Below are positions 1 to 64,000 of a DNA stretch of 64,000 nt, piece after piece. The stretch's first letter is position 1, and every line of letters begins with the position of its first letter. Origin of the DNA: Polycladomyces abyssicola (GTDB lineage Bacteria; Bacillota; Bacilli; Thermoactinomycetales; JIR-001); the NCBI RefSeq assembly GCF_018326425.1, contig NZ_AP024601.1, positions 1,972,001 through 2,036,000 on the forward strand, read 5' to 3'. Below the pieces are notes generated by a model. That model ran no database searches. It worked only from the letters and a program-made list of their open reading frames with translations, and had not been told where the DNA came from. Both the position numbers and the translations under genes were made by a program.

Positions 1-2928
1 TTCCGTTCCGGGCATACGGTAATCCGCTCTTTGCCATTTTCGTTCTACTTCCACCCCGCGTGTCGGACGCCGGTTGGCAAAACGCGGGTTGTGCCGGGGT
101 AACGGTTCGGTCGGCGGTTCGTCCAATACCTCCATACGGACGGTATATTCTTTGTACGCCGGGGTATCCGTCTCCCGATCCGTGTCATTACCCGTCAACA
201 GGTTGACAGCACCCTCTTCGTGATCATTCATGGTGAGATACAACTCCCGCCCCCGCACACGATCCGTCACCAACACAGGTACCCGCACTTGACCGTACGG
301 AGAGGTGAGACGAACCCACATACCGTTCCTCAGCCCCCGCTCCTTCGCCACTTCGGGCGACACTTCCACGAACGCGCGCGGAACTTTGGATCGGATGCCA
401 GCGGAGCGAGCAGTCATGTTGCCTTCGTGGAAATGTTCCAATATGCGACCATTATTCAAATGCAGGTCATACGACGGTTCCCGTTTACGCGGCGGAATCC
501 ATGTCATCGGATGCAGACGTGCCTTCCCGTCCGGGAAAGCAAAACGATCGCGATACAGCAGCGGGGTGTCCGTTCCGTCCGGTAGGACCGGCCATTGTAA
601 ACTGCGGTATCCTTCCAGCCGCTCATACGTGACCCCGGCAAACATCGGTGACAAACGGGCCGCTTCCGCCATGATTTCACCCGGATGTTCATATGACCAG
701 TCCGCTCCCAAGGATCGCGCCACCTTTTGGATGATTTGCCAATCCGGCAACGAATCCCCCAGTGGTTCCAGCGCCGGATACAACCGTTGAATCCGCCGTT
801 CGGTGTTGGTAAATGTCCCTTCCTTCTCCAAACTGGGGCTGGCGGGGAGTACGACATCCGCAAACTGCGCCGTTCGCGTCAAAAACAGATCCTGCACAAT
901 GAGAAACTCCAATTGTTCAAAAGCGCGCTGCACCCGTCGAGCATTGGCATCCACCAGTGCCATATCCTCTCCGACGATGTACATGGCTTTCAATCGTCCG
1001 TCGTGGATCGCATCCACCATCTGGTGATTGTTCCATCCCGGCCGGTCCGGCAACGAAACACCCCACGCTTCTTCATACCGCTTTCGGACACGCTCATCCG
1101 TCACCGGTTCATACCCGGGAAACATATGCGGCATCGCACCGAAATCGCTGGCCCCCTGGACGTTGTTGTGTCCCCTGAGCGGATAGGCCCCTGTGCCGGG
1201 ACGGCCGTAATTTCCCGTCACGAGAAGCAGATTGGAAATGGCGGTGCTGGTATCGCTTCCCCCTGTATGTTGGGTGACGCCCATCGCCCAAAGGATGCAA
1301 ACAGTATCGGCATCGCGGATCATCTCCGCCGCCCGGATCAGGTCAGACACTGCAATCCCCGTAATTTCCTCGGCAAAATCCATTGTAAACGGTTCCAAAC
1401 TACGCCTGTATTCCTCTAAACCGTTCACCCGCTCCTCCAAAAACGACGCATCGTGCCATCCTTGATCCAGAATGTAGCGAGCCAGCGCCGACAACCATAC
1501 GAAATCCGTCCCCGGCCGGGGGCGCAGGAACAGATCTGCCCGCTCCGCCATCTCATGTTTGCGCAGATCGGCGACAATCACCTTCTGGCCGTGCAGTTTT
1601 TGCGCGCGTTTGATCCTCGTCGCCAGTACCGGATGAGACTCGGCCGTGTTGGAACCGACGATGATGACCAAATCCGCCTGTGCGATATCCGAGATCGATC
1701 CCGAATCTCCGCCGTATCCGACCGTGCGGAACAAACCTTGCGTGGCGGGCGATTGGCAATATCGGGAGCAATTGTCTACATTGTGGGTACCAATAACAGC
1801 ACGGGCCAACTTCTGCATCAGATAGGCTTCTTCGTTGGTACATTTGGAAGAAGCGATCAACCCGATGGCATCCGGACCGTACCGGTCCCTGATCGCTCCC
1901 AGCTTCTCGCCGATCACGGCCATCGCTTCCTCCCAGTCCGCCTCTTCAAAGACATCCCCGCGCCGGATCAGCGGTCGGGTCAACCGCTCCTCGCTGTTGA
2001 CGAAATCCCAACCGAACTTCCCTTTGACACACGTGGATATGCCGTTGGCCGGTGCCTCCTCCCGTGGCTGGATCTTCAGGATGCGCCGTCCCTTGGTCCA
2101 TACATCGAAACTGCACCCCACGCCACAGTAAGTGCAGACCGTTTTAGTCTTGCGAATCGTTTTCTCCCGCATGGCCGCTTCCATCTCGGAGATGGCCAGG
2201 ATTTGGCGGTAACCGGGTTCCACTTCCTTGGTGAGGTCGATCATCCCGCGCAGGGTTTCCGGTTTCAATCCGGTCAAAAAGCCTGTTTCCCCCAGCATCG
2301 ATTTTTCCATCAAGGCATTGCACGGACAAACGGTGACACAATGACCGCACGAAACGCACGACGATTCATTGATCGACACGCCGTGGTCCCACACCACCCG
2401 CGGGCGCTCCGCTTCCCAATCGATGGACAGCGTTTCGTTTACCTGTAGATTTTGGCAAGCTTCCACACAACGCCCGCACAAAATGCACTGGTTGGGATCG
2501 TAGCGGTAAAACGGGTTGCTGTCATCCACCGGATAAGGCTTCGGCCGGAACGGTTCCGACTGATGATCCACTTTCATCGCCTTGACCGCCTCATGAAGAT
2601 CGCAGTTGCCGTTATTGTTGTCGCAAACGGTGCAATACAGCTCATGATTGACCAGAATGCGGTCCATCGCCTCTTTTTGTGCCCGTTTCACCCGATCCGA
2701 GATCGTATCGATCTTCATCCCGTCGATCAGCTGCGTGGCGCAGGCGCGAACCATCTCTCCATTCACTTCGACCATGCACAAGTCGCAGGTTTGGATTGGT
2801 CCCAGACTGGGGTGGTAGCACAAATAGGGAATCCGGTCAGCAAGCAGTTCCAGGATTGTTTGAGACGATCGCCCCGTCTTCGCCACACCGTCGCAGACCA
2901 CCGTCACGACGTGATCCATCCGGCTCAT
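1..2928 (-). CDS. fdhA: Formate dehydrogenase alpha subunit, molybdopterin-dependent (3' end cut by window edge)
   Basis: Oxidises formate to CO2 using a molybdopterin cofactor and passes electrons through iron-sulfur clusters. About 976 residues are visible and the reading frame stays open to the window edge, so only a few C-terminal residues are missing. In order: an N-terminal [2Fe-2S] ferredoxin domain with Cys37, Cys48, Cys51 and Cys63; a His/Cys cluster segment; a double [4Fe-4S] ferredoxin region (CILCGRC and CVSCGHC); then the molybdopterin domain opening with CTYCGVGC. The metal ligand lies in SRYCQSPAT, so this is the cysteine form, not the selenocysteine form. The architecture matches the YjgC/YrhE type of soluble formate dehydrogenase. 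The ATG at 2928 is chosen because a GGGGGAGGG ribosome site lies 9 nt upstream. It follows the SDR gene by 19 nt, so the two are probably co-transcribed. The electron acceptor is not shown by this gene alone. Confidence 0.93.
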   Translation of the reverse strand, partial: MSRMDHVVTVVCDGVAKTGRSSQTILELLADRIPYLCYHPSLGPIQTCDLCMVEVNGEMVRACATQLIDGMKIDTISDRVKRAQKEAMDRILVNHELYCTVCDNNNGNCDLHEAVKAMKVDHQSEPFRPKPYPVDDSNPFYRYDPNQCILCGRCVEACQNLQVNETLSIDWEAERPRVVWDHGVSINESSCVSCGHCVTVCPCNALMEKSMLGETGFLTGLKPETLRGMIDLTKEVEPGYRQILAISEMEAAMREKTIRKTKTVCTYCGVGCSFDVWTKGRRILKIQPREEAPANGISTCVKGKFGWDFVNSEERLTRPLIRRGDVFEEADWEEAMAVIGEKLGAIRDRYGPDAIGLIASSKCTNEEAYLMQKLARAVIGTHNVDNCSRYCQSPATQGLFRTVGYGGDSGSISDIAQADLVIIVGSNTAESHPVLATRIKRAQKLHGQKVIVADLRKHEMAERADLFLRPRPGTDFVWLSALARYILDQGWHDASFLEERVNGLEEYRRSLEPFTMDFAEEITGIAVSDLIRAAEMIRDADTVCILWAMGVTQHTGGSDTSTAISNLLLVTGNYGRPGTGAYPLRGHNNVQGASDFGAMPHMFPGYEPVTDERVRKRYEEAWGVSLPDRPGWNNHQMVDAIHDGRLKAMYIVGEDMALVDANARRVQRAFEQLEFLIVQDLFLTRTAQFADVVLPASPSLEKEGTFTNTERRIQRLYPALEPLGDSLPDWQIIQKVARSLGADWSYEHPGEIMAEAARLSPMFAGVTYERLEGYRSLQWPVLPDGTDTPLLYRDRFAFPDGKARLHPMTWIPPRKREPSYDLHLNNGRILEHFHEGNMTARSAGIRSKVPRAFVEVSPEVAKERGLRNGMWVRLTSPYGQVRVPVLVTDRVRGRELYLTMNDHEEGAVNLLTGNDTDRETDTPAYKEYTVRMEVLDEPPTEPLPRHNPRFANRRPTRGVEVERKWQRADYRMPGTE

Positions 2929-2947
2929 CCTGTTGTTCCCTCCCCCT

Positions 2948-3727
2948 TCAATTTCGGATAAACCCGCCTTCGGAATGAATCACCTGTCCCGTAATCCACG
3001 CCGCCTCATCGCTGGCTAAAAATGCGATCAATCTGGCGGCATCCTCCGGTTGTCCCACGCGTCCCATCGGAAACTTGGGCAACAAGTTCCGTTTCAACTC
3101 CTCGGTCATCCAACCGGTATCCGTCGGTCCGGGGTTAACCGCGTTGACGGTGATCCCCTTGTGCGCCACTTCCGCAGCCAACGTTCGCGTAAACGCCTCG
3201 ATGGCCCCCTTTGTGGCCACATAGGACAGCTCTCCCGGCATGGATCCCAGCGATTGCCCGCTGGTCAGATTGATGATCCTCCCACCCGGTCCGCCTTTGT
3301 AGCGGCGTGCAAACTCTGCGCTCAACAATGCGGTCGCCCTTACATTGACGGCATAATGAGCATCCAGCCCTTCCGCGGTGATCGTTTCAAAACTGTCGTT
3401 GATCGACACCGCCGCGTTGTTGACCAGAATAGAAGGAGCGCCCAACCGTTCCCGGACTGTCTCCATCACCAAAGCCGGCGCTTCAGGTTTGGACAAATCG
3501 ACCGCGAGCGCTTCCGCGCGGACACCCAAGGTGCGCAACTCCTGCAACAGCTCCTCCGGTTCCCGCTCCGTTGTCTCCTGAAACGTCATGCGATCATATG
3601 GGGTCCAATGTGTGAAAAATACGTCTGTGCCCTTTTCAGCCAGTGCGCGGCACACGGCCGCACCGATGCCCATTTTGCGCGTGGCACCGGTAACGACGGC
3701 AATTTTGCCCTGTAAACGATCGGACAC
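2948..3727 (-). CDS. SDR-family NAD(P)-dependent oxidoreductase
   Basis: A 259-residue classical short-chain dehydrogenase/reductase. Visible signatures are the Rossmann motif TGATRKMGIG near residue 13, NNAAV, a SGQS segment carrying the catalytic Ser, YVATK with the Tyr-Lys pair, and the C-terminal ITGQVIHSEGG. The nucleotide loop has ATRKMGIG instead of the usual xxxGIG spacing, which is seen in one FabG-like subgroup. The substrate cannot be read from the sequence. Start chosen at GTG (3727) because AGGAAGGTGGG lies just upstream; an ATG further out at 3754 has no ribosome site. It ends 19 nt before the formate dehydrogenase start, so it is likely the first gene of that transcript. A metabolic link between the two is only inference. 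Confidence 0.88.
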   Translation of the reverse strand: MSDRLQGKIAVVTGATRKMGIGAAVCRALAEKGTDVFFTHWTPYDRMTFQETTEREPEELLQELRTLGVRAEALAVDLSKPEAPALVMETVRERLGAPSILVNNAAVSINDSFETITAEGLDAHYAVNVRATALLSAEFARRYKGGPGGRIINLTSGQSLGSMPGELSYVATKGAIEAFTRTLAAEVAHKGITVNAVNPGPTDTGWMTEELKRNLLPKFPMGRVGQPEDAARLIAFLASDEAAWITGQVIHSEGGFIRN

Positions 3728-3842
3728 GTCAACCCACCTTCCTATTACGAACATTCACATTTTGATTGTATCAAAAGGCCATTTCATCCAAAAGGCCGGA
3801 ATGATCCTGGCTGTTCGCTTTCACATGAATGTCAAACACACC

Positions 3843-4103
3843 TTAGTCACTACTTCTTCTCAACCCAATACCCTTTTGCCAGTACACCCACACTTGAAAC
3901 AACAACACCATTCCCAAACCGAAAAAAGCGGTGACATAAAAGGGAATTTCCCGCAAATTGACCCGATCATTGATCTCCACTCCCAGAAAATACACCCCGA
4001 TCCCCTCCCCGTCGGGATGAATCGCCATCATCAAGAGAACGCACGCCTTCCACATGCAAGCGATGCCCAACAACAACCCGATCCCCATCCACCATTTTCG
4101 CAT
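3843..4103 (-). CDS. Small two-helix membrane protein, unknown function
   Basis: About 86 residues with two hydrophobic stretches: one near the N-terminus (WWMGIGLLLGIACMW) and a second near the C-terminus (FYVTAFFGLGMVLLFQVWV). Between them is a short polar loop. No family was recognised. The ATG at 4103 is preferred to the ATG at 4124 because GGGAGGG sits 8 nt upstream of 4103. It lies 115 bp upstream of the SDR gene on the same strand, so it could be the first gene of that transcript. A hydrophobic protein with a good ribosome site is likely real, but nothing in it indicates a job. Confidence 0.6.
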   Translation of the reverse strand: MRKWWMGIGLLLGIACMWKACVLLMMAIHPDGEGIGVYFLGVEINDRVNLREIPFYVTAFFGLGMVLLFQVWVYWQKGIGLRRSSD

Positions 4104-4229
4104 CCACACGTCCCTCCCGTTCATACCCGGTTATACCCTACCGATTTCCCCGGCATCCCCGAAAAGCGCTCAATGCTTGGATATGTGCCTTACGTGATAC
4201 CCCGGTGATGGGCCGGTCAAGGTATATAT

Positions 4230-4303
4230 TACCATACTGGTATTGTTGGTGATTGATTCTTCCAAACAAAGGAGTTCACGAATCCATTGTAATTACGTAT
4301 AAT
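4230..4303 (+). promoter_or_regulatory. Candidate promoter and operator for the oxidase-ZIP pair
   Basis: TTCACG at 4275-4280 and TATAAT at 4298-4303 are separated by 17 bp, a fair sigma-A promoter reading into the multicopper oxidase. Upstream at 4230-4242 is a dyad TACCA-TAC-TGGTA that could bind a repressor or activator. The rest of the 303-bp interval 4104-4406 between the divergent genes shows no coding potential. No known metal-regulator box was recognised. Confidence 0.5.
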
Positions 4304-4406
4304 TTAGATGCGGGAAAATGAGTTGTATTGATCAAACTTTATTTCCTATAACCAAATAAAACAATCCAAAAATTTTTTCGATTAAAAGTTGGAGGAGGGA
4401 AACAAA

Positions 4407-5438
4407 ATGGACACGGGGAAACAATCTCACCGGCGGAATCAAGCCTATTCCCGGCGTGCCTTTCTGAAAGTGGGATTAGGAGGGATGTTAGGAGCGGCGG
4501 GGGCGATGCTCTTGCCCAAAATGTTTCAACAGCAGGACAAGTCGACGTATGCCCAAAACCGTCATGCAACGCATGAGTCCCATTCGATGACGGGGAAGCC
4601 ATCCAAACAAGCATTGGATCAAGCTCACAAAATCCTGACTTCCTTCGACTACGGAAAAGTGAGCAAGCTGCCCGATGGACGCACGTTGCGGGAATATAAC
4701 ATTGTTGCCACGGATAAAGAGATCGAAGTGGCACCAGGTGTCGTTTACCCCGCTTGGACGTTCAACGGGCAAGTACCCGGACCGACAATCCGGGCCACCG
4801 AGGGAGATCTCTTGCGGATCCGCTTCACCAATGCCGGTTCTCATCCGCACACCATTCACTTTCATGGAATTCATCCCGCCAACATGGATGGGGTATTCGA
4901 GGTAGTTCAACCCGGTCAGAGCTTTACTTATGAATTGACGGCTGCACCCTTCGGCTGTCACCTGTACCACTGCCACGTGATGCCGTTGAAAAAGCACATG
5001 GAAAAGGGGTTGTACGGGGCGTTTATCATTGATCCGAGACAACCGAGACCGAAGGCGAAGGAAATGGTGATGGTGATGAATGCCTTTGACACCGACTTTG
5101 ACGAGGAGAATGAATTTTACACAGTCAACGGCTACGTCAACGCGTATTTGGATCGCCCCATCCCACTGAAGGCAAATGAGCTGGTAAGAGTCTATTTGGT
5201 CAACGTCACCGAGTTTGATCTGATCAACTCTTTCCATTTGCACGGGAACATGTTCAAACTATACCGAACCGGTACATCCCTGGACCAATACGAAGTGACG
5301 GACACCGTGATGTTGTGCCAAGGAGAGCGGTCTATTCTGGAATTTTCGTTTCAGTTTCCCGGTCGCTACATGTTCCACGCCCACCAGAGTGAATTTGCCG
5401 AGTTGGGCTGGATGGGTGTATTCGAAGTCATGGAGTAA
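4407..5438 (+). CDS. Tat-exported two-domain multicopper oxidase
   Basis: A 343-residue secreted copper oxidase. The N-terminus has a twin-arginine signal (SRRAFLK, residues 15-21) followed by a hydrophobic helix, so it is exported folded. Two cupredoxin domains follow. Four His-x-His pairs expected of a trinuclear copper centre are visible: H151/H153 (HFHG), H188/H190 (HCH), H277/H279 (HLHG) and H324/H326 (HAH). The only type-1 copper Cys is C189, in domain 1, with H148 and H197 as likely partners. Domain 2 has no equivalent Cys. This places the type-1 site in domain 1, as in copper nitrite reductases and unlike small laccases. Start at ATG 4407 with GGAGGAGGG upstream. The ZIP transporter follows after 14 bp, so a metal oxidase role is likely. 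Substrate unknown; nitrite reductase is less likely because of the full His set. Confidence 0.88.
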   Translation: MDTGKQSHRRNQAYSRRAFLKVGLGGMLGAAGAMLLPKMFQQQDKSTYAQNRHATHESHSMTGKPSKQALDQAHKILTSFDYGKVSKLPDGRTLREYNIVATDKEIEVAPGVVYPAWTFNGQVPGPTIRATEGDLLRIRFTNAGSHPHTIHFHGIHPANMDGVFEVVQPGQSFTYELTAAPFGCHLYHCHVMPLKKHMEKGLYGAFIIDPRQPRPKAKEMVMVMNAFDTDFDEENEFYTVNGYVNAYLDRPIPLKANELVRVYLVNVTEFDLINSFHLHGNMFKLYRTGTSLDQYEVTDTVMLCQGERSILEFSFQFPGRYMFHAHQSEFAELGWMGVFEVME

Positions 5439-5452
5439 GAGAGGTGGATCTG

Positions 5453-6634
5453 ATGGATTCCAAGAAAAAATGGATGTTGGGATTGCTGCCGCTGCTTTTG
5501 TTGGCAGTGGTGGTCGTTGGACTTTTCATGGGGATCGACAAGATCATCCAGCGACCGGATATCCCTTTGGAGGAGATCACGTTTGATCGGGTTTGGTTGG
5601 AAAAAGACCACATCAAGGCACAAGTGACCAACACCGGGACGGACCCTGTTAAAATCGCCCAAGTGACGGTCAACGGGGCAATCTGGAATGCGGATATCCA
5701 GCCGGACCCCGAATTGTCCCGTCTGGAAGAAGCGCAAATCAACATTCCTTATCATTGGGTGGAAGGAGAACCGTACGAAATCACATTGGTGACAGAGACG
5801 GGAGCGAAGTTTTCCGGGGAGGTGGCAGCGGCCACCGAAGCACCGAAACCGAATGCGTCCAGTTTCGGTCTGTTCGCCCTGATCGGGGTGTTGGTCGGGG
5901 TCATCCCCGTCCTCCTCGGTTTGATTTGGAAACCCTTCGTCGCCCGTCTTCAAGGCAAGGGTTATACCTTTATCCTGGCCGTAACGGCTGGATTGCTGCT
6001 CTTTCTGGGGGTTGATTCCTTGGAGGCGGCGTTGGAGCTGGCCTTCGAGTTGCCGGAGGCTTACCAGGGAATCGGATTACTCTTGTTGGCAGGTTTGGGT
6101 AGTTTCTTGATTCTGAACGGAATCAATGAATATGCGCAAACCCGAGAACAGCTGGGTAGAAAATGGTCTCCCCGCCTGACGGTGGCTTATCTGATTGCTT
6201 TCGGGATCGGTCTGCACAACCTGGGGGAAGGATTGGCCATCGGGGCAGCCTTTACGCTGGGGGAAGTGGCGATGGGAGCGTTTCTCATCATGGGCTTTAC
6301 CCTGCACAACATCACCGAAGGTTTGGCGATCGTCGCCCCCATTGCACGAGAACAAATAAGCAGCGTTCGATTGCTCCGGCATTTGTTCCTGCTCGGGTTG
6401 CTGGGAGGTTCTCCGGCAGTGTTGGGAACCTGGATCGGCGGCTTCCTGTACTCCCAAATATGGTCTCTGGTGTTTTTGGGCATTGGTGCCGGAGCCATCT
6501 TTCAAGTGGTAGTGGAAGTAATGAAACTGGCTCGCTCGGAACGGGAAGAGACTCTTTTCTCCCTGCACGGTGCCGCCGGATTGTTGACCGGTATTCTGGT
6601 GATGCTGGTGACAGCCGTTTTCGTCTCCGCGTGA
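5453..6634 (+). CDS. ZIP-family metal transporter with N-terminal extracytoplasmic domain
   Basis: A 393-residue protein in two parts. Residues about 8-27 form a membrane helix, followed by roughly 100 residues of beta-rich soluble sequence (about 40-130) with the feel of an Ig-like or FixG-like domain. Residues about 138-393 form the ZIP permease with seven or eight hydrophobic helices and the two metal-binding signatures, HNLGEG (H255, E259) and HNITEG (H285, E289). ZIP proteins move divalent metals such as Zn, Fe or Mn into the cytoplasm. Start at ATG 5453 with GAGAGGTGG upstream; 14 bp after the oxidase stop. The pairing with an exported oxidase suggests coupled metal oxidation and transport, which is inference. 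No clear terminator was seen downstream before the convergent pyrE. Confidence 0.87.
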   Translation: MDSKKKWMLGLLPLLLLAVVVVGLFMGIDKIIQRPDIPLEEITFDRVWLEKDHIKAQVTNTGTDPVKIAQVTVNGAIWNADIQPDPELSRLEEAQINIPYHWVEGEPYEITLVTETGAKFSGEVAAATEAPKPNASSFGLFALIGVLVGVIPVLLGLIWKPFVARLQGKGYTFILAVTAGLLLFLGVDSLEAALELAFELPEAYQGIGLLLLAGLGSFLILNGINEYAQTREQLGRKWSPRLTVAYLIAFGIGLHNLGEGLAIGAAFTLGEVAMGAFLIMGFTLHNITEGLAIVAPIAREQISSVRLLRHLFLLGLLGGSPAVLGTWIGGFLYSQIWSLVFLGIGAGAIFQVVVEVMKLARSEREETLFSLHGAAGLLTGILVMLVTAVFVSA

Positions 6635-6670
6635 TATCGATCAAGCCGTATATTCCGCCAGTCCCTTCAA

Positions 6671-6699
6671 GAAAAAAATGTGTCCGCTTCGAAACGGAC
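6671..6699 (-). terminator. Terminator of the pyr operon
   Basis: On the minus strand GTCCGTTT and AAGCGGAC form a stem (one G-U pair) followed by ACATTTTTTT. It lies about 130 nt after the pyrE stop. Confidence 0.7.
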
Positions 6700-6757
6700 C
6701 ACGGGCGCAGGCAAAACTCTCTATCGGTCAAACATAACGCCCTCGTTTCTCCTCGTG
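6696..6757. repeat. Long imperfect dyad between convergent ZIP and pyrE genes
   Basis: CGGACCACG and CGTGGTCCG flank an inner GGGCG/CGCCC pair, giving a large hairpin across most of the 196-bp convergent interval. It could act as a second terminator or be a repeat-derived structure. No other copy was found in the window. Confidence 0.5.
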
Positions 6758-6830
6758 GTCCGTACCTCCGCTTTGCCGGTCTCCTAAAGGGCTCCCGGAA
6801 AACTTCGCTCCCCGCATATTCATTCAGCAT

Positions 6831-7406
6831 CTATTTTTGTACCGTGCGACTGCCCGGTTTCACCGCCGGGATACCCTGCTTACACAACGGGCATGCCGCC
6901 GGATCATAGCTGGGAATTTCATACGGCAGCAACGCCCGATATGTCGCGTCAAACGGGACGCGTCCGCCACTGCGGTCGACGATGGAGCCGATCCCGATCA
7001 CCCGTCCGCCCGCCGCTTGAACCAGACGTACCACTTCCATCACTGATCCGCCCGTGGTCACCACATCTTCAACGATGAGGACGCGCTCCCCGGGTTGGAT
7101 CGTGAAGCCGCGGCGCAAGGTCATTTCCCCGTTTTGTCGTTCGGCGAACAGACACCGTACCCCAAGTGCCCTCGCCACTTCATGGGCGATGATCACACCG
7201 CCCAACGCCGGGCCGATCACCAGATCCACCTTTTCATCCCGGAACAGCTCTGCCAGTGCCCGTCCCGCCTGTTCGGCCTCCACCGGGTGTTGCAACAGTT
7301 GTGCGCATTGCATGTATTGGGCGCTGTGCCGACCGGAGGAGAGAAGGAAATGGCCCTCTTTCAACACGCCCGTCCGTTGAATGGCTTCACGTACATCCCA
7401 CGCCAT
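6831..7406 (-). CDS. pyrE: Orotate phosphoribosyltransferase
   Basis: Joins orotate and PRPP to give OMP, step five of UMP synthesis. 191 residues. The PRPP-binding motif VLIVEDVVTTGGS is visible near the centre. The C-terminal tail carries CPLCKQG, a CxxC pair seen in some Gram-positive PyrE proteins. It is the last gene of the pyr operon and begins 1 nt after the pyrF stop, with GTGAGGAGG inside the end of pyrF as ribosome site. A terminator follows at 6671-6699. Confidence 0.95.
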   Translation of the reverse strand: MAWDVREAIQRTGVLKEGHFLLSSGRHSAQYMQCAQLLQHPVEAEQAGRALAELFRDEKVDLVIGPALGGVIIAHEVARALGVRCLFAERQNGEMTLRRGFTIQPGERVLIVEDVVTTGGSVMEVVRLVQAAGGRVIGIGSIVDRSGGRVPFDATYRALLPYEIPSYDPAACPLCKQGIPAVKPGSRTVQK

Positions 7407-7407
7407 G

Positions 7408-8151
7408 TTATATCCTCCTCACTTTCGTAATGTCCTGTTGGATCTGTTCGTAAACGCGCACCGGATCATCCGCCCGCAAAATGGCCCGTCCCATCACCAA
7501 ATAATCGGCGCCATTCTGTATTGCTTGCTCCGGCGTCATCACCCGTTTTTGGTCGTCGGATGCTACACCCTGGGGTCGGATGCCGGGAACCACTGCGATT
7601 CCTTCCGTTCCCGCTTCCCGCATGGCCTGTTTCACCATCGGCACTTCCCAACCGGAACAAACGATCCCGTGCAGGCCCGCTTGAGCAACCAGTCCCGCAT
7701 AGCGTCGGACACAGTCCTCCACTGTCCCCGGAATGCCGATCTCTTCATTCATCGTCCGCTGGTCATTGGAAGTGAGTTGGGTGACGCCGACCAACCGCAT
7801 GGTGTCCGCTCCGGCCACCTCCGCCGCTTCCCTCGCCGCGGCCATCATGGAGACGCCACCCCCCGCATGAAGGGTGAGCATATCCACTCCCAGGTTGGCG
7901 ACGGATTTCACGGCATGATAGACAGTATGGGGAATATCATGCAACTTCAGGTCAAGAAACACCGGATACCCCCGCTCTTTCAAGCTGGCCACCCATGTGG
8001 GACCCGTGGCGTAAAACAGCTGCATCCCCACTTTGAGAAACGGCCTTTTTTCCCACGGAAACCCTGCCAGAAACGATTCGGCCGCATCCTGCGTCGGCAA
8101 GTCCAGTGCGATGATGATGGTGGGGTCAGTTTGAGCGGTTGAACTGGTCAT
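7408..8151 (-). CDS. pyrF: Orotidine 5'-phosphate decarboxylase
   Basis: Removes CO2 from OMP to give UMP, the last step of the pathway. 247 residues, a TIM barrel. The catalytic motif DLKLHDIPHTV is present and the C-terminal PGIRPQG phosphate loop is clear. AAAGGAGA precedes the ATG at 8151. In B. subtilis pyrK and pyrD lie between carB and pyrF; here only a 156-bp gap with a repeat element is found, so the gene order is shortened at this point. Confidence 0.96.
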   Translation of the reverse strand: MTSSTAQTDPTIIIALDLPTQDAAESFLAGFPWEKRPFLKVGMQLFYATGPTWVASLKERGYPVFLDLKLHDIPHTVYHAVKSVANLGVDMLTLHAGGGVSMMAAAREAAEVAGADTMRLVGVTQLTSNDQRTMNEEIGIPGTVEDCVRRYAGLVAQAGLHGIVCSGWEVPMVKQAMREAGTEGIAVVPGIRPQGVASDDQKRVMTPEQAIQNGADYLVMGRAILRADDPVRVYEQIQQDITKVRRI

Positions 8152-8209
8152 CGAATGTCTCCTTTCCGTATCTGTGACGGTTTGGGAAATCCGTTGTCTC
8201 AGGGCCCCG

Positions 8210-8280
8210 GGTGAGCTGGTTTCCCTCTGGCTCCTCTTTTCGCTTTGCTCAAAAGGTCGCTCGCGTAAAACCAGCCACCC
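8210..8280 (+). repeat. Two-copy intergenic hairpin repeat, copy 1
   Basis: A roughly 70-bp element in the carB-pyrF gap that aligns closely with 20113-20180. Both contain GCTCAAA, GGTCGCTCG and GCCACCC. The ends pair with each other: GAGCTGGTTT here and AAACCAGC at the right end. In the other copy the arms read GCCGTTTTCCC and GGGAAAACGGC, so both sides of the stem have changed together. Confidence 0.7.
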
Positions 8281-8307
8281 TTCATCCTTTCAAATAATCA
8301 GCCATTT

Positions 8308-11300
8308 TCAACCCGCCAGCACACCCATTTTCTTCTGACCCGTCACCGGTTGACCGATCGGGTCGGCGGTCAAGTAGATCGACTCCAGTGTGGTCAGGAG
8401 CGCTTCTACCGTATCCAGCGATGTGAGGCAGGCGATACCGTGTTCCACCGCTTCCCGACGGATCCGAAACCCGTCACGTTGCGGGGTTTTGCCTCGCGTC
8501 CACGTGTTGACAACCAAATCGGCTTCGCCTCGACGGATGAGATCGACGATGTGTGGTGAACCTTCCTTGATCTTGTTCACCCGTGTGACGGGTAAACCTT
8601 CCCGCTCCAGCATGTCTGCCGTTCCGTGCGTCGCCACCACTCGGTATCCCAGTTCGGAGAAACGGCGGATCAATGGGAGTGCCTCCTCCTTGTCCTTATC
8701 GCTGATGGTGACGACAACGGTACCGAATTGTGGCAGCGAAATGCCGGCGGCCAGCAATCCCTTGTAGATGGCGCGGGCCGCGTCGCGATCCCGTCCCATC
8801 ACTTCACCGGTCGATTTCATCTCGGGCCCCAGCGTCACATCGACGCGACGCAGTTTGGCGAAGGAGAAGACCGGCACTTTGACGGCCACCTCTCCGGTCT
8901 CCGGCCACAATCCGCTCGGGTATCCCTGATCAGTCAGCGATTCACCCAACATGACACGCGTGGCCACCTGCGCCATGGGAATTCCCGTCACTTTGCTCAG
9001 GAACGGTACCGTCCGTGAAGCACGCGGGTTGACTTCCAAGACATAAATATCGTCTTTGTGCAGAACAAACTGGATGTTGACCAGTCCGCGAATCTGAAGA
9101 GCACGGGCGATCTGGGTCGTCATCTTGATCAGACGCTGTTTTTGCGATGCGGTGATCGATTGTGCCGGATAAATGGCGATCGAGTCGCCGGAATGAACGC
9201 CCGCGCGCTCAATGTGCTCCATAATACCGGGGATCAGGACCGTTTCACCGTCGGCAATGGCGTCCACTTCCAGCTCTTTCCCTCTGAGGTAGCGATCCAT
9301 CAGAACCGGGTGTTCCGGGTTGACTTTGACCGCTTCCGACATGTAGGAAGTGAGTTCCTTTTCACTGTACACGATCTCCATCGCCCGACCACCCAGCACA
9401 TATGAGGGCCTTACTAACATGGGGAAGCCGATTTCTTTCGCTTTTTCCATCGCCTCCTCCGTGGAGGTGACTGCAAAGCCTGGCGGTTGTGGCACACCGA
9501 TCGACGCAAGCAATTGCTCGCACTTTTCCCTATCTTCGGCTCGGTCGATCTCCGACAACGGCGTACCCAGGATCGGAATCCCCGCTTTTTCCAGATGACG
9601 CGCCAGGTTGAGTGCCGTTTGTCCGCCGAATTGCACAATGACGCCCATCGGTTGCTCTTTCTCGATGACATGTAACACGTCTTCGATGTGCAACGGTTCA
9701 AAGTACAGGCGGTCGGAGATGTTGAAGTCGGTGGAGACTGTTTCCGGGTTGTTGTTCAAAATAACCGCCTCAATCCCCGCTTCGCGCAATGCTTTGATCG
9801 CGTGCACCGTAGCGTAATCAAACTCAACGCCTTGCCCGATGCGGATCGGTCCCGAACCGAGTACCAAAACCGACCGTTTGCCGTTCAGTACCACCTCGTC
9901 TTCCTGCTCGTAGGTAGAGTAGTAGTACGGCGTCTCGGCCGTGAATTCGGCTGCACAGGTATCCACCATCTTGTACACCGGCAAAATGCCCCATTCTTTG
10001 CGCAGTTGGCGTACTTCCTCGGCTTGCATCCCGCACCAGCGGGCCAATGTCCGATCGGTCCACCCCATTCGCTTGGCTTGTCGCAACGTGGCCTCATCCA
10101 GCGAGCCACGCTCACGCACCTCCCGTTCGAAACGGACCAGGTTTTCGATCTTGTGCAGGAAGAAGCGATCGATGTGCGTCAGTTCCGCCGCTTGCTCTAA
10201 ACCATACCCGCGGCGTAACCATTCGGCCAGGAGGAACAATCGCTCATCATCCGGTTGGACCAATCGCTCCTCCAACTGTTCGCGGGTCAACTCAGACGCA
10301 CTAGGCAACTCCAGATCTTCCATGCCGATTTCAAGCGAACGGACCGCTTTGAGCAGAGACTCCTCCACCGAACGGCCGATGGCCATCACTTCACCCGTCG
10401 CTTTCATCTGCGTGCCCAGTTTTCGGTTGGCAGAGGTGAATTTGTCAAACGGCCAACGTGGGATTTTGCACACCACATAGTCCAACGCCGGTTCGAAACA
10501 GGCGTATGTTCGCCCGGTGACAGGGTTTTTCAACTCGTCCAACGTGTAGCCGATTGCGATCTTGGCCGCAATCTGTGCGATCGGATATCCGGTCGCTTTG
10601 GAAGCGAGTGCGCTGGAGCGGCTCACACGCGGGTTCACTTCGATCACGTAATATTGGAAGCTGTGCGGATCGAGGGCAAACTGCACGTTGCACCCGCCAC
10701 GAATATCCAGTGCCCGAATGATTTTGAGCGCGGACGACCGCAACATTTGCACCTCACGGTCGGCCAGCGTAAGTGTGGGTGCAAACACGATGCTGTCGCC
10801 GGTGTGGACGCCGACGGGATCGAAGTTTTCCATGTTGCAGACGACAATGCTGTGGTCGGACGCGTCACGCATCACTTCATACTCGATCTCCTTGTAGCCG
10901 GCGATACTCTTTTCAATCAGGCACTGTTGAATGGGGCTGTAGCGCAATCCGTTTTCGACAATTTCCCGCAGTTCTGATTCCGTATGGGCGATTCCGCCTC
11001 CCGTACCGCCCAACGTATACGCCGCCCGCACAATTAACGGATAGCCGGTCTCATCGGCGAAACGGACTGCTTCTTCCACCGAATGAACGATTTCACTTTC
11101 CGGCACCGGTTCGCCGATCTCCTTCATCAATGCCCGGAATTGCTCCCGATCTTCCGCACACGTGATCGCGTGCAGTTCCGTTCCCAACAGGCGAACACCT
11201 TCTTTTTCCAAAACGCCCCGCTTGGCCAGTTCGACCGCCATGTTCAATCCCGTCTGTCCGCCCAAAGTCGGCAACAGTCCGTCCGGACGCTCTTTGCGAA

Positions 11301-11532
11301 TCACTTGGATCAGGAATTCGGGTGTGATCGGCTCGATGTACACCTTGTCCGCCATTTCCGTGTCGGTCATGATCGTCGCCGGATTGGAGTTAACCAACAC
11401 CACTTCCAGGCCTTCCTCTTTCAGCGCACGGCACGCTTGCGTTCCTGCGTAGTCGAACTCCGCCGCCTGTCCGATGACGATTGGACCGGAACCGATGACG
11501 AGGATTTTTTTCAGGCTGGGATCTTTAGGCAT
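8308..11532 (-). CDS. carB: Carbamoyl phosphate synthase large subunit
   Basis: Makes carbamoyl phosphate from bicarbonate, two ATP and the ammonia delivered by CarA. 1074 residues, the usual length. Two homologous halves are visible, each with an ATP-grasp fold (GSGPIVIGQ near residue 15 and GSGPIRIGQ near 560), followed by a C-terminal methylglyoxal-synthase-like regulatory domain (from about residue 940, [12 protein letters not shown]). The start overlaps the end of carA by 8 nt, and AAGGAGGT lies 8 nt upstream of the ATG. It is the pyr-type paralogue (PyrAB) given its operon. Confidence 0.97.
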
Positions 11533-12625
11533 GCTGCTTTACCTCCTTGCTCGCGTGTTGGCGGTGTGTCTCCATCAAGTCGATGAACTGGTCAAACAGG
11601 TAGTTGGGATCGACCGGTCCGGGTGCCGCTTCCGGATGGTACTGCACCGAGAATGCCGGGAATATCGTGTGGCGCAACCCTTCCACCGTTCCGTCGTTCA
11701 GCGCGATGTGCGTCACTTCCAGACCGGTGCCCGCCAGTGATTCGGCTCGTACGGTGTATCCGTGATTTTGCGAGGTAATGACCGTTTTTCCGGTGGCCAG
11801 TTCCTTCACCGGATGGTTGCAACCCCGGTGGCCGAACTTCATTTTGACCGTATCCGCACCACATGCTAAGGCCAACAGTTGATGTCCCAGGCAAATGCCG
11901 AAGATCGGGTAGCGACCCAAGAGACGACGAACGGTCTCCACCGCCTCCGGCACATCTTTGGGGTCACCGGGACCATTGGAGAGCAAAATGCCGTCCGGGT
12001 GGAAACGGTCGATTTCCTCGGCCGTTGTGTTCCACGGGACCACGATCACGTCGCAATTACGCCGCACCAGTTCCCGCTGGATACCGTATTTCGCGCCGAA
12101 ATCCATCAGTACGACCCGTTTACCGTAACCGGGAGCCGTATAGATACTTTTGGTACTCACCTGGGCCACCTGATCACGACGGAGTAGCACATTCAGCCGT
12201 TCCTTCAACACTTCGATCGGCTCATCCTCGGTAGTGATCAATCCTTTCATCGTACCGTGCACGCGAATCTTACGGGTGAGCATTCGGGTATCGACGCCGG
12301 CAATCCCGATGATGCCCCACTCTTTCAGCCAATCGTCGATCCGTGTTTCACACCGCCAGTTGCTGGGGTATTCCGCATGTTCCCTCACGATGAACCCTCG
12401 GACAAACGGGCGCAGGGTTTCCATGTCATCCCGGTTGATCCCATAATTGCCGATCAACGGGAACGTCATCGTCACAATCTGTCCGCAGTACGAGGGATCG
12501 GTCAACACTTCCTGGTATCCGCTCATTCCGGTGGTAAACACCACTTCGCCCACCGTCTCGCCCGTGGCGCCGAAAGAGACCCCTTCCATCCACGTCCCAT
12601 CTTCCAGCAACAATCGTGCCTTCAT
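11525..12625 (-). CDS. carA: Carbamoyl phosphate synthase small subunit
   Basis: The glutaminase subunit that frees ammonia from glutamine for CarB. 366 residues. The N-terminal CPSase domain contains [17 protein letters not shown]. The C-terminal class I amidotransferase domain has the nucleophile in [13 protein letters not shown] and the partner His-Glu in QYHPEA. Start at ATG 12625 with GTGGAGGGAT upstream. It follows pyrC by 17 nt and overlaps carB. Confidence 0.97.
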
Positions 12626-12642
12626 CGGTATCCCTCCACTTC

Positions 12643-13953
12643 TCAGGTTGCTGACAAAACCGTAGGCGCTCCGACCGACTCGCGCCAAGCCACCTGTCCC
12701 TGCACCAAGGTCAGGACCGGCCATCCTTTGGCCCTCCACCCGGCAAACGGCGTGTTTTTCCCTTTGGATACGAAGGTGCCCGGATCGATCGTCCGTTCTT
12801 CTTCCAAGTCGATCACCGTGATGTCCGCCGTTTGTCCTTCAGCCAGCCGTCCCCAGGGCAAACCGAACAATTCTGCCGGTCGGCGCGTCAGTTTCTCCAC
12901 CAGCTGCGCCAGGCTTAGATGACCGGTTAACACCAGCCGGGTATACAACAGCGGAAATGCCGTTTCCAACCCGACGATCCCGAACGGTGCCTGCCGGATG
13001 CCCATTGCCTTTTCTTCCGCTGCATGCGGAGCGTGGTCAGTGGCGATGATGTCGATCGTGCCGTCTTTCAGCGCCTCCAGCAGTGCAGCCCGATCTTCGG
13101 CGGAGCGCAAGGGGGGATTCATTTTGTACATCGGGTCCGGCCCCGGAATGTCTTCGTCGCTCAGGAGCAGATGGTGCGGCGTCACTTCCGCCGTTACGCG
13201 CAACCCTTTTTGTTTGGCCATCCGGACGAGATCGACCGAGGCTTTGGCACTGATGTGGCACACGTGGTAATGGACCCCCGTCTCCTCGGCCAAAATGATG
13301 TCCCGGGCGACATGCACCGCTTCGGCCGATCCGGGAATGCCGGGCAGATCGTGTTTGGCGGCGAAGATCCCGTCATGGACGCATCCCCCTTTGGCCAGTG
13401 AATTGTCTTCGCAATGGGCGACGATGGGCAAGTTCAACTCGCGCGCCCAAGCCATCGCCTGTTTCATCATGCGGGCGCTCTGCACGCCCACACCGTCGTC
13501 GGACAAAGCGACAGCACCCGCTTCCTTCAAAGCGGCGAAGTCAGTCAACTCCTCGCCCAGCTCCCGTTTGGTAATCGCGGCGATGGGCAGAACGCGCACC
13601 CGTCCCTCCCGTTCTGCCGTCTCGCGGATACGAGCGATCACTTCAGGGGTATCCACCACCGGCCGTGTATTAGGCATACAGGCCACCGTCGTAAAGCCGC
13701 CTCTGGCCGCTGCGGCGGTTCCCGTCGCGATCGTTTCCTTATGTTCGAACCCCGGTTCGCGCAAATGGACATGCATATCGATCAATCCGGGCACGATCAG
13801 CCGTCCGGCCACATCGATCCTTTCTGCTCCTGCCTTCGGCAGATCCCGACCGATGGCCGCGATCACGCCGTTCTCCATCCGCACATCCGCCGGAACGATT
13901 TCCCCCGTTTTTTCATCCAATATCCGTCCGTTTTTCAGCAGGATGTGGTTCAT
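12643..13953 (-). CDS. pyrC: Dihydroorotase
   Basis: Closes carbamoyl aspartate into dihydroorotate, step three of the pathway. 436 residues, the long class I type of Gram-positive bacteria. Metal ligands are visible in [10 protein letters not shown] (HxH) and later in [15 protein letters not shown] and ATDHAPH. The ATG overlaps the pyrB stop as ATGA, with GGGGGAAAACGAGG upstream, so translation is probably coupled. Confidence 0.97.
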
Positions 13954-14879
13954 CCTCGTTTTCCCCCTTCCAATACGCGTTCCAACACCGCCATACGCAC
14001 CCATACACCATTCTTCATCTGCTCAAACACCTTGGAGCGCGGATGCTCCACCAGCTCGTCCGCCAACTCCACATCCCGGTTGACCGGTCCGGGGTGCAGG
14101 ATGACCGCATGATCTTGCATGCGTGCAAACCGCTCCAACGTCAACCCGTAATGTTGATGGTATGCTTCCGCAGTGGTAAACAACTGTTCGCGGTGCCGCT
14201 CCAGTTGCACCCGGAGCATCATCACGGCATCGGCCTGCGCAATCGCTTCGTCGATCGGCAGATATGGTGCGTGTTCTTCCAGATCGGGCGCCCGCATCGT
14301 TTCCGGGCCACTGAACACCACCTCGGCTCCCATCGTGGTCAACGACCATAGATTGGAACGTGCTACACGGCTGTGCCGCAGGTCGCCGATGATGGCCACG
14401 CGCAGTCCGTTCAAGTCTCCGAAGTGTTTGTGCAGGGTGTAGAGATCCAGCAACGCCTGTGTCGGATGAGCGTTGTGTCCGTCTCCGGCATTGACCAATC
14501 GGACACCGTTGTTTTGTTTGGCCATTTCTTCTGCAATTCCGGACTGGCTGTGACGAATCACCGCCACTTCCACTCCGATAGCGGCCAGGGTTTTCAACGT
14601 GTCAGCCAGCGTTTCTCCCTTGACGGTGCTGGAGGTGTCCTCCGATACATTCAACACTTCCAAGCCCAACCGTTTCTCCGCCACCTCAAAAGAAAACCGC
14701 GTCCGTGTGCTCGGTTCAAAAAACAGGTTGGCAACAAACCGCCCGAGATAACGCGGCGGTACCAGACCGTTTTGGTCTTCGTAAAAACGGGCCCGCTCCA
14801 AAATGGCCATCAACTCGCTTCGGGACAATCCGTTGGTGTCGATCAGATTGGTTTCGTCGGATCGAACGGCGATGTTCAT
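13950..14879 (-). CDS. pyrB: Aspartate carbamoyltransferase catalytic subunit
   Basis: Condenses carbamoyl phosphate with aspartate. 309 residues. The carbamoyl-phosphate loop [13 protein letters not shown] and the HPTQALLD motif are both present. No regulatory pyrI was seen, as expected in Bacillota. Start at ATG 14879 with GGGAGGGAGCAGG upstream. The gap upstream (14880-15029) holds a PyrR attenuator. Confidence 0.97.
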
Positions 14880-14902
14880 CCTGCTCCCTCCCGGTGTTAT
14901 GT

Positions 14903-15016
14903 AAAAAAGCTCCTCCCAAACGGATGGGAGGAGCCCACCAAACCCGCAACCCGCCAAAAGGGTGCAGCTCGGCTATGCCGCTCCTTCCCAGCCTCACGGG
15001 ACTGGATTAAAGGAAC
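14903..15016 (-). promoter_or_regulatory. PyrR attenuator in front of pyrB
   Basis: On the minus strand the conserved PyrR binding segment TCCCGTGAGGCTGG lies at about 14988-15004. It is followed downstream by a terminator with stem GCTCCTCCCA/TGGGAGGAGC (14909-14934) and TTTTTT. With UMP present, PyrR holds the anti-antiterminator and the terminator forms. Confidence 0.9.
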
Positions 15017-15029
15017 CTTTTTATCTTTT

Positions 15030-16430
15030 TTATCCGATTTGTCCGGAAACCGATCGGTTGACTGCCGGTTCACCTTGAGATTCATCCGATACTTCCGTTC
15101 GCTCGCCGCTCTTTGGCAGCACCAGATTGAGAAACATCCCGACCAGCGTCGCCAACGCCATTCCTTCGATCTCCAGATGGATGCCCACCAGTTTCAGTGC
15201 GGCACCGCCTACTCCGATCACCAGAACCACCGACGCGATCACCAGGTTGCGCCGATCATTGAAGTCAACACCGTTTTCCACCAGCATCCGCAAACCAGCC
15301 GAAGAGATGATGCCGAACAGGAGGATCGAGACGCCGCCCATCACCGCGGGCGGAATGGTGGAAATCAGCGCGGACAGTTTGCCGATGAAGGCGAATGCCA
15401 TCGCAAACACGGCCGCACCACCGATCACCCATACGCTGAAGATGCGCGTGATCGCCATCACCCCGATGTTTTCCCCGTATGTGGTGCTTGGAGGCCCGCC
15501 GATCATTGCGGCGATTGAAGTGGCTACGCCGTCACCCAGCAGGGATCGGTGCAATCCCGGATTTTTCGCCAAATCCCGGTCCATAATGCTGGAGGTCACC
15601 ATCAGGTGCCCGATATGCTCGGTCAGGGTAACCAGCGTGACCGGCACGATCACAAACGCCGCCTTCCACGAGACTGTCGGGGTGCGGAAATCCGGCAGCG
15701 CGAACCAACTTGCTTGTTTGACGGGGGTCAAGTCAACCAGTCCGGCGAAATACGCTACGATATAGCCGCCAATAATCCCCACCAGCACTGGGATCAGATT
15801 GAGGAACCCCCGGAACACCAAGCTGGCCAGAATCGCGATCGCCAGCGTCGCCAGTGCCACACCGAAGTGTTTGAGCGAGTACACTTTCAGTGTCACCGTA
15901 CCCGCCTGCGGATCCACACTTTCCACTTTCCCCGGCAGGGTGGACAATGCCTGTGCAGTTTTGGGCACTTCCTGAACCACTTTCGTTGTGCTGGCCATAT
16001 CGACGGCCACACCGGCCAGGGCCAACCCGATCACGATGATGATCGAACCGATCACAACCGGGGGCAGTAAGCGATCCAACCAGCCTACCCCGTATTTATA
16101 GACAGCCAACGCGACCACACCATACACCAGGCCAGACAGAAAGCATCCGAACAATGCCGCTTCCACGCCCTCAGCTTTGGACACGGTGATGATCGGAACG
16201 ATGAAAGCGAAGGAAGAGCCGAGATAGGCGGGGATTTTTCCTTTTGTAACGATGAGATAAGCGATCGTCCCAATCCCGCTCGACAGTAGTGCCACGGACG
16301 GTTCCAGCCCCGTCAACAAAGGCACGAGAATGGTCGCGCCGAACATCGCAAACAAGTGTTGCAAACTAAGCGCCAGCCATTTGAGTGCCTGGGGACGTTC
16401 GTGTACATCCAACACCATATTCCGTTTCAT
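15030..16430 (-). CDS. pyrP: Uracil permease, NCS2 family
   Basis: Takes up uracil by proton symport. 466 residues with about 14 hydrophobic segments. The NCS2 hallmark region GGPPSTTYGENIGV and the QHLFAMFGAT start segment match UraA/PyrP. A roughly 50-residue loop (residues about 160-205, around VPKTAQALSTLPGKVES) contains mostly polar residues and lies between helices. Start at ATG 16430 with AAGGAGGAG upstream. It lies between two PyrR attenuators, as in B. subtilis. Confidence 0.94.
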   Translation of the reverse strand: MKRNMVLDVHERPQALKWLALSLQHLFAMFGATILVPLLTGLEPSVALLSSGIGTIAYLIVTKGKIPAYLGSSFAFIVPIITVSKAEGVEAALFGCFLSGLVYGVVALAVYKYGVGWLDRLLPPVVIGSIIIVIGLALAGVAVDMASTTKVVQEVPKTAQALSTLPGKVESVDPQAGTVTLKVYSLKHFGVALATLAIAILASLVFRGFLNLIPVLVGIIGGYIVAYFAGLVDLTPVKQASWFALPDFRTPTVSWKAAFVIVPVTLVTLTEHIGHLMVTSSIMDRDLAKNPGLHRSLLGDGVATSIAAMIGGPPSTTYGENIGVMAITRIFSVWVIGGAAVFAMAFAFIGKLSALISTIPPAVMGGVSILLFGIISSAGLRMLVENGVDFNDRRNLVIASVVLVIGVGGAALKLVGIHLEIEGMALATLVGMFLNLVLPKSGERTEVSDESQGEPAVNRSVSGQIG

Positions 16431-16453
16431 CCATTTCTCCTCCTTTTTCCCGA

Positions 16454-16558
16454 TAAAAAAACCTCTTTGCCCAAGCCGGCAAAGAGGTTTCGCGCCCCAT
16501 GCGCACACGAATGGCACTACCTCCCCTTGCCGGCCTCACGGGACCGTCTTTAAAGGGT
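16454..16558 (-). promoter_or_regulatory. PyrR attenuator in front of pyrP
   Basis: The binding segment GGTCCCGTGAGGCCGGC is followed by a terminator with stem AACCTCTTTGCC/GGCAAAGAGGTT (16460-16489) and a T run at 16455-16461, all read on the minus strand. It fills the pyrR-pyrP gap. Confidence 0.9.
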
Positions 16559-16580
16559 GGTCTGTTTTTGTTCCGACTCT

Positions 16581-17276
<696 letters not shown>

Positions 17277-17294
17277 CTTATTAGTTTCTCTCGT

Positions 17295-17323
17295 ATTATG
17301 AACGATCATGTACAGAATGTCAA
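17295..17323 (-). promoter_or_regulatory. Promoter of the pyr operon
   Basis: TTGACA (17323-17318), a 17-bp spacer and CATAAT (17300-17295) on the minus strand. Close to consensus sigma-A. Transcription would begin near 17288, directly upstream of the first attenuator and just after the rluD stop. Confidence 0.85.
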
Positions 17324-17330
17324 TCCCGTT

Positions 17331-18263
17331 TTAATGATTTTCCGCGCGAATGTAACTGATTAATTTTTCCATATCCTTCGGCAGCTCCGCTTCCAAACGA
17401 ATTCGCTTACCGGTACGGGGATGGTCGAAGCCCAGTACTTTGGCGTGCAGGGCCTGTCCTTGAATCGGATACCGGTTTTTTTTCGGCCCGTAAACTGGAT
17501 CACCGATCAACGGGTGGCCAATAGAAGCCATATGTACCCGAATTTGATGGGTACGTCCCGTCTCCAGCTTGCATTCGATCAAAGACGCTTGTTGCCAGTG
17601 CTCCAACACGGCAAAATGGGTGACGGCCGGTTTGCCGTTTTTGTGGTTGATCGCCATTTTTTTGCGGTCATGCGGATCCCGTCCGATCGGAGCGTCAACC
17701 GTTCCTCGGTTGTGTGGTATGTTCCCGTGCACAATGGCGAGATAAATGCGGTCCACACTGTGCGCCTTCAACTGCGCCGCCAGCGATTGATGGGCCAAGT
17801 CGTTCTTGGCCACCATCAAAAGACCCGACGTATCTTTGTCGATGCGGTGAACGATGCCCGGACGCGCCACGCCTCCAATCCCGGACAGGTCCCGACAATG
17901 GGCCAGCAATGCGTTCACCAGTGTACCCGAGGTGTTGCCCGGCGCCGGGTGAACCACCATGCCCCGCGGTTTGTTCACGACGATGACATCTTCATCCTCA
18001 TACCGCACGTCAAGTGGAATCGGTTCCGGTTCTACCGCCAACTCCTCTACTGGCGGGACGGAGACGATCACCTCGTCCCCCGCCTCCAATCGGTAATTGG
18101 CTTTTACTGTTCGACCGTTGACCGTGACCCGACCTTCTTTGATCCATGCTTGTACCGCAGAGCGCGACCAGTCATCATCCAATGAAGTAACCGCCTTGTC
18201 GATCCGCTCCCCTTCAGCTGATTCATCCGCCCGCCATACGATGCGGGTTTCTTCCTCAATCAT
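17331..18263 (-). CDS. rluD: Pseudouridine synthase, RluD/YlyB type
   Basis: Makes pseudouridine in 23S rRNA, probably in the helix 69 region. 310 residues from the ATG at 18263. An N-terminal S4 RNA-binding domain (residues about 15-75) is followed by the catalytic domain with HRIDKDTSGLL, whose Asp is the catalytic residue. Downstream motifs TGRTHQIRVHM and HPLIGDPVYG match the RluA/RluC/RluD group. The start overlaps the lspA stop by 8 nt; an alternative ATG at 18302 would lengthen the N-terminus with basic residues. Gene order lspA-rluD-pyrR is as in B. subtilis. Confidence 0.92.
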   Translation of the reverse strand: MIEEETRIVWRADESAEGERIDKAVTSLDDDWSRSAVQAWIKEGRVTVNGRTVKANYRLEAGDEVIVSVPPVEELAVEPEPIPLDVRYEDEDVIVVNKPRGMVVHPAPGNTSGTLVNALLAHCRDLSGIGGVARPGIVHRIDKDTSGLLMVAKNDLAHQSLAAQLKAHSVDRIYLAIVHGNIPHNRGTVDAPIGRDPHDRKKMAINHKNGKPAVTHFAVLEHWQQASLIECKLETGRTHQIRVHMASIGHPLIGDPVYGPKKNRYPIQGQALHAKVLGFDHPRTGKRIRLEAELPKDMEKLISYIRAENH

Positions 18264-18744
18264 CGGCCGCACTCGCTTTCGCCGCCGGTTCTTCCGACTC
18301 ATGCCCCGGCTGACGGAATGTATCGATCATCAACAGGATGACACCGATGACGATGGCGGAATCAGCCACATTGAAAATGGGATAATGGATCAACCGAAAA
18401 TCAAAAAAGTCGACGACTTCCCCGAGTCGTACCCGATCCAACAAGTTGCCGGCCGCTCCCCCCAGAATGAGGGCGAACGACCACGCAGCTCCGGATCGTT
18501 CCCTACCCAAGCGGTGCAAATACACCAGCAAAAAAGCGATGACAACCAACGTGACACTGATAAACAACCACTGCTGGTTTTGCAGAATGCCGAACGCCGC
18601 TCCGCGGTTACGATGAGATGTGATGTAAAATACTCCTTGAATCAGGGGAATGGATTCATATAGCGACATTTTGGTCGCAACCAACCATTTGGTCAGTTGG
18701 TCGATCACTAACACGATTATCGCGATCACGTAGTACCGTAACAC
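18256..18744 (-). CDS. lspA: Lipoprotein signal peptidase (signal peptidase II)
   Basis: Cleaves signal peptides of diacylglyceryl-prolipoproteins in the membrane. 162 residues with four membrane helices. The catalytic aspartates sit in the conserved NLLDRVR and NVADSAIVIG segments. GTG at 18744 is chosen because ACAGGAGGA precedes it at a good distance; the longer open frame upstream has no ribosome site. It overlaps rluD. Confidence 0.95.
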   Translation of the reverse strand: MLRYYVIAIIVLVIDQLTKWLVATKMSLYESIPLIQGVFYITSHRNRGAAFGILQNQQWLFISVTLVVIAFLLVYLHRLGRERSGAAWSFALILGGAAGNLLDRVRLGEVVDFFDFRLIHYPIFNVADSAIVIGVILLMIDTFRQPGHESEEPAAKASAADD

Positions 18745-18921
18745 CGACTGTTTTCCTCCTGTCCCTTCGCACGTCCATGCCTGCATCTTCCATTGATTGT
18801 AGCACAGTGGAATGGGCGGACACAATGACAGGGATTTGAACGAGCACATAGCGGCAAGCCGAAAAACCAAATCATCACATAGAAGAACTTCAAATGAACA
18901 GGTGTCTGATCATGATGAATG

Positions 18922-19620
18922 TCATTTATTCCGCCGTATTTCCCATGACTCTTCTGCGCGGTCATACGCTTCATTGTGTGTGATGTCCGTAATCGCTTCG
19001 GTATTGCCGTGTGCATCCGTAATCGTAAACCCTTCGAAGTCGTCTATATAACCCCGTTTCTCATCGTGATCGATCGTCAACTCATTGTAGTTCTTCCCTT
19101 CCCGGAAATAGTCCGGAGGGTTGGATGTACCGTATTGTTCCACTTCCTGCCATGCGTCCTCGGCATCATAAGCGGTTCGTTCCTCATCCCCGTCGTTAAA
19201 ATGCTCACCGAATGGTGGGTGAATCACTTGTTCTTCTACCGGCCGGCGTTGAGAGACATGTCCACCCGGTTGGTGTTCCTTGCAATAGGCGGTGGCGGGT
19301 ACCGCTTCCAATCGCTCGTAGGGAATGGGTTTCCCGCATACAACGCATTGACCATACGTACCGTCTTCCATGCGCAATAATGCCAGCTCAATCTCCTCCA
19401 GCTGGTGTTCGGCGGCTTCATTCAACGCCAGATCCTTTCCCCGTTCGTACAGCTCAGTACCGATATCGGCGGGATGATTGTCATAGCCTGACAACTCACC
19501 GAGGGAATCGTTCATCCCACGCGCCATCCCGAAATGATCATTTCCTGCCAGACGTTCTTCTAAGCGCCGTTTTTCCTCCAGCAATTGCGCCCGCAAAGCG
19601 GACTGTTGTGCTTCCGTCAT
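18922..19620 (-). CDS. TraR/DksA-type zinc-finger protein, YteA/YlyA family
   Basis: 232 residues. The N-terminal half contains a coiled-coil region rich in Glu, Leu and Arg, followed by a DksA-like zinc finger (CVVCGK at about 93 and CKEH near 112). The C-terminal half is acidic and low in complexity with several DDF/EEx patches. YteA and YlyA proteins of Bacillus share this layout, and ylyA occupies the same position between ileS and lspA. In B. subtilis YlyA is linked to forespore RNA polymerase; that function is carried over by family and position only. AAAGGAGG precedes the ATG. Confidence 0.85.
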   Translation of the reverse strand: MTEAQQSALRAQLLEEKRRLEERLAGNDHFGMARGMNDSLGELSGYDNHPADIGTELYERGKDLALNEAAEHQLEEIELALLRMEDGTYGQCVVCGKPIPYERLEAVPATAYCKEHQPGGHVSQRRPVEEQVIHPPFGEHFNDGDEERTAYDAEDAWQEVEQYGTSNPPDYFREGKNYNELTIDHDEKRGYIDDFEGFTITDAHGNTEAITDITHNEAYDRAEESWEIRRNK

Positions 19621-19635
19621 GGGGTTGCCTCCTTT

Positions 19636-19965
19636 TCAATATGTGGGCCGGTTTAAATCCAATTCTGCCTGGACGATCTTGGCTATTTCCGCGACAAAAT
19701 TACCGATGACAGGGAGGTTGAGTGCCCCGATTCTTTGCAGGGCATACACGATGAAGGAAGCGAACAGGGTAAATCCGATCGCAATCCCGATGCCGCGTGC
19801 AATGCCGGTGACGATGTTAATGACGATCAAACGGAACGGATGATTTAATAACTGTACATATTCCGCGATCTCACTCGCCTCCAGCCGACGGGACAGGTTT
19901 TTCAGCTGTTTGTCGATCCGCTCGAACCAACGGCGGTTTCCCTGTACGCCTTCCCCCACATCCAT
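19636..19965 (-). CDS. DUF5665-like membrane protein
   Basis: 109 residues (107 if the GTG at 19959 is used). A basic, coiled N-terminal third (residues 10-40) is followed by one or two hydrophobic helices (about 48-85: LIVINIVTGIARGIGIAIGF, then LFASFIVYALQ) and an NLPVIGNFVAEI tail. The pattern resembles small DUF5665 proteins of Bacillota, whose job is unknown. The ATG at 19965 abuts GGAGGG with no spacer, so the GTG two codons in, 6 nt after GGAGGG, may be the true start. It ends 15 bp before the zinc-finger gene. Confidence 0.7.
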   Translation of the reverse strand: MDVGEGVQGNRRWFERIDKQLKNLSRRLEASEIAEYVQLLNHPFRLIVINIVTGIARGIGIAIGFTLFASFIVYALQRIGALNLPVIGNFVAEIAKIVQAELDLNRPTY

Positions 19966-20040
19966 CCCTCCGAACCTTTTCCAATAGCTTCTCCATGACG
20001 TCGAACGTTGTTACATACAAAAAAATGGCGATTCCAAAAT

Positions 20041-20073
20041 AAAAAAGCTGTTTCCTGTTGGACAGGAAACAGC
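20041..20073 (-). terminator. Terminator after ileS
   Basis: A perfect 11-bp stem GCTGTTTCCTG/CAGGAAACAGC with a 5-nt loop, followed on the minus strand by TTTTTTATTTT. It lies 292 nt downstream of the ileS stop, beyond the repeat element. Confidence 0.85.
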
Positions 20074-20112
20074 GAGACTGCTGACAAAAGTGTTGAACCT
20101 CTTGCGATTCCA

Positions 20113-20258
20113 GGTGCGCCGTTTTCCCTCTCACTCCTGTTTCGCAAGCTCAAAGGTCGCTCGTGGGAAAACGGCCACCCTCTGTTAAAGGAACGGGCCC
20201 GCATCCCCCGTCGCGTGCTGAGCAAAGACGGGAATTCGGAGCCCGTGGATTTTGTCAA
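20113..20258 (+). repeat. Composite intergenic repeat: two adjacent hairpins
   Basis: Fills much of the 399-bp ileS to DUF5665 gap. The left half (20113-20180) matches 8210-8280 and folds by pairing GCCGTTTTCCC with GGGAAAACGGC. The right half (20193-20255) matches the reverse complement of 56635-56702 and folds by pairing its CGGGCCCG... and ...CGGAGCCCG ends. A further small dyad, GGCTGTT/AACAGCC, follows at 20266-20294. No coding potential was seen in this gap. Confidence 0.75.
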
Positions 20259-20364
20259 TAAGCTGGCTGTTTCCCGCTTGGCGAGAACAGCCTGAGAATG
20301 TCGCCATGCTGGAAGATCGACATTGCTCCCTTACGGAAATGACCATTGATTTTTTCGCTACGGA

Positions 20365-23142
20365 TCACGCTGTGCCGGTATCCAGCTTACGCACGACTTC
20401 CGCACAACGGGCACAAATTGTCGGATGATCCGGATCCTGCCCTACTGTCGGGGTTACCACCCAACAACGCTCGCATTTTTCGCCCGGTGCCACTTCCACC
20501 TTGACCGCGATTCCTTTCCCGACCACGGCACCCTCTGCCGGTTCGGTACCGGGTGCATACAGTTCCGTGTGGGAAACGATGAACAAGGCGGACAGATCTT
20601 CGATCTCCAACAACAACCGATGCGTGCCTTCGTCCGGATACAGGTGTACGGATGCACCGAGCGAATTGCCGATCACTTTGTTTTGCCGCGCTTCCTCCAA
20701 CGCTTTCAGCACGACGTCACGCACCTCGAGGAAGGCATTCCACTTTTTCTCCAATGTTTCGTCCAAAACACTGCGATCTACTTGCGGCAGATCCGTCAGA
20801 TGGACGCTTTCTTCCGTTTTGCCCGGTGTGTGTTGCCATACTTCTTCCGCCGTATGCGGCAGGATCGGGCTGATCAGCGGGTTGAGGGTGGTCAAGATGC
20901 GATACAGCACGGTTTGCGAAGCCCGTCGTGTCTCGGCATCGGCAGGCAACGTGTACAGACGATCCTTCAACACATCCAGATAGAACTGGCTCAAAAACAC
21001 GGTGCAGAAATGATGGATCGCATAGTACACTTGATGGAACTCGTACGCCTCATAAGCCCGTGTGACTCGCTCGATCAGCCGTTGGAGCTGGATGTAGGCG
21101 AATCGATCCAACTCCGGCCATTTTTCAACAGGAACGCTGTCTTTCGCCGGATCGAAATCTGCCAGGTTCCCCAGCAGGAAGCGGAATGTATTGCGGATTT
21201 TGCGGTACGCCTCCGCGATTTGCTTCAAAATCTCATCGGATACACGCACATCGGCTTGATAATCGACCGACGCCACCCACAGACGCAGAATGTCCGCACC
21301 GTATTGTTGGATCACTTTTTGCGGCTCAATCGTATTGCCGAGTGACTTGGACATTTTACGCCCTTCGCCATCCAACGTGAACCCGTGGCTTAACACCTCC
21401 CGGTATGGCGCTTGCCCGGTCGTGGCCACTGCCGTCGACAGCGACGAGTTAAACCAGCCACGGTACTGGTCCGATCCTTCCAAATACATGTCGGCCGGCC
21501 ACTGGAGTTCTTCCCGTTGTTTCAACACAGCCCGGTGGCTTGAACCCGAATCGAACCACACATCCATCGTATCTGTTTCCTTGCGGAATGAAGTGTGGCC
21601 GCAGGATTCACAAGCCGCTTGATCCGGCAACAGTTCGGCGACATCTTTGGCATACCAAGCGGAAGAGCCTTCCCGTGCAAACAGGGCGGCGATGTGCTCA
21701 ATCGACTCTTCGGTGATGTAAGGTTCTCCGCATTGTTCGCAATAGAAAATGGGCAGCGGAACGCCCCAGACCCGCTGACGGGAAATGCACCAATCACCGC
21801 GATCGGCGATCATGTTGTGCAAACGGGTTTCCCCCCAGGCAGGCGTCCATTTCACTTTCCGAATCGCTTCCAGCATCTGTTCGCGGAATCCGTCGATCGA
21901 AGCGAACCATTGATGGGTCGCCCGGAAGATCACCGGTTTTTTCGTCCGCCAATCATGCGGGTATTGGTGGGTGATAAACGACAATTTCAACAAGGCACCC
22001 ACTTCTTCCAGCTTCTTCGTCACGGCCTTGTTGGCATCGTCGTAAAACAGTCCTTCAAAACCGGGAGCTTCCGCCGTCATCCGGCCTTTTTCATCCACGG
22101 GACACAATACGCCCAAATTGTATTTTTGCCCGAGGAGGAAGTCCTCTTCCCCGTGGCCAGGGGCTGTGTGTACGCAACCGGTACCCGCATCCAACGTCAC
22201 GTGATCGCCCAGGACCACAGGGGATTTTCGGTCGTAGAACGGATGACGGCATACGACGCCTTCCAGTTCGCTTCCCTTCCATGACCCCACCCGTTCGTAT
22301 TCGGAGATGCCGCATGTCTTCATCACTTGATCCACCAATTCCTCCGCCATCAGCAACTGCCGGTCTCCCGCCTTGACCAGGGTGTACTGGAAATCGGGAT
22401 GAATGGCAATCCCCAAGTTGGCCGGGATCGTCCACGGGGTGGTGGTCCAGATGACGACCGCCGTATTGTCTTCCGGCAACACACCATTTCCGTCCTGCAC
22501 CGGGAACGCCACGTAGATGGAAGGCGAGCGCTTATCCTTGTATTCGATCTCCGCTTCCGCCAAAGCCGTTTCGGAAGAAGGAGACCAATATACCGCCTTC
22601 AGCCCGCGATAGATATAGCCTTTGCGGACCATTTCACCGAAAACGCGCACCTGTTCCGCTTCATATTCCGGTTTCAGGGTAATGTACGGGTTTTCCCAGT
22701 CTCCCAGTACACCCAGCCGTTTGAATTGGGCTTTTTGTTTTTCCACAAATGACAAGGCGTATTCCTTGCACAACTCGCGGAAAGTGACAGGATCCACCTC
22801 TTTGCGGTTGACCCCTTTTTTGGTGATGATGGCGTGTTCGATGGGCAGTCCGTGCGTATCCCATCCAGGCACATACGGGGCATCATATCCTTGCAGGTTT
22901 TTAAACCGGACAATGATGTCCTTCAAGATTTTGTTCAACGCATGGCCGATATGGATATCGCCGTTGGCGTACGGCGGTCCGTCATGCAGGATGAATTTCG
23001 GACGTCCTTTGCGCTTTTCACGCGTTTTGCGGTACAGATCGATTTCGTCCCACCATTTTTGCCAATCCGGTTCCCGTTTGGGCAAATTGGCCCGCATGGG
23101 AAAATCTGTCTTCGGCAGATGTAGCGTTTTGCTGTAATCCAT
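20365..23142 (-). CDS. ileS: Isoleucyl-tRNA synthetase
   Basis: Charges tRNA-Ile and edits valine. 925 residues. The HIGH motif appears as HIGHALN near residue 65 and KMSKS as KMSKSLGN near residue 600. A C-terminal zinc motif (CERC ... CARC) is present, as in the bacterial type. Start at ATG 23142 after GAGGTG; the ORF reaches a GTG three codons earlier. A T-box leader lies directly upstream. Located between divIVA and the DUF5665 and zinc-finger genes, as in B. subtilis. Confidence 0.97.
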
Positions 23143-23170
23143 ACAGGTCACCTCACTCTGCTCCTAAAAT

Positions 23171-23431
23171 AAAAAACCTTCTTCATCCGCTAGGGACGAG
23201 AAGGCTCCCGTGGTACCACCCTAATGAGCCGATTTGTCGCCAAATACGGCCCACTCTCTCATTCGTTAACGGGAATGACCCGGTACACCCTACTCTCATC
23301 ACTCGTGATTTCGGGCGACGGCTCCCGGGGGATTTTCGGAACGGAGGCCCGGATTAGGCTCGCACCATCCCTAATTCGCTGTCACACGGACACATCCGCC
23401 TACTCTTCCCGTTCTTCGCCGTTGACAATGT
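23171..23431 (-). promoter_or_regulatory. T-box riboswitch leader of ileS
   Basis: On the minus strand the leader ends with the diagnostic AGGGTGGTACCACGGG, followed by a terminator CCTTCTTCATCC.../...GAGAAGG and TTTTTT (23171-23204). Upstream elements typical of stem I are GGGAAGAGTAG and GATGGTGCGAGCC. The UGGU bulge would pair with the A-CCA end of uncharged tRNA-Ile. An ATC triplet inside GAAAATCCCCC near 23334 is a candidate specifier; its structural position was not modelled. Confidence 0.93.
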
Positions 23432-23437
23432 TCGTTT

Positions 23438-23466
23438 ATTCTAGAAAAATTCTCCTCACGAAGCAA
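23438..23466 (-). promoter_or_regulatory. Promoter of the ileS T-box transcript
   Basis: TTGCTT (23466-23461), a 17-bp spacer and TAGAAT (23443-23438) on the minus strand. It lies just upstream of the T-box leader and just after divIVA. Confidence 0.7.
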
Positions 23467-23543
23467 CACATCATCGCAGCCATTAGGAAGGCATATGTAC
23501 TTCCTGTATTCACCATGACCTATGATGTCTTGCTTCCTGACGA

Positions 23544-24353
23544 TTAAAACATCGCTTTCTTCTTCAGCTTACGCGACGTACGACGCAATTCGCGACGCGG
23601 TTCGTCCTCTTCTTCGATCTGATATGAGGGTTCCGGTTGATCCATCGGATCTTGGTACTCATCATGATGGTCATGATGATAATCATCGAAATCGTGGTCG
23701 AGCTCCTCATCCATTTCCGGTTCAGACGGTTGGGCCAACTGTTCCAGTTGTTTGCCGGTTTCCTCCAGCCCTTCTTCCAGCTCCTCGAGGGACTCCCAAT
23801 CGCTATTCTCCAGAATATCCAAATGAGATTGCACCAATGTACGGAAACGGGCACGGTAAATCGTCGCTTTTTGCTTCAGGCCGACCAACTCGCTGTGAAT
23901 GGCGCGCGCTTTTTGCAACGCTTCGTTGATGATGCGGTCGGCATTTTTCTCCGCTTCCTGCACGATCAGCTCCGCTTCTTTCTTCGCGTTCAACCGCACT
24001 TCTTCCGCAACTTCCTGGGCCACGCGGATCGATTTGTGGATACTTTGTTCCATTGAGGTCAACGCGGCTGCGGACGGCTGTTGGTACATCGGTTCAGGTT
24101 GATAACGCGGTTGCGGCGGTTGCGGAGATTGCGGCTGAGGAGCTTGTACCGGAGACATGGATTGTTGTTCCATCAATCGCTCCAGTTCTGCCTGCAATTC
24201 TTCCACTTGTTCTTCCAGTTGCTGCTTTTCGCGGATCAGGAATTCAAAGTCTTTAATGATCTGATCCAAAAAATCGTTCACTTCGTCGACATCGTAACCA
24301 CGGAAAGATCGACTAAATTCCTTATTGTGTATATCATAAGGCGTAAGCGGCAT
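23544..24353 (-). CDS. divIVA: Cell-pole and division-site protein DivIVA
   Basis: Marks curved membranes at poles and septa and recruits division and sporulation proteins. 269 residues. The N-terminal lipid-binding segment (MPLTPYDIHNKEFSRSFRGY) and VNDFLDQIIKDFE are conserved, followed by coiled coil, a Gln/Pro-rich linker (residues about 70-100) and a second coiled coil (about 105-190). The C-terminus is unusual: a His/Asp cluster (HDFDDYHHDHHDEY) followed by a basic tail. Start at ATG 24353 with GAGGAGGT upstream. Confidence 0.95.
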   Translation of the reverse strand: MPLTPYDIHNKEFSRSFRGYDVDEVNDFLDQIIKDFEFLIREKQQLEEQVEELQAELERLMEQQSMSPVQAPQPQSPQPPQPRYQPEPMYQQPSAAALTSMEQSIHKSIRVAQEVAEEVRLNAKKEAELIVQEAEKNADRIINEALQKARAIHSELVGLKQKATIYRARFRTLVQSHLDILENSDWESLEELEEGLEETGKQLEQLAQPSEPEMDEELDHDFDDYHHDHHDEYQDPMDQPEPSYQIEEEDEPRRELRRTSRKLKKKAMF

Positions 24354-24486
24354 ATCCCGCACCTCCTCAATAGATTGCTTCTCCTCTCTATTCGACAATA
24401 CTAACAAAAATCCTTCCGGAAAGCTACCTCTACTTGTCACATCGAAGAAAAGTTTATTGCTAATAATGGGATTGTTTGCATACGTA

Positions 24487-25266
24487 TTATCTCATTTTCA
24501 GGACTTCGACCCAGTACCTCCCTTTTTTTGTCCTCCCATCTATCTTTCCCACAAGCAAACGACCGAAGCCCCGAAGCGAGATCATGTCCTGTTCGGCGAC
24601 CGTCTGGGCAGGGTTATCAACGACCTTCCAATTTACTTTGCATTTGCCACCCTTAATCGATTGTGCAGCTTTAGAGCGAGAGAGACGAAAACCTTCGGCG
24701 CACACGGCATCCACACGAAGCGATGCTACCGTAATGGACTGAGCGATCGCTTCGCGTTCCGGGATCACCAGATCCTCCCGACCGATCTCCTCGACGGATA
24801 CCGTCTCCCTGCCGACCCGGCTTAATTGTAATCGGATATAATCTGCCAATTCATCGGCCACTATCGCTTGACAGCCTTCCGGATGAAGAAGCAGATCCCC
24901 CAACTTCTCACGCTTGATCCCCAATCCCAACAAGGAACCCAATACGTCGGGATGCTTCAGCTCTCTACCCGAATGCGGACGAATGGCAAGAAAAGCCAAA
25001 CCGGACGGCAATTCGTCCGGTGGGAAATGAGCGGGAAGCACCCACATGCGACACCGTTCCGCTCCTTCATACCCTCCGTCGGACCACACCCCGATATCCG
25101 GCTCCCGATTGGCCAAGGACCGGACGATAAACTGCTGGCGAGGGTCCAAAAACGGCGTCTGCACGGGTTGATACTTCTCCGCAGCCCGGTAAACCCAATC
25201 CAGGACCCTCTCCGCGAACGGTCGTTCCTCCGGTCGGAAATGAGCGAACAACGCGTCGTTCTTCAT
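24487..25266 (-). CDS. ylmH: YlmH family RNA-binding protein with S4 domain
   Basis: 259 residues. The C-terminal S4 domain (residues about 175-245, RVDAVCAEGFRLSRSKAAQ) is clear; the N-terminal domain matches YlmH. In B. subtilis YlmH binds 50S subunits and works in ribosome quality control; that role is by family. The ATG at 25266 overlaps the ylmG stop as ATGA, and the long open frame upstream is the shadow of ylmG. It follows ylmG in the conserved ylm cluster. Confidence 0.9.
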   Translation of the reverse strand: MKNDALFAHFRPEERPFAERVLDWVYRAAEKYQPVQTPFLDPRQQFIVRSLANREPDIGVWSDGGYEGAERCRMWVLPAHFPPDELPSGLAFLAIRPHSGRELKHPDVLGSLLGLGIKREKLGDLLLHPEGCQAIVADELADYIRLQLSRVGRETVSVEEIGREDLVIPEREAIAQSITVASLRVDAVCAEGFRLSRSKAAQSIKGGKCKVNWKVVDNPAQTVAEQDMISLRGFGRLLVGKIDGRTKKGRYWVEVLKMR

Positions 25267-25538
25267 GCCAGCCAGCCGATCACCAAGCCCAGGATGTAGA
25301 GAACCCCGTACTCCATAAAATGGAGCGCAATCAGGGCCACAATCGGGGAGATGTCCAACATGCCGAAGGGAGGGATCAAATTCCTGAAAATGGACAGGTA
25401 CGGCTCCACCAACCGCGCCAAAAAATAAGCGATCGGCGTCTCTCTCGCTTGGGGAACCCACGAGAGCAAAATATAAATGATAATCAGGATATAGTAGAGG
25501 TAAAAACCCCAATGAACCAACTCATACACTACGTTCAT
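25263..25538 (-). CDS. ylmG: YggT family membrane protein
   Basis: 91 residues with two hydrophobic segments (residues about 6-28 and 65-88), a typical YlmG/YggT protein. The family is found beside sepF and divIVA throughout Gram-positive bacteria and is thought to act in division or membrane organisation. It overlaps ylmH by 4 nt and starts 4 nt after the sepF stop. Confidence 0.93.
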   Translation of the reverse strand: MNVVYELVHWGFYLYYILIIIYILLSWVPQARETPIAYFLARLVEPYLSIFRNLIPPFGMLDISPIVALIALHFMEYGVLYILGLVIGWLA

Positions 25539-25542
25539 TCGT

Positions 25543-25956
25543 TCACCTCAGCAGCTCTTTGGCGTCATCAGACACCAAATCCGATATGGTTCCTTGCACG
25601 TCTACATTAGCCGGTGTGCACATAAAGATGTTGGGACCCAATTTTTGAATGTTTCCGCCCAGCGCATACACCGTTCCGCTCAAAAAGTCCACAATCCGAA
25701 CAGCTTGATCCTTGCCCACGCGCTGCAAGTTGACGACGACCGGGCGATGGCTTTTGATATTGTCGGCGATTTCTTGAGCATCTTCGTAGGTGCGGGGTTC
25801 GATCAGCATCACACGGATGTTTTTCTGGGTGTGCAACGATACCACATGCCCGACACGTTCCCTGGTCGATACCGACTCGGCGTCCTCCTCATGGTATTCC
25901 ACCACATCATCCTCTGTGATCCCGAAAAAGTTCATCACCCTTTGGATGAAACTCAA
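25543..25956 (-). CDS. sepF: Cell division protein SepF
   Basis: FtsZ-bundling membrane anchor of the Z-ring. 137 residues: an N-terminal amphipathic helix ([13 protein letters not shown]), an acidic linker, then the SepF fold ([26 protein letters not shown]). Length and order are normal. Located between ylmE and ylmG. Confidence 0.96.
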
Positions 25957-25982
25957 TCAAAATCGCCTCCTCACCGGCCGTC

Positions 25983-26675
25983 TTACTTTTGCCGCCCCAC
26001 CAACACCGATCCCAGACGCAGGAATGTAGCGCCTTCTTCGACGGCGATGGGATAGTCCTGCGACATGCCCATGGACAAATGCGGAACCTGCAATCGGGTG
26101 TCACCGAGTTTTTGCAATTCGGCCTGCAACTGTTTCAATCGCCGGAAAAACGGACGAACCTCCTCCGGTTGATCCGTTTTGGGCGCCATCGTCATCAATC
26201 CCACAACTTGAATTCGAGGACATGTCTCCACCACTTCGCGGGCGAAATCCGTCAACTCCTCCGGCGCGATACCATGCTTGCTCTCTTCGCCGGACACGTT
26301 GACCTGGATGAAGCACTTCACCTGCTTGTCCGCTTTTTCCGCTCGGGACTGGATCTCCTTCGCCAGCGAATATCGGTCGAGCGAATGAATATATGTAAAT
26401 CGATTGATGACGTCCTTCACCTTGTTCCGTTGCAAGTGACCGATGAAATGCCACACTCCCCGTCCTTTAAGCGCTTCAAATTTGGGTACGGCTTCCTGCG
26501 CCCGGCTTTCGCCGATATCTTCGATTCCCGCATCCAATACGGCGCGGGTGGTGTCCAAATCCACATATTTTGTGACCGCGACGACACGCACTTCGTTGGG
26601 GTCACGGCCGACCCGGGCGCAAGCGGTAGCAATGTTTTCCCTGATCTGTTCCCAACGTTGCCGCAACTCGTCCAT
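25983..26675 (-). CDS. ylmE: YggS family PLP-binding protein
   Basis: Pyridoxal-phosphate homeostasis protein, 230 residues. The PLP lysine lies in VAVTKYV near residue 36, and HFIGHLQRNK and the SMGMSQDYP phosphate loop are present. ATG 26675 overlaps the pgeF stop by one base (TGATG) with GGGAGA upstream; the ATG at 26708 would overlap pgeF by 34 nt. Confidence 0.94.
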   Translation of the reverse strand: MDELRQRWEQIRENIATACARVGRDPNEVRVVAVTKYVDLDTTRAVLDAGIEDIGESRAQEAVPKFEALKGRGVWHFIGHLQRNKVKDVINRFTYIHSLDRYSLAKEIQSRAEKADKQVKCFIQVNVSGEESKHGIAPEELTDFAREVVETCPRIQVVGLMTMAPKTDQPEEVRPFFRRLKQLQAELQKLGDTRLQVPHLSMGMSQDYPIAVEEGATFLRLGSVLVGRQK

Positions 26676-27487
26676 CAGCCATCTCTCCCGTCCCGTTTCA
26701 CGATCCATGCCACCATACGTCCTGTTTTTCCTTTATCACGCCGGTGCGAAAAAAAATATTCGGGATGACAGCTGGTGCACCAATGCGTCAATTCCACATG
26801 CTCCGGAAGAATTCCTTCCAAAAGTAACATTTCCCGATTGGCCAATCGTAAATCCAACTTCCATTTTCCGGGTTGGGTCGGCTTCAAGATTTCTTTAGAC
26901 ACCGATGGCAGAACATCCTGCAAAGCGTTGGCCACCCGATCGTCCACTTCGTAACAACATCCACCGATTGATGGCGCAATCGCTGCGCGGATGCGGCCGA
27001 CATCGGCTCCCATCTGCACCATGCGACGTACCATCCGTGGACCGATTCCGCCCACTGTACCGCGCCATCCCGCATGGGCGATGCCGATCACGTCCGCATC
27101 GGGGCTGTAGAAAATCAGTGGTACACAATCGGCGTAAAAAGAAGTCAACCAAACACCCGACGCCTTGGTCACCAAGCCATCTGTATCAGCGAAGGCCGTT
27201 TGGCGGGAATCGCTCCCACGTCCCCGATCCTCCCCACGAACTTCCTGGATGGCCACACCATGGACCTGTTCGCCGCAGGTCCACCATGCAAACGGAAGAT
27301 TCAACGCATTTGCCAACGCTTTTCGGTTGGCGATGACACGATCAGGATCATCCCCCACGTGGAGAGCATAATTTTTCCCGCTTCCCCTGGCGCTCATCCC
27401 TACCGACAGGTGAGGAAATTCCTTTTCCCACTTGTAAAGGAAAAAGTAGGGAACGCCAGCGCCATCATGAAACTGAAATGGTTCCAT
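26675..27487 (-). CDS. pgeF: Peptidoglycan editing factor PgeF (YlmD/YfiH family)
   Basis: 270 residues of the LACC1/YfiH fold. Active-site signatures are GEQVHG near residue 72, ADCVPL, HAGWRGT and CTSCHPEYFFSHRRDKG. In E. coli the enzyme prevents mis-incorporation of L-Ser into the peptidoglycan precursor; related proteins have purine-nucleoside activity. Start at ATG 27487 with GGGAGGGGAGCGA upstream. It begins the ylmD-E-sepF block. Confidence 0.92.
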   Translation of the reverse strand: MEPFQFHDGAGVPYFFLYKWEKEFPHLSVGMSARGSGKNYALHVGDDPDRVIANRKALANALNLPFAWWTCGEQVHGVAIQEVRGEDRGRGSDSRQTAFADTDGLVTKASGVWLTSFYADCVPLIFYSPDADVIGIAHAGWRGTVGGIGPRMVRRMVQMGADVGRIRAAIAPSIGGCCYEVDDRVANALQDVLPSVSKEILKPTQPGKWKLDLRLANREMLLLEGILPEHVELTHWCTSCHPEYFFSHRRDKGKTGRMVAWIVKRDGRDG

Positions 27488-27549
27488 TCGCTCCCCTCCT
27501 CCCATCATATTACCACATTTCGGTGAAGAGACAAAGAGACACTTATCTG

Positions 27550-27861
27550 TCAATCCTCAGGCGACGGAGGTAAAAACGGCGGCTGTGTAGAAGAGAGGTT
27601 GTCGTAATATTCGTGAGGTGACGTAGTGGAATGTAATCGTACCAAGATGACGTCCGTTCCGATTTTGACGATTTGCCGCCATGGAATGACCCACTCTTTT
27701 CCCCCGGAAATAAGACCGAACAGTTTACTTTCCGCCGGCACCACAATCGCCTTGATCTGACCCATCTTCAAATCGATTTCCACATCGTGGATTTGCCCCA
27801 GTTTTTGTCCATCCTGAACATTCACCACATCTTTGGCCTGCAAATCAGAGATTTTGATCAC
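27550..27861 (-). CDS. ylmC: YlmC/YmxH family PRC-barrel protein
   Basis: 103 residues. The PRC-barrel sequence KDVVNVQDGQKLGQIHDVEI and the WVIPWRQIVKIGTDVILVRL end match YlmC/YmxH. The C-terminal tail (about 20 residues, Pro- and Ser-rich) goes beyond the B. subtilis protein. GTG 27861 is chosen because AGGGGG lies 8 nt upstream and it aligns with the B. subtilis start. Function unknown; often found in sporulation loci. Confidence 0.88.
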   Translation of the reverse strand: MIKISDLQAKDVVNVQDGQKLGQIHDVEIDLKMGQIKAIVVPAESKLFGLISGGKEWVIPWRQIVKIGTDVILVRLHSTTSPHEYYDNLSSTQPPFLPPSPED

Positions 27862-27965
27862 GGGGTAATCCCCCTTCATCGCAAAGATCAACGTTACTTT
27901 ATGTATATGAGACAAAGAGGCAAAATGTACAGAGGTGTGTCTGATTTGACACCTTCTGGCGCCAC

Positions 27966-27989
27966 AAAAAACCGCCCGAAAAGGGCGGT
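27966..27989 (-). terminator. Terminator after sigG
   Basis: Stem ACCGCCC(T)/(A)GGGCGGT with a small loop, followed on the minus strand by TTTTTTGTG. It separates sigG from ylmC. Confidence 0.85.
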
Positions 27990-28027
27990 GATGTTGTTGA
28001 CAAATCCCCGGGGTTGAATTTCCCGTT

Positions 28028-28804
28028 TCACTGGACAAATTTTTGCATCTGATGAATGGCGGCTTTTTCCAACCGAGAAACCTGTGCTTGGGAAATTCCG
28101 ATTTCATCGGCCACTTCCATCTGGGTTTTCCCCTCAAAAAAACGCATGGACAAAATCAATTTTTCCCGTTCATTTAATTTGTTCATCGCTTCGCGGAGGG
28201 CGATCTCTTCCACCCATTTAAAATCCTTTTCCTTGTCGTCGCTCAGTTGATCCATCACATAGATTGGGTCTCCGCCGTCCTGATAAATGGGTTCAAATAA
28301 TGACACCGGATCCTGAATCGCATCGAGCGCAAATACCACATCTTCCTTGGGTACGTTCAGCTCTTCCGCTATCTCCTGGACAGTAGGTTCACGGGAATGT
28401 CGGTTGGTGAGCGTATCCCGCACCTGCAGCGCTTTGAACGCAATATCTCGGAGAGAGCGTGATACGCGGATGGGATTGTTGTCTCGCAAATAGCGACGGA
28501 TTTCACCGATGATCATCGGAACGGCGTACGTGGAAAATTTGACGTTCTGTCCGAGATCGAAATTGTCAATAGCCTTCATCATGCCGATGCAACCAACCTG
28601 AAACAGATCATCCACATTTTCTCCCCGGTTGTTAAATCGTTGGATCACACTGAGTACCAAACGGAGATTGCCGTTCACCAACTTCTCCCTGGCGGATCGA
28701 TCCCCAGCCTGTAACTGCCGAAACAGTACACGCATCTCCTGGTTGGTTAATACCGGTAGTTTGGATGTATCCACTCCGCAAATTTCTACCTTGTTCCGAG
28801 CCAT
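28028..28804 (-). CDS. sigG: RNA polymerase sigma factor, late forespore (sigma-G)
   Basis: 258 residues. Regions 2 and 4 are typical of SigG: region 2.1-2.4 around NLRLVLSVIQRFNNRGENVDDLFQ and RRYLRDNNPIRVSRSLR, then the C-terminal helix-turn-helix (QMEVADEIGISQAQVSRLE). It follows sigE by 82 nt as in B. subtilis. Its ribosome site is inside a 12-bp hairpin (see 28811-28853). A forespore-type promoter may lie at 28858-28885. Confidence 0.97.
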   Translation of the reverse strand: MARNKVEICGVDTSKLPVLTNQEMRVLFRQLQAGDRSAREKLVNGNLRLVLSVIQRFNNRGENVDDLFQVGCIGMMKAIDNFDLGQNVKFSTYAVPMIIGEIRRYLRDNNPIRVSRSLRDIAFKALQVRDTLTNRHSREPTVQEIAEELNVPKEDVVFALDAIQDPVSLFEPIYQDGGDPIYVMDQLSDDKEKDFKWVEEIALREAMNKLNEREKLILSMRFFEGKTQMEVADEIGISQAQVSRLEKAAIHQMQKFVQ

Positions 28805-28810
28805 GGGGTT

Positions 28811-28853
28811 CCCTCCTCAGGAAGCATGTATGAACAGTATCTCCTGAGGAAGG
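28811..28853 (-). promoter_or_regulatory. Hairpin sequestering the sigG ribosome binding site
   Basis: On the minus strand CCTTCCTCAGGA (28853-28842) pairs with TCCTGAGGAGGG (28822-28811), a 12-bp stem with one G-U pair and a 19-nt loop. The right arm contains the GGAGGG ribosome site, 6 nt before the ATG. An inhibitory hairpin over the sigG ribosome site is known in B. subtilis. Confidence 0.85.
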
Positions 28854-28857
28854 TTTT

Positions 28858-28885
28858 TTATAATCCGTCCATCTTTGGCATATAT
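28858..28885 (-). promoter_or_regulatory. Candidate sigma-F/G promoter of sigG
   Basis: On the minus strand ATATA, 14 bp, then GGATTATAA. This resembles the forespore sigma-F pattern GYATA and GGnnAnAnT but with mismatches at both elements. Its placement just upstream of the leader hairpin fits. Confidence 0.35.
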
Positions 28886-28886
28886 T

Positions 28887-29630
28887 TCAAATCATTTTAT
28901 TAAATTCCTTTCGCAGCCGCTTGATGATCCGCTTTTCCAGCCGTGAGATGTAAGATTGCGAAATACCCAGTAGATCAGCCACGTCCTTTTGTGTTTTCTC
29001 CTCTCCCCCATTGAGTCCAAAGCGGAGTTCCATGATCGTCCGTTCCCGTTCGGACAACTTGGCCAAGGCGGCCCGCAGAATTTTTCGGTCCACTTGTTCC
29101 TCAATGTTTCGGTAGATCGTGTCATTTTCCGTTCCCATCACATCAGACAACAGCAACTCATTGCCGTCCCAGTCCGTATTCAAAGGTTCGTCGAAGGATA
29201 CTTCCGAACGGATCTTGTTGTTACGCCGCAAAAACATGAGAATCTCATTCTCAATGCATCGTGAAGCATAGGTAGCCAATTTGATCTTTTTTCCCGGATC
29301 GAATGTGTTGACTGCCTTGATCAATCCGATTGTGCCGATGGATACCAGATCTTCAATATGAATGCCCGTGTTCTCGAATTTCCGAGCGATGTAAACCACC
29401 AACCGGAGATTCCGTTCAATCAGCATGGCGCGGACGGCGGCATCTCCACCTGGTAGACGCTCCAGCAAATGCTCTTCCTCTTCCCGTGAAAGCGGCGGTG
29501 GCAATGCTTCGCTTCCGCCGATATAATAAATTTCTTCCCCCTTCAGGCCCATCTGCATCAGTAACCGGTACCAAAACAGTTGCACAACCAGCTTCCACTT
29601 GACCCACACCCGAAGTCGCTCCCCTGTCAC
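28887..29630 (-). CDS. sigE: RNA polymerase sigma factor, early mother cell (pro-sigma-E)
   Basis: 247 residues including an N-terminal pro-sequence of about 27-29 residues (hydrophobic and basic: [19 protein letters not shown]) that must be cut off by SpoIIGA. The rest is a standard SigE: region 2 ([20 protein letters not shown]) and region 4 ([20 protein letters not shown]). GTG 29630 is chosen because AAAGGAGG lies 7 nt upstream. Encoded 43 nt after spoIIGA. Confidence 0.97.
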
Positions 29631-29673
29631 GGCTCATCCTCCTTTGTATTGTTGAAGATGAAAGATTGAAGAC

Positions 29674-30582
29674 TTACCCTGCTTGCGGCAAACAAGAAGG
29701 ATGGATGATGGCATGATACGTGCCGTCGGATGACAATCTGCCAGGGTCCAGTCCGACCAACACTTTTCCGGCGGCAACCCAATCCTGTTGTTGACGGATT
29801 TCGACGCGATCCGGTTTCAGCGTCACCATCATTTCCCCTTTTGCCGCGATCCCGCGATAGGGCACCAACCGCACCCGGGTTACCCACTCAGCAGGCAGGC
29901 GATCCCAGTGTTGATGCCATGCCTTGGTCCGGACCATCACCGTCAATGCTTCGGGAAGGTGTTCCTGAATCCGTTCCAGTTCCACCATCATCACTGGTGC
30001 ACGGCTAATCGGATCCCGCAGTTGATTGCCGGTGTCGATTAAGCCGATGCATTCCAATCGATGTTCGCCGATCCAAATTGCCACTGGTGTCAGATAAGAA
30101 TGGATCGCTTGCCGTTGTTGCAATGAGCGGAATGATACACGTGCATACAACCACACAAACGGAAAACTGAACAATACAAACAACCAGGAGACCGGCGAAC
30201 CCCAGCCGGTGGATTGAGACAGAAAAATCCCACCGGCAACTGTTCCCTCTCCCGTCATCACATAGTGAAGCGCGAACATGCCACCTCCAATGACAAACGA
30301 GGTGGTGTAAAAAACCCCCAAACTTCGTACAAACGCGACCGGGGTAGGGTAACCAAATGTCACGCCCACCATGAAAATGGAAAACAGCACTTTTGCCGGA
30401 AAGGTGTAGGTAAAAGCAAATTGCGGCCACAAATGCAGGATGGAATACACCGCCCCGAGCAGGGCGCCGCAACTCATCCTCCAGAACGGAACCCGTTGCC
30501 TGCGGATGGCCGAAGTCAACAGCAACAGTGTAAAGTCGATAAACAGGTTGAGGAGGAAGACCATGTCCGCATAGATGACCAT
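29674..30582 (-). CDS. spoIIGA: Sigma-E-processing peptidase SpoIIGA
   Basis: Membrane-anchored aspartic protease that activates pro-sigma-E after engulfment signals. 302 residues: five N-terminal membrane helices (within residues about 5-150), then a soluble domain with the active-site triplet in GLIDTGNQLRDP. Co-transcribed with sigE. The promoter region upstream (30614-30681) has a sigma-A -10 with a long spacer and Spo0A-like boxes. Confidence 0.96.
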   Translation of the reverse strand: MVIYADMVFLLNLFIDFTLLLLTSAIRRQRVPFWRMSCGALLGAVYSILHLWPQFAFTYTFPAKVLFSIFMVGVTFGYPTPVAFVRSLGVFYTTSFVIGGGMFALHYVMTGEGTVAGGIFLSQSTGWGSPVSWLFVLFSFPFVWLYARVSFRSLQQRQAIHSYLTPVAIWIGEHRLECIGLIDTGNQLRDPISRAPVMMVELERIQEHLPEALTVMVRTKAWHQHWDRLPAEWVTRVRLVPYRGIAAKGEMMVTLKPDRVEIRQQQDWVAAGKVLVGLDPGRLSSDGTYHAIIHPSCLPQAG

Positions 30583-30613
30583 GTCTTCATCCCCTCTCGT
30601 CCAATGTGAAAAC

Positions 30614-30681
30614 AGTATATACTAATCCTTATTTCAAAGTCTGTTGAAACTTGCCGCCCGGATATCACTTTTTTCGTCGAA
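30614..30681 (-). promoter_or_regulatory. Candidate spoIIG promoter with Spo0A boxes
   Basis: Minus-strand -10 TATACT (30619-30614) with TCAACA (30647-30642) 22 bp upstream, the same unusual spacing as the B. subtilis spoIIG promoter. TTCGACGAA (30681-30673) has one mismatch to the Spo0A box (read as TTCGACAAA); TTCAACAGA (30648-30640) overlaps the -35 and has two. Confidence 0.45.
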
Positions 30682-30689
30682 CGTGAGAA

Positions 30690-31018
30690 GAATCACGGAG
30701 CATTCAATGGGGGCACGCGAAAACTGTCGGAGGAATTCGCCGTCGGTTTGAGAATCATTGAGGGTCCGCCGCACTGGATTACGCCTCATCCAACATCCGA
30801 TCAATACCGTTTGCTCTGGAGCCGTTCTCACCCCGATGCTGGAACAGGTTTTTCATTCCACCGGCTGAAACGAACAACACTATCGGTCACGGATTCCTCA
30901 GGGGCGTATCGGAAAGCCCAGCGATATTGCCCACACGGTCATCTGGTTGTACTCAGACAAAGCTTGCTACATCACCGAACACATCATGACAGTGGACAGT
31001 GGTGTGTCAGCCGGTTGA
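30690..31018 (+). pseudogene. Decayed short-chain dehydrogenase fragment
   Basis: Translating the plus strand in shifting frames gives the C-terminal half of an SDR: SAALDYASSNIR, a one-base loss near 30800, then INTVCSGAVLTPMLEQVF, a TGA stop at 30866-30868, then IPQGRIGKPSDIAHTVIWL and a typical SDR end MTVDSGVSAG with stop at 31016-31018. The front half (about 30690-30765) is only faintly recognisable. It fills most of the 561-bp gap between ftsZ and spoIIGA. It does not match the intact SDR gene at 2948-3727 closely enough to be a recent copy. Confidence 0.8.
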
Positions 31019-31075
31019 ATTGCCAGTCGGAAATTCGGGTTCCCCGTAGTTGAGCGTATCCCGCTACTCGGGAAC

Positions 31076-31106
31076 AAAAAGAGGGAGGCGTCTTTTTGCC
31101 TCCCTC
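31076..31106 (-). terminator. Terminator after ftsZ
   Basis: A perfect 9-bp stem GAGGGAGGC/GCCTCCCTC, 8-nt loop, followed on the minus strand by TTTTTG. It lies 37 nt after the ftsZ stop. A T4 run on the plus strand makes it possibly two-way. Confidence 0.88.
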
Positions 31107-31143
31107 TTTTCAATACCTACTGTTTGTATCCGGCAAATCGGTG

Positions 31144-32238
31144 TTATTTTTTCCGCCGATGACGCAGGAAGGTGGGGATATCCAGATTGTCCTCCTGGGA
31201 ATTGAACGTCACGATATCCAGTTTGGAAGCGGCGGTTTCCTCTTCCAACCGGAATTGCGGTTTTCCGGGTGCTTTTTCCTGCTGTTTGTGATCAAAGCCG
31301 GTGGCGATCACCGTCACGATGATCTCATCCTTCAGGTCTTCATTGATCACCGCACCGAAAATCATGTTAACTTCCGGATCGGAAGCGGAAGCCACGATGT
31401 CAGCCGCTTCGTTCACTTCGTACAGGCTCAGGTTGGTTCCGCCCGTAATATTCATCAACACGCCCCGAGCCCCGTCGATCGATGTTTCCAACAGCGGGCT
31501 GCAGATCGCCTTTTTGGCCGCTTCGGCCGCACGCCCTTCACCGGTGGCCATCCCGATTCCCATGAGCGCGGACCCGCGTTCGGTCATAATCGTCTTCACA
31601 TCCGCAAAGTCGAGGTTAATCAGGCCGGGAACCGCAATCAGATCCGAGATACCTTGCACCCCTTGACGCAACACATTGTCGGCTTCGCGAAACGCTTCCA
31701 ACATCGGGGTGTTTTTATCCACGATCTCCAGAAGACGATCATTGGGGATGACGATCAGCGTATCCACTTTTTCCTTCATGGCAGCAATCCCTTGATCGGC
31801 CTGCAGGGAACGCTTGCGTCCCTCAAAGGTGAACGGACGGGTGACCACACCGACGGTCAACGCACCTAGTTCACGGGCGATGGCAGCGATTTCGGGGGCC
31901 GCTCCCGTTCCGGTTCCGCCACCCATTCCTGCGGTAACGAACACCATGTCCGCGCCTTTCAACACGTTTTCCAAGCTCTCACGGCTTTCCTCAGCCGCTT
32001 TTTTGCCGATCTCCGGATTGGCCCCGGCACCCAGTCCCCGTGTCAGTTTTTCCCCGATCTGCATTTTGACTGGTGCCTTGGATCGGTTCAGTGCTTGTGC
32101 ATCGGTGTTGACGGCGATAAATTCCACACCTTGGACGCCGGCTTCGATCATTCGGTTAACCGCGTTGCTGCCGCCGCCTCCTACCCCAACTACTTTTATC
32201 TGAGCAATTTGTTCAATTTCCATATCAAACTCCAACAT
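31144..32238 (-). CDS. ftsZ: Cell division protein FtsZ
   Basis: Tubulin-like GTPase of the Z-ring. 364 residues. The GTP-binding signature [11 protein letters not shown] is near residue 105, and the T7 loop is normal. The C-terminal linker is short and ends in the conserved peptide [12 protein letters not shown] that binds FtsA and SepF. Start at ATG 32238 with CGGGAGGGA upstream. Last gene of the dcw cluster. Confidence 0.98.
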
Positions 32239-32284
32239 GGCTTGTCCCTCCCGTTTTCTCTCTTTCATGTATCCCTGCCGCGCC

Positions 32285-33523
32285 TTAAATGAACTCGCTC
32301 AACCAATTTTTCATCCGTTCCAGCGGTGATGGACCCTTTTGTTTCCTCGCACGTGTCGGGCTTTCGGTATCCGGTTCCACCAGGCGAACCATCCGCCGTT
32401 TCAACAGATAATGCACCATACCGATGCCGGCGGTATACGAAGGGTCCTGTACACCGATATAGTCAGGAACGGCCACACGAACCGCCTGACCCAGCTGATC
32501 CTGGGCCACGGTTAAGATATGGGGCAAGGACATCACACCGCCGGTCAGCACATACCCGCCGACCGGATTCTTGGAAAAGCCGAGCTCTTCCACTTGTTGC
32601 TGGATGAGGTGAAACAACTCTTCGACGCGCGGTTCGATAATTTGTGCGAGCTCCCACTGGGTCACGCTCTTTTCCCGCTGGCTACCGATGGTCCGGATCT
32701 GAAACGTAACCTCTTTGGAAGCTTCCTTCACAGATGCGACACCATACTGCCGCTTGATCTTTTCGGCTGTCTCCGTATCCGTCTGCAAACCGATGGCGAT
32801 GTCGTTCGTTATGTTGTCCCCACCGACCGGGATGACCGCGGTAGCCGCCAAATGTCCGTGTTGGAAGACGGAGATCGTGGTGGTTCCTCCACCCAGATCC
32901 GCCATGACGACGCCCAGGTTTTTCTCGTCCGCTGATAAACACAGTTCGCTCGTCGCCATCGGTAACAGCAGCATGCCGGCCACGCTCAACTCCGCTCTTT
33001 CCACACACCGCAACACGTTGTGGATCACCGTCTTGGCCCCGGTGACGATTAAGGCATCCACTTCCAGACGAACGCCGATCATCCCGTGCGGATCGCGGAT
33101 TTCATCCAACCCGTCCACGATGAATTGTTTCGGCATCACTTCAATGATTTCCCGCTCCGGCGGCAATGCGATCACTCTGGCCGCTTGCAGTACTCGTTCG
33201 ATATCCTGAGAACCGATTTCCCGATCTTCGCTGGAAACCGCTACAACCCCGTGGCTGGGCTGTAACGAAACGTGGTTGCCGGAAATCCCCACAAACACTT
33301 CCGAAACCTCTATTCCCACCATTCGCTCCGCGTCATCCACCGCTTCCCGAATGGACTGCACGGCATGGTCAATATCGATGATGGCTCCCTTCTTCATCCC
33401 CCTCGAGACCGCCGAACCGACGCCGACAATATGGATGTTTCCGTTCTCATGCACTTCGGCGACGATCAATCGGACCCTGGATGTTCCAATATCTAAGGTG
33501 ACGATGTATCCTCCGTTGCTCAA
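32285..33523 (-). CDS. ftsA: Cell division protein FtsA
   Basis: Actin-like membrane tether of the Z-ring. 412 residues. TTG 33523 is chosen because GGAGGT lies 8 nt upstream and the product then starts [14 protein letters not shown], matching other FtsA proteins. The phosphate-2 and adenosine motifs ([25 protein letters not shown]) are present; an amphipathic C-terminal helix ([14 protein letters not shown]) is the membrane anchor. The 233-bp gap upstream shows no gene; ylxW, ylxX and sbp of B. subtilis are absent here. Confidence 0.97.
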
Positions 33524-33756
33524 TCTTGGGCACCTCCTTGCCCGGGAATCGATCTCTGTGTGGTGGAAAAGCATTGGTACTTATTTCAAACAGGGGGGAG
33601 TGAAGGGAAAAACATTACTCCAATAATTCAACACCCACCATGCTTTCCCCTTTTTCCTTCCTAATTTTTTCTGTTCACCATGATTAGATAAAAAAGAGTT
33701 ACAGAAGTTAGTAAATAACAACTCATTTTACCTTTTACTCATCGGTGGAACGACGG

Positions 33757-34476
33757 TTACGGATGGGAAGGGATGAACCATGTGGTATCCATCAGGTACA
33801 AGGTGCCTCGGGGCTTATCGCGAAAAGCGGGGTATAAGGCCATCTTCTCCCGAAAATCCGACAATCTCACTTTGATCAAATGGCCTTCTCGCGTGACAAC
33901 GCCAACCACATCAGAATAGGTCGGATGCTCGACAGGTTTCACCGAAATAATGTCCTGATGAATGTCCGGAGACAAACCGACCAACGCTTTGGCTAGCGTT
34001 GCCGCTGCCCGATCATCACGCCATCCGGTCAATACCGGATGATGCTCCCCTGTTGCCGGGGCATGGGACCGATGAAGGACCGCACCGTTGGACAACACGG
34101 GAAACCGCGTTCGGCCCGTGTCCCACCAAGCCACTTGTGGATATTCCGTTACACGAATATGTATCGTTCCTGGAAAACGCTTGGAGACCTTCACAGAGCG
34201 AACCGCCTGGATCAAACGCAACCGCATTTCAACCTTGTCGCTGCTCCATCCGAAAAAGGACATACCCTGCTTTAATCCCGATTGTTTCACCAAGTCCTTT
34301 TCGGACCACCACCGGTTCCCCTCGACTTGAATGCGTTCCACTTTTCCAAGTGGTGATTGCAAAAACAAGATCACCAATATCCCAGTGAAAAATCCCAATA
34401 TGACCCAATTCGCCCATCGGGTAGACGGACGATCGGAGCGGTGCGGCAGGCGGAAAGGCGGGATCCGCTGTTCCAT
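33757..34476 (-). CDS. divIB: Cell division protein DivIB/FtsQ
   Basis: 239 residues: short cytoplasmic N-terminus, one membrane helix (about residues 25-42), then a POTRA domain beginning VERIQVEGNRWWSEKDLVKQ and an FtsQ beta domain. It stabilises the septal complex with FtsL and DivIC. AAAGGAGA precedes the ATG. Confidence 0.93.
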   Translation of the reverse strand: MEQRIPPFRLPHRSDRPSTRWANWVILGFFTGILVILFLQSPLGKVERIQVEGNRWWSEKDLVKQSGLKQGMSFFGWSSDKVEMRLRLIQAVRSVKVSKRFPGTIHIRVTEYPQVAWWDTGRTRFPVLSNGAVLHRSHAPATGEHHPVLTGWRDDRAAATLAKALVGLSPDIHQDIISVKPVEHPTYSDVVGVVTREGHLIKVRLSDFREKMALYPAFRDKPRGTLYLMDTTWFIPSHP

Positions 34477-34624
34477 CCAAAGTATCTCCTTTCCCGGTTG
34501 GGACCCTTTTGAACCGCATGGCTCTTTGGAGGTGGTGTCATTTATCTATGTTACCACAAAAAACCCGTGATCCCTGCCCTCAAAAATGAAAAAAGTTCCA
34601 CATGCTCCCTTTTCGATGATGTTT

Positions 34625-34657
34625 CACAAAAACAGCGGCACATCAGAAAGTGCCGCT
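34625..34657 (-). terminator. Terminator overlapping the murA stop codon
   Basis: Stem AGCGGCAC/GTGCCGCT with the murA TGA inside the 8-nt loop, followed on the minus strand by GTTTTTGTG. Confidence 0.8.
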
Positions 34658-35929
34658 TTCCATCGAAGGAAATTGGTCTGGAACCCGTTGAATCCTGCCT
34701 CCCAACCGCTGAAACATCTGGTCCAGCCTATCGTATCCTCGTTCGATATGTTCCACACCGTACACACTGGTCGTACCATGAGCGGCAAGACCTGCTATGA
34801 CCAATGCCGCACCGGCGCGTAGGTCGGTGGCTTTCACCTGTGTGCCGCTGAGCGCACTCACCCCGCGGATTCGTACCGAATTGTCCACGACGTCAAGATC
34901 CGCTCCCATTTTCCGCAGTGCGTCAACATGTTTCAACCGTGCATCGAAGATCCTCTCTTTGATGACGCTGATTCCTTCAGCCAGCGTCAGGAGTGACATC
35001 ATCTGAGGTTGCAAGTCGGTCGGAAAGCCAGGATATGGCTCTGTTTGGATTTCACCCACGGCTTTCAGTTCTCTTCCGCCACGGACCCACAACGTGTCTC
35101 CATCCGTTTGGATCTCGGCACCCGCTTGTCGGAGCATCAACAACATGCAGTTCAAATGTTCGGGAATGGTGTGGGTGAGGGTGACTTCGCCGGATGTGGC
35201 CACGGCCGCTGCGACCAGCGTTCCTGTCACGATTCGGTCCGGGATGATTTCGTAGGGAACCGGCCGCAACCGCTTCACCCCGCGGATGATGATCGTATTC
35301 GTTCCTGCGCCTTCAATGTCGGCGCCCATTTGATTCAGATAGCGTTGTAAATCCACAATCTCAGGCTCACGTGCGGCATTTTCGATCACGGTGGTACCAT
35401 CCGCCAACACCGCCGCCATCATCACGTTTTCGGTCGCACCTACACTGGGCAGATCCAGACGGATCGTGGTGCCGACCAAGCGCTTGGCAGTACAACGGAT
35501 CAGGTCACCTGTTTCTTCTATTTGCGCCCCCAACATCTGCAACCCTTTCAAATGCAAGTCGATGGGACGGGCGCCGATCGCACAGCCGCCGGGCCGTGTA
35601 ACACTCACTTCCTGAAAACGGGATAACAACGGGCCCATCAAAAAGATGGACGAACGCATCCGCCGCATCAAGGTGTCGGGGATATGGGAGGTTCGAAGTG
35701 TGGTCGTATCCACCACAACACGGTTACCAAACCGTGTAACCTTCGCGCCGAGTGCTTCTAAGATGCAGCCCATCACATCGATGTCCGACAAGCGGGGAAC
35801 ATCGTACAATTCATGGACGCCGTCGGCCAGCACAGTGGCGGCCAAGATGGGAAGAGCCGCATTTTTGGCACCTTGGATGCGAACGGTTCCGCACAGAGGC
35901 TTTCCACCCTCGATGAGAAAATGCTCCAA
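34643..35929 (-). CDS. murA: UDP-N-acetylglucosamine 1-carboxyvinyltransferase
   Basis: First committed step of peptidoglycan synthesis: adds enolpyruvate to UDP-GlcNAc. 428 residues. The catalytic Cys lies in RPGGCAIGARPIDLH near residue 117 (fosfomycin target). The stop codon lies inside a terminator loop. Located between murB and divIB, an order seen in some Bacillota but not in B. subtilis. Confidence 0.97.
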   Translation of the reverse strand: MEHFLIEGGKPLCGTVRIQGAKNAALPILAATVLADGVHELYDVPRLSDIDVMGCILEALGAKVTRFGNRVVVDTTTLRTSHIPDTLMRRMRSSIFLMGPLLSRFQEVSVTRPGGCAIGARPIDLHLKGLQMLGAQIEETGDLIRCTAKRLVGTTIRLDLPSVGATENVMMAAVLADGTTVIENAAREPEIVDLQRYLNQMGADIEGAGTNTIIIRGVKRLRPVPYEIIPDRIVTGTLVAAAVATSGEVTLTHTIPEHLNCMLLMLRQAGAEIQTDGDTLWVRGGRELKAVGEIQTEPYPGFPTDLQPQMMSLLTLAEGISVIKERIFDARLKHVDALRKMGADLDVVDNSVRIRGVSALSGTQVKATDLRAGAALVIAGLAAHGTTSVYGVEHIERGYDRLDQMFQRLGGRIQRVPDQFPSMESGTF

Positions 35930-35943
35930 TGTTCCACCTCCGT

Positions 35944-36852
35944 TTACCCCTCGCCCACCACCTGAACTTCCGGCTCCAAGGTAGTTCCGAATTTCTCTTC
36001 CACCGTCCGGATGATGTGATGAATTAGGGTGAGAACATCTTTCGCCGTGGCTTGGCCCCGGTTGATGATAAAGTTCGCATGCAAGGTGGAGACTTCCGCG
36101 TCGCCCACGCGATATCCCTTTAATCCGGACGCTTCAATCAATCGTCCGGCATGGTCTCCCGGCGGGTTGCGAAACACACTACCCGCACACGGATATTGCA
36201 GAGGTTGGGTTTTCCGACGTCGGTCTTTGTTGCGGGCCAGGATGGAGGCAATCTCCTTCCGGTCGCCATATTGCAGTTGGAAAACGGCTTCGGTTACGAT
36301 GCCCCGGTACTTGGTTTGCAAGGATGATGTGCGGTATTGAAATTCCAGTTGCTCATTGGTCAACGTGATCCATTCGCCTGTTTCCAATAACACCTCGGCC
36401 GACTCCAACACTCGCGAAATTTCCGAGCCGTGCGCCCCCGCGTTCATGTAGACGGCGCCCCCCACGTTACCCGGAATGCCGCCTGCAAATTCCAATCCGG
36501 TCAATCCATGTTTGGCGACCATTGATGTCAACCGGATGACGGAATAACCTCCACCAACGATCACACGGGTGCCCTCCACTTTCAAATCATCAAATCCGGC
36601 CCCCAGTTTGATCACCGCACCGCGAATACCACCATCTCTGACTAGCAAGTTGGACCCACGTCCGATCACGCGCCACGGCAGACCGTGTTTCCTCACAACA
36701 GCCATCGTCCGCTCCAATTCCGCCTTGTTGCGGGGAGAAATGAAGATGTCCGCCGGCCCGCCCACTTTCCATGTCGTGTGACGGGATAAAGGTTCGTTCA
36801 ATGTCACATTTTGGACTCCGGCCAGTTCCAGATCGCGTACAACTTCCTTCAT
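35944..36852 (-). CDS. murB: UDP-N-acetylenolpyruvoylglucosamine reductase
   Basis: Reduces the enolpyruvyl group to give UDP-MurNAc, using FAD and NADPH. 302 residues. FAD motifs GRGSNLLVRDGG and GIPGNVGGAVYMNAGAHG, and the catalytic Ser in YPCAGSVFRNP, are visible. It is the shorter MurB type of Gram-positive bacteria. murA starts 14 nt after its stop. Confidence 0.96.
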   Translation of the reverse strand: MKEVVRDLELAGVQNVTLNEPLSRHTTWKVGGPADIFISPRNKAELERTMAVVRKHGLPWRVIGRGSNLLVRDGGIRGAVIKLGAGFDDLKVEGTRVIVGGGYSVIRLTSMVAKHGLTGLEFAGGIPGNVGGAVYMNAGAHGSEISRVLESAEVLLETGEWITLTNEQLEFQYRTSSLQTKYRGIVTEAVFQLQYGDRKEIASILARNKDRRRKTQPLQYPCAGSVFRNPPGDHAGRLIEASGLKGYRVGDAEVSTLHANFIINRGQATAKDVLTLIHHIIRTVEEKFGTTLEPEVQVVGEG

Positions 36853-36960
36853 ACCTGCTTCCCCCCTCGACCAACCTTGAACAAAGCGTGAGCGGAGCGT
36901 GATATACGATATCTTATGCCCGCCTCCGTTTGATGTGACGACCGCCTAATGGGGATCGGT

Positions 36961-38076
36961 CTAATTTTTGTGATTGCGTACCAATTGTTCCAGTTCATCC
37001 ACCAGCACCTCCGCTGCATCCGGTCGCCCCAGTTGACGGGCCGCCGTGCTCATCGATTGATGCCGCTCCCGATCTCCGAGAATCTCCCTGATCATGGCAA
37101 ACAGGGTTTCACCGCTGCACTCTTTTTCCAACAAGACCCGGGCAGCGCCCTTTTTCTCCAGCAGTCGGGCGTTGGCTTCCTGATGGTTGTTGGTGACGTA
37201 AGGCGACGGAATCAGGATCGACGGCAGTCCCAGAGCGGTCAACTCCGCCAATGTGGAAGCTCCGGCCCGACCCACGAACAGGGACGTGGCAGCCAAGACA
37301 TCTGGCATGTTATACAAAAACGGTCGAATAATCAAGTTCTCGCTCGCCTGCTGGCCCACTTTGGCCACGACGTCATCATAGTGAGCTTCCCCCGTGACAT
37401 AAACGAATTGGATGTCGGGAGCCGATGCCATCAACGTTACCATCTGCATCACCGCCTCGTTGATCGGACGGGCACCCCGACTGCCGCCAACGAACAGAAC
37501 GATCGGCTTGTCCGAACCTGAGAGACCGAGCGACTCCCTGCCGGCCGCAGGGTCCGCGTGTACCACCTCCGTCGCGCGGGGGTTTCCGGCATGAATCACC
37601 CGTTTGGCGCTATGGAGATATTGTTCCGTTCCTTCAAAACTGATCGCCACCGTGTCGGCAAAACGGGACAGAAACCGAATCGTCAAACCCACGATGACGT
37701 TTTGTTCATGGATCAAGGTTGGAATGCCCAACTGATGGGCGGCATAAACGGCTGGACCACACACATAACCTCCTGTACCCACCACCACGTCGGGTTGAAA
37801 CTCCTTTATGTATTCTTTCGATTTTCTGACGGCGCGGATAAATTTGGAAATGGTCTGCACGTTTTCCCACGTCAGTTTCCGACGGAATCCCTGGATTTCC
37901 ACCGTAAAGAAGCGGATATTCTCCTCCTTGGTAACAATGCGGGACTCCAATCCGTTTTCCGTACCGATATATCCCACTTCCACGTCGGGATAACGTTTGC
38001 GTACTTCCCGCATCACCGCCAAAGCCGGATAAATATGTCCACCTGTACCACCGCCGGAAAGCAAAATCCGTTTCAT
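36961..38076 (-). CDS. murG: Undecaprenyl-PP-MurNAc-pentapeptide GlcNAc transferase
   Basis: Converts lipid I to lipid II on the inner face of the membrane. 371 residues. SGGGTGGHIYPAL at the N-terminus and GRAGASTLAELTALGLP in the C-terminal half are the glycosyltransferase family 28 signatures. ATG 38076 chosen over ATG 38082 and 38091 because GGGGG lies 6 nt before it. Confidence 0.96.
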   Translation of the reverse strand: MKRILLSGGGTGGHIYPALAVMREVRKRYPDVEVGYIGTENGLESRIVTKEENIRFFTVEIQGFRRKLTWENVQTISKFIRAVRKSKEYIKEFQPDVVVGTGGYVCGPAVYAAHQLGIPTLIHEQNVIVGLTIRFLSRFADTVAISFEGTEQYLHSAKRVIHAGNPRATEVVHADPAAGRESLGLSGSDKPIVLFVGGSRGARPINEAVMQMVTLMASAPDIQFVYVTGEAHYDDVVAKVGQQASENLIIRPFLYNMPDVLAATSLFVGRAGASTLAELTALGLPSILIPSPYVTNNHQEANARLLEKKGAARVLLEKECSGETLFAMIREILGDRERHQSMSTAARQLGRPDAAEVLVDELEQLVRNHKN

Positions 38077-38103
38077 GTTCATCCCCCGCATTCGTTGGTG
38101 TCT

Positions 38104-39201
38104 TTACCTGGTGTAGCGGGACAGATTGAGCAAAATGCCCACAGCAGCAAGCGTCAGTGTCAGGGAGGAGCCGCCGTAGCTTAAAAAGGGCAACGTAATC
38201 CCGGTGACGGGAAACGCTCCGGTGACGACGCCGATATTAATGACGGCCTGAATGGTGATCATCGCCGTCACCCCCGTAGCCAGCAAACTGCTGAACAAAT
38301 TGGGAGCCATAATAGCCACACGAATCCCCCGCCACACCAGTATCGAAAACAACATAATCACCGTGCCTGCACCGATAAAACCCAACTCTTCCGCCAAGAT
38401 CGAGAAGATGAAGTCCGTATGCGGTTCCGGCAAATAAAGATGTTTTTGCCGGCTCATGCCAAGACCCAAACCCATCAATCCGCCGGGACCGATCGCATAG
38501 AGCGATTGGATGAGATGATATCCGGCACCCAGCGGATCTTGCCACGGATTGAGAAACGCCGTGATGCGCTTAATTCGGTAGGGTGCCGCCAACACCAACG
38601 CAGCGAACCCACCCACACCCAGCAATCCCAAACCGCCCAGGTGGGAAAGACGGGCTCCCGCGGCATAGATCATGGCAATCCCCGTCCCTACCAATACGGT
38701 TCCTGTACCCAAGTCAGGCTGCATCATGATCAGGGCAAATGCCGCACCCACAATGGCCAAAGGCGGGAGAAGCCCCGTCGTGAAGCGGTGCATTCCGTCG
38801 GCGTGCTCAGACAGATAGCGCGCCAAAAACGCAATCATCGCCAGTTTCATAAACTCCGACGGCTGAATGCTGAACGCGCCGATCCCTAACCAACTGCGAG
38901 CACCGCCACGTAATAGGCCCACTCCGGGGATCAATACCACGATCAGAAGGAAAAAACACAGAATGATTCCGAGCCTCGCCCACTCAGCAAAACGCCGGGG
39001 GTCCAAATTGGAAATCACAAACATCAGAAACACGCCCAAGCCTGCGAACAACAACTGCCGTTTCGCATAGAAAAACGCGTCGTCGTACCGATGATACGAA
39101 TAGGCGGCACTGGCGCTATAGACCATGATGACCCCGATGGCCAGCAGTAACAGAATTGCCGTGACGATCACGTAATCCGGGTTGGTTCGCATTTTGGACA
39201 T
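38104..39201 (-). CDS. spoVE: SEDS glycosyltransferase, SpoVE/FtsW type
   Basis: Peptidoglycan polymerase with about ten membrane helices, 365 residues. Conserved loops include GARSWLGIGAFSIQPSEFMK and TGITLPFLSYGGSS. The position between murD and murG is that of B. subtilis spoVE, the sporulation paralogue of ftsW; only sequence comparison could tell whether it also serves vegetative division. Confidence 0.93.
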   Translation of the reverse strand: MSKMRTNPDYVIVTAILLLLAIGVIMVYSASAAYSYHRYDDAFFYAKRQLLFAGLGVFLMFVISNLDPRRFAEWARLGIILCFFLLIVVLIPGVGLLRGGARSWLGIGAFSIQPSEFMKLAMIAFLARYLSEHADGMHRFTTGLLPPLAIVGAAFALIMMQPDLGTGTVLVGTGIAMIYAAGARLSHLGGLGLLGVGGFAALVLAAPYRIKRITAFLNPWQDPLGAGYHLIQSLYAIGPGGLMGLGLGMSRQKHLYLPEPHTDFIFSILAEELGFIGAGTVIMLFSILVWRGIRVAIMAPNLFSSLLATGVTAMITIQAVINIGVVTGAFPVTGITLPFLSYGGSSLTLTLAAVGILLNLSRYTR

Positions 39202-39243
39202 GGGCGTTATTCACCTCGTTCGTCGGATTGGGGCAAGCCCTCT

Positions 39244-40614
39244 CTACAGCCTATGCACGGCTTGTTTAAAAATGCTTCCCCGCTCCTCAAACGAAGTGTA
39301 CATGTCCCAGCTGGCACATGCCGGCGACAACAGTACCACGTCGCCCGGTTGTGCAGCTTTGCTCGCTTCCGCGACTGCTTCCGCCACATCCTTGACGCCC
39401 AGACGAATGGGCACCCCGGCCTCTTCAGCACGTGCGAGCAAGATGGGGGCCGACTGACCGTACGCCACCACTGCCTTCACTCGTTGAGCAAATACCGGAA
39501 CCAACTCGTGAAAATCTACTCCGCGATCCAAACCGCCCCCTATCCACACGATCGGCTGATCAAAGGATTCCAATGCCCGGATCGCGGCTTGTGCATTGGT
39601 AGCTTTGGAGTCATTATAATACGCGACACCGTCCACTGTCCCCACATATTCCAACCGGTGCTCCACACCGCGGAAGGTGCGGAGTACATTTGCGATCGCA
39701 TCGGTCGGACACCCGCAAAGATGGGCGATCACGGCAGCAGCGAGTGCGTTTTCCAGGTGGTGCGCTCCCGGCAGTGCCACCTCTTTTACCGGAAGCAACG
39801 GAACTTCCCCTTCATCCGTCCGCAGACGAATCCACCCGTCTTCGACCATCGCACCGCGCGGAACAGGCTCCCGACGACTGAACCACCACACTCGGCTTTT
39901 CACCGACGCCGCCGTTTCCCTGCATACCGGATTATCCCAGTTAAACACGGCCGCGTCCTCCGACGTCTGATTTCGGAACAGACGCTGTTTGGAGGCGATG
40001 TAGTCTTCCATCGTCCCGTGATAATCCAGATGAGCCGGCACAATGTTGAGCAAGGAGGCCACTTTCGGGTGGAAATGTTTTGTTCCTTTGAGCTGGAAAC
40101 TGCTCAGCTCCACCACCAACCATTCATCAGGCCGAGTTTCCTGCACTACTTCCGATAACGCCATGCCGATGTTGCCGGCGACCCGGGATGGAATTCCTCC
40201 CGTTGAGAGCATCTGTCCCACTAAGGAAGTGGTGGTCGTTTTCCCGTTGGAGCCGGTGATGCCGACCAAACGGGAGGCAGTTAACCCGCCCGCCACCTCC
40301 ACTTCCGTGATGACGGGAATTCCCATCTCCTGCGCCTGGCGAACCGGGGCAGCAGAATAGGGAATCCCCGGGTTTTTGACGAGTACGTCCACACCATTCG
40401 TCAGCAAATCGTCAGGATGGTGACCACAAATCACCTGAATCCCGAGCGCTTCCAGCTCATCTGCCTCGGGACATGCTTCCCGTGGCTTTTTGTCATTCAC
40501 CACCACTTGCGCGCCCAACCGGTGGAGCAGCTTGGCCACTGCCCCACCGCTTTTGGCCAGACCGAGTACAACAACGGATCGGCCGGCCCATTCTTCGGCG
40601 TCGCGCAATATCAT
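39244..40614 (-). CDS. murD: UDP-MurNAc-L-alanine:D-glutamate ligase
   Basis: Adds D-Glu to UDP-MurNAc-Ala. 456 residues. The ATP loop GITGSNGKTTTTSL, NIVPAHLDYHGTMEDY and NDSKATN are conserved. Start at ATG 40614 (ATGA overlap with the mraY stop; TCTGGAGGTG upstream). Confidence 0.97.
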   Translation of the reverse strand: MILRDAEEWAGRSVVVLGLAKSGGAVAKLLHRLGAQVVVNDKKPREACPEADELEALGIQVICGHHPDDLLTNGVDVLVKNPGIPYSAAPVRQAQEMGIPVITEVEVAGGLTASRLVGITGSNGKTTTTSLVGQMLSTGGIPSRVAGNIGMALSEVVQETRPDEWLVVELSSFQLKGTKHFHPKVASLLNIVPAHLDYHGTMEDYIASKQRLFRNQTSEDAAVFNWDNPVCRETAASVKSRVWWFSRREPVPRGAMVEDGWIRLRTDEGEVPLLPVKEVALPGAHHLENALAAAVIAHLCGCPTDAIANVLRTFRGVEHRLEYVGTVDGVAYYNDSKATNAQAAIRALESFDQPIVWIGGGLDRGVDFHELVPVFAQRVKAVVAYGQSAPILLARAEEAGVPIRLGVKDVAEAVAEASKAAQPGDVVLLSPACASWDMYTSFEERGSIFKQAVHRL

Positions 40615-41642
40615 AGGAACACCTCCAGATAGATGCCCAAGAGCGCAAAGATGAACCCGGCAAACCAGAAGGTAGTGACCACGCGCCATTCCGACCAACC
40701 GGACAACTCAAAATGGTGGTGAAGCGGACTCATACGGAAAATCCGTTTGCCGCGAAGCTTAAACGACGCCACCTGCAACATCACAGACAACGTTTCCGCG
40801 GCGAATACGGCCCCGATGACAGGCAACAGCAATTCCGTCTTCGTGATGACGGAGAGTGCCGCCAAACCGCCTCCCAATGCCAATGATCCGGTATCGCCCA
40901 TGAACACCTTGGCAGGATGCGCATTGAACACCAGGAATCCCAGCAAAGACCCCACTACAGCCATGGAGAAAATGGTCACGGTGATGTTGCTTTGCATCCA
41001 ACCGATAACGGCAAAAGCGCCGTAGGCGATCGCCGCTGTTCCCGCCACCAAGCCGTCCAGGCCGTCAGTCAGGTTGACCGCGTTGGATGTACCGATCATG
41101 ATGAACAGCAGCAACGGGAGATACAGCCAGTTCAGGTGCCATTCCAGACCCGTTCCTGGAATGTGAACGGAGAAGATGTAGCCGATTGTTCCTTCGTGAT
41201 ACACACGAACCTCCAGCAACACCCAAAAGAGAACCAAGCCGATGAACAACTGTCCCAACAGCTTCTGTTTGGCTGTCAGCCCCAGGTTTCGTTTCATCAC
41301 GACCTTGATGTAGTCATCCAGAAATCCGAGAATCCCGTACCCCAACGTGGCAAATACAAGGAAAAACAAGTCCGGATTGATCACATTTTCCACGATGTTG
41401 TTGCCGAACGGGAGTGCTGCACTGAACGGAATAGCTGTCAGAACGATTGCCGTCAAAAACATGACACCGCCCATTGTGGGCGTTCCCGCTTTTTTCAAGT
41501 GTGCCTGCGGTCCTTCCTCGCGGATGCTCTGACCGAATTTCAACCGCCGCAAAACCGGAATCACCATCGGTCCGAGCAGGACTGTGATCCCTAGCGCCAC
41601 TGCCAGCGGAATCAAAAAGAGGCGAATGTCCATCGTATCCAT
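40611..41642 (-). CDS. mraY: Phospho-MurNAc-pentapeptide transferase
   Basis: Makes lipid I from UDP-MurNAc-pentapeptide and undecaprenyl phosphate. 343 residues, about ten membrane helices. NLTDGLDGLV and MGDTGSLALGG carry the catalytic aspartates; PLHHHFELSGW is the third conserved loop. The ATG at 41642 overlaps the murF end region with a loosely spaced ribosome site (GGGGAG 13 nt upstream); a second ATG lies three codons in. Confidence 0.96.
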   Translation of the reverse strand: MDTMDIRLFLIPLAVALGITVLLGPMVIPVLRRLKFGQSIREEGPQAHLKKAGTPTMGGVMFLTAIVLTAIPFSAALPFGNNIVENVINPDLFFLVFATLGYGILGFLDDYIKVVMKRNLGLTAKQKLLGQLFIGLVLFWVLLEVRVYHEGTIGYIFSVHIPGTGLEWHLNWLYLPLLLFIMIGTSNAVNLTDGLDGLVAGTAAIAYGAFAVIGWMQSNITVTIFSMAVVGSLLGFLVFNAHPAKVFMGDTGSLALGGGLAALSVITKTELLLPVIGAVFAAETLSVMLQVASFKLRGKRIFRMSPLHHHFELSGWSEWRVVTTFWFAGFIFALLGIYLEVFL

Positions 41643-41643
41643 T

Positions 41644-43038
41644 TTAGTCTGATTTCTCCCCTTTTGTTAAATCTTTCACAACCTCATCCAGTTTAACAGC
41701 CCGGGATGCTTTCGCCAACAGGATCACCTGCGGTCCACCCTGTTCCTGCAAGGTTTGGGCCGCTTCTGTTCGTGTCCCGAAATGGCGAACCGGAATGGTG
41801 GGATTGGCTGATGTCACCCCTTCACCGATCCACCCGGCTTTCTCTCCCAACGTATAAACGCGGGATACACCTTTTTCTGCAGCATAACGCCCGATTTCAC
41901 GGTGATACGCCGCTTCCTGGGCACCGATTTCCATCATGTCGCCCAGGAGCACCCACTTCTCTTTGCCCTCATCCAGCTCCATCAGCAGGTCAATGGCTGC
42001 CCTCATGGAAGTGGGGCTGGCATTGTAAGTGTCATCGATGATCAGCATACCCTTCGCCGTCTTTCGTAGCTCCAAACGCATCCCTGTCAATTGTGCTTCA
42101 GACAAACCTCGGCGAATTTCTTCTTCACTCAAGCCCAACAACCGGCCGACGGCAGCCGCCATCAGCGCATTGACAGCATTGTGTCTTCCCAGGAGCGGAA
42201 TGGAAAAGCGAGCCCCCGTCTGTGCGGAAACAAAAGAAATACCGGACAGCCCGTTCAGGCTGATCGATTCAGGACGATCGTCATTATCGCCCCCCCAACC
42301 GATTTTCACCACTCGGCGCGATTCCTGCCTCACTCGCTCCAACAATAACGGTTCGTCGCCGTGAATCACCCAGGTGCCATTCGGAGCCAATCCCTCGCCA
42401 ATCTCGCATTTGGCATCGGCGATGGCGGCACGACTGCCCAGGTGTTCCAGGTGCGACTCACCGATGTTGGTGATCACGGCCACATCCGGTTTGGCAATCC
42501 GCGACAAGAGCGCTATTTCCCCCTTGTGGTTCATGCCCATTTCCACGACGGCCGCTTTCGCCTCCCTTGGCAGGGACAACAGAGTCAAAGGCACGCCGAT
42601 GTGGTTGTTCAGATTACCCTGTGTTTTGTGTACACGATGGCGTACCGACAATACCGATGCAATCAGATCTTTGGTGGTCGTCTTCCCGTTACTTCCCGTC
42701 ACGGCGATGACCGGAATCGACCACGTATCGCGATAGGCCGATGCCATCGCCTGCAACGCCTCCAGGGTATCCTCCACCAGAATGAACGGCACATCCGCCG
42801 TCTCGGGTACAGGCCGGTCCTGTTGCCACAAACAGGCGGCCGCTCCCTTGTCCACCGCATCCCGCCAAAAATCGTGTCCATCAAACCGCTCTCCCACCAG
42901 CGGCACGTACAACTGATTCGGCTGTAGTGTGCGGGTGTCGGTCGACACCCCCTTGAACACGAGCCTGCGGTCGGACACGGTTCCCAGCAGACGACCGTTC
43001 GTCACTTTGGACGCCCATTCACACGTTTGTTCGATCAT
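41644..43038 (-). CDS. murF: UDP-MurNAc-tripeptide:D-Ala-D-Ala ligase
   Basis: Adds the D-Ala-D-Ala dipeptide. 464 residues. ATP loop VTGSNGKTTTKDL; central domain NIGESHLEHLGS; C-terminal DDTYNASPTSMR and KASRAVKLDE. Start at ATG 43038 with AGCGGGAGG upstream. Follows murE by 17 nt. Confidence 0.97.
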   Translation of the reverse strand: MIEQTCEWASKVTNGRLLGTVSDRRLVFKGVSTDTRTLQPNQLYVPLVGERFDGHDFWRDAVDKGAAACLWQQDRPVPETADVPFILVEDTLEALQAMASAYRDTWSIPVIAVTGSNGKTTTKDLIASVLSVRHRVHKTQGNLNNHIGVPLTLLSLPREAKAAVVEMGMNHKGEIALLSRIAKPDVAVITNIGESHLEHLGSRAAIADAKCEIGEGLAPNGTWVIHGDEPLLLERVRQESRRVVKIGWGGDNDDRPESISLNGLSGISFVSAQTGARFSIPLLGRHNAVNALMAAAVGRLLGLSEEEIRRGLSEAQLTGMRLELRKTAKGMLIIDDTYNASPTSMRAAIDLLMELDEGKEKWVLLGDMMEIGAQEAAYHREIGRYAAEKGVSRVYTLGEKAGWIGEGVTSANPTIPVRHFGTRTEAAQTLQEQGGPQVILLAKASRAVKLDEVVKDLTKGEKSD

Positions 43039-43055
43039 GCTCGTTCCTCCCGCTC

Positions 43056-44528
43056 TCACGAACGCAGCGCTTCTCTGGCTACTTCCCGATCATCAAAATC
43101 ATGGCGCACGCCGTTGATCTCTTGATACGTTTCGTGCCCTTTCCCCGCAATCAATACCACATCACCCGGACGCGCCCGACGGATCGCTTCGAAAATGGCC
43201 TCCCGGCGGTCGACGATTACATCATACCGGTCTTTTGGCACCTCTTTCACGCCCTCCACCATGTCCGCGAGTATCGCCTCCGGATCTTCGGTGCGGGGGT
43301 TGTCCGATGTAAACAAAGCGACATCCGCGTAAGTTGCAGCAATCTTCGCCATGATGGGACGCTTGGTCCGATCGCGGTCACCGCCACATCCCACCACGCA
43401 GTATATGGTGCCTTCGGCAAATTCGCGAATCGTTTTCAGCACATTTTCCAAACTATCCGGTGTGTGTGCATAATCCACCAGCACGGTGAACGGTTGACCT
43501 TCGTCCACTTTTTCAAACCGGCCATTGACACCGGAAACGGATTCCAGACTCCGCTTGATGTGTTCGAGCGGAATCCCCTCGGCCAATGCGGTTGCCGTAG
43601 CGGCAAGCGCGTTGTAGACATTGAATTTACCCACCAATTGCAAGTGAAGATCGACATCACCCCGGAACGTGCGCAACACGAAACGCGTACCATCCGCACC
43701 CTGGCGGATCTGTTCGGCCCGTACGTCGGCATTCTGTTCGATGCCGTATGTAATCACCTGCGCCGGAGTAATGCGGGCAAAATAAGCGGAAGCTTCGTCA
43801 TCCGCGTTCAAAATCGCGTACCGGTTGTCGGCCGGATCGTCTTCGTAACGGTTGCCCAGCTGGCTAAACAACAAGCCTTTGGCCGCTCGGTACTCTTCCA
43901 TCGTTTTGTGATAGTCCAAATGATCCTGTGTCAGGTTGGTGAACACGGCGGAATGAAATTCGCATCCCCGGGTTCTTCCCAAATCCAATGCATGAGACGA
44001 TGCTTCGATCACCGCGTAGGCACATCCGGCGTCCCGCATCATGCGGAATCCTTTTTGCAGTTCGACGACATCCGGCGTTGTGTTTTGAACCGGGTAGGTG
44101 CGATCGCCGATCTGCATGTGGATGGTGCCAATCATGCCGGCCGGTGTGCCGAAATCGTTCAAAATACGCTGAATCAGGTGCACGGTGGTTGTTTTTCCGT
44201 TGGTACCAGTCACCCCGATCAATTTCAGCTCTCGAGTCGGGTGACGGTAAAACGTGGCCGCCAGTACAGCCATCGCCCGTCGGGTATCCGGTACGCGTAC
44301 CACCGTAACAGGTACGTCGACATCTTCCTCTACCAACACGGCGACGGCGCCCTGTTCCACCGCTTGGCGAACAAAGCGATGACCGTCCACGGTAAACCCG
44401 CGCAAAGCCACAAACAGGTGACCAGGGCGTACCCTGCGGGAGTCCGTCTCAATCCCCATAATCTCGATGTCGGCATTTCCGACCACTTTCGCGATGACGA
44501 GCGGCCGGAGCAACTCTTTTAATTTCAT
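43056..44528 (-). CDS. murE: UDP-MurNAc-Ala-Glu:meso-diaminopimelate ligase
   Basis: Adds the third residue of the stem peptide. 490 residues. ATP loop VTGTNGKTTTVHL; the DNPR motif in SDNPRTEDP points to meso-diaminopimelate as substrate, as expected for this group. Start at ATG 44528 with GGAGGAG upstream; the reading frame upstream has no ribosome site. Confidence 0.97.
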   Translation of the reverse strand: MKLKELLRPLVIAKVVGNADIEIMGIETDSRRVRPGHLFVALRGFTVDGHRFVRQAVEQGAVAVLVEEDVDVPVTVVRVPDTRRAMAVLAATFYRHPTRELKLIGVTGTNGKTTTVHLIQRILNDFGTPAGMIGTIHMQIGDRTYPVQNTTPDVVELQKGFRMMRDAGCAYAVIEASSHALDLGRTRGCEFHSAVFTNLTQDHLDYHKTMEEYRAAKGLLFSQLGNRYEDDPADNRYAILNADDEASAYFARITPAQVITYGIEQNADVRAEQIRQGADGTRFVLRTFRGDVDLHLQLVGKFNVYNALAATATALAEGIPLEHIKRSLESVSGVNGRFEKVDEGQPFTVLVDYAHTPDSLENVLKTIREFAEGTIYCVVGCGGDRDRTKRPIMAKIAATYADVALFTSDNPRTEDPEAILADMVEGVKEVPKDRYDVIVDRREAIFEAIRRARPGDVVLIAGKGHETYQEINGVRHDFDDREVAREALRS

Positions 44529-44597
44529 CAAGCCGCTCCTCCTCCGATTTTTCCAGATGAAATGAAACCACCCTGAAAAAAGAAAAAGACACGAGAA

Positions 44598-44619
44598 ATG
44601 CCAGGTAGGTTCCTGGCAT
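44598..44619 (-). terminator. Hairpin between spoVD and murE
   Basis: A perfect 8-bp stem ATGCCAGG/CCTGGCAT, but the following minus-strand run is only TTTCTC, so it may be a weak terminator or processing site. Confidence 0.45.
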
Positions 44620-44642
44620 GATGATTTTTGCACATTCCTATT

Positions 44643-46571
44643 TTAATCCCCTTTTCCCGATTTGTCACCCAAGTAGATACGAATCGGCGTTCCCTTTTTG
44701 ACCCGCTGCCCCGGTTGCGGGAGTTGATCCATCACATACGATCCGCGCCCAGTCGCCAGAAGGGGGAAAGAATACAAACTGTTGCGGATCTGGCTCACGT
44801 TTTCCCCGATCAAATCGGGGACTTCCACATAGGGAACCGAAGTAGCCGTATTTTCAGGAGGAACTTGGTTTTTCCGTTTGGGAACGCCCATATATCTTAA
44901 ACCATCATCCAAAATGCGCCCCACGATTGGTGCAGCGACCACCCCGCCGAACTGGATGCCTTTCGGATTGTCCACCGCCACATAAACAACCAATCGGGGA
45001 TCGTCGGCCGGGGCAAAACCGATGAACGAGACGACGTGATTGTTTTGCAGATATCGCCCGTCCGGTCCCACCTTTTGCGCTGTTCCCGTCTTCCCGCCGA
45101 CACGGTAGCCGTCAACGAACGCTTTTCTCCCCGTTCCTTTGGCAACGACATATTCCAGTGCCTCTCTCACTTTGCGCGAGGTTTCTTCGGAGATGATGCG
45201 TTCTTTCTTCCCGGGATCCTCCCGTTCTACCACTTGGCTCGTCTCCGGGTCCAACCATGCCTTGGCCAAATGGGGCACTACCCGGTATCCACCGTTGATC
45301 GCCGCCGAAACAGCTGCCACCTGCTGTATCGGTGTCACCGATACACCTTGGCCAAATGCGGTGGTCGCTACTTCCACCGGCCCTGCCCGTTCGGGGGAGA
45401 AGAGGATGCCCCTGGCTTCCCCGTTCAGGTCGATACCCGTTTTCCGACCGAATCCGAATTTGCGGATGTAGGAAAAGAGCTTCTCTTCCCCCAGCCGTTG
45501 ACCCATATTGACAAAGCCAGGGTTGCAGGAGTTTTCCACCACTTCCAGAAAACTTTGGTGCCCGTGCCCGCCATGCTTCCAGCAACGCAGCCGGGCACCG
45601 CTCACATTGATGAAACCGGGATCGGTGAACCCTTCCGTCAAGCTGATCTTTTTCTCTTCCAACGCTGCTGCCAGCGTGATGATTTTGAAGGTAGACCCCG
45701 GTTCAAATGTTTTCCAGATCGGTAAGTTGCGGTTGTAGACCATTGGATCAGCATCCCGGTAATGAGCGGGATTAAATGTAGGCCTGCTGGCCATGCCCAA
45801 CACTTCTCCCGTACGGGGGTCCATCGCAATGGCCAGCACGTTTTCCGGTTGATATTGTACCATCGCCTGGTCCATTTCCCGCTCCAACACATTCTGAATA
45901 TAAAAATCGATTGTGGTGACCAGATCCATTCCGTCTTTGGGTGGGGTGAATGATTCGACCCCGCCCGGCAGTTTTTCATGACGTGCATTGGCCTTGAAGG
46001 AAACGTACCCTCTCACCCCGCTGAGACGTTTGTCGTATTCCAATTCCAAGCCGGACAGACCCTGATTGTCGATACCGGCAAATCCCAGGACATGGGCAGC
46101 CATTGCACCATACGGATAATGGCGTTTGCTGTCTTCCGTCACGGCAATCCCTGGCAGACGCAAAGCCTGAATGTCTCGGGCCACGTCTTCTGAGATTTTG
46201 CGCCCTTCTTTAATCCAAACGGTAAGCGAACGTTTGGTGATTTGCCGATAGATACTCTCCTCAGGAGCGTTCAGAATCCGCGCCAACAAGCGAGCGGTTT
46301 CCGCAGGATCCTTTACCTGGGCCGGGATCGCCATGACCGACGGCGTGCTGACGTTGTAAGCCATCACTTTTCCCTGCCGATCCAATATACGCCCCCGCTT
46401 CGCCTCAAACGGAATATTACGGTTCCACAACTGTTCCGCTCGTTCCGTCAACCAATCTCCTTTGACGAGTTGTACATAGGCCAAACGTCCCAACAATCCC
46501 GCAAACAAAACGATCACCACGATCAATGCCGCGAACAATCGGCGGCGAACCATCGCGCTGGAGATGCGCAA
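44643..46571 (-). CDS. spoVD: Class B penicillin-binding protein, SpoVD type
   Basis: Transpeptidase for spore cortex synthesis in B. subtilis. 642 residues: N-terminal helix, dimerisation domain, transpeptidase with STFK, SCN and KTGTA, and one C-terminal PASTA domain (YVEVPDLIGENVSQIR). PASTA presence separates it from the next PBP. TTG 46571 is chosen for the GGAGGGG 6 nt upstream. Confidence 0.94.
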   Translation of the reverse strand: MRISSAMVRRRLFAALIVVIVLFAGLLGRLAYVQLVKGDWLTERAEQLWNRNIPFEAKRGRILDRQGKVMAYNVSTPSVMAIPAQVKDPAETARLLARILNAPEESIYRQITKRSLTVWIKEGRKISEDVARDIQALRLPGIAVTEDSKRHYPYGAMAAHVLGFAGIDNQGLSGLELEYDKRLSGVRGYVSFKANARHEKLPGGVESFTPPKDGMDLVTTIDFYIQNVLEREMDQAMVQYQPENVLAIAMDPRTGEVLGMASRPTFNPAHYRDADPMVYNRNLPIWKTFEPGSTFKIITLAAALEEKKISLTEGFTDPGFINVSGARLRCWKHGGHGHQSFLEVVENSCNPGFVNMGQRLGEEKLFSYIRKFGFGRKTGIDLNGEARGILFSPERAGPVEVATTAFGQGVSVTPIQQVAAVSAAINGGYRVVPHLAKAWLDPETSQVVEREDPGKKERIISEETSRKVREALEYVVAKGTGRKAFVDGYRVGGKTGTAQKVGPDGRYLQNNHVVSFIGFAPADDPRLVVYVAVDNPKGIQFGGVVAAPIVGRILDDGLRYMGVPKRKNQVPPENTATSVPYVEVPDLIGENVSQIRNSLYSFPLLATGRGSYVMDQLPQPGQRVKKGTPIRIYLGDKSGKGD

Positions 46572-46702
46572 TCCGCTCCCCTCCCCGAACAGGATGTCCT
46601 ATGAGACAACCTATTCCCGGAAAGGGGCGAACATGACAAGAAGCCACGTCAATCTCCTTCAACATCATATCCTACTTCGTTTGCAGGAAATGACGCACGA
46701 TG

Positions 46703-46740
46703 AAAAAACCGCCCCCACCGATGCTTCAAGGAGCGGTTTT
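46703..46740 (-). terminator. Terminator overlapping the pbpB stop codon
   Basis: AACCGCTCC and GGGGCGGTT pair (one U-G) with the pbpB stop in the loop; TTTTTT follows on the minus strand. Confidence 0.8.
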
Positions 46741-48489
46741 GGTGCTTGTACGGGGTAATATGTGCAGTACTTGAAACGCCTTTTGGAACAATTCCTTGGC
46801 GACCGGCGCGGCAACAGTGCCACCCGTGGCTCCGCCGGAAACGGTTGGAGCATCTATCGCGACATAGACCACTACTTTGGGATGATCAGCCGGTGCAAAT
46901 CCGATAAAGGAGACGTGGTATTCTCCCGGAATGTAACCGCCACGGGGAGACGGTTTCTGAGCCGTTCCCGTTTTCCCGGCGATGTCGTAGCCGGGCAGAT
47001 CCGCTTCTTTGCCGGTGCCGTACATCACCACTCCGCGCAACAGTTGCCTTACTTCTGCGGCAGTCCTGTCGGAGATAACTTTTCGGGACCGCGGTCGAAT
47101 CATTTGCATCTTTCCGTGTCGGCCGGGATCCTGGATCGCCCTGACCACATGTGGTTGGACCCATTTTCCGCCGTTGGCAATCGCCGATACCGCCGCCACT
47201 TGTTGAATTGGCGTCACTGAGATTCCCTGTCCGAAAGCGGTAGCGGCCAATTCCGACGGATACAACGACCGGCCGTAAAAATAGCCGCGCTCTTCCGCCG
47301 GGAGGTCGATCCCCGTTTTCCGGCCTTTCTGAGCGGTGATGCGGCCAAACCCGAACTTGTCAATATAAGTCTCCAACCGATCGGCTCCCAATGCCTGACC
47401 CAACATGACAAACGCCACGTTACTCGATAGGTACACCCCTTGACGGAAAGAGATTTCCCCCCAGCCTGTCTCGTTCCAATCGTGAATCTCCCGGTCCTTT
47501 ACCCGGATCGCACCCGAGGAAAACGTGTCGTCCGGATGAAACAAGCCTTCCTCGATGGCAGCCGCCAGCGTCACAATTTTAAACGTGGAACCGGGTTCGA
47601 ATTGGCTGCTGACTGCCAGATTGGTCGTGTTGATCCCCGGCTTCCACGTTTTGGCATAACGACTCGGATCAAATGTGGGGCGATTGGCCATTGCCAGAAT
47701 CTCGCCGGTGTCAGGATTAGCCACGACAGCGGTCGCCGCTTTGGCTTGATACCGTCGCATCGCTTGTTCCAAAATTCGCTCCACTTCATATTGCAAGCGA
47801 TTGTCGATGGTGAGAATCAGATTTTTTCCGTCCCGCGGCGGTTGAAATTTTTCAACTCCACCTGAGAGCTTCCAACCGTTGGCGTCTTTTTGAAACGACC
47901 AGGTTCCGGGCTGGCCGCGAAGTAATGAGTCATAACGCTGTTCAACACCACCGGTCGCTTGATTGTCCATATTGACAAACCCCAGTACGTGGGCTGCCAA
48001 CGGACCTTCCATATAGACGCGCATCGTTGCAGGATACGAGTAAATCCCATCCAGCCCCAACTTCATGATCTGATCGCGTGTTTGTGGGGACACTTTGTAG
48101 TTGTTGCCGTCCCGCAATTCGACCTGACCTTTTTTCTTAGATAGTTTGGCTACCAGTTTGTCCTCGGGAATACCCAGCAGTGGAGATAACTTCTTGGCAT
48201 AGGCGTGGGGATCTTTCACCAAGCTCACGTCTGCGGCAATGACATAGGCAGGCATGGATTGAACCAGCACGTTGCCGTTGCGGTCCATGATGGTTCCACG
48301 GCGAGGTTCAAGCACCTTGCTGATCCGCCAGTTGGCTTCCGCCTTTCTGCGAAGATCGGATGCGTCCACGGTCTGAATCCAGAGCAGTCTACCGATAATG
48401 ACCATGAACAAAAGGATAAAGAATAGCCCGATCACCAGTGAACGCAACTGACTGTTTTTGTTTTTTTCCATCTGTTTCTTCGTTTTCAC
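46726..48489 (-). CDS. pbpB: Class B penicillin-binding protein 2B (septal)
   Basis: Septal transpeptidase partner of FtsW. 587 residues. N-terminal helix, PBP dimer region (MEGPLAAHVLGFVNMD), transpeptidase with STFK, SSN and KTGTA. No PASTA domain is present, unlike B. subtilis PBP2B which has two. GTG 48489 overlaps the ftsL stop as GTGA; an ATG six codons in is an alternative start. Confidence 0.94.
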   Translation of the reverse strand: MKTKKQMEKNKNSQLRSLVIGLFFILLFMVIIGRLLWIQTVDASDLRRKAEANWRISKVLEPRRGTIMDRNGNVLVQSMPAYVIAADVSLVKDPHAYAKKLSPLLGIPEDKLVAKLSKKKGQVELRDGNNYKVSPQTRDQIMKLGLDGIYSYPATMRVYMEGPLAAHVLGFVNMDNQATGGVEQRYDSLLRGQPGTWSFQKDANGWKLSGGVEKFQPPRDGKNLILTIDNRLQYEVERILEQAMRRYQAKAATAVVANPDTGEILAMANRPTFDPSRYAKTWKPGINTTNLAVSSQFEPGSTFKIVTLAAAIEEGLFHPDDTFSSGAIRVKDREIHDWNETGWGEISFRQGVYLSSNVAFVMLGQALGADRLETYIDKFGFGRITAQKGRKTGIDLPAEERGYFYGRSLYPSELAATAFGQGISVTPIQQVAAVSAIANGGKWVQPHVVRAIQDPGRHGKMQMIRPRSRKVISDRTAAEVRQLLRGVVMYGTGKEADLPGYDIAGKTGTAQKPSPRGGYIPGEYHVSFIGFAPADHPKVVVYVAIDAPTVSGGATGGTVAAPVAKELFQKAFQVLHILPRTSTKTAP

Positions 48490-48899
48490 CCCTCATGGTT
48501 GGCTGGTTTCTGTTGCTGGGCGGCGGAAGAGTGACTGGGAACGGGCAACGTCTTGTAAGACTTCACCCGCTTCATGCCTTTTTGTTCCGCATATTCACGG
48601 ATGCGCTCGTCGCTGGACAACTTTTTCTGTTGAATTTCCAGCTGTTGATTCGTCTCCTGCAACTCCCGGATCTGGCGGTCCATCTGTTGAGCGGAGAGAT
48701 TGAGCGCCGTCAGTTCGGCGTATTTGGAGAGGATAACAGAGGCAAGTGCGACGCAAACTACCACACTCAACAAATAGAGGAGCTTCTCGCCGGTGGTCAA
48801 TCCGTGCGCCCGCTCCGTTCGGGGCCGTTTGGATTGCCGGGTGCCCTGCCGGCGCTCCTCCACAACAGCCATCGCGACGTTTCCCCGGTATTTTTTCAT
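48486..48899 (-). CDS. ftsL: Cell division protein FtsL
   Basis: 137 residues: basic N-terminus, one membrane helix (residues about 42-62, LLYLLSVVVCVALASVIL), then a coiled coil with heptad pattern (LNLSAQQMDRQIRELQETN). It scaffolds the DivIB-DivIC-PBP2B complex. Start at ATG 48899 with GGAGGGTC upstream. Confidence 0.92.
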   Translation of the reverse strand: MKKYRGNVAMAVVEERRQGTRQSKRPRTERAHGLTTGEKLLYLLSVVVCVALASVILSKYAELTALNLSAQQMDRQIRELQETNQQLEIQQKKLSSDERIREYAEQKGMKRVKSYKTLPVPSHSSAAQQQKPANHEG

Positions 48900-48910
48900 C
48901 GCTGACCCTC

Positions 48911-49843
48911 CTATAATTTCTCCGCGATGCGCAATTTGGCTGATCGGGCTCGCGGATTTTCTCTGATCTCTTCTTCCGACGGAAGGATAGGTTTTTTGGT
49001 GATCACACGCAAAACCGGTTGTTGATCGCAGACGCACACTGGAAACTCCGGCGGACAAACGCACTGTTTTTCCTTCTCCTGAAACGTGCGTTTACATATC
49101 CGGTCTTCCAATGAATGAAAGGTGATCACGGCCACCCTCCCCCCCGGGTTCAAGCCGTCAATCGCCTGCTCCAATGCAGATTGAAACGCGTTCAACTCGT
49201 CATTGACCGCGATGCGAATCGCCTGAAACGAACGACGTGCCGGGTGCGGGCCTGTTCGACGTGCGGGTGCGGGAATGGCTTCCTTGATGATCTCCGCCAA
49301 CTCTCCCGTCGTCTCGATCGGGGAAACTCTCCGACGGTTGACGATCATCCGGGCAATCCGCCGGGCAAACCGCTCCTCTCCATATTGAGACAAAATGCGC
49401 GCCAATTCCGCTTCGGGCCAAGTGTTAACCACTTCCCGGGCGGTCAGAGGCGCTTCGGGGTCCATCCGCATGTCCAACGGCGCGTCCCGGTGGTAGCTGA
49501 ATCCTCGTTCTCCTTCGTCCAACTGCGGCGAAGAAACACCGAGGTCGAACAATACACCGTCCACTCGTTCCAAACCTATCGATGCCAATATTTCCTTCAG
49601 GCGACGGAAATTGCTTTTGATCAAGTGGACCCTGCATCCCACGTCGCGCAGTCGTTCATGCGCCGCTTGCAAAGCGACATCATCCTGATCAATGCCAATC
49701 ACGGTACCGGCAGGGCCAAGATGTTCCGCAATCAGGCGTGTATGACCCGCTCCCCCCAGCGTACAGTCGACATACACGCCGTCCGGCCGAACATTCAGCC
49801 CCTCCACCGCTTCATGTTTGAGCACGGTCTCATGTTGAAACAC
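48911..49843 (-). CDS. rsmH: 16S rRNA m4C1402 methyltransferase
   Basis: 310 residues (MraW). SAM-binding region [16 protein letters not shown] and GIDQDD, and the conserved [13 protein letters not shown] 49843 chosen with AAAGGATGAAC upstream. Standard second gene of the dcw cluster. Confidence 0.96.
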
Positions 49844-49862
49844 ATTTGTTCATCCTTTTCTC

Positions 49863-50300
49863 CTACAGTTCCAGGTTGAAGTCTACGAGCTTTTCCGCAA
49901 TTTCGTTGAACGAATCCTCAGAGGCCGCGTAGTAAGCTTCCCACGATTCTCCACTCCAGATTTCCACTCGGTTGGAAACGCCGATGATGACACACTCTTT
50001 TTCCAGTTTGGCATACTGACGAAGATTGGCAGGAAGGGTTACCCGCCCCTGCTTGTCCAACTCGGCTTCTATCGCGCCGGAGAAGAAAAAGCGGGTAAAC
50101 GCGCGAGCATCCGCACGGGTAAACGGCAACGATTTCAGTTTCTCTTCTAGTTGTTTCCACTCCGTCCGAGGGTATGCAAACAGACAGTTGTCCAAGCCAC
50201 GGGTGATCACGAACGGCGCGCCCAGCTCTTCGCGAAATTTCGACGGGATGATCAAACGACCTTTGTCGTCGATGGCATGCCGGTATTCACCCATGAACAT
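49863..50300 (-). CDS. mraZ: Transcriptional regulator MraZ
   Basis: 145 residues with two SpoVT/AbrB-like halves ([14 protein letters not shown] near residue 12 and [14 protein letters not shown] near 82). In other bacteria MraZ oligomers bind tandem repeats in front of its own operon; three such repeats are seen at 50327-50356. First gene of the dcw cluster. Confidence 0.96.
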
Positions 50301-50316
50301 GGTACTGCCCTCCCCT

Positions 50317-50372
50317 CGCTACCCCCTTCCCTCCACTTCCCCCCACTTTCCACCACATTGTAAATTATACCA
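50317..50372 (-). promoter_or_regulatory. mraZ promoter and tandem MraZ boxes
   Basis: Extended -10 TGGTATAAT (50372-50364, minus strand) with no clear -35. Directly downstream come three exact 10-nt repeats, GTGGTGGAAA, GTGGGGGGAA and GTGGAGGGAA (50356-50327), and a degenerate fourth (50326-50317). The 10-nt period matches published MraZ operators. Confidence 0.8.
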
Positions 50373-50382
50373 CGAGCATACT

Positions 50383-50414
50383 AAAAAATCCTGCGCCTCG
50401 GCGCAGGATTTTTT
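50383..50414. terminator. Terminator after ahcY, possibly bidirectional
   Basis: ATCCTGCGC/GCGCAGGAT with a 4-nt loop and T runs on both sides. It ends ahcY on the minus strand and sits just upstream of the mraZ promoter. Confidence 0.88.
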
Positions 50415-50441
50415 GATAGCAATTCAATTTTTTGTCAACCC

Positions 50442-51701
50442 TTACACTTTCCAGCTGGCAAGGTACTCTTCTTGGTCTTCGGTCAAATCGTCGATATGCA
50501 CACCCAAGGACTCCAGTTTGTAACGGGCCACCTGTTCATCCAGGTGATACGGGACATCGATGACGTGACGACCGATTTTTTCATGGTTGTCATGGACGTA
50601 AAGCAGGCACAGGGCTTGCAGGGCAAAGGTCATATCCATGATCTCCGCCGGATGTCCGTCGCCTGCTACCAGGTTGACCAACCGGCCTTCTCCAAGCAGG
50701 TAGATCTTCCGCCCGTCTTGCATCACGAATTCCTCGATGTCCTTCCGCACAATACGCTTGCTTACCGCTTGCTCTTCCAGCGAGACTTTGTCTATCTCAA
50801 CATCGAAGTGACCCGCATTGGCCAAGATGGCTCCGTTTTTCATCAGCGGATAATGATCACCAGTGATCACAGCGCGGTTACCGGTTACCGTCACGAAAAT
50901 GTCGCCGTATTTGGCAGCTTCCATCATCGGCATCACGGTGAAACCGTCCATATGCGCTTCAGTCGCTTTGATCGCATCCACCTCGGTGACGATCACACGG
51001 GCACCCAAACCTTTGGCACGCATGGCCACCCCGCGGCCGCACCAGCCGTACCCCACGACGACTACCGTTTTGCCGGCTACAACGAGGTTGGTTGTGCGCA
51101 TGATGCCGTCCCACACGGATTGTCCGGTACCGTACCGGTTGTCGAACAGGAATTTGGAGTAAGCGTCGTTGACCGCCACCATCGGGAATTTCAACTCACC
51201 CGATTTTTCCAATGCACGCAAGCGCAGGATACCGGTCGTCGTCTCTTCGCATCCTCCCTTGATTTGCTCCATCAAATCCGGCCGTTCTGCGTGCAGGATC
51301 CCTACCAGATCACCACCGTCGTCAATGATCAGATCCGGACGGGTTTCCAAAGTGCGAATCAGATGCTCCTTGTACTCTTCCGGTGTCGGGTTGTATTTCG
51401 CGAACACTTGAATGCCCGATTCCACCAATGCCGCACACACGTCGTCTTGCGTCGACAAGGGGTTGCTCCCAGTGATCGTCACTTCTGCACCAGCGTCCCG
51501 GATCACTTCCGCCAGGTTGGCCGTCTTCGCTTCCAAATGAAGCGAGATCGCCACTTTTTGACCAGCCAGCGGTTTTTCAGCGATGAATTTCTCACGAATC
51601 CGGTTCAACACCGGCATGTGTTCACGTGCCCAATCGATTTTGAGGCGACCTTGTGGTGCCAAGCTCAAATCTTTCACGATACTGGTTTCTCGTACATTCA
51701 T
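50442..51701 (-). CDS. ahcY: S-adenosylhomocysteine hydrolase
   Basis: Splits S-adenosylhomocysteine into adenosine and homocysteine using bound NAD. 419 residues, the short form. NAD-binding VVVGYGWCGRGVA near residue 215; DDGGDLVGILH and NDAYSKFLFDNRYGTG (catalytic region) are present. Most Bacillus species use Pfs/LuxS instead, so this is a noteworthy choice. It lies between bshC and mraZ, behind a long leader (51702-52195). ATGTAAGGAGGA precedes the ATG. Confidence 0.95.
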   Translation of the reverse strand: MNVRETSIVKDLSLAPQGRLKIDWAREHMPVLNRIREKFIAEKPLAGQKVAISLHLEAKTANLAEVIRDAGAEVTITGSNPLSTQDDVCAALVESGIQVFAKYNPTPEEYKEHLIRTLETRPDLIIDDGGDLVGILHAERPDLMEQIKGGCEETTTGILRLRALEKSGELKFPMVAVNDAYSKFLFDNRYGTGQSVWDGIMRTTNLVVAGKTVVVVGYGWCGRGVAMRAKGLGARVIVTEVDAIKATEAHMDGFTVMPMMEAAKYGDIFVTVTGNRAVITGDHYPLMKNGAILANAGHFDVEIDKVSLEEQAVSKRIVRKDIEEFVMQDGRKIYLLGEGRLVNLVAGDGHPAEIMDMTFALQALCLLYVHDNHEKIGRHVIDVPYHLDEQVARYKLESLGVHIDDLTEDQEEYLASWKV

Positions 51702-52195
51702 GAAACAGTCCTCCTTACATCATTCGATATGGATATATGTGTCATTCAGCCGTCCCGCCCCCCATTGACCGACTTCCAGTCCGCCGCATGGTAACAAGAC
51801 GGTGAAAACCCTTTAGCTGAGACTGATAATAAAGATGCCGTGAATCGCCCGTCTCCCTCCTGCCGCTTCATATCCTCACGTGGAGCTGTCTGATGAACAC
51901 TGTCCAATTGCTTTCCCGGTTCACTCCACCTGTGTCCTGTAAGGAAGCAGGTTATGCCCGTTCCGCCCCGGAGCGCATGGCGCGGGCAAAGTATGCTTCG
52001 ATTAGAGGAAGTTGCCCGCGATTTCATTCCTGCGCTTTCCGGATCTTCGCTCGGCCGGGCTTAATTCTTCGCATATCTGGGAAAGCATTTGCTCCCTTAC
52101 GATTTCACCAGACACCGTTCAGAATCGCTCAGCCGGAAGATGGCTATGGCTTATCACAGCTGTTCGTCAACATCGTGCTTGCTCTGTATTATTTC
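51702..52195 (-). other. Unexplained leader and repeat region upstream of ahcY
   Basis: 494 bp with no supported gene. It holds copies of the B repeat (51988-52019, a perfect CGCGGGCAA/TTGCCCGCG hairpin) and the C repeat (51851-51880), and a possible promoter TTGACG (52170-52165) with a poor -10. No known S-adenosylmethionine or S-adenosylhomocysteine riboswitch consensus was found. Confidence 0.5.
51851..52019 (-). repeat. B/C dispersed repeat, copy in the ahcY leader
   Basis: On the minus strand the B core (CGGGCAACTTCCTCTAATCG...) comes first and the C core (CGTGAGGATATGAAGCGGC...GGAGACG) about 110 bp later. The same order and strand are found at 60091-60171. The third C core is at 62711-62742. 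Confidence 0.65.
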
Positions 52196-53830
52196 TCATA
52201 AGTATACCAACCAATGACGATCCGCTGAAGGGAGAGGCTGTTCCACCAGCCACTCCAACCATTCCAAACCGTATTGATTCCAGAAGTAGACGATGTTATA
52301 CACCCGTTCCTGCCATTTGCCCCCTGGGAGCAACATCCTCCCTAAATGATCCCACTGACGCAGGTCGACGGCATGCCGCCGCTCAATCGCCCGGATTGAT
52401 TTCTTCTTCAGGTACTGGATCTGTTCGTGCACTTTTTCTCTGTTTTTCTCTCCCAGAGCAACCAAACCCTTTTCCACGGAACCAATTTCCGCGATCAAAG
52501 GCTCGTAAATCCGGTCGATGGCCGATTGCGCCTGAGCAAACAGCGACTCCACATCCACTGTCTGTTGCGCGAGCAACCATGTCCGTTTTTTCTCCTCCAG
52601 ATGATCGACGACATCGTCCCACGTCAGGGAGAATCGGGACAGATATTTGGCCGACGCCCGGTCCACCAACGTATAGTGCCTCCTGGGCACCAACGGCGGC
52701 ATCTCCATCCCGTAACGCTCAAACAGCGGTTTGAGCAATCCCCAATAAGCGATCTCACCTGGTCCGAGCACCACAGCCAAAGTGGGGAACAAAAACTCCT
52801 GCATCAATGGGCGGGTAATCACATTATTGCTCAATCGTTCCGGTTGCGTACAGGCGATGTCCAACAACGCCTCTGCTGTCCATCGATGGGTACCATCCTT
52901 GGTGACAAATTGCCCGTTTTCCAGATAGAGAGCCTCCCGGTTTCCGTCCAAGTTCAAAAACAGATGAGCTTGATTGCTATTGACATCCACTTGCGACGGA
53001 TAACCGGCTGCTTCAACGGCCTCCCTTTGCCGCCAAGCAGTGACTGCCAATCCCTCCCGGTCCCGAATCAACTCTTCAAAAAGTGGCACTTCCAATCGCC
53101 GGAGCCCGGGGTCGGCTGAATCGACGAGCAACAATCCCCACCGCCCGAACAGTTCATGCATCAACCGGGCAAAATACCGGCTCCAGTTGACCCGGTTACC
53201 GCCCAGCTGACGCAAACGGGACAACACCTCCCGTTTGTGCTCGGTATCGGGAAGCATGCGGGACAGTTGGTCCAACCATTCCTGCAGTATGGTGCCCTCG
53301 ATTTCGATCCGTCCGACGGACGGCCGCCCTTCGACAGAGACGTGCAACCGATGTCTGTGGATAGGATGGTGCTGATCCCCCGAAGGGAGGGTAATGTGAT
53401 CCACTTCATTCAGGTCGTGATCTTCTCCGGCTATCCAAAAAACAGGAATCACGGGTCGTCCCAGACGTGCTTCCTCCCGTCGGGCCAGTTGAATCAACGT
53501 GACCGCCTTGTAAATCGTATATAACGGTCCTGTCAACAGGCCGGCCTGCTGGCCACCGATCACCACCAGGCTGTCAGGATCGGTCAACCGCTTCCAGTTT
53601 CGTTCCACAGCCGGGTGGGTCTCCTCATCCCGATGATACGCCCGCAGGACATCGACCAACGCTTGCCGTGAAACTGACCGCGAACGGCTCAATATCCGTT
53701 CTGCCCGCACGCGAAATGATGATTCCTTGTACGGATCATATCCATAGAAAGGGCGAACGGAAGGAGAACATTTCATATAATCTGCCACCATTGGGTGGGC
53801 CGGCTTGAACTGGATGCCTTGCGTTCTCAT
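52196..53830 (-). CDS. bshC: Bacillithiol biosynthesis cysteine-adding enzyme BshC
   Basis: Adds cysteine to glucosaminyl-malate, last step of bacillithiol. 544 residues. VVIGGQQAGLLTGPLYTIYKAV and FWIAGEDHDLNEVDH are the conserved Rossmann-fold segments; a long C-terminal coiled coil follows (residues about 400-480). Matches YllA, which in B. subtilis lies just upstream of mraZ. Start at ATG 53830 with GGAGAGAAAAGGGG upstream. Confidence 0.95.
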   Translation of the reverse strand: MRTQGIQFKPAHPMVADYMKCSPSVRPFYGYDPYKESSFRVRAERILSRSRSVSRQALVDVLRAYHRDEETHPAVERNWKRLTDPDSLVVIGGQQAGLLTGPLYTIYKAVTLIQLARREEARLGRPVIPVFWIAGEDHDLNEVDHITLPSGDQHHPIHRHRLHVSVEGRPSVGRIEIEGTILQEWLDQLSRMLPDTEHKREVLSRLRQLGGNRVNWSRYFARLMHELFGRWGLLLVDSADPGLRRLEVPLFEELIRDREGLAVTAWRQREAVEAAGYPSQVDVNSNQAHLFLNLDGNREALYLENGQFVTKDGTHRWTAEALLDIACTQPERLSNNVITRPLMQEFLFPTLAVVLGPGEIAYWGLLKPLFERYGMEMPPLVPRRHYTLVDRASAKYLSRFSLTWDDVVDHLEEKKRTWLLAQQTVDVESLFAQAQSAIDRIYEPLIAEIGSVEKGLVALGEKNREKVHEQIQYLKKKSIRAIERRHAVDLRQWDHLGRMLLPGGKWQERVYNIVYFWNQYGLEWLEWLVEQPLPSADRHWLVYL

Positions 53831-53913
53831 TCGATACCCCTTTTCTCTCCTCTGACTGCTTCCAAGTATAACACGAATACTGCTGCCGGGAACAACCATT
53901 CGTAGTCAACCGG

Positions 53914-55290
53914 TCAATTACGCTCTTCCGACTTTCGGGGCAAAAGAAAGGTGGACAAAAAACCGATCGCCGAAACGCCTGCCGCCAACTCCATTGCACG
54001 CGGATAGTGCGGATACAACGATCCGATATGACGGTACCAGATGTCCGGATCCACTGGTCCCAACACATAGGCCAGCGCAATCAATCCCAGTGCCCCACCC
54101 GCCGCGCGCGACATGCCGGCGGCGACCAATCCAACCCGGACCTGCCGCGAGGGAAGCCATTGCAACAACAACAGGTGAAGCGGCGCACTTAGAGTGAACC
54201 CCAAACCCACCCCCCACAATACCAGCGCGACCCATACCGTCCAGGGCACCAGGATTCGAGCCAGTAACCAATCAGCGATATACAAGAGCACAAATCCCAA
54301 CGTAAAATTGACATAGCACCCTTTACGGGAGGCCAACCTGCGTGACAACGGCACGGATGCGCTGGCGGAGGCTGCGATCAGTGCTAAGCTCCACCCTTCT
54401 GCATTCCCGATTTCCGGCAACAAAAAACCTGTCCATCCCGGAATCAGCACAACGGATGACCAACTGAAGCCCGTGAGAAAGACGAACACATGAAACAGCA
54501 GCAATCGGCGATCCTGCCAGATCATGGGTGTAAAAAACGGTGCCCCTGCCTGTTTCTCCACCATAAACAGCGGGACCACCATCCCCAATGCCATGATCCA
54601 CAGTGGCAACACTTGAGGTGCGATGACCGCTCGCCATCCATCATCGGGGTTCATCATCGCCATGGCTGCCATCGCAAAAAACAGCATCAATCCGAAAAAG
54701 CTGACACCTATGATATCCAACGGTTGCGAACGTCGACCGTATCCTGTTGTTGCTCGCGGAGCCACCCAAAACAATGTGATCACCAACGGAATGGGCAGAA
54801 TAAACAGCCACCGCCAGTGAAAAATGCTGGCCGTCCACCCGGAGAGCAGGGGCAGGACAACCAGCACACCCGCCAACAACAAAGTGAGTCCGATGCGGAT
54901 ATACGGACGACTTGTTTGTATCCACCGACGAATCGCAACGGCAAACAGAGGGACCATTCCACCAGAACCCAGTGCTTGCAGCATACGTCCTATCAAGAGC
55001 AAGGACCAAGAAGAACTTATGCTCACCACGAACGAACCGACTGCGTACAAAAACAAAGCCAACAGCCACAGACGCTGCCGCGTTTGACGAACAGGCCACA
55101 GTTCCATCACCGGCAAAGCAATGGAAAACACCGCCAAATATACAGCGACCATCCATACGGCCCACCGAGGTGTCAGATCAAAGTCGGCCGCGATGGTCGA
55201 AAGTACAGGCGTCACAATCTCAATATCAAGGGTACTGAGAAAGATCGCGATCACATATGTATCCACGATGCGCGTTTTCGCTGTCGGCAT
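53914..55290 (-). CDS. MFS transporter, drug-efflux-like
   Basis: 458 residues with 12-14 hydrophobic segments. Motif A-like region (residues 65-80) is weak; motif C-like GRMLQALGSGGMVP is clear, and TLDIEIVTPVLSTIA at the N-terminus resembles the DHA2 group. Substrate unknown. It lies between bshC and panE, where B. subtilis has no transporter. Confidence 0.85.
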   Translation of the reverse strand: MPTAKTRIVDTYVIAIFLSTLDIEIVTPVLSTIAADFDLTPRWAVWMVAVYLAVFSIALPVMELWPVRQTRQRLWLLALFLYAVGSFVVSISSSWSLLLIGRMLQALGSGGMVPLFAVAIRRWIQTSRPYIRIGLTLLLAGVLVVLPLLSGWTASIFHWRWLFILPIPLVITLFWVAPRATTGYGRRSQPLDIIGVSFFGLMLFFAMAAMAMMNPDDGWRAVIAPQVLPLWIMALGMVVPLFMVEKQAGAPFFTPMIWQDRRLLLFHVFVFLTGFSWSSVVLIPGWTGFLLPEIGNAEGWSLALIAASASASVPLSRRLASRKGCYVNFTLGFVLLYIADWLLARILVPWTVWVALVLWGVGLGFTLSAPLHLLLLQWLPSRQVRVGLVAAGMSRAAGGALGLIALAYVLGPVDPDIWYRHIGSLYPHYPRAMELAAGVSAIGFLSTFLLPRKSEERN

Positions 55291-55372
55291 GGTGAAGATC
55301 GCCCCCTGTGTTGCCCCTGCCGATCCTTGACTTCCATATTGAAACGATGATTAGCTCTCATTTGCTGACTTG

Positions 55373-55381
55373 ATTATACCA
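55373..55381 (-). promoter_or_regulatory. Extended -10 promoter of the MFS gene
   Basis: TGGTATAAT on the minus strand (55381-55373), about 80 nt upstream of the start. No good -35 was seen. Confidence 0.5.
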
Positions 55382-55522
55382 GATTTGTTGTCCAGTCTTA
55401 TGGGATCGTTGCTACTGCACCCGGCTCCGCAATCTTGGTGAATAGAGGTATTTTGACTGCATTATCCATTTCTTATGATATCATACGGTGAATGGAAATG
55501 AAAAAAATGATATCAAATGCCC

Positions 55523-56455
55523 CTAACGACGGTTTCTTTCTTCTTTGGCATGGATCAATCGCATCAGGGTTTCATGTATAGGTGTGGGGATCCCGTGGGC
55601 GCATCCTTCCTTGACGATTCCTCCGTTGATCCAGTCTATCTCCGTCACATGCCCTCGCATCACATCCTGATACATCGAGGACCGGTTGGAGGCCGTCTTT
55701 CCACAAACCTCTTCCACTTCATGGAAAATATCGTCAACCTCCCACCGAAACCCTTTCGCCCGCACAACCGCGACTCCCTCCTCCAGCGCTGACCGGATCA
55801 ACGCTCCGGTGCCCTTCAGACGAAGCAGTTCGCCGTTTTTTACTTCCAACAAAGCTGTCAAGGGATTGATCACACTGTTGATGATCACTTTCTTCCATAT
55901 CCGAGGTTGGATATCATCCACTAACGCAACCGGACACCACTGCCGATCCACCTGTACAATGAGCGATTGCAACGAAGACGGATGATCCTCTCTCTTTTCA
56001 AGAAGCGGGCCCATCCACGTCTTCCCGGCGCCGGTATGACGGACGGCTGTCATACTCTCTCGCCAAGCCCCTTCGGTGGTGACCGCTCCATATACTGCTT
56101 GAGTATGATTGGTTTCCTTTACAACGGCGTCATGTCCCACTCCATTCTGCCAGCAGACGATTACCCCATCCGGCGTGCAGGCGGATATCGCCTGATGAAA
56201 TGCTGAGGTGAAATCGCGTTGTTTCACCATCAACATGATGACATCAAACGAGGCGGTCGCTTGGTCCGATTCCACCGCCTGTACCGGAATTCGCTCCACT
56301 TTTCCGTCCAGTCCGATGACGCGGATTCCTTTATTTCGGACGGCATCGGCCTGTTCCCGCGTTCGCGTCACCAACACCGTCTCCGGATACAACGCAGCCA
56401 AACGCGCCGCCCACAAAAGTCCCAACGACCCGCCACCCCACACGCCAATCCGCAT
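55523..56455 (-). CDS. panE: 2-dehydropantoate 2-reductase
   Basis: Reduces ketopantoate for coenzyme A synthesis. 310 residues. N-terminal Rossmann GGGSLGLLWAARL, catalytic Lys and the KKVIINSVINPLTALLEVKNGEL helix are visible. Corresponds to B. subtilis YlbQ, which lies near bshC. Start at ATG 56455 with AAAGGAGGGG upstream. Confidence 0.93.
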   Translation of the reverse strand: MRIGVWGGGSLGLLWAARLAALYPETVLVTRTREQADAVRNKGIRVIGLDGKVERIPVQAVESDQATASFDVIMLMVKQRDFTSAFHQAISACTPDGVIVCWQNGVGHDAVVKETNHTQAVYGAVTTEGAWRESMTAVRHTGAGKTWMGPLLEKREDHPSSLQSLIVQVDRQWCPVALVDDIQPRIWKKVIINSVINPLTALLEVKNGELLRLKGTGALIRSALEEGVAVVRAKGFRWEVDDIFHEVEEVCGKTASNRSSMYQDVMRGHVTEIDWINGGIVKEGCAHGIPTPIHETLMRLIHAKEERNRR

Positions 56456-56603
56456 GCGATCCCCTCCTTTCAATCAGACGGAACAACAACCGTCTCTCCC
56501 TTTTCCCCGCATCCTCGTCCATTATTATTTTTTCATTTTACTATCAGCGAACATGCTTGACCATCCGACTCAATGTCTAATTTCTCCAGTCGTAATGGAG
56601 ACA

Positions 56604-56629
56604 ACAAAAAAATAGCCCGAACTGCGGGC
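56604..56629 (-). terminator. Terminator of the leucine-degradation operon
   Basis: GCCCG/CGGGC stem with a 5-nt loop, followed on the minus strand by TATTTTTTT. It lies downstream of the carboxyltransferase gene beyond the repeat element. Confidence 0.75.
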
Positions 56630-56634
56630 GATGT

Positions 56635-56755
56635 AACGAAATCCGCGGGCTCCGATTTCCCGCCCCCGCTTCGCACTCGACGGGAAATTCGGACCCGCTC
56701 TTCCAGGGTGTGTCTGGTGTCATCGTTAAGGGGCCATGTTTTCCAGTGAGCGACT
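56635..56755 (-). repeat. Composite intergenic repeat, second copy
   Basis: Read on the minus strand, 56702-56635 matches 20193-20255 at about three quarters of positions, including GGAGCCCG and CCCGTCG. Its left part (56755-56728) keeps GTCGCTC, GGAAAAC and GGCC of the other half. It fills much of the 332-bp panE to carboxyltransferase gap; no gene was seen there. Confidence 0.7.
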
Positions 56756-56787
56756 GTGGCCATGATTTGCTTCTTTGCAGGGCTGGA

Positions 56788-58323
56788 TTATACCGGATAA
56801 ACCGGGTGCTTTCGGTCGCTGAATGTCATCACTTTATCCGCGTAAGCTTCCAAACGGTCAATCAGCTCCTCGCGCAACCGGTCAGGTTCGATGATTCCGT
56901 CGACAATCAATTCGGAAGCCAAGCGGTAGATATCAATGTCTTTTTTGTACTCTTCCCGTTTCTGCATGATGAATTGGGTTCGCTCCGGCTCCTCCAATTC
57001 GGCGATCTTGTTGCTGTACACCGCATTGACCGCAGCTTCCGGACCCATCACCGCGATCTGTGCAGTGGGAAGGGCCAGACAGCAATCCGGCTCAAAAGCG
57101 GGACCTGCCATCGCGTACAAACCGGCACCGTAGGCTTTGCGCACGATGATCGAAATTTTGGGCACAGTTGCTTCCGACATCGCTGCGATCATTTTCGCTC
57201 CATGACGGATGATACCGGCACGTTCCACCTGTGTACCGATCATGAAACCGGGGACATCAGCCAAAAAGATGAGCGGGATGTGAAATGCGTCGCACAATGT
57301 AATGAACCGCGCCGCTTTGTCGGCCGAATCAACGAACAACACACCGCCTTTGACCTTTGATTGGTTGGCGATGATGCCCACGACACGGCCATTGATACGG
57401 GCAAATCCGGTGATCAACTCCCGAGCGAACAGTTTTTTCATCTCGAAAAACGAATTCTCGTCCACGATGGCTTCTATCAGCTCCATCATGTCAAACGGCG
57501 TGTTTTGGTTTTCCGGTACGATCTCGGAAACCGGCCGTGCTTTTACGGAAGGGGCTTTTGGATTGGCCGTCGGTGGCTTTTGCGTATAATTGGCCGGAAA
57601 ATAGCTCAGGTAACGACGCGCCGCCGCGATGGCTTCCACTTCGTTAACAGCCAAAACATCTCCACAACCACTGACGGTACAGTGCATACGGGCCCCACCC
57701 ATTTCTTCCAGCGTCACTTTCTCTCCGATCACCATTTCGGCCATCCGTGGCGAGCCCAGATACATGCTGGCATTTTGATCGACCATGATCACCACGTCGC
57801 AAAATGCCGGGATGTACGCTCCCCCTGCGGCAGATGGACCAAACAGAACGCAGACTTGTGGAATCTTGCCTGACAGTTTCACCTGGTTGTAAAAGATCCG
57901 ACCCGCTCCCCTTCTGCCCGGAAACATCTCGATCTGATCGGTGATCCGGGCGCCGGCGGAATCGACCAGATAAATCATCGGGATGCGCAATCGTTCGGCA
58001 GTTTCCTGGATGCGGATGATTTTTTCCACCGTACGGGCACCCCATGACCCCGCCTTCACCGTAGCATCATTGGCCATCACGCAAACCCTTTGACCGTTCA
58101 CCTTGCCGATGACCGTCACCACGCCGTCGGCAGGAAGCGATTCGTCCAGGCAATTGGCAAACAAGCCGTCTTCCAGTTGAAAATCGTCGTCAAACAGCAA
58201 TTCCAGCCGTTTGCGGACAAACAGTTTGTTTTGCTGAGCCAGTCGTTCGTGATATTTGGGGGCGCCCCCCTGTTTGATCTTCTCCGCACGCTGTGCCAGT
58301 GTTTCCACTCTAGTTGTTTGCAT
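56788..58323 (-). CDS. yngE: Acyl-CoA carboxylase beta subunit, YngE type
   Basis: Transfers CO2 from biotin to an acyl-CoA, here probably methylcrotonyl-CoA given the operon. 511 residues, two crotonase-type halves. Conserved GPSAAGGAYIPAFCD and RKAYGAGLYAMAGPAFEPD are present. Last gene of the operon; follows the hydratase by 30 nt. Confidence 0.92.
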   Translation of the reverse strand: MQTTRVETLAQRAEKIKQGGAPKYHERLAQQNKLFVRKRLELLFDDDFQLEDGLFANCLDESLPADGVVTVIGKVNGQRVCVMANDATVKAGSWGARTVEKIIRIQETAERLRIPMIYLVDSAGARITDQIEMFPGRRGAGRIFYNQVKLSGKIPQVCVLFGPSAAGGAYIPAFCDVVIMVDQNASMYLGSPRMAEMVIGEKVTLEEMGGARMHCTVSGCGDVLAVNEVEAIAAARRYLSYFPANYTQKPPTANPKAPSVKARPVSEIVPENQNTPFDMMELIEAIVDENSFFEMKKLFARELITGFARINGRVVGIIANQSKVKGGVLFVDSADKAARFITLCDAFHIPLIFLADVPGFMIGTQVERAGIIRHGAKMIAAMSEATVPKISIIVRKAYGAGLYAMAGPAFEPDCCLALPTAQIAVMGPEAAVNAVYSNKIAELEEPERTQFIMQKREEYKKDIDIYRLASELIVDGIIEPDRLREELIDRLEAYADKVMTFSDRKHPVYPV

Positions 58324-58353
58324 CGTATGGTTCCTCCTCCCAATGGTGAAAGA

Positions 58354-59130
58354 TTACTCTCCCAAATAGATGGGTGTTCTCTTTTCTTTGAAAGCCTGTA
58401 ACCCCTCCAACCGGTCTTTGGTTGGAATCAGCACTTCGTACGCTTTGGTTTCGAAGGCCAATCCGGACGCTAAATCCATCTCGCAACCGTAATCAATCGC
58501 CATTTTCGCCTGTGCCAAGGCCAGCGGCGCTTGTTGGTTGATTTTCTCGGCTATCTCCAAGGCTGCCGACAACACTTTCCCTTTTTCAACCACACGATTG
58601 ACGAGTCCGATCGCATCGGCTTCCTCGGCCGAGATCCGGTTGGCCGTAAAGATTAACTCCTTGGCTTTGGCCTTGCCCACGATGCGTGGAAGACGCTGTG
58701 TGCCCCCAGCGCCCGGGATGATACCGAGAGAGGTCTCCGTCAAGCCGAATACAGCCCTCTCGTCGGCCACACGCAGGTCGCACGCCAATGCCAACTCCAT
58801 TCCACCGCCCAGCGCCACTCCGTTCACTGCAGCGATCACCGGCTTGGGCAGCCGTTCCACCATCGTAAATGTCTCACGAATCAGATGGATGTAACGCCGA
58901 ACTTGATCTTCCGACATCGTGCGCCGTTCCTTCAGATCCGCTCCGGAACAGAAGGCCTTCTCACCCGCTCCGGTAATCACCACCACTCTGGTGGCTTTGG
59001 AATGATGCAACTCCTGGAGAATACGGTTCAGCTCCTGCAAAGTCGGATAGTTCAGCGCGTTGTACACTTCGGGTCGATTCAGCGTCAATACGGAGATGCC
59101 TTCTCTTCGTTCCCATTCAACCAGACCCAT
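58354..59130 (-). CDS. yngF: Enoyl-CoA hydratase, YngF type
   Basis: 258 residues, crotonase fold. Oxyanion-hole segments AFCSGADLKE and NGVALGGGMELALACD, and catalytic Glu in ETSLGIIPGAGGTQRL. In this operon the likely substrate is methylglutaconyl-CoA. ATG 59130 overlaps the HMG-CoA lyase stop by one base. Confidence 0.92.
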   Translation of the reverse strand: MGLVEWERREGISVLTLNRPEVYNALNYPTLQELNRILQELHHSKATRVVVITGAGEKAFCSGADLKERRTMSEDQVRRYIHLIRETFTMVERLPKPVIAAVNGVALGGGMELALACDLRVADERAVFGLTETSLGIIPGAGGTQRLPRIVGKAKAKELIFTANRISAEEADAIGLVNRVVEKGKVLSAALEIAEKINQQAPLALAQAKMAIDYGCEMDLASGLAFETKAYEVLIPTKDRLEGLQAFKEKRTPIYLGE

Positions 59131-60047
59131 CACGATTCCCCCTTCCCTACCGACGACCACGTTGCGATCACGCTTTGCAGCACCTTGGAAGACAACGGTC
59201 GACCAATTTCCTTTTGAACTTCCACGCTGACCCGGCAGAGTGTTTCCAGGTCGATGCCCGTCTCAATCCCTTCTTGTTCCAAAAAATAAACCAAATCTTC
59301 AGTCGCCACATTGCCCGACGCACCCGGTGCATACGGGCAGCCGCCCAGACCGCCGAACGCACCGTCTAAGGTGCGGATCCCCATTTCGAGCGACACGTAC
59401 GCATTGACCAGTGCCGTTCCTCTCGTATCGTGAAAATGACCCGCCAAGCGTTCCGCCGGAATGTGACGGAGCAGCACTTCCAGCGTTTCTTTCACCTTTT
59501 TGGGTGTGGCCACTCCGATCGTATCCCCGAGGGAGATTTCGTAGACGCCCATTTCGATCAGGCGTTCACACATTCGCACTACCTGCGAAACCGGGACGTC
59601 CCCCTCGTAAGGACACCCGAACACCGTCGACACATATCCCCGCACCCGTTTACCCGCCGCTTGGGCCCGTTCCACCACTTCCGCCAGCACCGGGTAGGTT
59701 TCGTCAATTGATTTGTTGATGTTTTTCCGGTTATGGGTTTCACTGGCGGAAAGAAAAACGGCATATTCGTCGATCGGGGTGGACAAAGCCCGTTCCAACC
59801 CTTTGGCATTGGGAACCAGTGCGCGGTAACGAACGCCTTGTTCTCTCGGCAATTGGGCGGCCAACTCTGCAGCATCGGCCAATTGGGGAACCCAGCGAGG
59901 GTGAACGAATGAAGTGGCTTCAATTTCCTTGACCCCCGCCCGAATCAATCCCTCGGCGATGCGCCGCTTCACCTCGACGGGCAGGATGACCGATTCATTT
60001 TGCAATCCGTCCCGCAGCCCCACTTCCACGATGGTTACTCGAGTCAC
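59130..60047 (-). CDS. yngG: Hydroxymethylglutaryl-CoA lyase
   Basis: Splits HMG-CoA into acetyl-CoA and acetoacetate, last step of leucine breakdown. 305 residues. VEVGLRDGLQNES near residue 6 and the metal-binding HFHDTRG; catalytic Cys in the GLGGCPYAPGASGN loop. GTG 60047 chosen with GAGAGGTG upstream. Confidence 0.95.
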   Translation of the reverse strand: MTRVTIVEVGLRDGLQNESVILPVEVKRRIAEGLIRAGVKEIEATSFVHPRWVPQLADAAELAAQLPREQGVRYRALVPNAKGLERALSTPIDEYAVFLSASETHNRKNINKSIDETYPVLAEVVERAQAAGKRVRGYVSTVFGCPYEGDVPVSQVVRMCERLIEMGVYEISLGDTIGVATPKKVKETLEVLLRHIPAERLAGHFHDTRGTALVNAYVSLEMGIRTLDGAFGGLGGCPYAPGASGNVATEDLVYFLEQEGIETGIDLETLCRVSVEVQKEIGRPLSSKVLQSVIATWSSVGKGES

Positions 60048-60090
60048 GTCGTCACCTCTCATTCACCAAAGCTTTTGACAAACCCAGAGA

Positions 60091-60171
60091 ACAATCGTCT
60101 CCCGCCTCCACTCCATACCTTCAAGCTCAGGACTCAGAAAAAGTGCGCTTCGCTTAGAGAAAATTGCCCGC
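60091..60171 (-). repeat. B/C dispersed repeat, second copy
   Basis: On the minus strand CGGGCAATTTTCTCTAAGCG... (60171-60140) followed by GGAGGCGGGAGACG (60104-60091). Shares order and strand with the ahcY-leader copy. Lies in the 269-bp gap between the biotin carrier and HMG-CoA lyase genes, otherwise empty. Confidence 0.65.
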
Positions 60172-60316
60172 AAATTTTTGAGCCCTTTTTCATCAGCACT
60201 AGAAAGAATGTTGCTGTCCCATCAGACAGACCCGAGGAGTCGCGTGGCTGGGAGACGTCTTTCTCTCTTTACCACCAACAACCTGACACTCTCGATGGTT
60301 GCCCTACCATCCCCGG

Positions 60317-60529
60317 TCACTCCAGCTCTACCAACACGTCTCCTTCGCCAACAAAGGATCCGATCTCCACGGGAACGGATTTCACTGTACCGTCGGCTTC
60401 GGCAGCGATCGGGATCTCCATCTTCATCGATTCCAGAATCATGACGTCCTGACCCGATTTCACTTCGTCACCTGGTTTCACCAACACCTGCAATACGGTC
60501 CCAGCCATGTTCGCCTGAATCGTTTTCAT
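60317..60529 (-). CDS. yngHB: Biotin carboxyl carrier protein, YngHB type
   Basis: 70 residues, a single biotinyl-lipoyl domain. The biotin Lys lies in ESMKMEI. It carries carboxyl-biotin between YngH and YngE. ATG overlaps the carboxylase stop as ATGA. Confidence 0.95.
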   Translation of the reverse strand: MKTIQANMAGTVLQVLVKPGDEVKSGQDVMILESMKMEIPIAAEADGTVKSVPVEIGSFVGEGDVLVELE

Positions 60530-61884
60530 CGTCTGACTCCTCCATCCACTCGAAAATATTGCAGTAATTGTGTATCGTACCGACCGTCGGCAAAATCAGG
60601 ATGATCCAGCAACGCACGCAACAAGGGCAAATTGGTACGAATGCCTTCCACTCGAAACTCTTCCAACACCGCGCGGCTTTTTTCCAACACCATTTCTCGC
60701 GTTGGTCCACTAACGATCAATTTGGCGATCATCGGATCATAAAACGGGGTAACCTCATTGCCGGCTTCCACACCTGCATCCACGCGGATGCCCTCCCCCT
60801 CCGGAACCGTCATCGAACGGATCTTTCCTGGCGACGGCAGGAAGGTCGTTGGGTCCTCGGCATAAATCCGATATTCCACTGCATGCCCCCGAGCCTTGAT
60901 CTCGTGTTGCCTCAACGGGAGGGGTTTTCCTTCCGCAATATCCAGTTGCCAATCCACCAGATCCTGACCCGTCACCATCTCGGTCACCGGATGTTCCACC
61001 TGAAGACGCGTGTTCATCTCGAGAAAATAAATGCGTTCCTGTTCATCAACCAGAAACTCCACCGTACCAACTCCGGTATATCCCACTGCCTCTGCGGCCC
61101 GTACCGCCGCATCGTAAAGCCGTTCCCGCGTTTCGGGACGGACGGACGGGGAGAGACACTCTTCCACCACTTTTTGATTGCGTCGCTGGACGGAACACTC
61201 CCGCTCAAACAGATGAACCGTATGCCCTTGCGAATCGGCGGCCACCTGCACTTCCACATGACGCGGCCGTTCGATTAACCGCTCCAAAAACACGGCGGAA
61301 TCGCCGAAATACGCTTTTGCTTTAGCCTGTACGCTGGGGAGCGCTTTCTTCAGTTCATCCGGCGTTCGGCACACTTGCATACCGATTCCGCCACCACCTG
61401 CGCTCGCCTTGATCATCACGGGATACCCGATGCGCTCTGCTTCGGCCAGCGCTTCCTCCTCCCCGCTGATGCCCCTCTCCGTTCCGGGGACCACGGGGAC
61501 GCCGGCCTCAGCCATCGTGCGACGTGCCGTCACTTTATCGCCCATTCGTTCGATCACAGCCGGCCGCGGACCGATAAAAACCAGGCCTGCCTCCTCTACT
61601 TTTCGCGCGAAGGTTGCATTTTCGGAAAGCAAACCATAACCCGGATGGATCGCATCTGCTCCCGTTTGCTTTGCCGTTTGGATGATGGCGTCCATGTTCA
61701 GATAACTTTGCGCCACCGGAGGGGGACCGATGGAAACCGCTACATCGGCCTCCCGAACAAAGGGCATGTCCTTATCCGCCTCAGAATACACCGCAACGAC
61801 GCGTAAACCGCGCGTACGGCATGTTCGGGCAATTCGTCTGGCTATCTCTCCACGATTAGCGATGAGGATGGTTTTGATACCCAT
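60526..61884 (-). CDS. yngH: Biotin carboxylase, YngH type
   Basis: Carboxylates the biotin of YngHB using ATP and bicarbonate. 452 residues. N-terminal ILIANRGEIARRIAR, ATP-grasp loop KASAGGGGIGMQ and FLEMNTRLQVEHPVTE are conserved. First gene of the operon; start at ATG 61884 with GAGAGGTGG upstream. In B. subtilis the yng operon is mother-cell (sigma-E) controlled; no convincing sigma-E promoter was seen here. yngI and yngJ are missing. Confidence 0.95.
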   Translation of the reverse strand: MGIKTILIANRGEIARRIARTCRTRGLRVVAVYSEADKDMPFVREADVAVSIGPPPVAQSYLNMDAIIQTAKQTGADAIHPGYGLLSENATFARKVEEAGLVFIGPRPAVIERMGDKVTARRTMAEAGVPVVPGTERGISGEEEALAEAERIGYPVMIKASAGGGGIGMQVCRTPDELKKALPSVQAKAKAYFGDSAVFLERLIERPRHVEVQVAADSQGHTVHLFERECSVQRRNQKVVEECLSPSVRPETRERLYDAAVRAAEAVGYTGVGTVEFLVDEQERIYFLEMNTRLQVEHPVTEMVTGQDLVDWQLDIAEGKPLPLRQHEIKARGHAVEYRIYAEDPTTFLPSPGKIRSMTVPEGEGIRVDAGVEAGNEVTPFYDPMIAKLIVSGPTREMVLEKSRAVLEEFRVEGIRTNLPLLRALLDHPDFADGRYDTQLLQYFRVDGGVRR

Positions 61885-62098
61885 AATCCACCTCTCATGT
61901 TGTTGTATGTGCTTTCATTTCTAAGGGAGATGGGGATGTAATTTTCTCTCCATTATCACTATACCGAAAAGTGCATCTCTTCCTCAACATCGGATTGCAA
62001 TTGGGGGATACCCGTTTCGTCAAATCCTTTTGAAATCGTGTATAATGAAAAGGGAAGCCGGACCGAATTTGAGGAGGGGAAAGGAGGCGTCTGCCACG

Positions 62099-62572
62099 AT
62101 GAGCCATTACAAAGTGGAACGGCTCAAGATCAATTACAAAACACTGGAAGAATTCCAAAAGTTTCGTGAGTACGGACTACAGGAGTTATCCATGTTGGAA
62201 GATTTGCAAGCCAACATCATCGAGAACGACAGCAACTCCCCGTTTTACGGCATTTACTTGGACGGGAACTTGATCGCCCGCGCCAGCTTGTACCGCATCG
62301 ATGCCAAATACGACCGTTATTTCGATCCACCGCAAGATTACTATGAGTTGTGGAAGTTGGAAGTGCTCCCCCAGTATCGACATCGAGGATGCGGCACAGC
62401 ACTGGTGGAACACGCCAAAAGCCTGGGTTTGCCGATTAAGACCAACGCCCGCTGTCGATCTGATGAATTTTGGAAAAAGATGGGTTTCATACCAGTCAAA
62501 TACGATCCCGTACGAGATCGGGGAGAGAACCCTTATGTCTGGACACCACCTGGTGTCAGTCTCAAGGAATAA
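62099..62572 (+). CDS. ylbP: GNAT-family acetyltransferase, YlbP type
   Basis: 157 residues. The acetyl-CoA loop appears as LPQYRHRGCGTAL, and the N-terminal half matches YlbP. Substrate unknown. Start at ATG 62099 with AAGGAGG 11 nt upstream. Divergent from the leucine operon and convergent with rsfA, as ylbP lies beside ylbO in B. subtilis. A TATAAT at 62041-62046 may be its -10. Confidence 0.88.
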   Translation: MSHYKVERLKINYKTLEEFQKFREYGLQELSMLEDLQANIIENDSNSPFYGIYLDGNLIARASLYRIDAKYDRYFDPPQDYYELWKLEVLPQYRHRGCGTALVEHAKSLGLPIKTNARCRSDEFWKKMGFIPVKYDPVRDRGENPYVWTPPGVSLKE

Positions 62573-62640
62573 CCGGGCAAAGGTCACATGATTCCTGATC
62601 GTGAGCACCGGTATCTGGAGAATCCGACCATCGCTTCCAG

Positions 62641-62679
62641 GCAAAACAAATACGGGACCGTTTTCATTTAAACGGTCCC
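62641..62679. terminator. Hairpin between convergent ylbP and rsfA
   Basis: GGGACCGTTT/AAACGGTCCC, 6-nt loop, followed on the minus strand by GTATTTGTTTTG. Likely ends rsfA; the plus-strand side lacks a T run. Confidence 0.55.
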
Positions 62680-62710
62680 TCATTAAAACTGCTGCCAACG
62701 TCCACGAAAA

Positions 62711-62742
62711 GCCGTCTCCCGCCTCCGTTCCGTATCCTTACG
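62711..62742 (-). repeat. C dispersed repeat, third copy
   Basis: Minus-strand CGTAAGGATACGG...GGAGGCGGGAGACGG. It matches the C core of 51851-51880 and 60091-60119. Upstream it has a degraded B core. Lies just after the rsfA stop. Confidence 0.6.
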
Positions 62743-62796
62743 TTGGAATCGGTCGGATGGAAGAAGGCTTTCGCTCATCGCAGGTATACAACCCGC

Positions 62797-63417
62797 TCAT
62801 TTGTCAATTCGTTCCAAATTCCCGTTTTCGTCCATTTTAAACTTGGTTTTCAGCTTTTCGTCGTCCTCTTCTTCCAACAGCGCCAATTTCCTCGCCCTGT
62901 CCATGATTTGAATCAGGGCTTTGTAATCGTCATTGACGACTTGGTAGTCGGTCTGCACGTTGTTGAGTTGGCTCTTCATCTCTTCGTTTTCTTTCGACAA
63001 TTGCCGAATCTGTTCTTCCCGCTCCTTGATTTCTTGCTCCAATAGCTTGTGTTGACGCTTTAACTCAGCCACTTCGTTTTTATGTGTGCGCAGAAACCGA
63101 ATGATGGAATCCAGGGACAACAGATGATCTTCCCCATGATCCAATTGCTCGCTCAACACACGTACACGTGAGATGCGGCCTTTTTCTTTGTTCCTTTTTT
63201 GCCGCTGCGATTTGGCAATTTGAATGGCTGCCTCATACTTTTTCCTCACAAAGCTGTTCCAGCGAAATCCGCATGCCGCCGGCGTCCGTCCCAGCTTCTC
63301 AGCCACTTCTTCAAAAGCGGCCAACTGTGTACTACCCTCACGAATATGACGCAATGTCACCTCTGCAAGGACAAGATCGTCGTCCGGCGTCCATGCGTCT
63401 TGTCTTTTCACCACCAT
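62797..63417 (-). CDS. rsfA: Forespore transcriptional regulator RsfA (YlbO family)
   Basis: 206 residues. N-terminal Myb/SANT-like domain (DAWTPDDDLVLAEVTLRHIR...FRWNSFVRKKY) and a long C-terminal coiled coil (residues about 100-180). RsfA tunes sigma-F gene expression in B. subtilis and is itself forespore-expressed. ATG 63417 with AGGGAGGG upstream. A sigma-F-type promoter lies at 63508-63536. Confidence 0.92.
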   Translation of the reverse strand: MVVKRQDAWTPDDDLVLAEVTLRHIREGSTQLAAFEEVAEKLGRTPAACGFRWNSFVRKKYEAAIQIAKSQRQKRNKEKGRISRVRVLSEQLDHGEDHLLSLDSIIRFLRTHKNEVAELKRQHKLLEQEIKEREEQIRQLSKENEEMKSQLNNVQTDYQVVNDDYKALIQIMDRARKLALLEEEDDEKLKTKFKMDENGNLERIDK

Positions 63418-63507
63418 GATAACCCTCCCTGATCAAGCTTCCCACAACTCAATTTGTTCTATTTGTATGCATTTGGTATAAAACGTAGTATATGTAACTA
63501 GTAAATT

Positions 63508-63536
63508 TTATAACCGAATTGTCCATTTGGTATACA
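63508..63536 (-). promoter_or_regulatory. Candidate sigma-F promoter of rsfA
   Basis: On the minus strand GTATA (63536-63532), 15 bp, then GGTTATAAA (63516-63508), a near match to the sigma-F pattern GYATA and GGnnAnAnT. Two exact TATACCAAATG repeats (63535-63525 and 63481-63471) lie 54 bp apart around it. Confidence 0.6.
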
Positions 63537-63554
63537 TGCCGTCCCCAGACATGA

Positions 63555-63583
63555 GAAAAACCGCCCATGATGGGCGGTTTTTC
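63555..63583. terminator. Bidirectional terminator after the crotonase gene
   Basis: AAACCGCCCA/TGGGCGGTTT with a 3-nt loop and T runs in both directions. It ends the crotonase gene and insulates rsfA. Confidence 0.85.
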
Positions 63584-63611
63584 TGAGAGTTCCGTCTCCT
63601 AAGATGGATGA

Positions 63612-64000
63612 CTACAATCGGCCGGTCCGACGCAAAAAAATTTCAACAGCCCGATGGTGTACATCCGACTCCCACAGCCGGGAACAGGTCCGGCTCTCCC
63701 ACTCCGTCAATTCCTGCGGATCAGCGCCGTCGCGTACCCGGTTGGCCAATTCCATATACGCCTCAATAACCGGCAACGGTGTACGGGCAATGGTTTCTGC
63801 GAACCGTTGGACTTCTTCTTCCAGCTGTTCCGACGGTACCACCCGATCGACTAACCCGTATTGAAACGCCTGGGTGCTGTCGATTCGCTCCCCGGTTAAA
63901 AGCAATGCCAATGCGCGACTACGCCCCACCAGGCGGATCAGGCGTGAACCGCCTCCCCATCCAGTCGTAATCCCCAAACCAGCTTGAATAAATCCGAACT
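63612..64000 (-). CDS. Enoyl-CoA hydratase/isomerase family protein (5' end outside window)
   Basis: About 129 C-terminal residues are visible. GITTGWGGGSRLIRLVGRSRAL and AFQYGLVDRVV match the catalytic half of crotonases; the N-terminal CoA-binding part lies beyond the window. The usual oxyanion Gly pair cannot be checked. Substrate unknown. Confidence 0.85.
   Translation of the reverse strand, partial: FGFIQAGLGITTGWGGGSRLIRLVGRSRALALLLTGERIDSTQAFQYGLVDRVVPSEQLEEEVQRFAETIARTPLPVIEAYMELANRVRDGADPQELTEWESRTCSRLWESDVHHRAVEIFLRRTGRL

Follow-up and report, generated by a model that had tools for sequence, protein, structure and literature searches.

What does an exported copper oxidase do beside a metal transporter, and which metal do the two genes serve? 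The question is raised by a pair of co-directional genes on the plus strand of the window, by which we mean the whole analysed stretch of 64,000 nucleotides from Polycladomyces abyssicola, whose genome is a single contig of 3.2 Mb. A gene for a two-domain multicopper oxidase (MCO) is followed after 14 bp by a gene for a ZIP transporter, with a short-chain dehydrogenase gene on one side of the pair and a pyrimidine operon on the other. The latter holds ordinary biosynthesis genes for carbamoyl-phosphate synthase subunits, dihydroorotase and aspartate carbamoyltransferase (8308-14957, minus strand). The initial annotation had read the pair as an oxidase-permease unit for metal uptake, comparable to Fet3-Ftr1 of yeast, and named no metal; the regulators and operators described below point to manganese. 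In the reading that we consider probable, the two genes form an MntR-repressed Mn(II)-uptake operon, with the ZIP as the importer of Mn(II) and the oxidase acting at its side.

The oxidase gene carries the following features:

4407..5438, plus strand: gene for a type C MCO, predicted to be Tat-exported (ATG at 4407, stop at 5438; 343 amino acids)
4449..4469, plus strand: twin-arginine motif SRRAFLK, residues 15-21, of which S15, R16, R17 and K21 are invariant in A1
4848..4865, plus strand: H148 (type 1) with H151 and H153 (trinuclear centre), invariant in 93/93
4968..5012, plus strand: H188-C189-H190 ... H197 ... L202, comprising the type-1 Cys and His, the axial Leu and a trinuclear His pair
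5235..5243, plus strand: H277/H279, domain-2 trinuclear ligands, invariant in 93/93
5376..5384, plus strand: H324/H326, domain-2 trinuclear ligands, invariant in 93/93

The protein matches the Pfam families Cu-oxidase_3 (8e-27) and Cu-oxidase_2 (7e-27). By alignment, its four HxH pairs (H151/H153, H188/H190, H277/H279 and H324/H326) supply the eight His of the trinuclear centre, and H148, C189 and H197 form the type-1 site together with Leu at axial position 202. Since HAH replaces HCH in domain 2, that domain has no type-1 site. On this ligand pattern the protein is a type C two-domain MCO with a type-1 Cys in domain 1 only, in agreement with the initial annotation of a Tat-type enzyme with four HxH pairs and one type-1 Cys. 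All eleven His/Cys copper ligands are 100% invariant among 93 relatives, and the Leu at position 202, which had been singled out beforehand, proves to be a family rule (86 Leu, 7 Met). Copper nitrite reductase was considered as an identity and rejected: the MCO has the eight-His trinuclear set, His151 occupies the place of the catalytic Asp of that enzyme, and the score on TIGR02376 is 112 bits against a cut-off of 296. The closest solved structures found by phmmer are PDB 7rab (385 bits) and PDB 3gdc (382 bits), and resemblance to these suggests that the enzyme may be a trimer with oxidase activity.

The second gene, whose start codon at 5453 follows the oxidase stop as originally described, encodes more than a transporter core:

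5453..6634, plus strand: ZIP gene with an extra N-terminal domain (ATG at 5453, stop at 6634; 393 amino acids)
5459..5545, plus strand: N-terminal membrane anchor helix, residues 3-31, in the AlphaFold2 model
5573..5827, plus strand: Ig-like beta-sandwich, residues about 41-125, predicted to be exported (separate model, pLDDT 92.5)
5855..6628, plus strand: eight-helix ZIP core, from the model, with a fold match to BbZIP
6215..6229, plus strand: TM4 metal motif H255-N256-x-x-E259, invariant wherever aligned
6305..6319, plus strand: TM5 metal motif H285-N286-x-x-E289, invariant wherever aligned

With its match to the Pfam family Zip (PF02535, 3e-12), its predicted eight-helix fold and HNxxE motifs in TM4 and TM5, the protein belongs to PF02535. 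The full-length AlphaFold2 model (mean pLDDT 89.7) comprises the anchor helix, the Ig-like sandwich and eight core helices, and its best fold match in the PDB is BbZIP (TM 0.66 by target length). No Pfam family was found for the Ig-like domain, the nearest folds to which are the soluble domains of archaellum FlaF/FlaG (TM 0.6-0.7). It is conserved in those paired ZIPs that were aligned and is a candidate docking domain for the oxidase.

The transporter model bears directly on a strict analogue of Fet3-Ftr1, in which the oxidised product, either Mn(III) or Fe(III), would be channelled from the oxidase into the ZIP. Invariant pairing of the genes and a dedicated exported domain on the ZIP would suit such channelling. 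However, the transporter still has divalent-metal motifs and a fold like that of BbZIP, free Mn(III) is unstable, and we know of no ZIP that carries a trivalent metal. We regard this as the least probable of the readings weighed here. The first interpretation of the locus thus holds in one part and not in the other: the oxidase-permease pair is real, conserved and co-inherited, whereas the strict analogy is unsupported as stated, because the ZIP has ordinary divalent-metal motifs and there is no sign that the oxidised metal is the carried metal.

How firmly do the two genes belong together? Among 61 relatives, a close MCO occurs in seven and a close ZIP adjoins it in all seven (7/7); neither gene was found alone as a close copy in any of the 61. 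The relatives carrying the pair are Thermoactinomycetes-type Bacillota (Polycladospora, Thermoactinomyces and Croceifilum), and two further species of the same genus have neither gene. From a scan of GTDB representatives for the MCO, the best 80 of 535 loci were kept. Once copies on plasmids and those of the nearest relatives had been added and duplicates removed, the set comprised 95 loci from 14 phylum-level groups; these represent the closest MCO relatives, at about 52% identity or more. A ZIP adjoins the MCO in 93 of the 95 and the remaining two stop at contig edges, which places the pairing far beyond chance. The distances of the two proteins are correlated (Mantel r 0.77; permutation maximum 0.07), and co-inheritance is supported. 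At least twelve bacterial phyla encode oxidase and ZIP as a set pair of genes, so that the conservation in relatives on which the initial annotation had made its proposal depend is borne out. The unit is nevertheless patchy, the MCO being present at E<=1e-90 in 2 of 398 genomes of a phylum sample. Its flanking genes vary from genus to genus, a pattern as for a moved cassette, and no natural MCO-ZIP fusion was seen among 77 pairs.

Unless the two proteins have a joint function, it is difficult to account for a pairing that is almost absolute and for phylogenies that match from phylum to phylum. Both observations argue against a shared regulon without physical or redox coupling, in which the oxidase would make Mn(III)/Mn(IV) or oxidise phenolics and the ZIP would import metal separately. 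Coupling of the two proteins is indeed our own deduction, and two-domain MCOs have been studied for lignin oxidation (PMC13151041); even so, we consider independent action very unlikely.

Other genes accompany subsets of the loci. A small TatA gene lies directly 3' of the ZIP in 20 of the 27 Bacillota loci (for example L160 8232-8459, L161 8098-8274, L162 8070-8288 and most Paenibacillus loci), which fits Tat export of the oxidase, as if the operon brought its own export part. A Rieske iron-sulphur protein is encoded 3' of the ZIP in the plasmid copies of Rubrobacter, Rhodococcus and Chroococcidiopsis (L163 8182-9249, L165 8269-8583 and L167 8156-8590), joined in Rubrobacter by DoxX, and is possibly a further electron carrier.

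The commonest shared neighbour is a regulator of the DtxR/MntR family, which lies no further than 2.5 kb away in 38 of the 95 loci and in 35 of the 68 outside Bacillota. Regulator-linked loci include those of Gemmatimonadota, Methylomirabilota, Chloroflexota, Poribacteria, Dadabacteria, Actinomycetota, Deinococcota and others; given one to three such genes per genome, linkage would be expected by chance in well under 1%. The host genome has three DtxR/MntR-family genes over the cut-off and encodes a canonical MntR. In 36 aligned neighbour regulators, the position of MntR Asp8 is occupied by Asp in 31 and Asn in three, and that of Glu99 by Glu in 27, Asp in eight and His in one; the Met/Cys of iron-type DtxR never appears at these positions in the 36. 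Read from their sequences, the metal ligands of the neighbour regulators are manganese-type. NRAMP genes, too, lie no more than 6 kb away in eight of the 95 loci, two of them on plasmids.

These regulators also bear on copper uptake, in which the oxidase would convert Cu(I) to Cu(II) for import by the ZIP, as proposed for ammonia-oxidising archaea. In N. viennensis, MCO1 and the ZIP are up modestly under Cu limitation (log2 0.81 and 1.33), and the axial Leu is reported to be shared by archaeal MCO1 (PMC7785015); the response to copper limitation counts, by the same token, against manganese uptake. Conversely, the bacterial pair has regulators and operators of the manganese type, the recurrent neighbours of the MCO-ZIP loci revealed no conspicuous link to a copper sensor, and a system that costs four Cu per oxidase would be an awkward means of acquiring copper. 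The manganese-type regulation argues against Cu import for the bacterial pair only, and for that pair we hold copper uptake to be decidedly unlikely.

Operators were sought by a de novo search for a palindromic 18-mer in the MCO leaders of 17 Bacillota loci, a set from which the window and its closest relatives were excluded. The resulting motif, TGTTTCCCTAGGGAAACA, has a log-likelihood of 152 (29-39 in shuffles) and a site in 17/17 sequences. The MntR recognition sequence published for B. subtilis mntH (PMC9861239) scores 22.0 bits on it, and mntH genes of these organisms are likewise preceded by the motif, at 15-21 bits (17.7 for mntH of the host genome), although three mntH leaders (L184-186) have no clear site, a point against the manganese-uptake reading. 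The best lag between sites across leaders is exactly 19 bp, and the next 38. This is the register of MntR dimers in the cryo-EM structure on mneP, where 18-bp sites lie 1 bp apart (PMC11275975). The leader of the window pair is arranged as follows:

4275..4303, plus strand: promoter TTCACG-17 bp-TATAAT (consensus scan, 10/12 consensus matches)
4302..4319, plus strand: MntR-like site A, ATTTAGATGCGGGAAAAT, a weak site that overlaps the -10 (scored with a PWM built from other loci)
4321..4338, plus strand: MntR-like site B, AGTTGTATTGATCAAACT, weak (scored with a PWM built from other loci)
4340..4357, plus strand: MntR-like site C, TATTTCCTATAACCAAAT, weak (scored with a PWM built from other loci)
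4387..4404, plus strand: MntR-like site D, AGTTGGAGGAGGGAAACA, 13.1 bits, overlapping the MCO Shine-Dalgarno

Taken singly, these sites are weak (1.7, 3.9, 3.5 and 13.1 bits, respectively), and this too weighs against the manganese-uptake reading: site D is the top of 63,983 window positions yet only about tenth in the 1.26 Mb of host genome used as background, although it is kept in place in L031, L033 and L035. The number of promoter-like matches that the consensus scan returned in the region was likewise not above that in shuffles. A looser pattern, WKTTK-N5-GKNMAAMW, gave 151 matches in the host genome and 151 in the control. As single sites are unspecific, a test of 19-bp arrays was used instead, sites A, B and C standing at exact 19-bp steps (4302, 4321 and 4340). 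Two of the three top 19-bp-spaced pairs in 1.26 Mb belong to this leader and one to that of mntH, B+C being the best. Moreover, the 12-mer TATAATTTAGAT, which spans the -10 and the start of the array, has two occurrences in 1.26 Mb, in the MCO and mntH leaders. The case for MntR at the window therefore rests on the array, which appears specific genome-wide where its single sites are not, and an MntR-type operator at the MCO promoter, common to mntH, is well supported at the level of sequence.

Two other candidates were set aside. The perfect palindrome TACCAtacTGGTA (4233-4245) lies 5' of the promoter and was not seen in those leaders of relatives that were inspected; the pattern AAAGTTG-N6-GGNAAACA misses the window site in its own genome, its spacing being one base off. 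In another locus (L138 6865-6882), a perfect MntR-like palindrome, TTTTGCCTGAAGGCAAAA, is followed by a T-rich stretch and also scores, within the leader, as a hairpin resembling an intrinsic terminator.

If an MntR-type system controls the pair, does it repress or activate? Weak sites in tandem are likewise typical of mneP and mneS, Mn-activated efflux genes that B. subtilis MntR switches on through arrays spaced 19 bp (PMC11275975). This resemblance, which counts against manganese uptake, leads us to keep the opposite regulatory sign as a rival: MntR would activate the pair at high Mn, and the pair would remove or neutralise Mn (or Fe), the exported Mn(II)/Fe(II) being turned into insoluble oxides outside the cell by the logic of ferroportin and ceruloplasmin. 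VIT1/CCC1-type genes near two of the 95 loci accord with such detoxification, as do plasmid copies that sit amid metal-resistance genes and count to that extent against uptake (L161, L162, L165 and L167, among ArsR, P-type ATPase, CDF and CadD genes of Cd/Zn type). However, the array lies over and 3' of the -10 and not upstream of the -35; mntH, which encodes an importer, shares both this layout and TATAATTTAGAT in the host genome; and ZIPs are generally importers. Eight Paenibacillus/Cohnella leaders similarly combine TTTACA-17-TATA(T/G)T with a box 9-15 bp after the -10, the array of the host mntH covers its -10 and the region downstream, and the MntR elements of B. subtilis mntH are located at +6 to +67 (PMC10448178). 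An array that overlaps the -10 and runs 3', as in these leaders, favours repression by Mn and hence uptake. Detoxification thus strikes us as unlikely, if less so than copper import.

Taken together, regulation of the pair by an MntR-type system is well supported by its sequence signatures, and manganese is named as the metal on the strength of the neighbour regulators and operators. What the sequence itself establishes is the gene pair and its linkage, the ligands, the arrangement of domains, the operators and the type of regulator. We infer from the locus a direction of regulation, Mn(II) as cargo, docking, an oxidase substrate and a coupling of the two proteins that would combine in the Mn(II)-uptake operon as follows. 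When Mn(II) is plentiful, Mn-MntR dimers would fill the array of 18-bp sites on promoter and leader, and the operon would be off, as at mntH; when it is scarce, both oxidase and ZIP would be made. The ZIP would bring in Mn(II) and, like other ZIPs, probably some Fe(II) or Zn(II) as well. The oxidase would leave the cell by Tat, is likely to be held at the ZIP by the exported Ig-like domain, and would draw electrons from a reduced metal by way of a type-1 site of high potential, suggested by the axial Leu, and hand them to O2. It may serve to convert Fe(II) (or Cu(I)) to the oxidised state at the mouth of the ZIP, so that a divalent carrier of low selectivity would deliver Mn(II). Removal of competing reduced metal, Fe(II) and perhaps Cu(I), appears the most plausible role for the oxidase, in view of the axial Leu, the regulon and a ZIP site of the divalent-metal kind.

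The adjacency itself has precedent. A pair of MCO1 and a ZIP permease is described in ammonia-oxidising archaea (PMC7785015, PMC5817080, PMC5767755, PMC7819960) and is traced to Kerou 2016 through papers that cite it. Both a Fet3/Ftr1-like MCO-ZIP arrangement and copper uptake have been proposed there (PMC7785015). Compared by published description, the archaeal pair resembles ours in the two-domain MCO adjoining a ZIP, the reported axial Leu and a proposed uptake role; it differs in that copper is the proposed metal, whereas the bacterial pair has manganese-type regulation. In the open-access literature on MntR/DtxR with MCO and ZIP, we found no account of this operon in bacteria, of its linkage to regulators or of MntR operators before it. 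What is new here is the metal, through control sites and regulators for manganese, since MCO-ZIP adjacency and the comparison with Fet3-Ftr1 are already published for archaea. More tentatively, and with an expectation well below even, we suggest that such pairs constitute a widespread, unrecognised class of bacterial Mn(II) importers, in which an exported MCO docks on a ZIP through the Ig-like domain and sets its metal selectivity, and that the archaeal MCO1-ZIP belongs to this system too, copper having been assigned to it in error. The point has some weight, as the pair is among the few metal systems described in these archaea and has been read as copper uptake, and manganese-type regulators and operators make its substrate directly testable in culturable Bacillota.

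The family also includes enzymes of solved structure. The chain of 3gdc is identical over the aligned 272 amino acids to an MCO of Arthrobacter sp. FB24 that is encoded on plasmid 1, with a ZIP gene after it and a divergent gene for a Mn-type regulator of the DtxR family alongside. Unlike the window pair, 3gdc and 7rab were solved as isolated oxidases, and the literature searched makes no mention of their operon or metal link; the manganese reading would give this family a physiological role. Fet3-Ftr1 of yeast shares with MCO-ZIP the combination of a surface oxidase and a permease, but Ftr1 is unrelated to ZIP and Fet3 is a three-domain, membrane-anchored ferroxidase. MntR-repressed mntH (NRAMP) of Bacillus matches the window pair in operator sequence, in the 19-bp register and in the position of sites relative to the promoter, and differs as a single transporter without an oxidase. 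If our reading is true, an oxidase-assisted route would be added to the known bacterial manganese importers.
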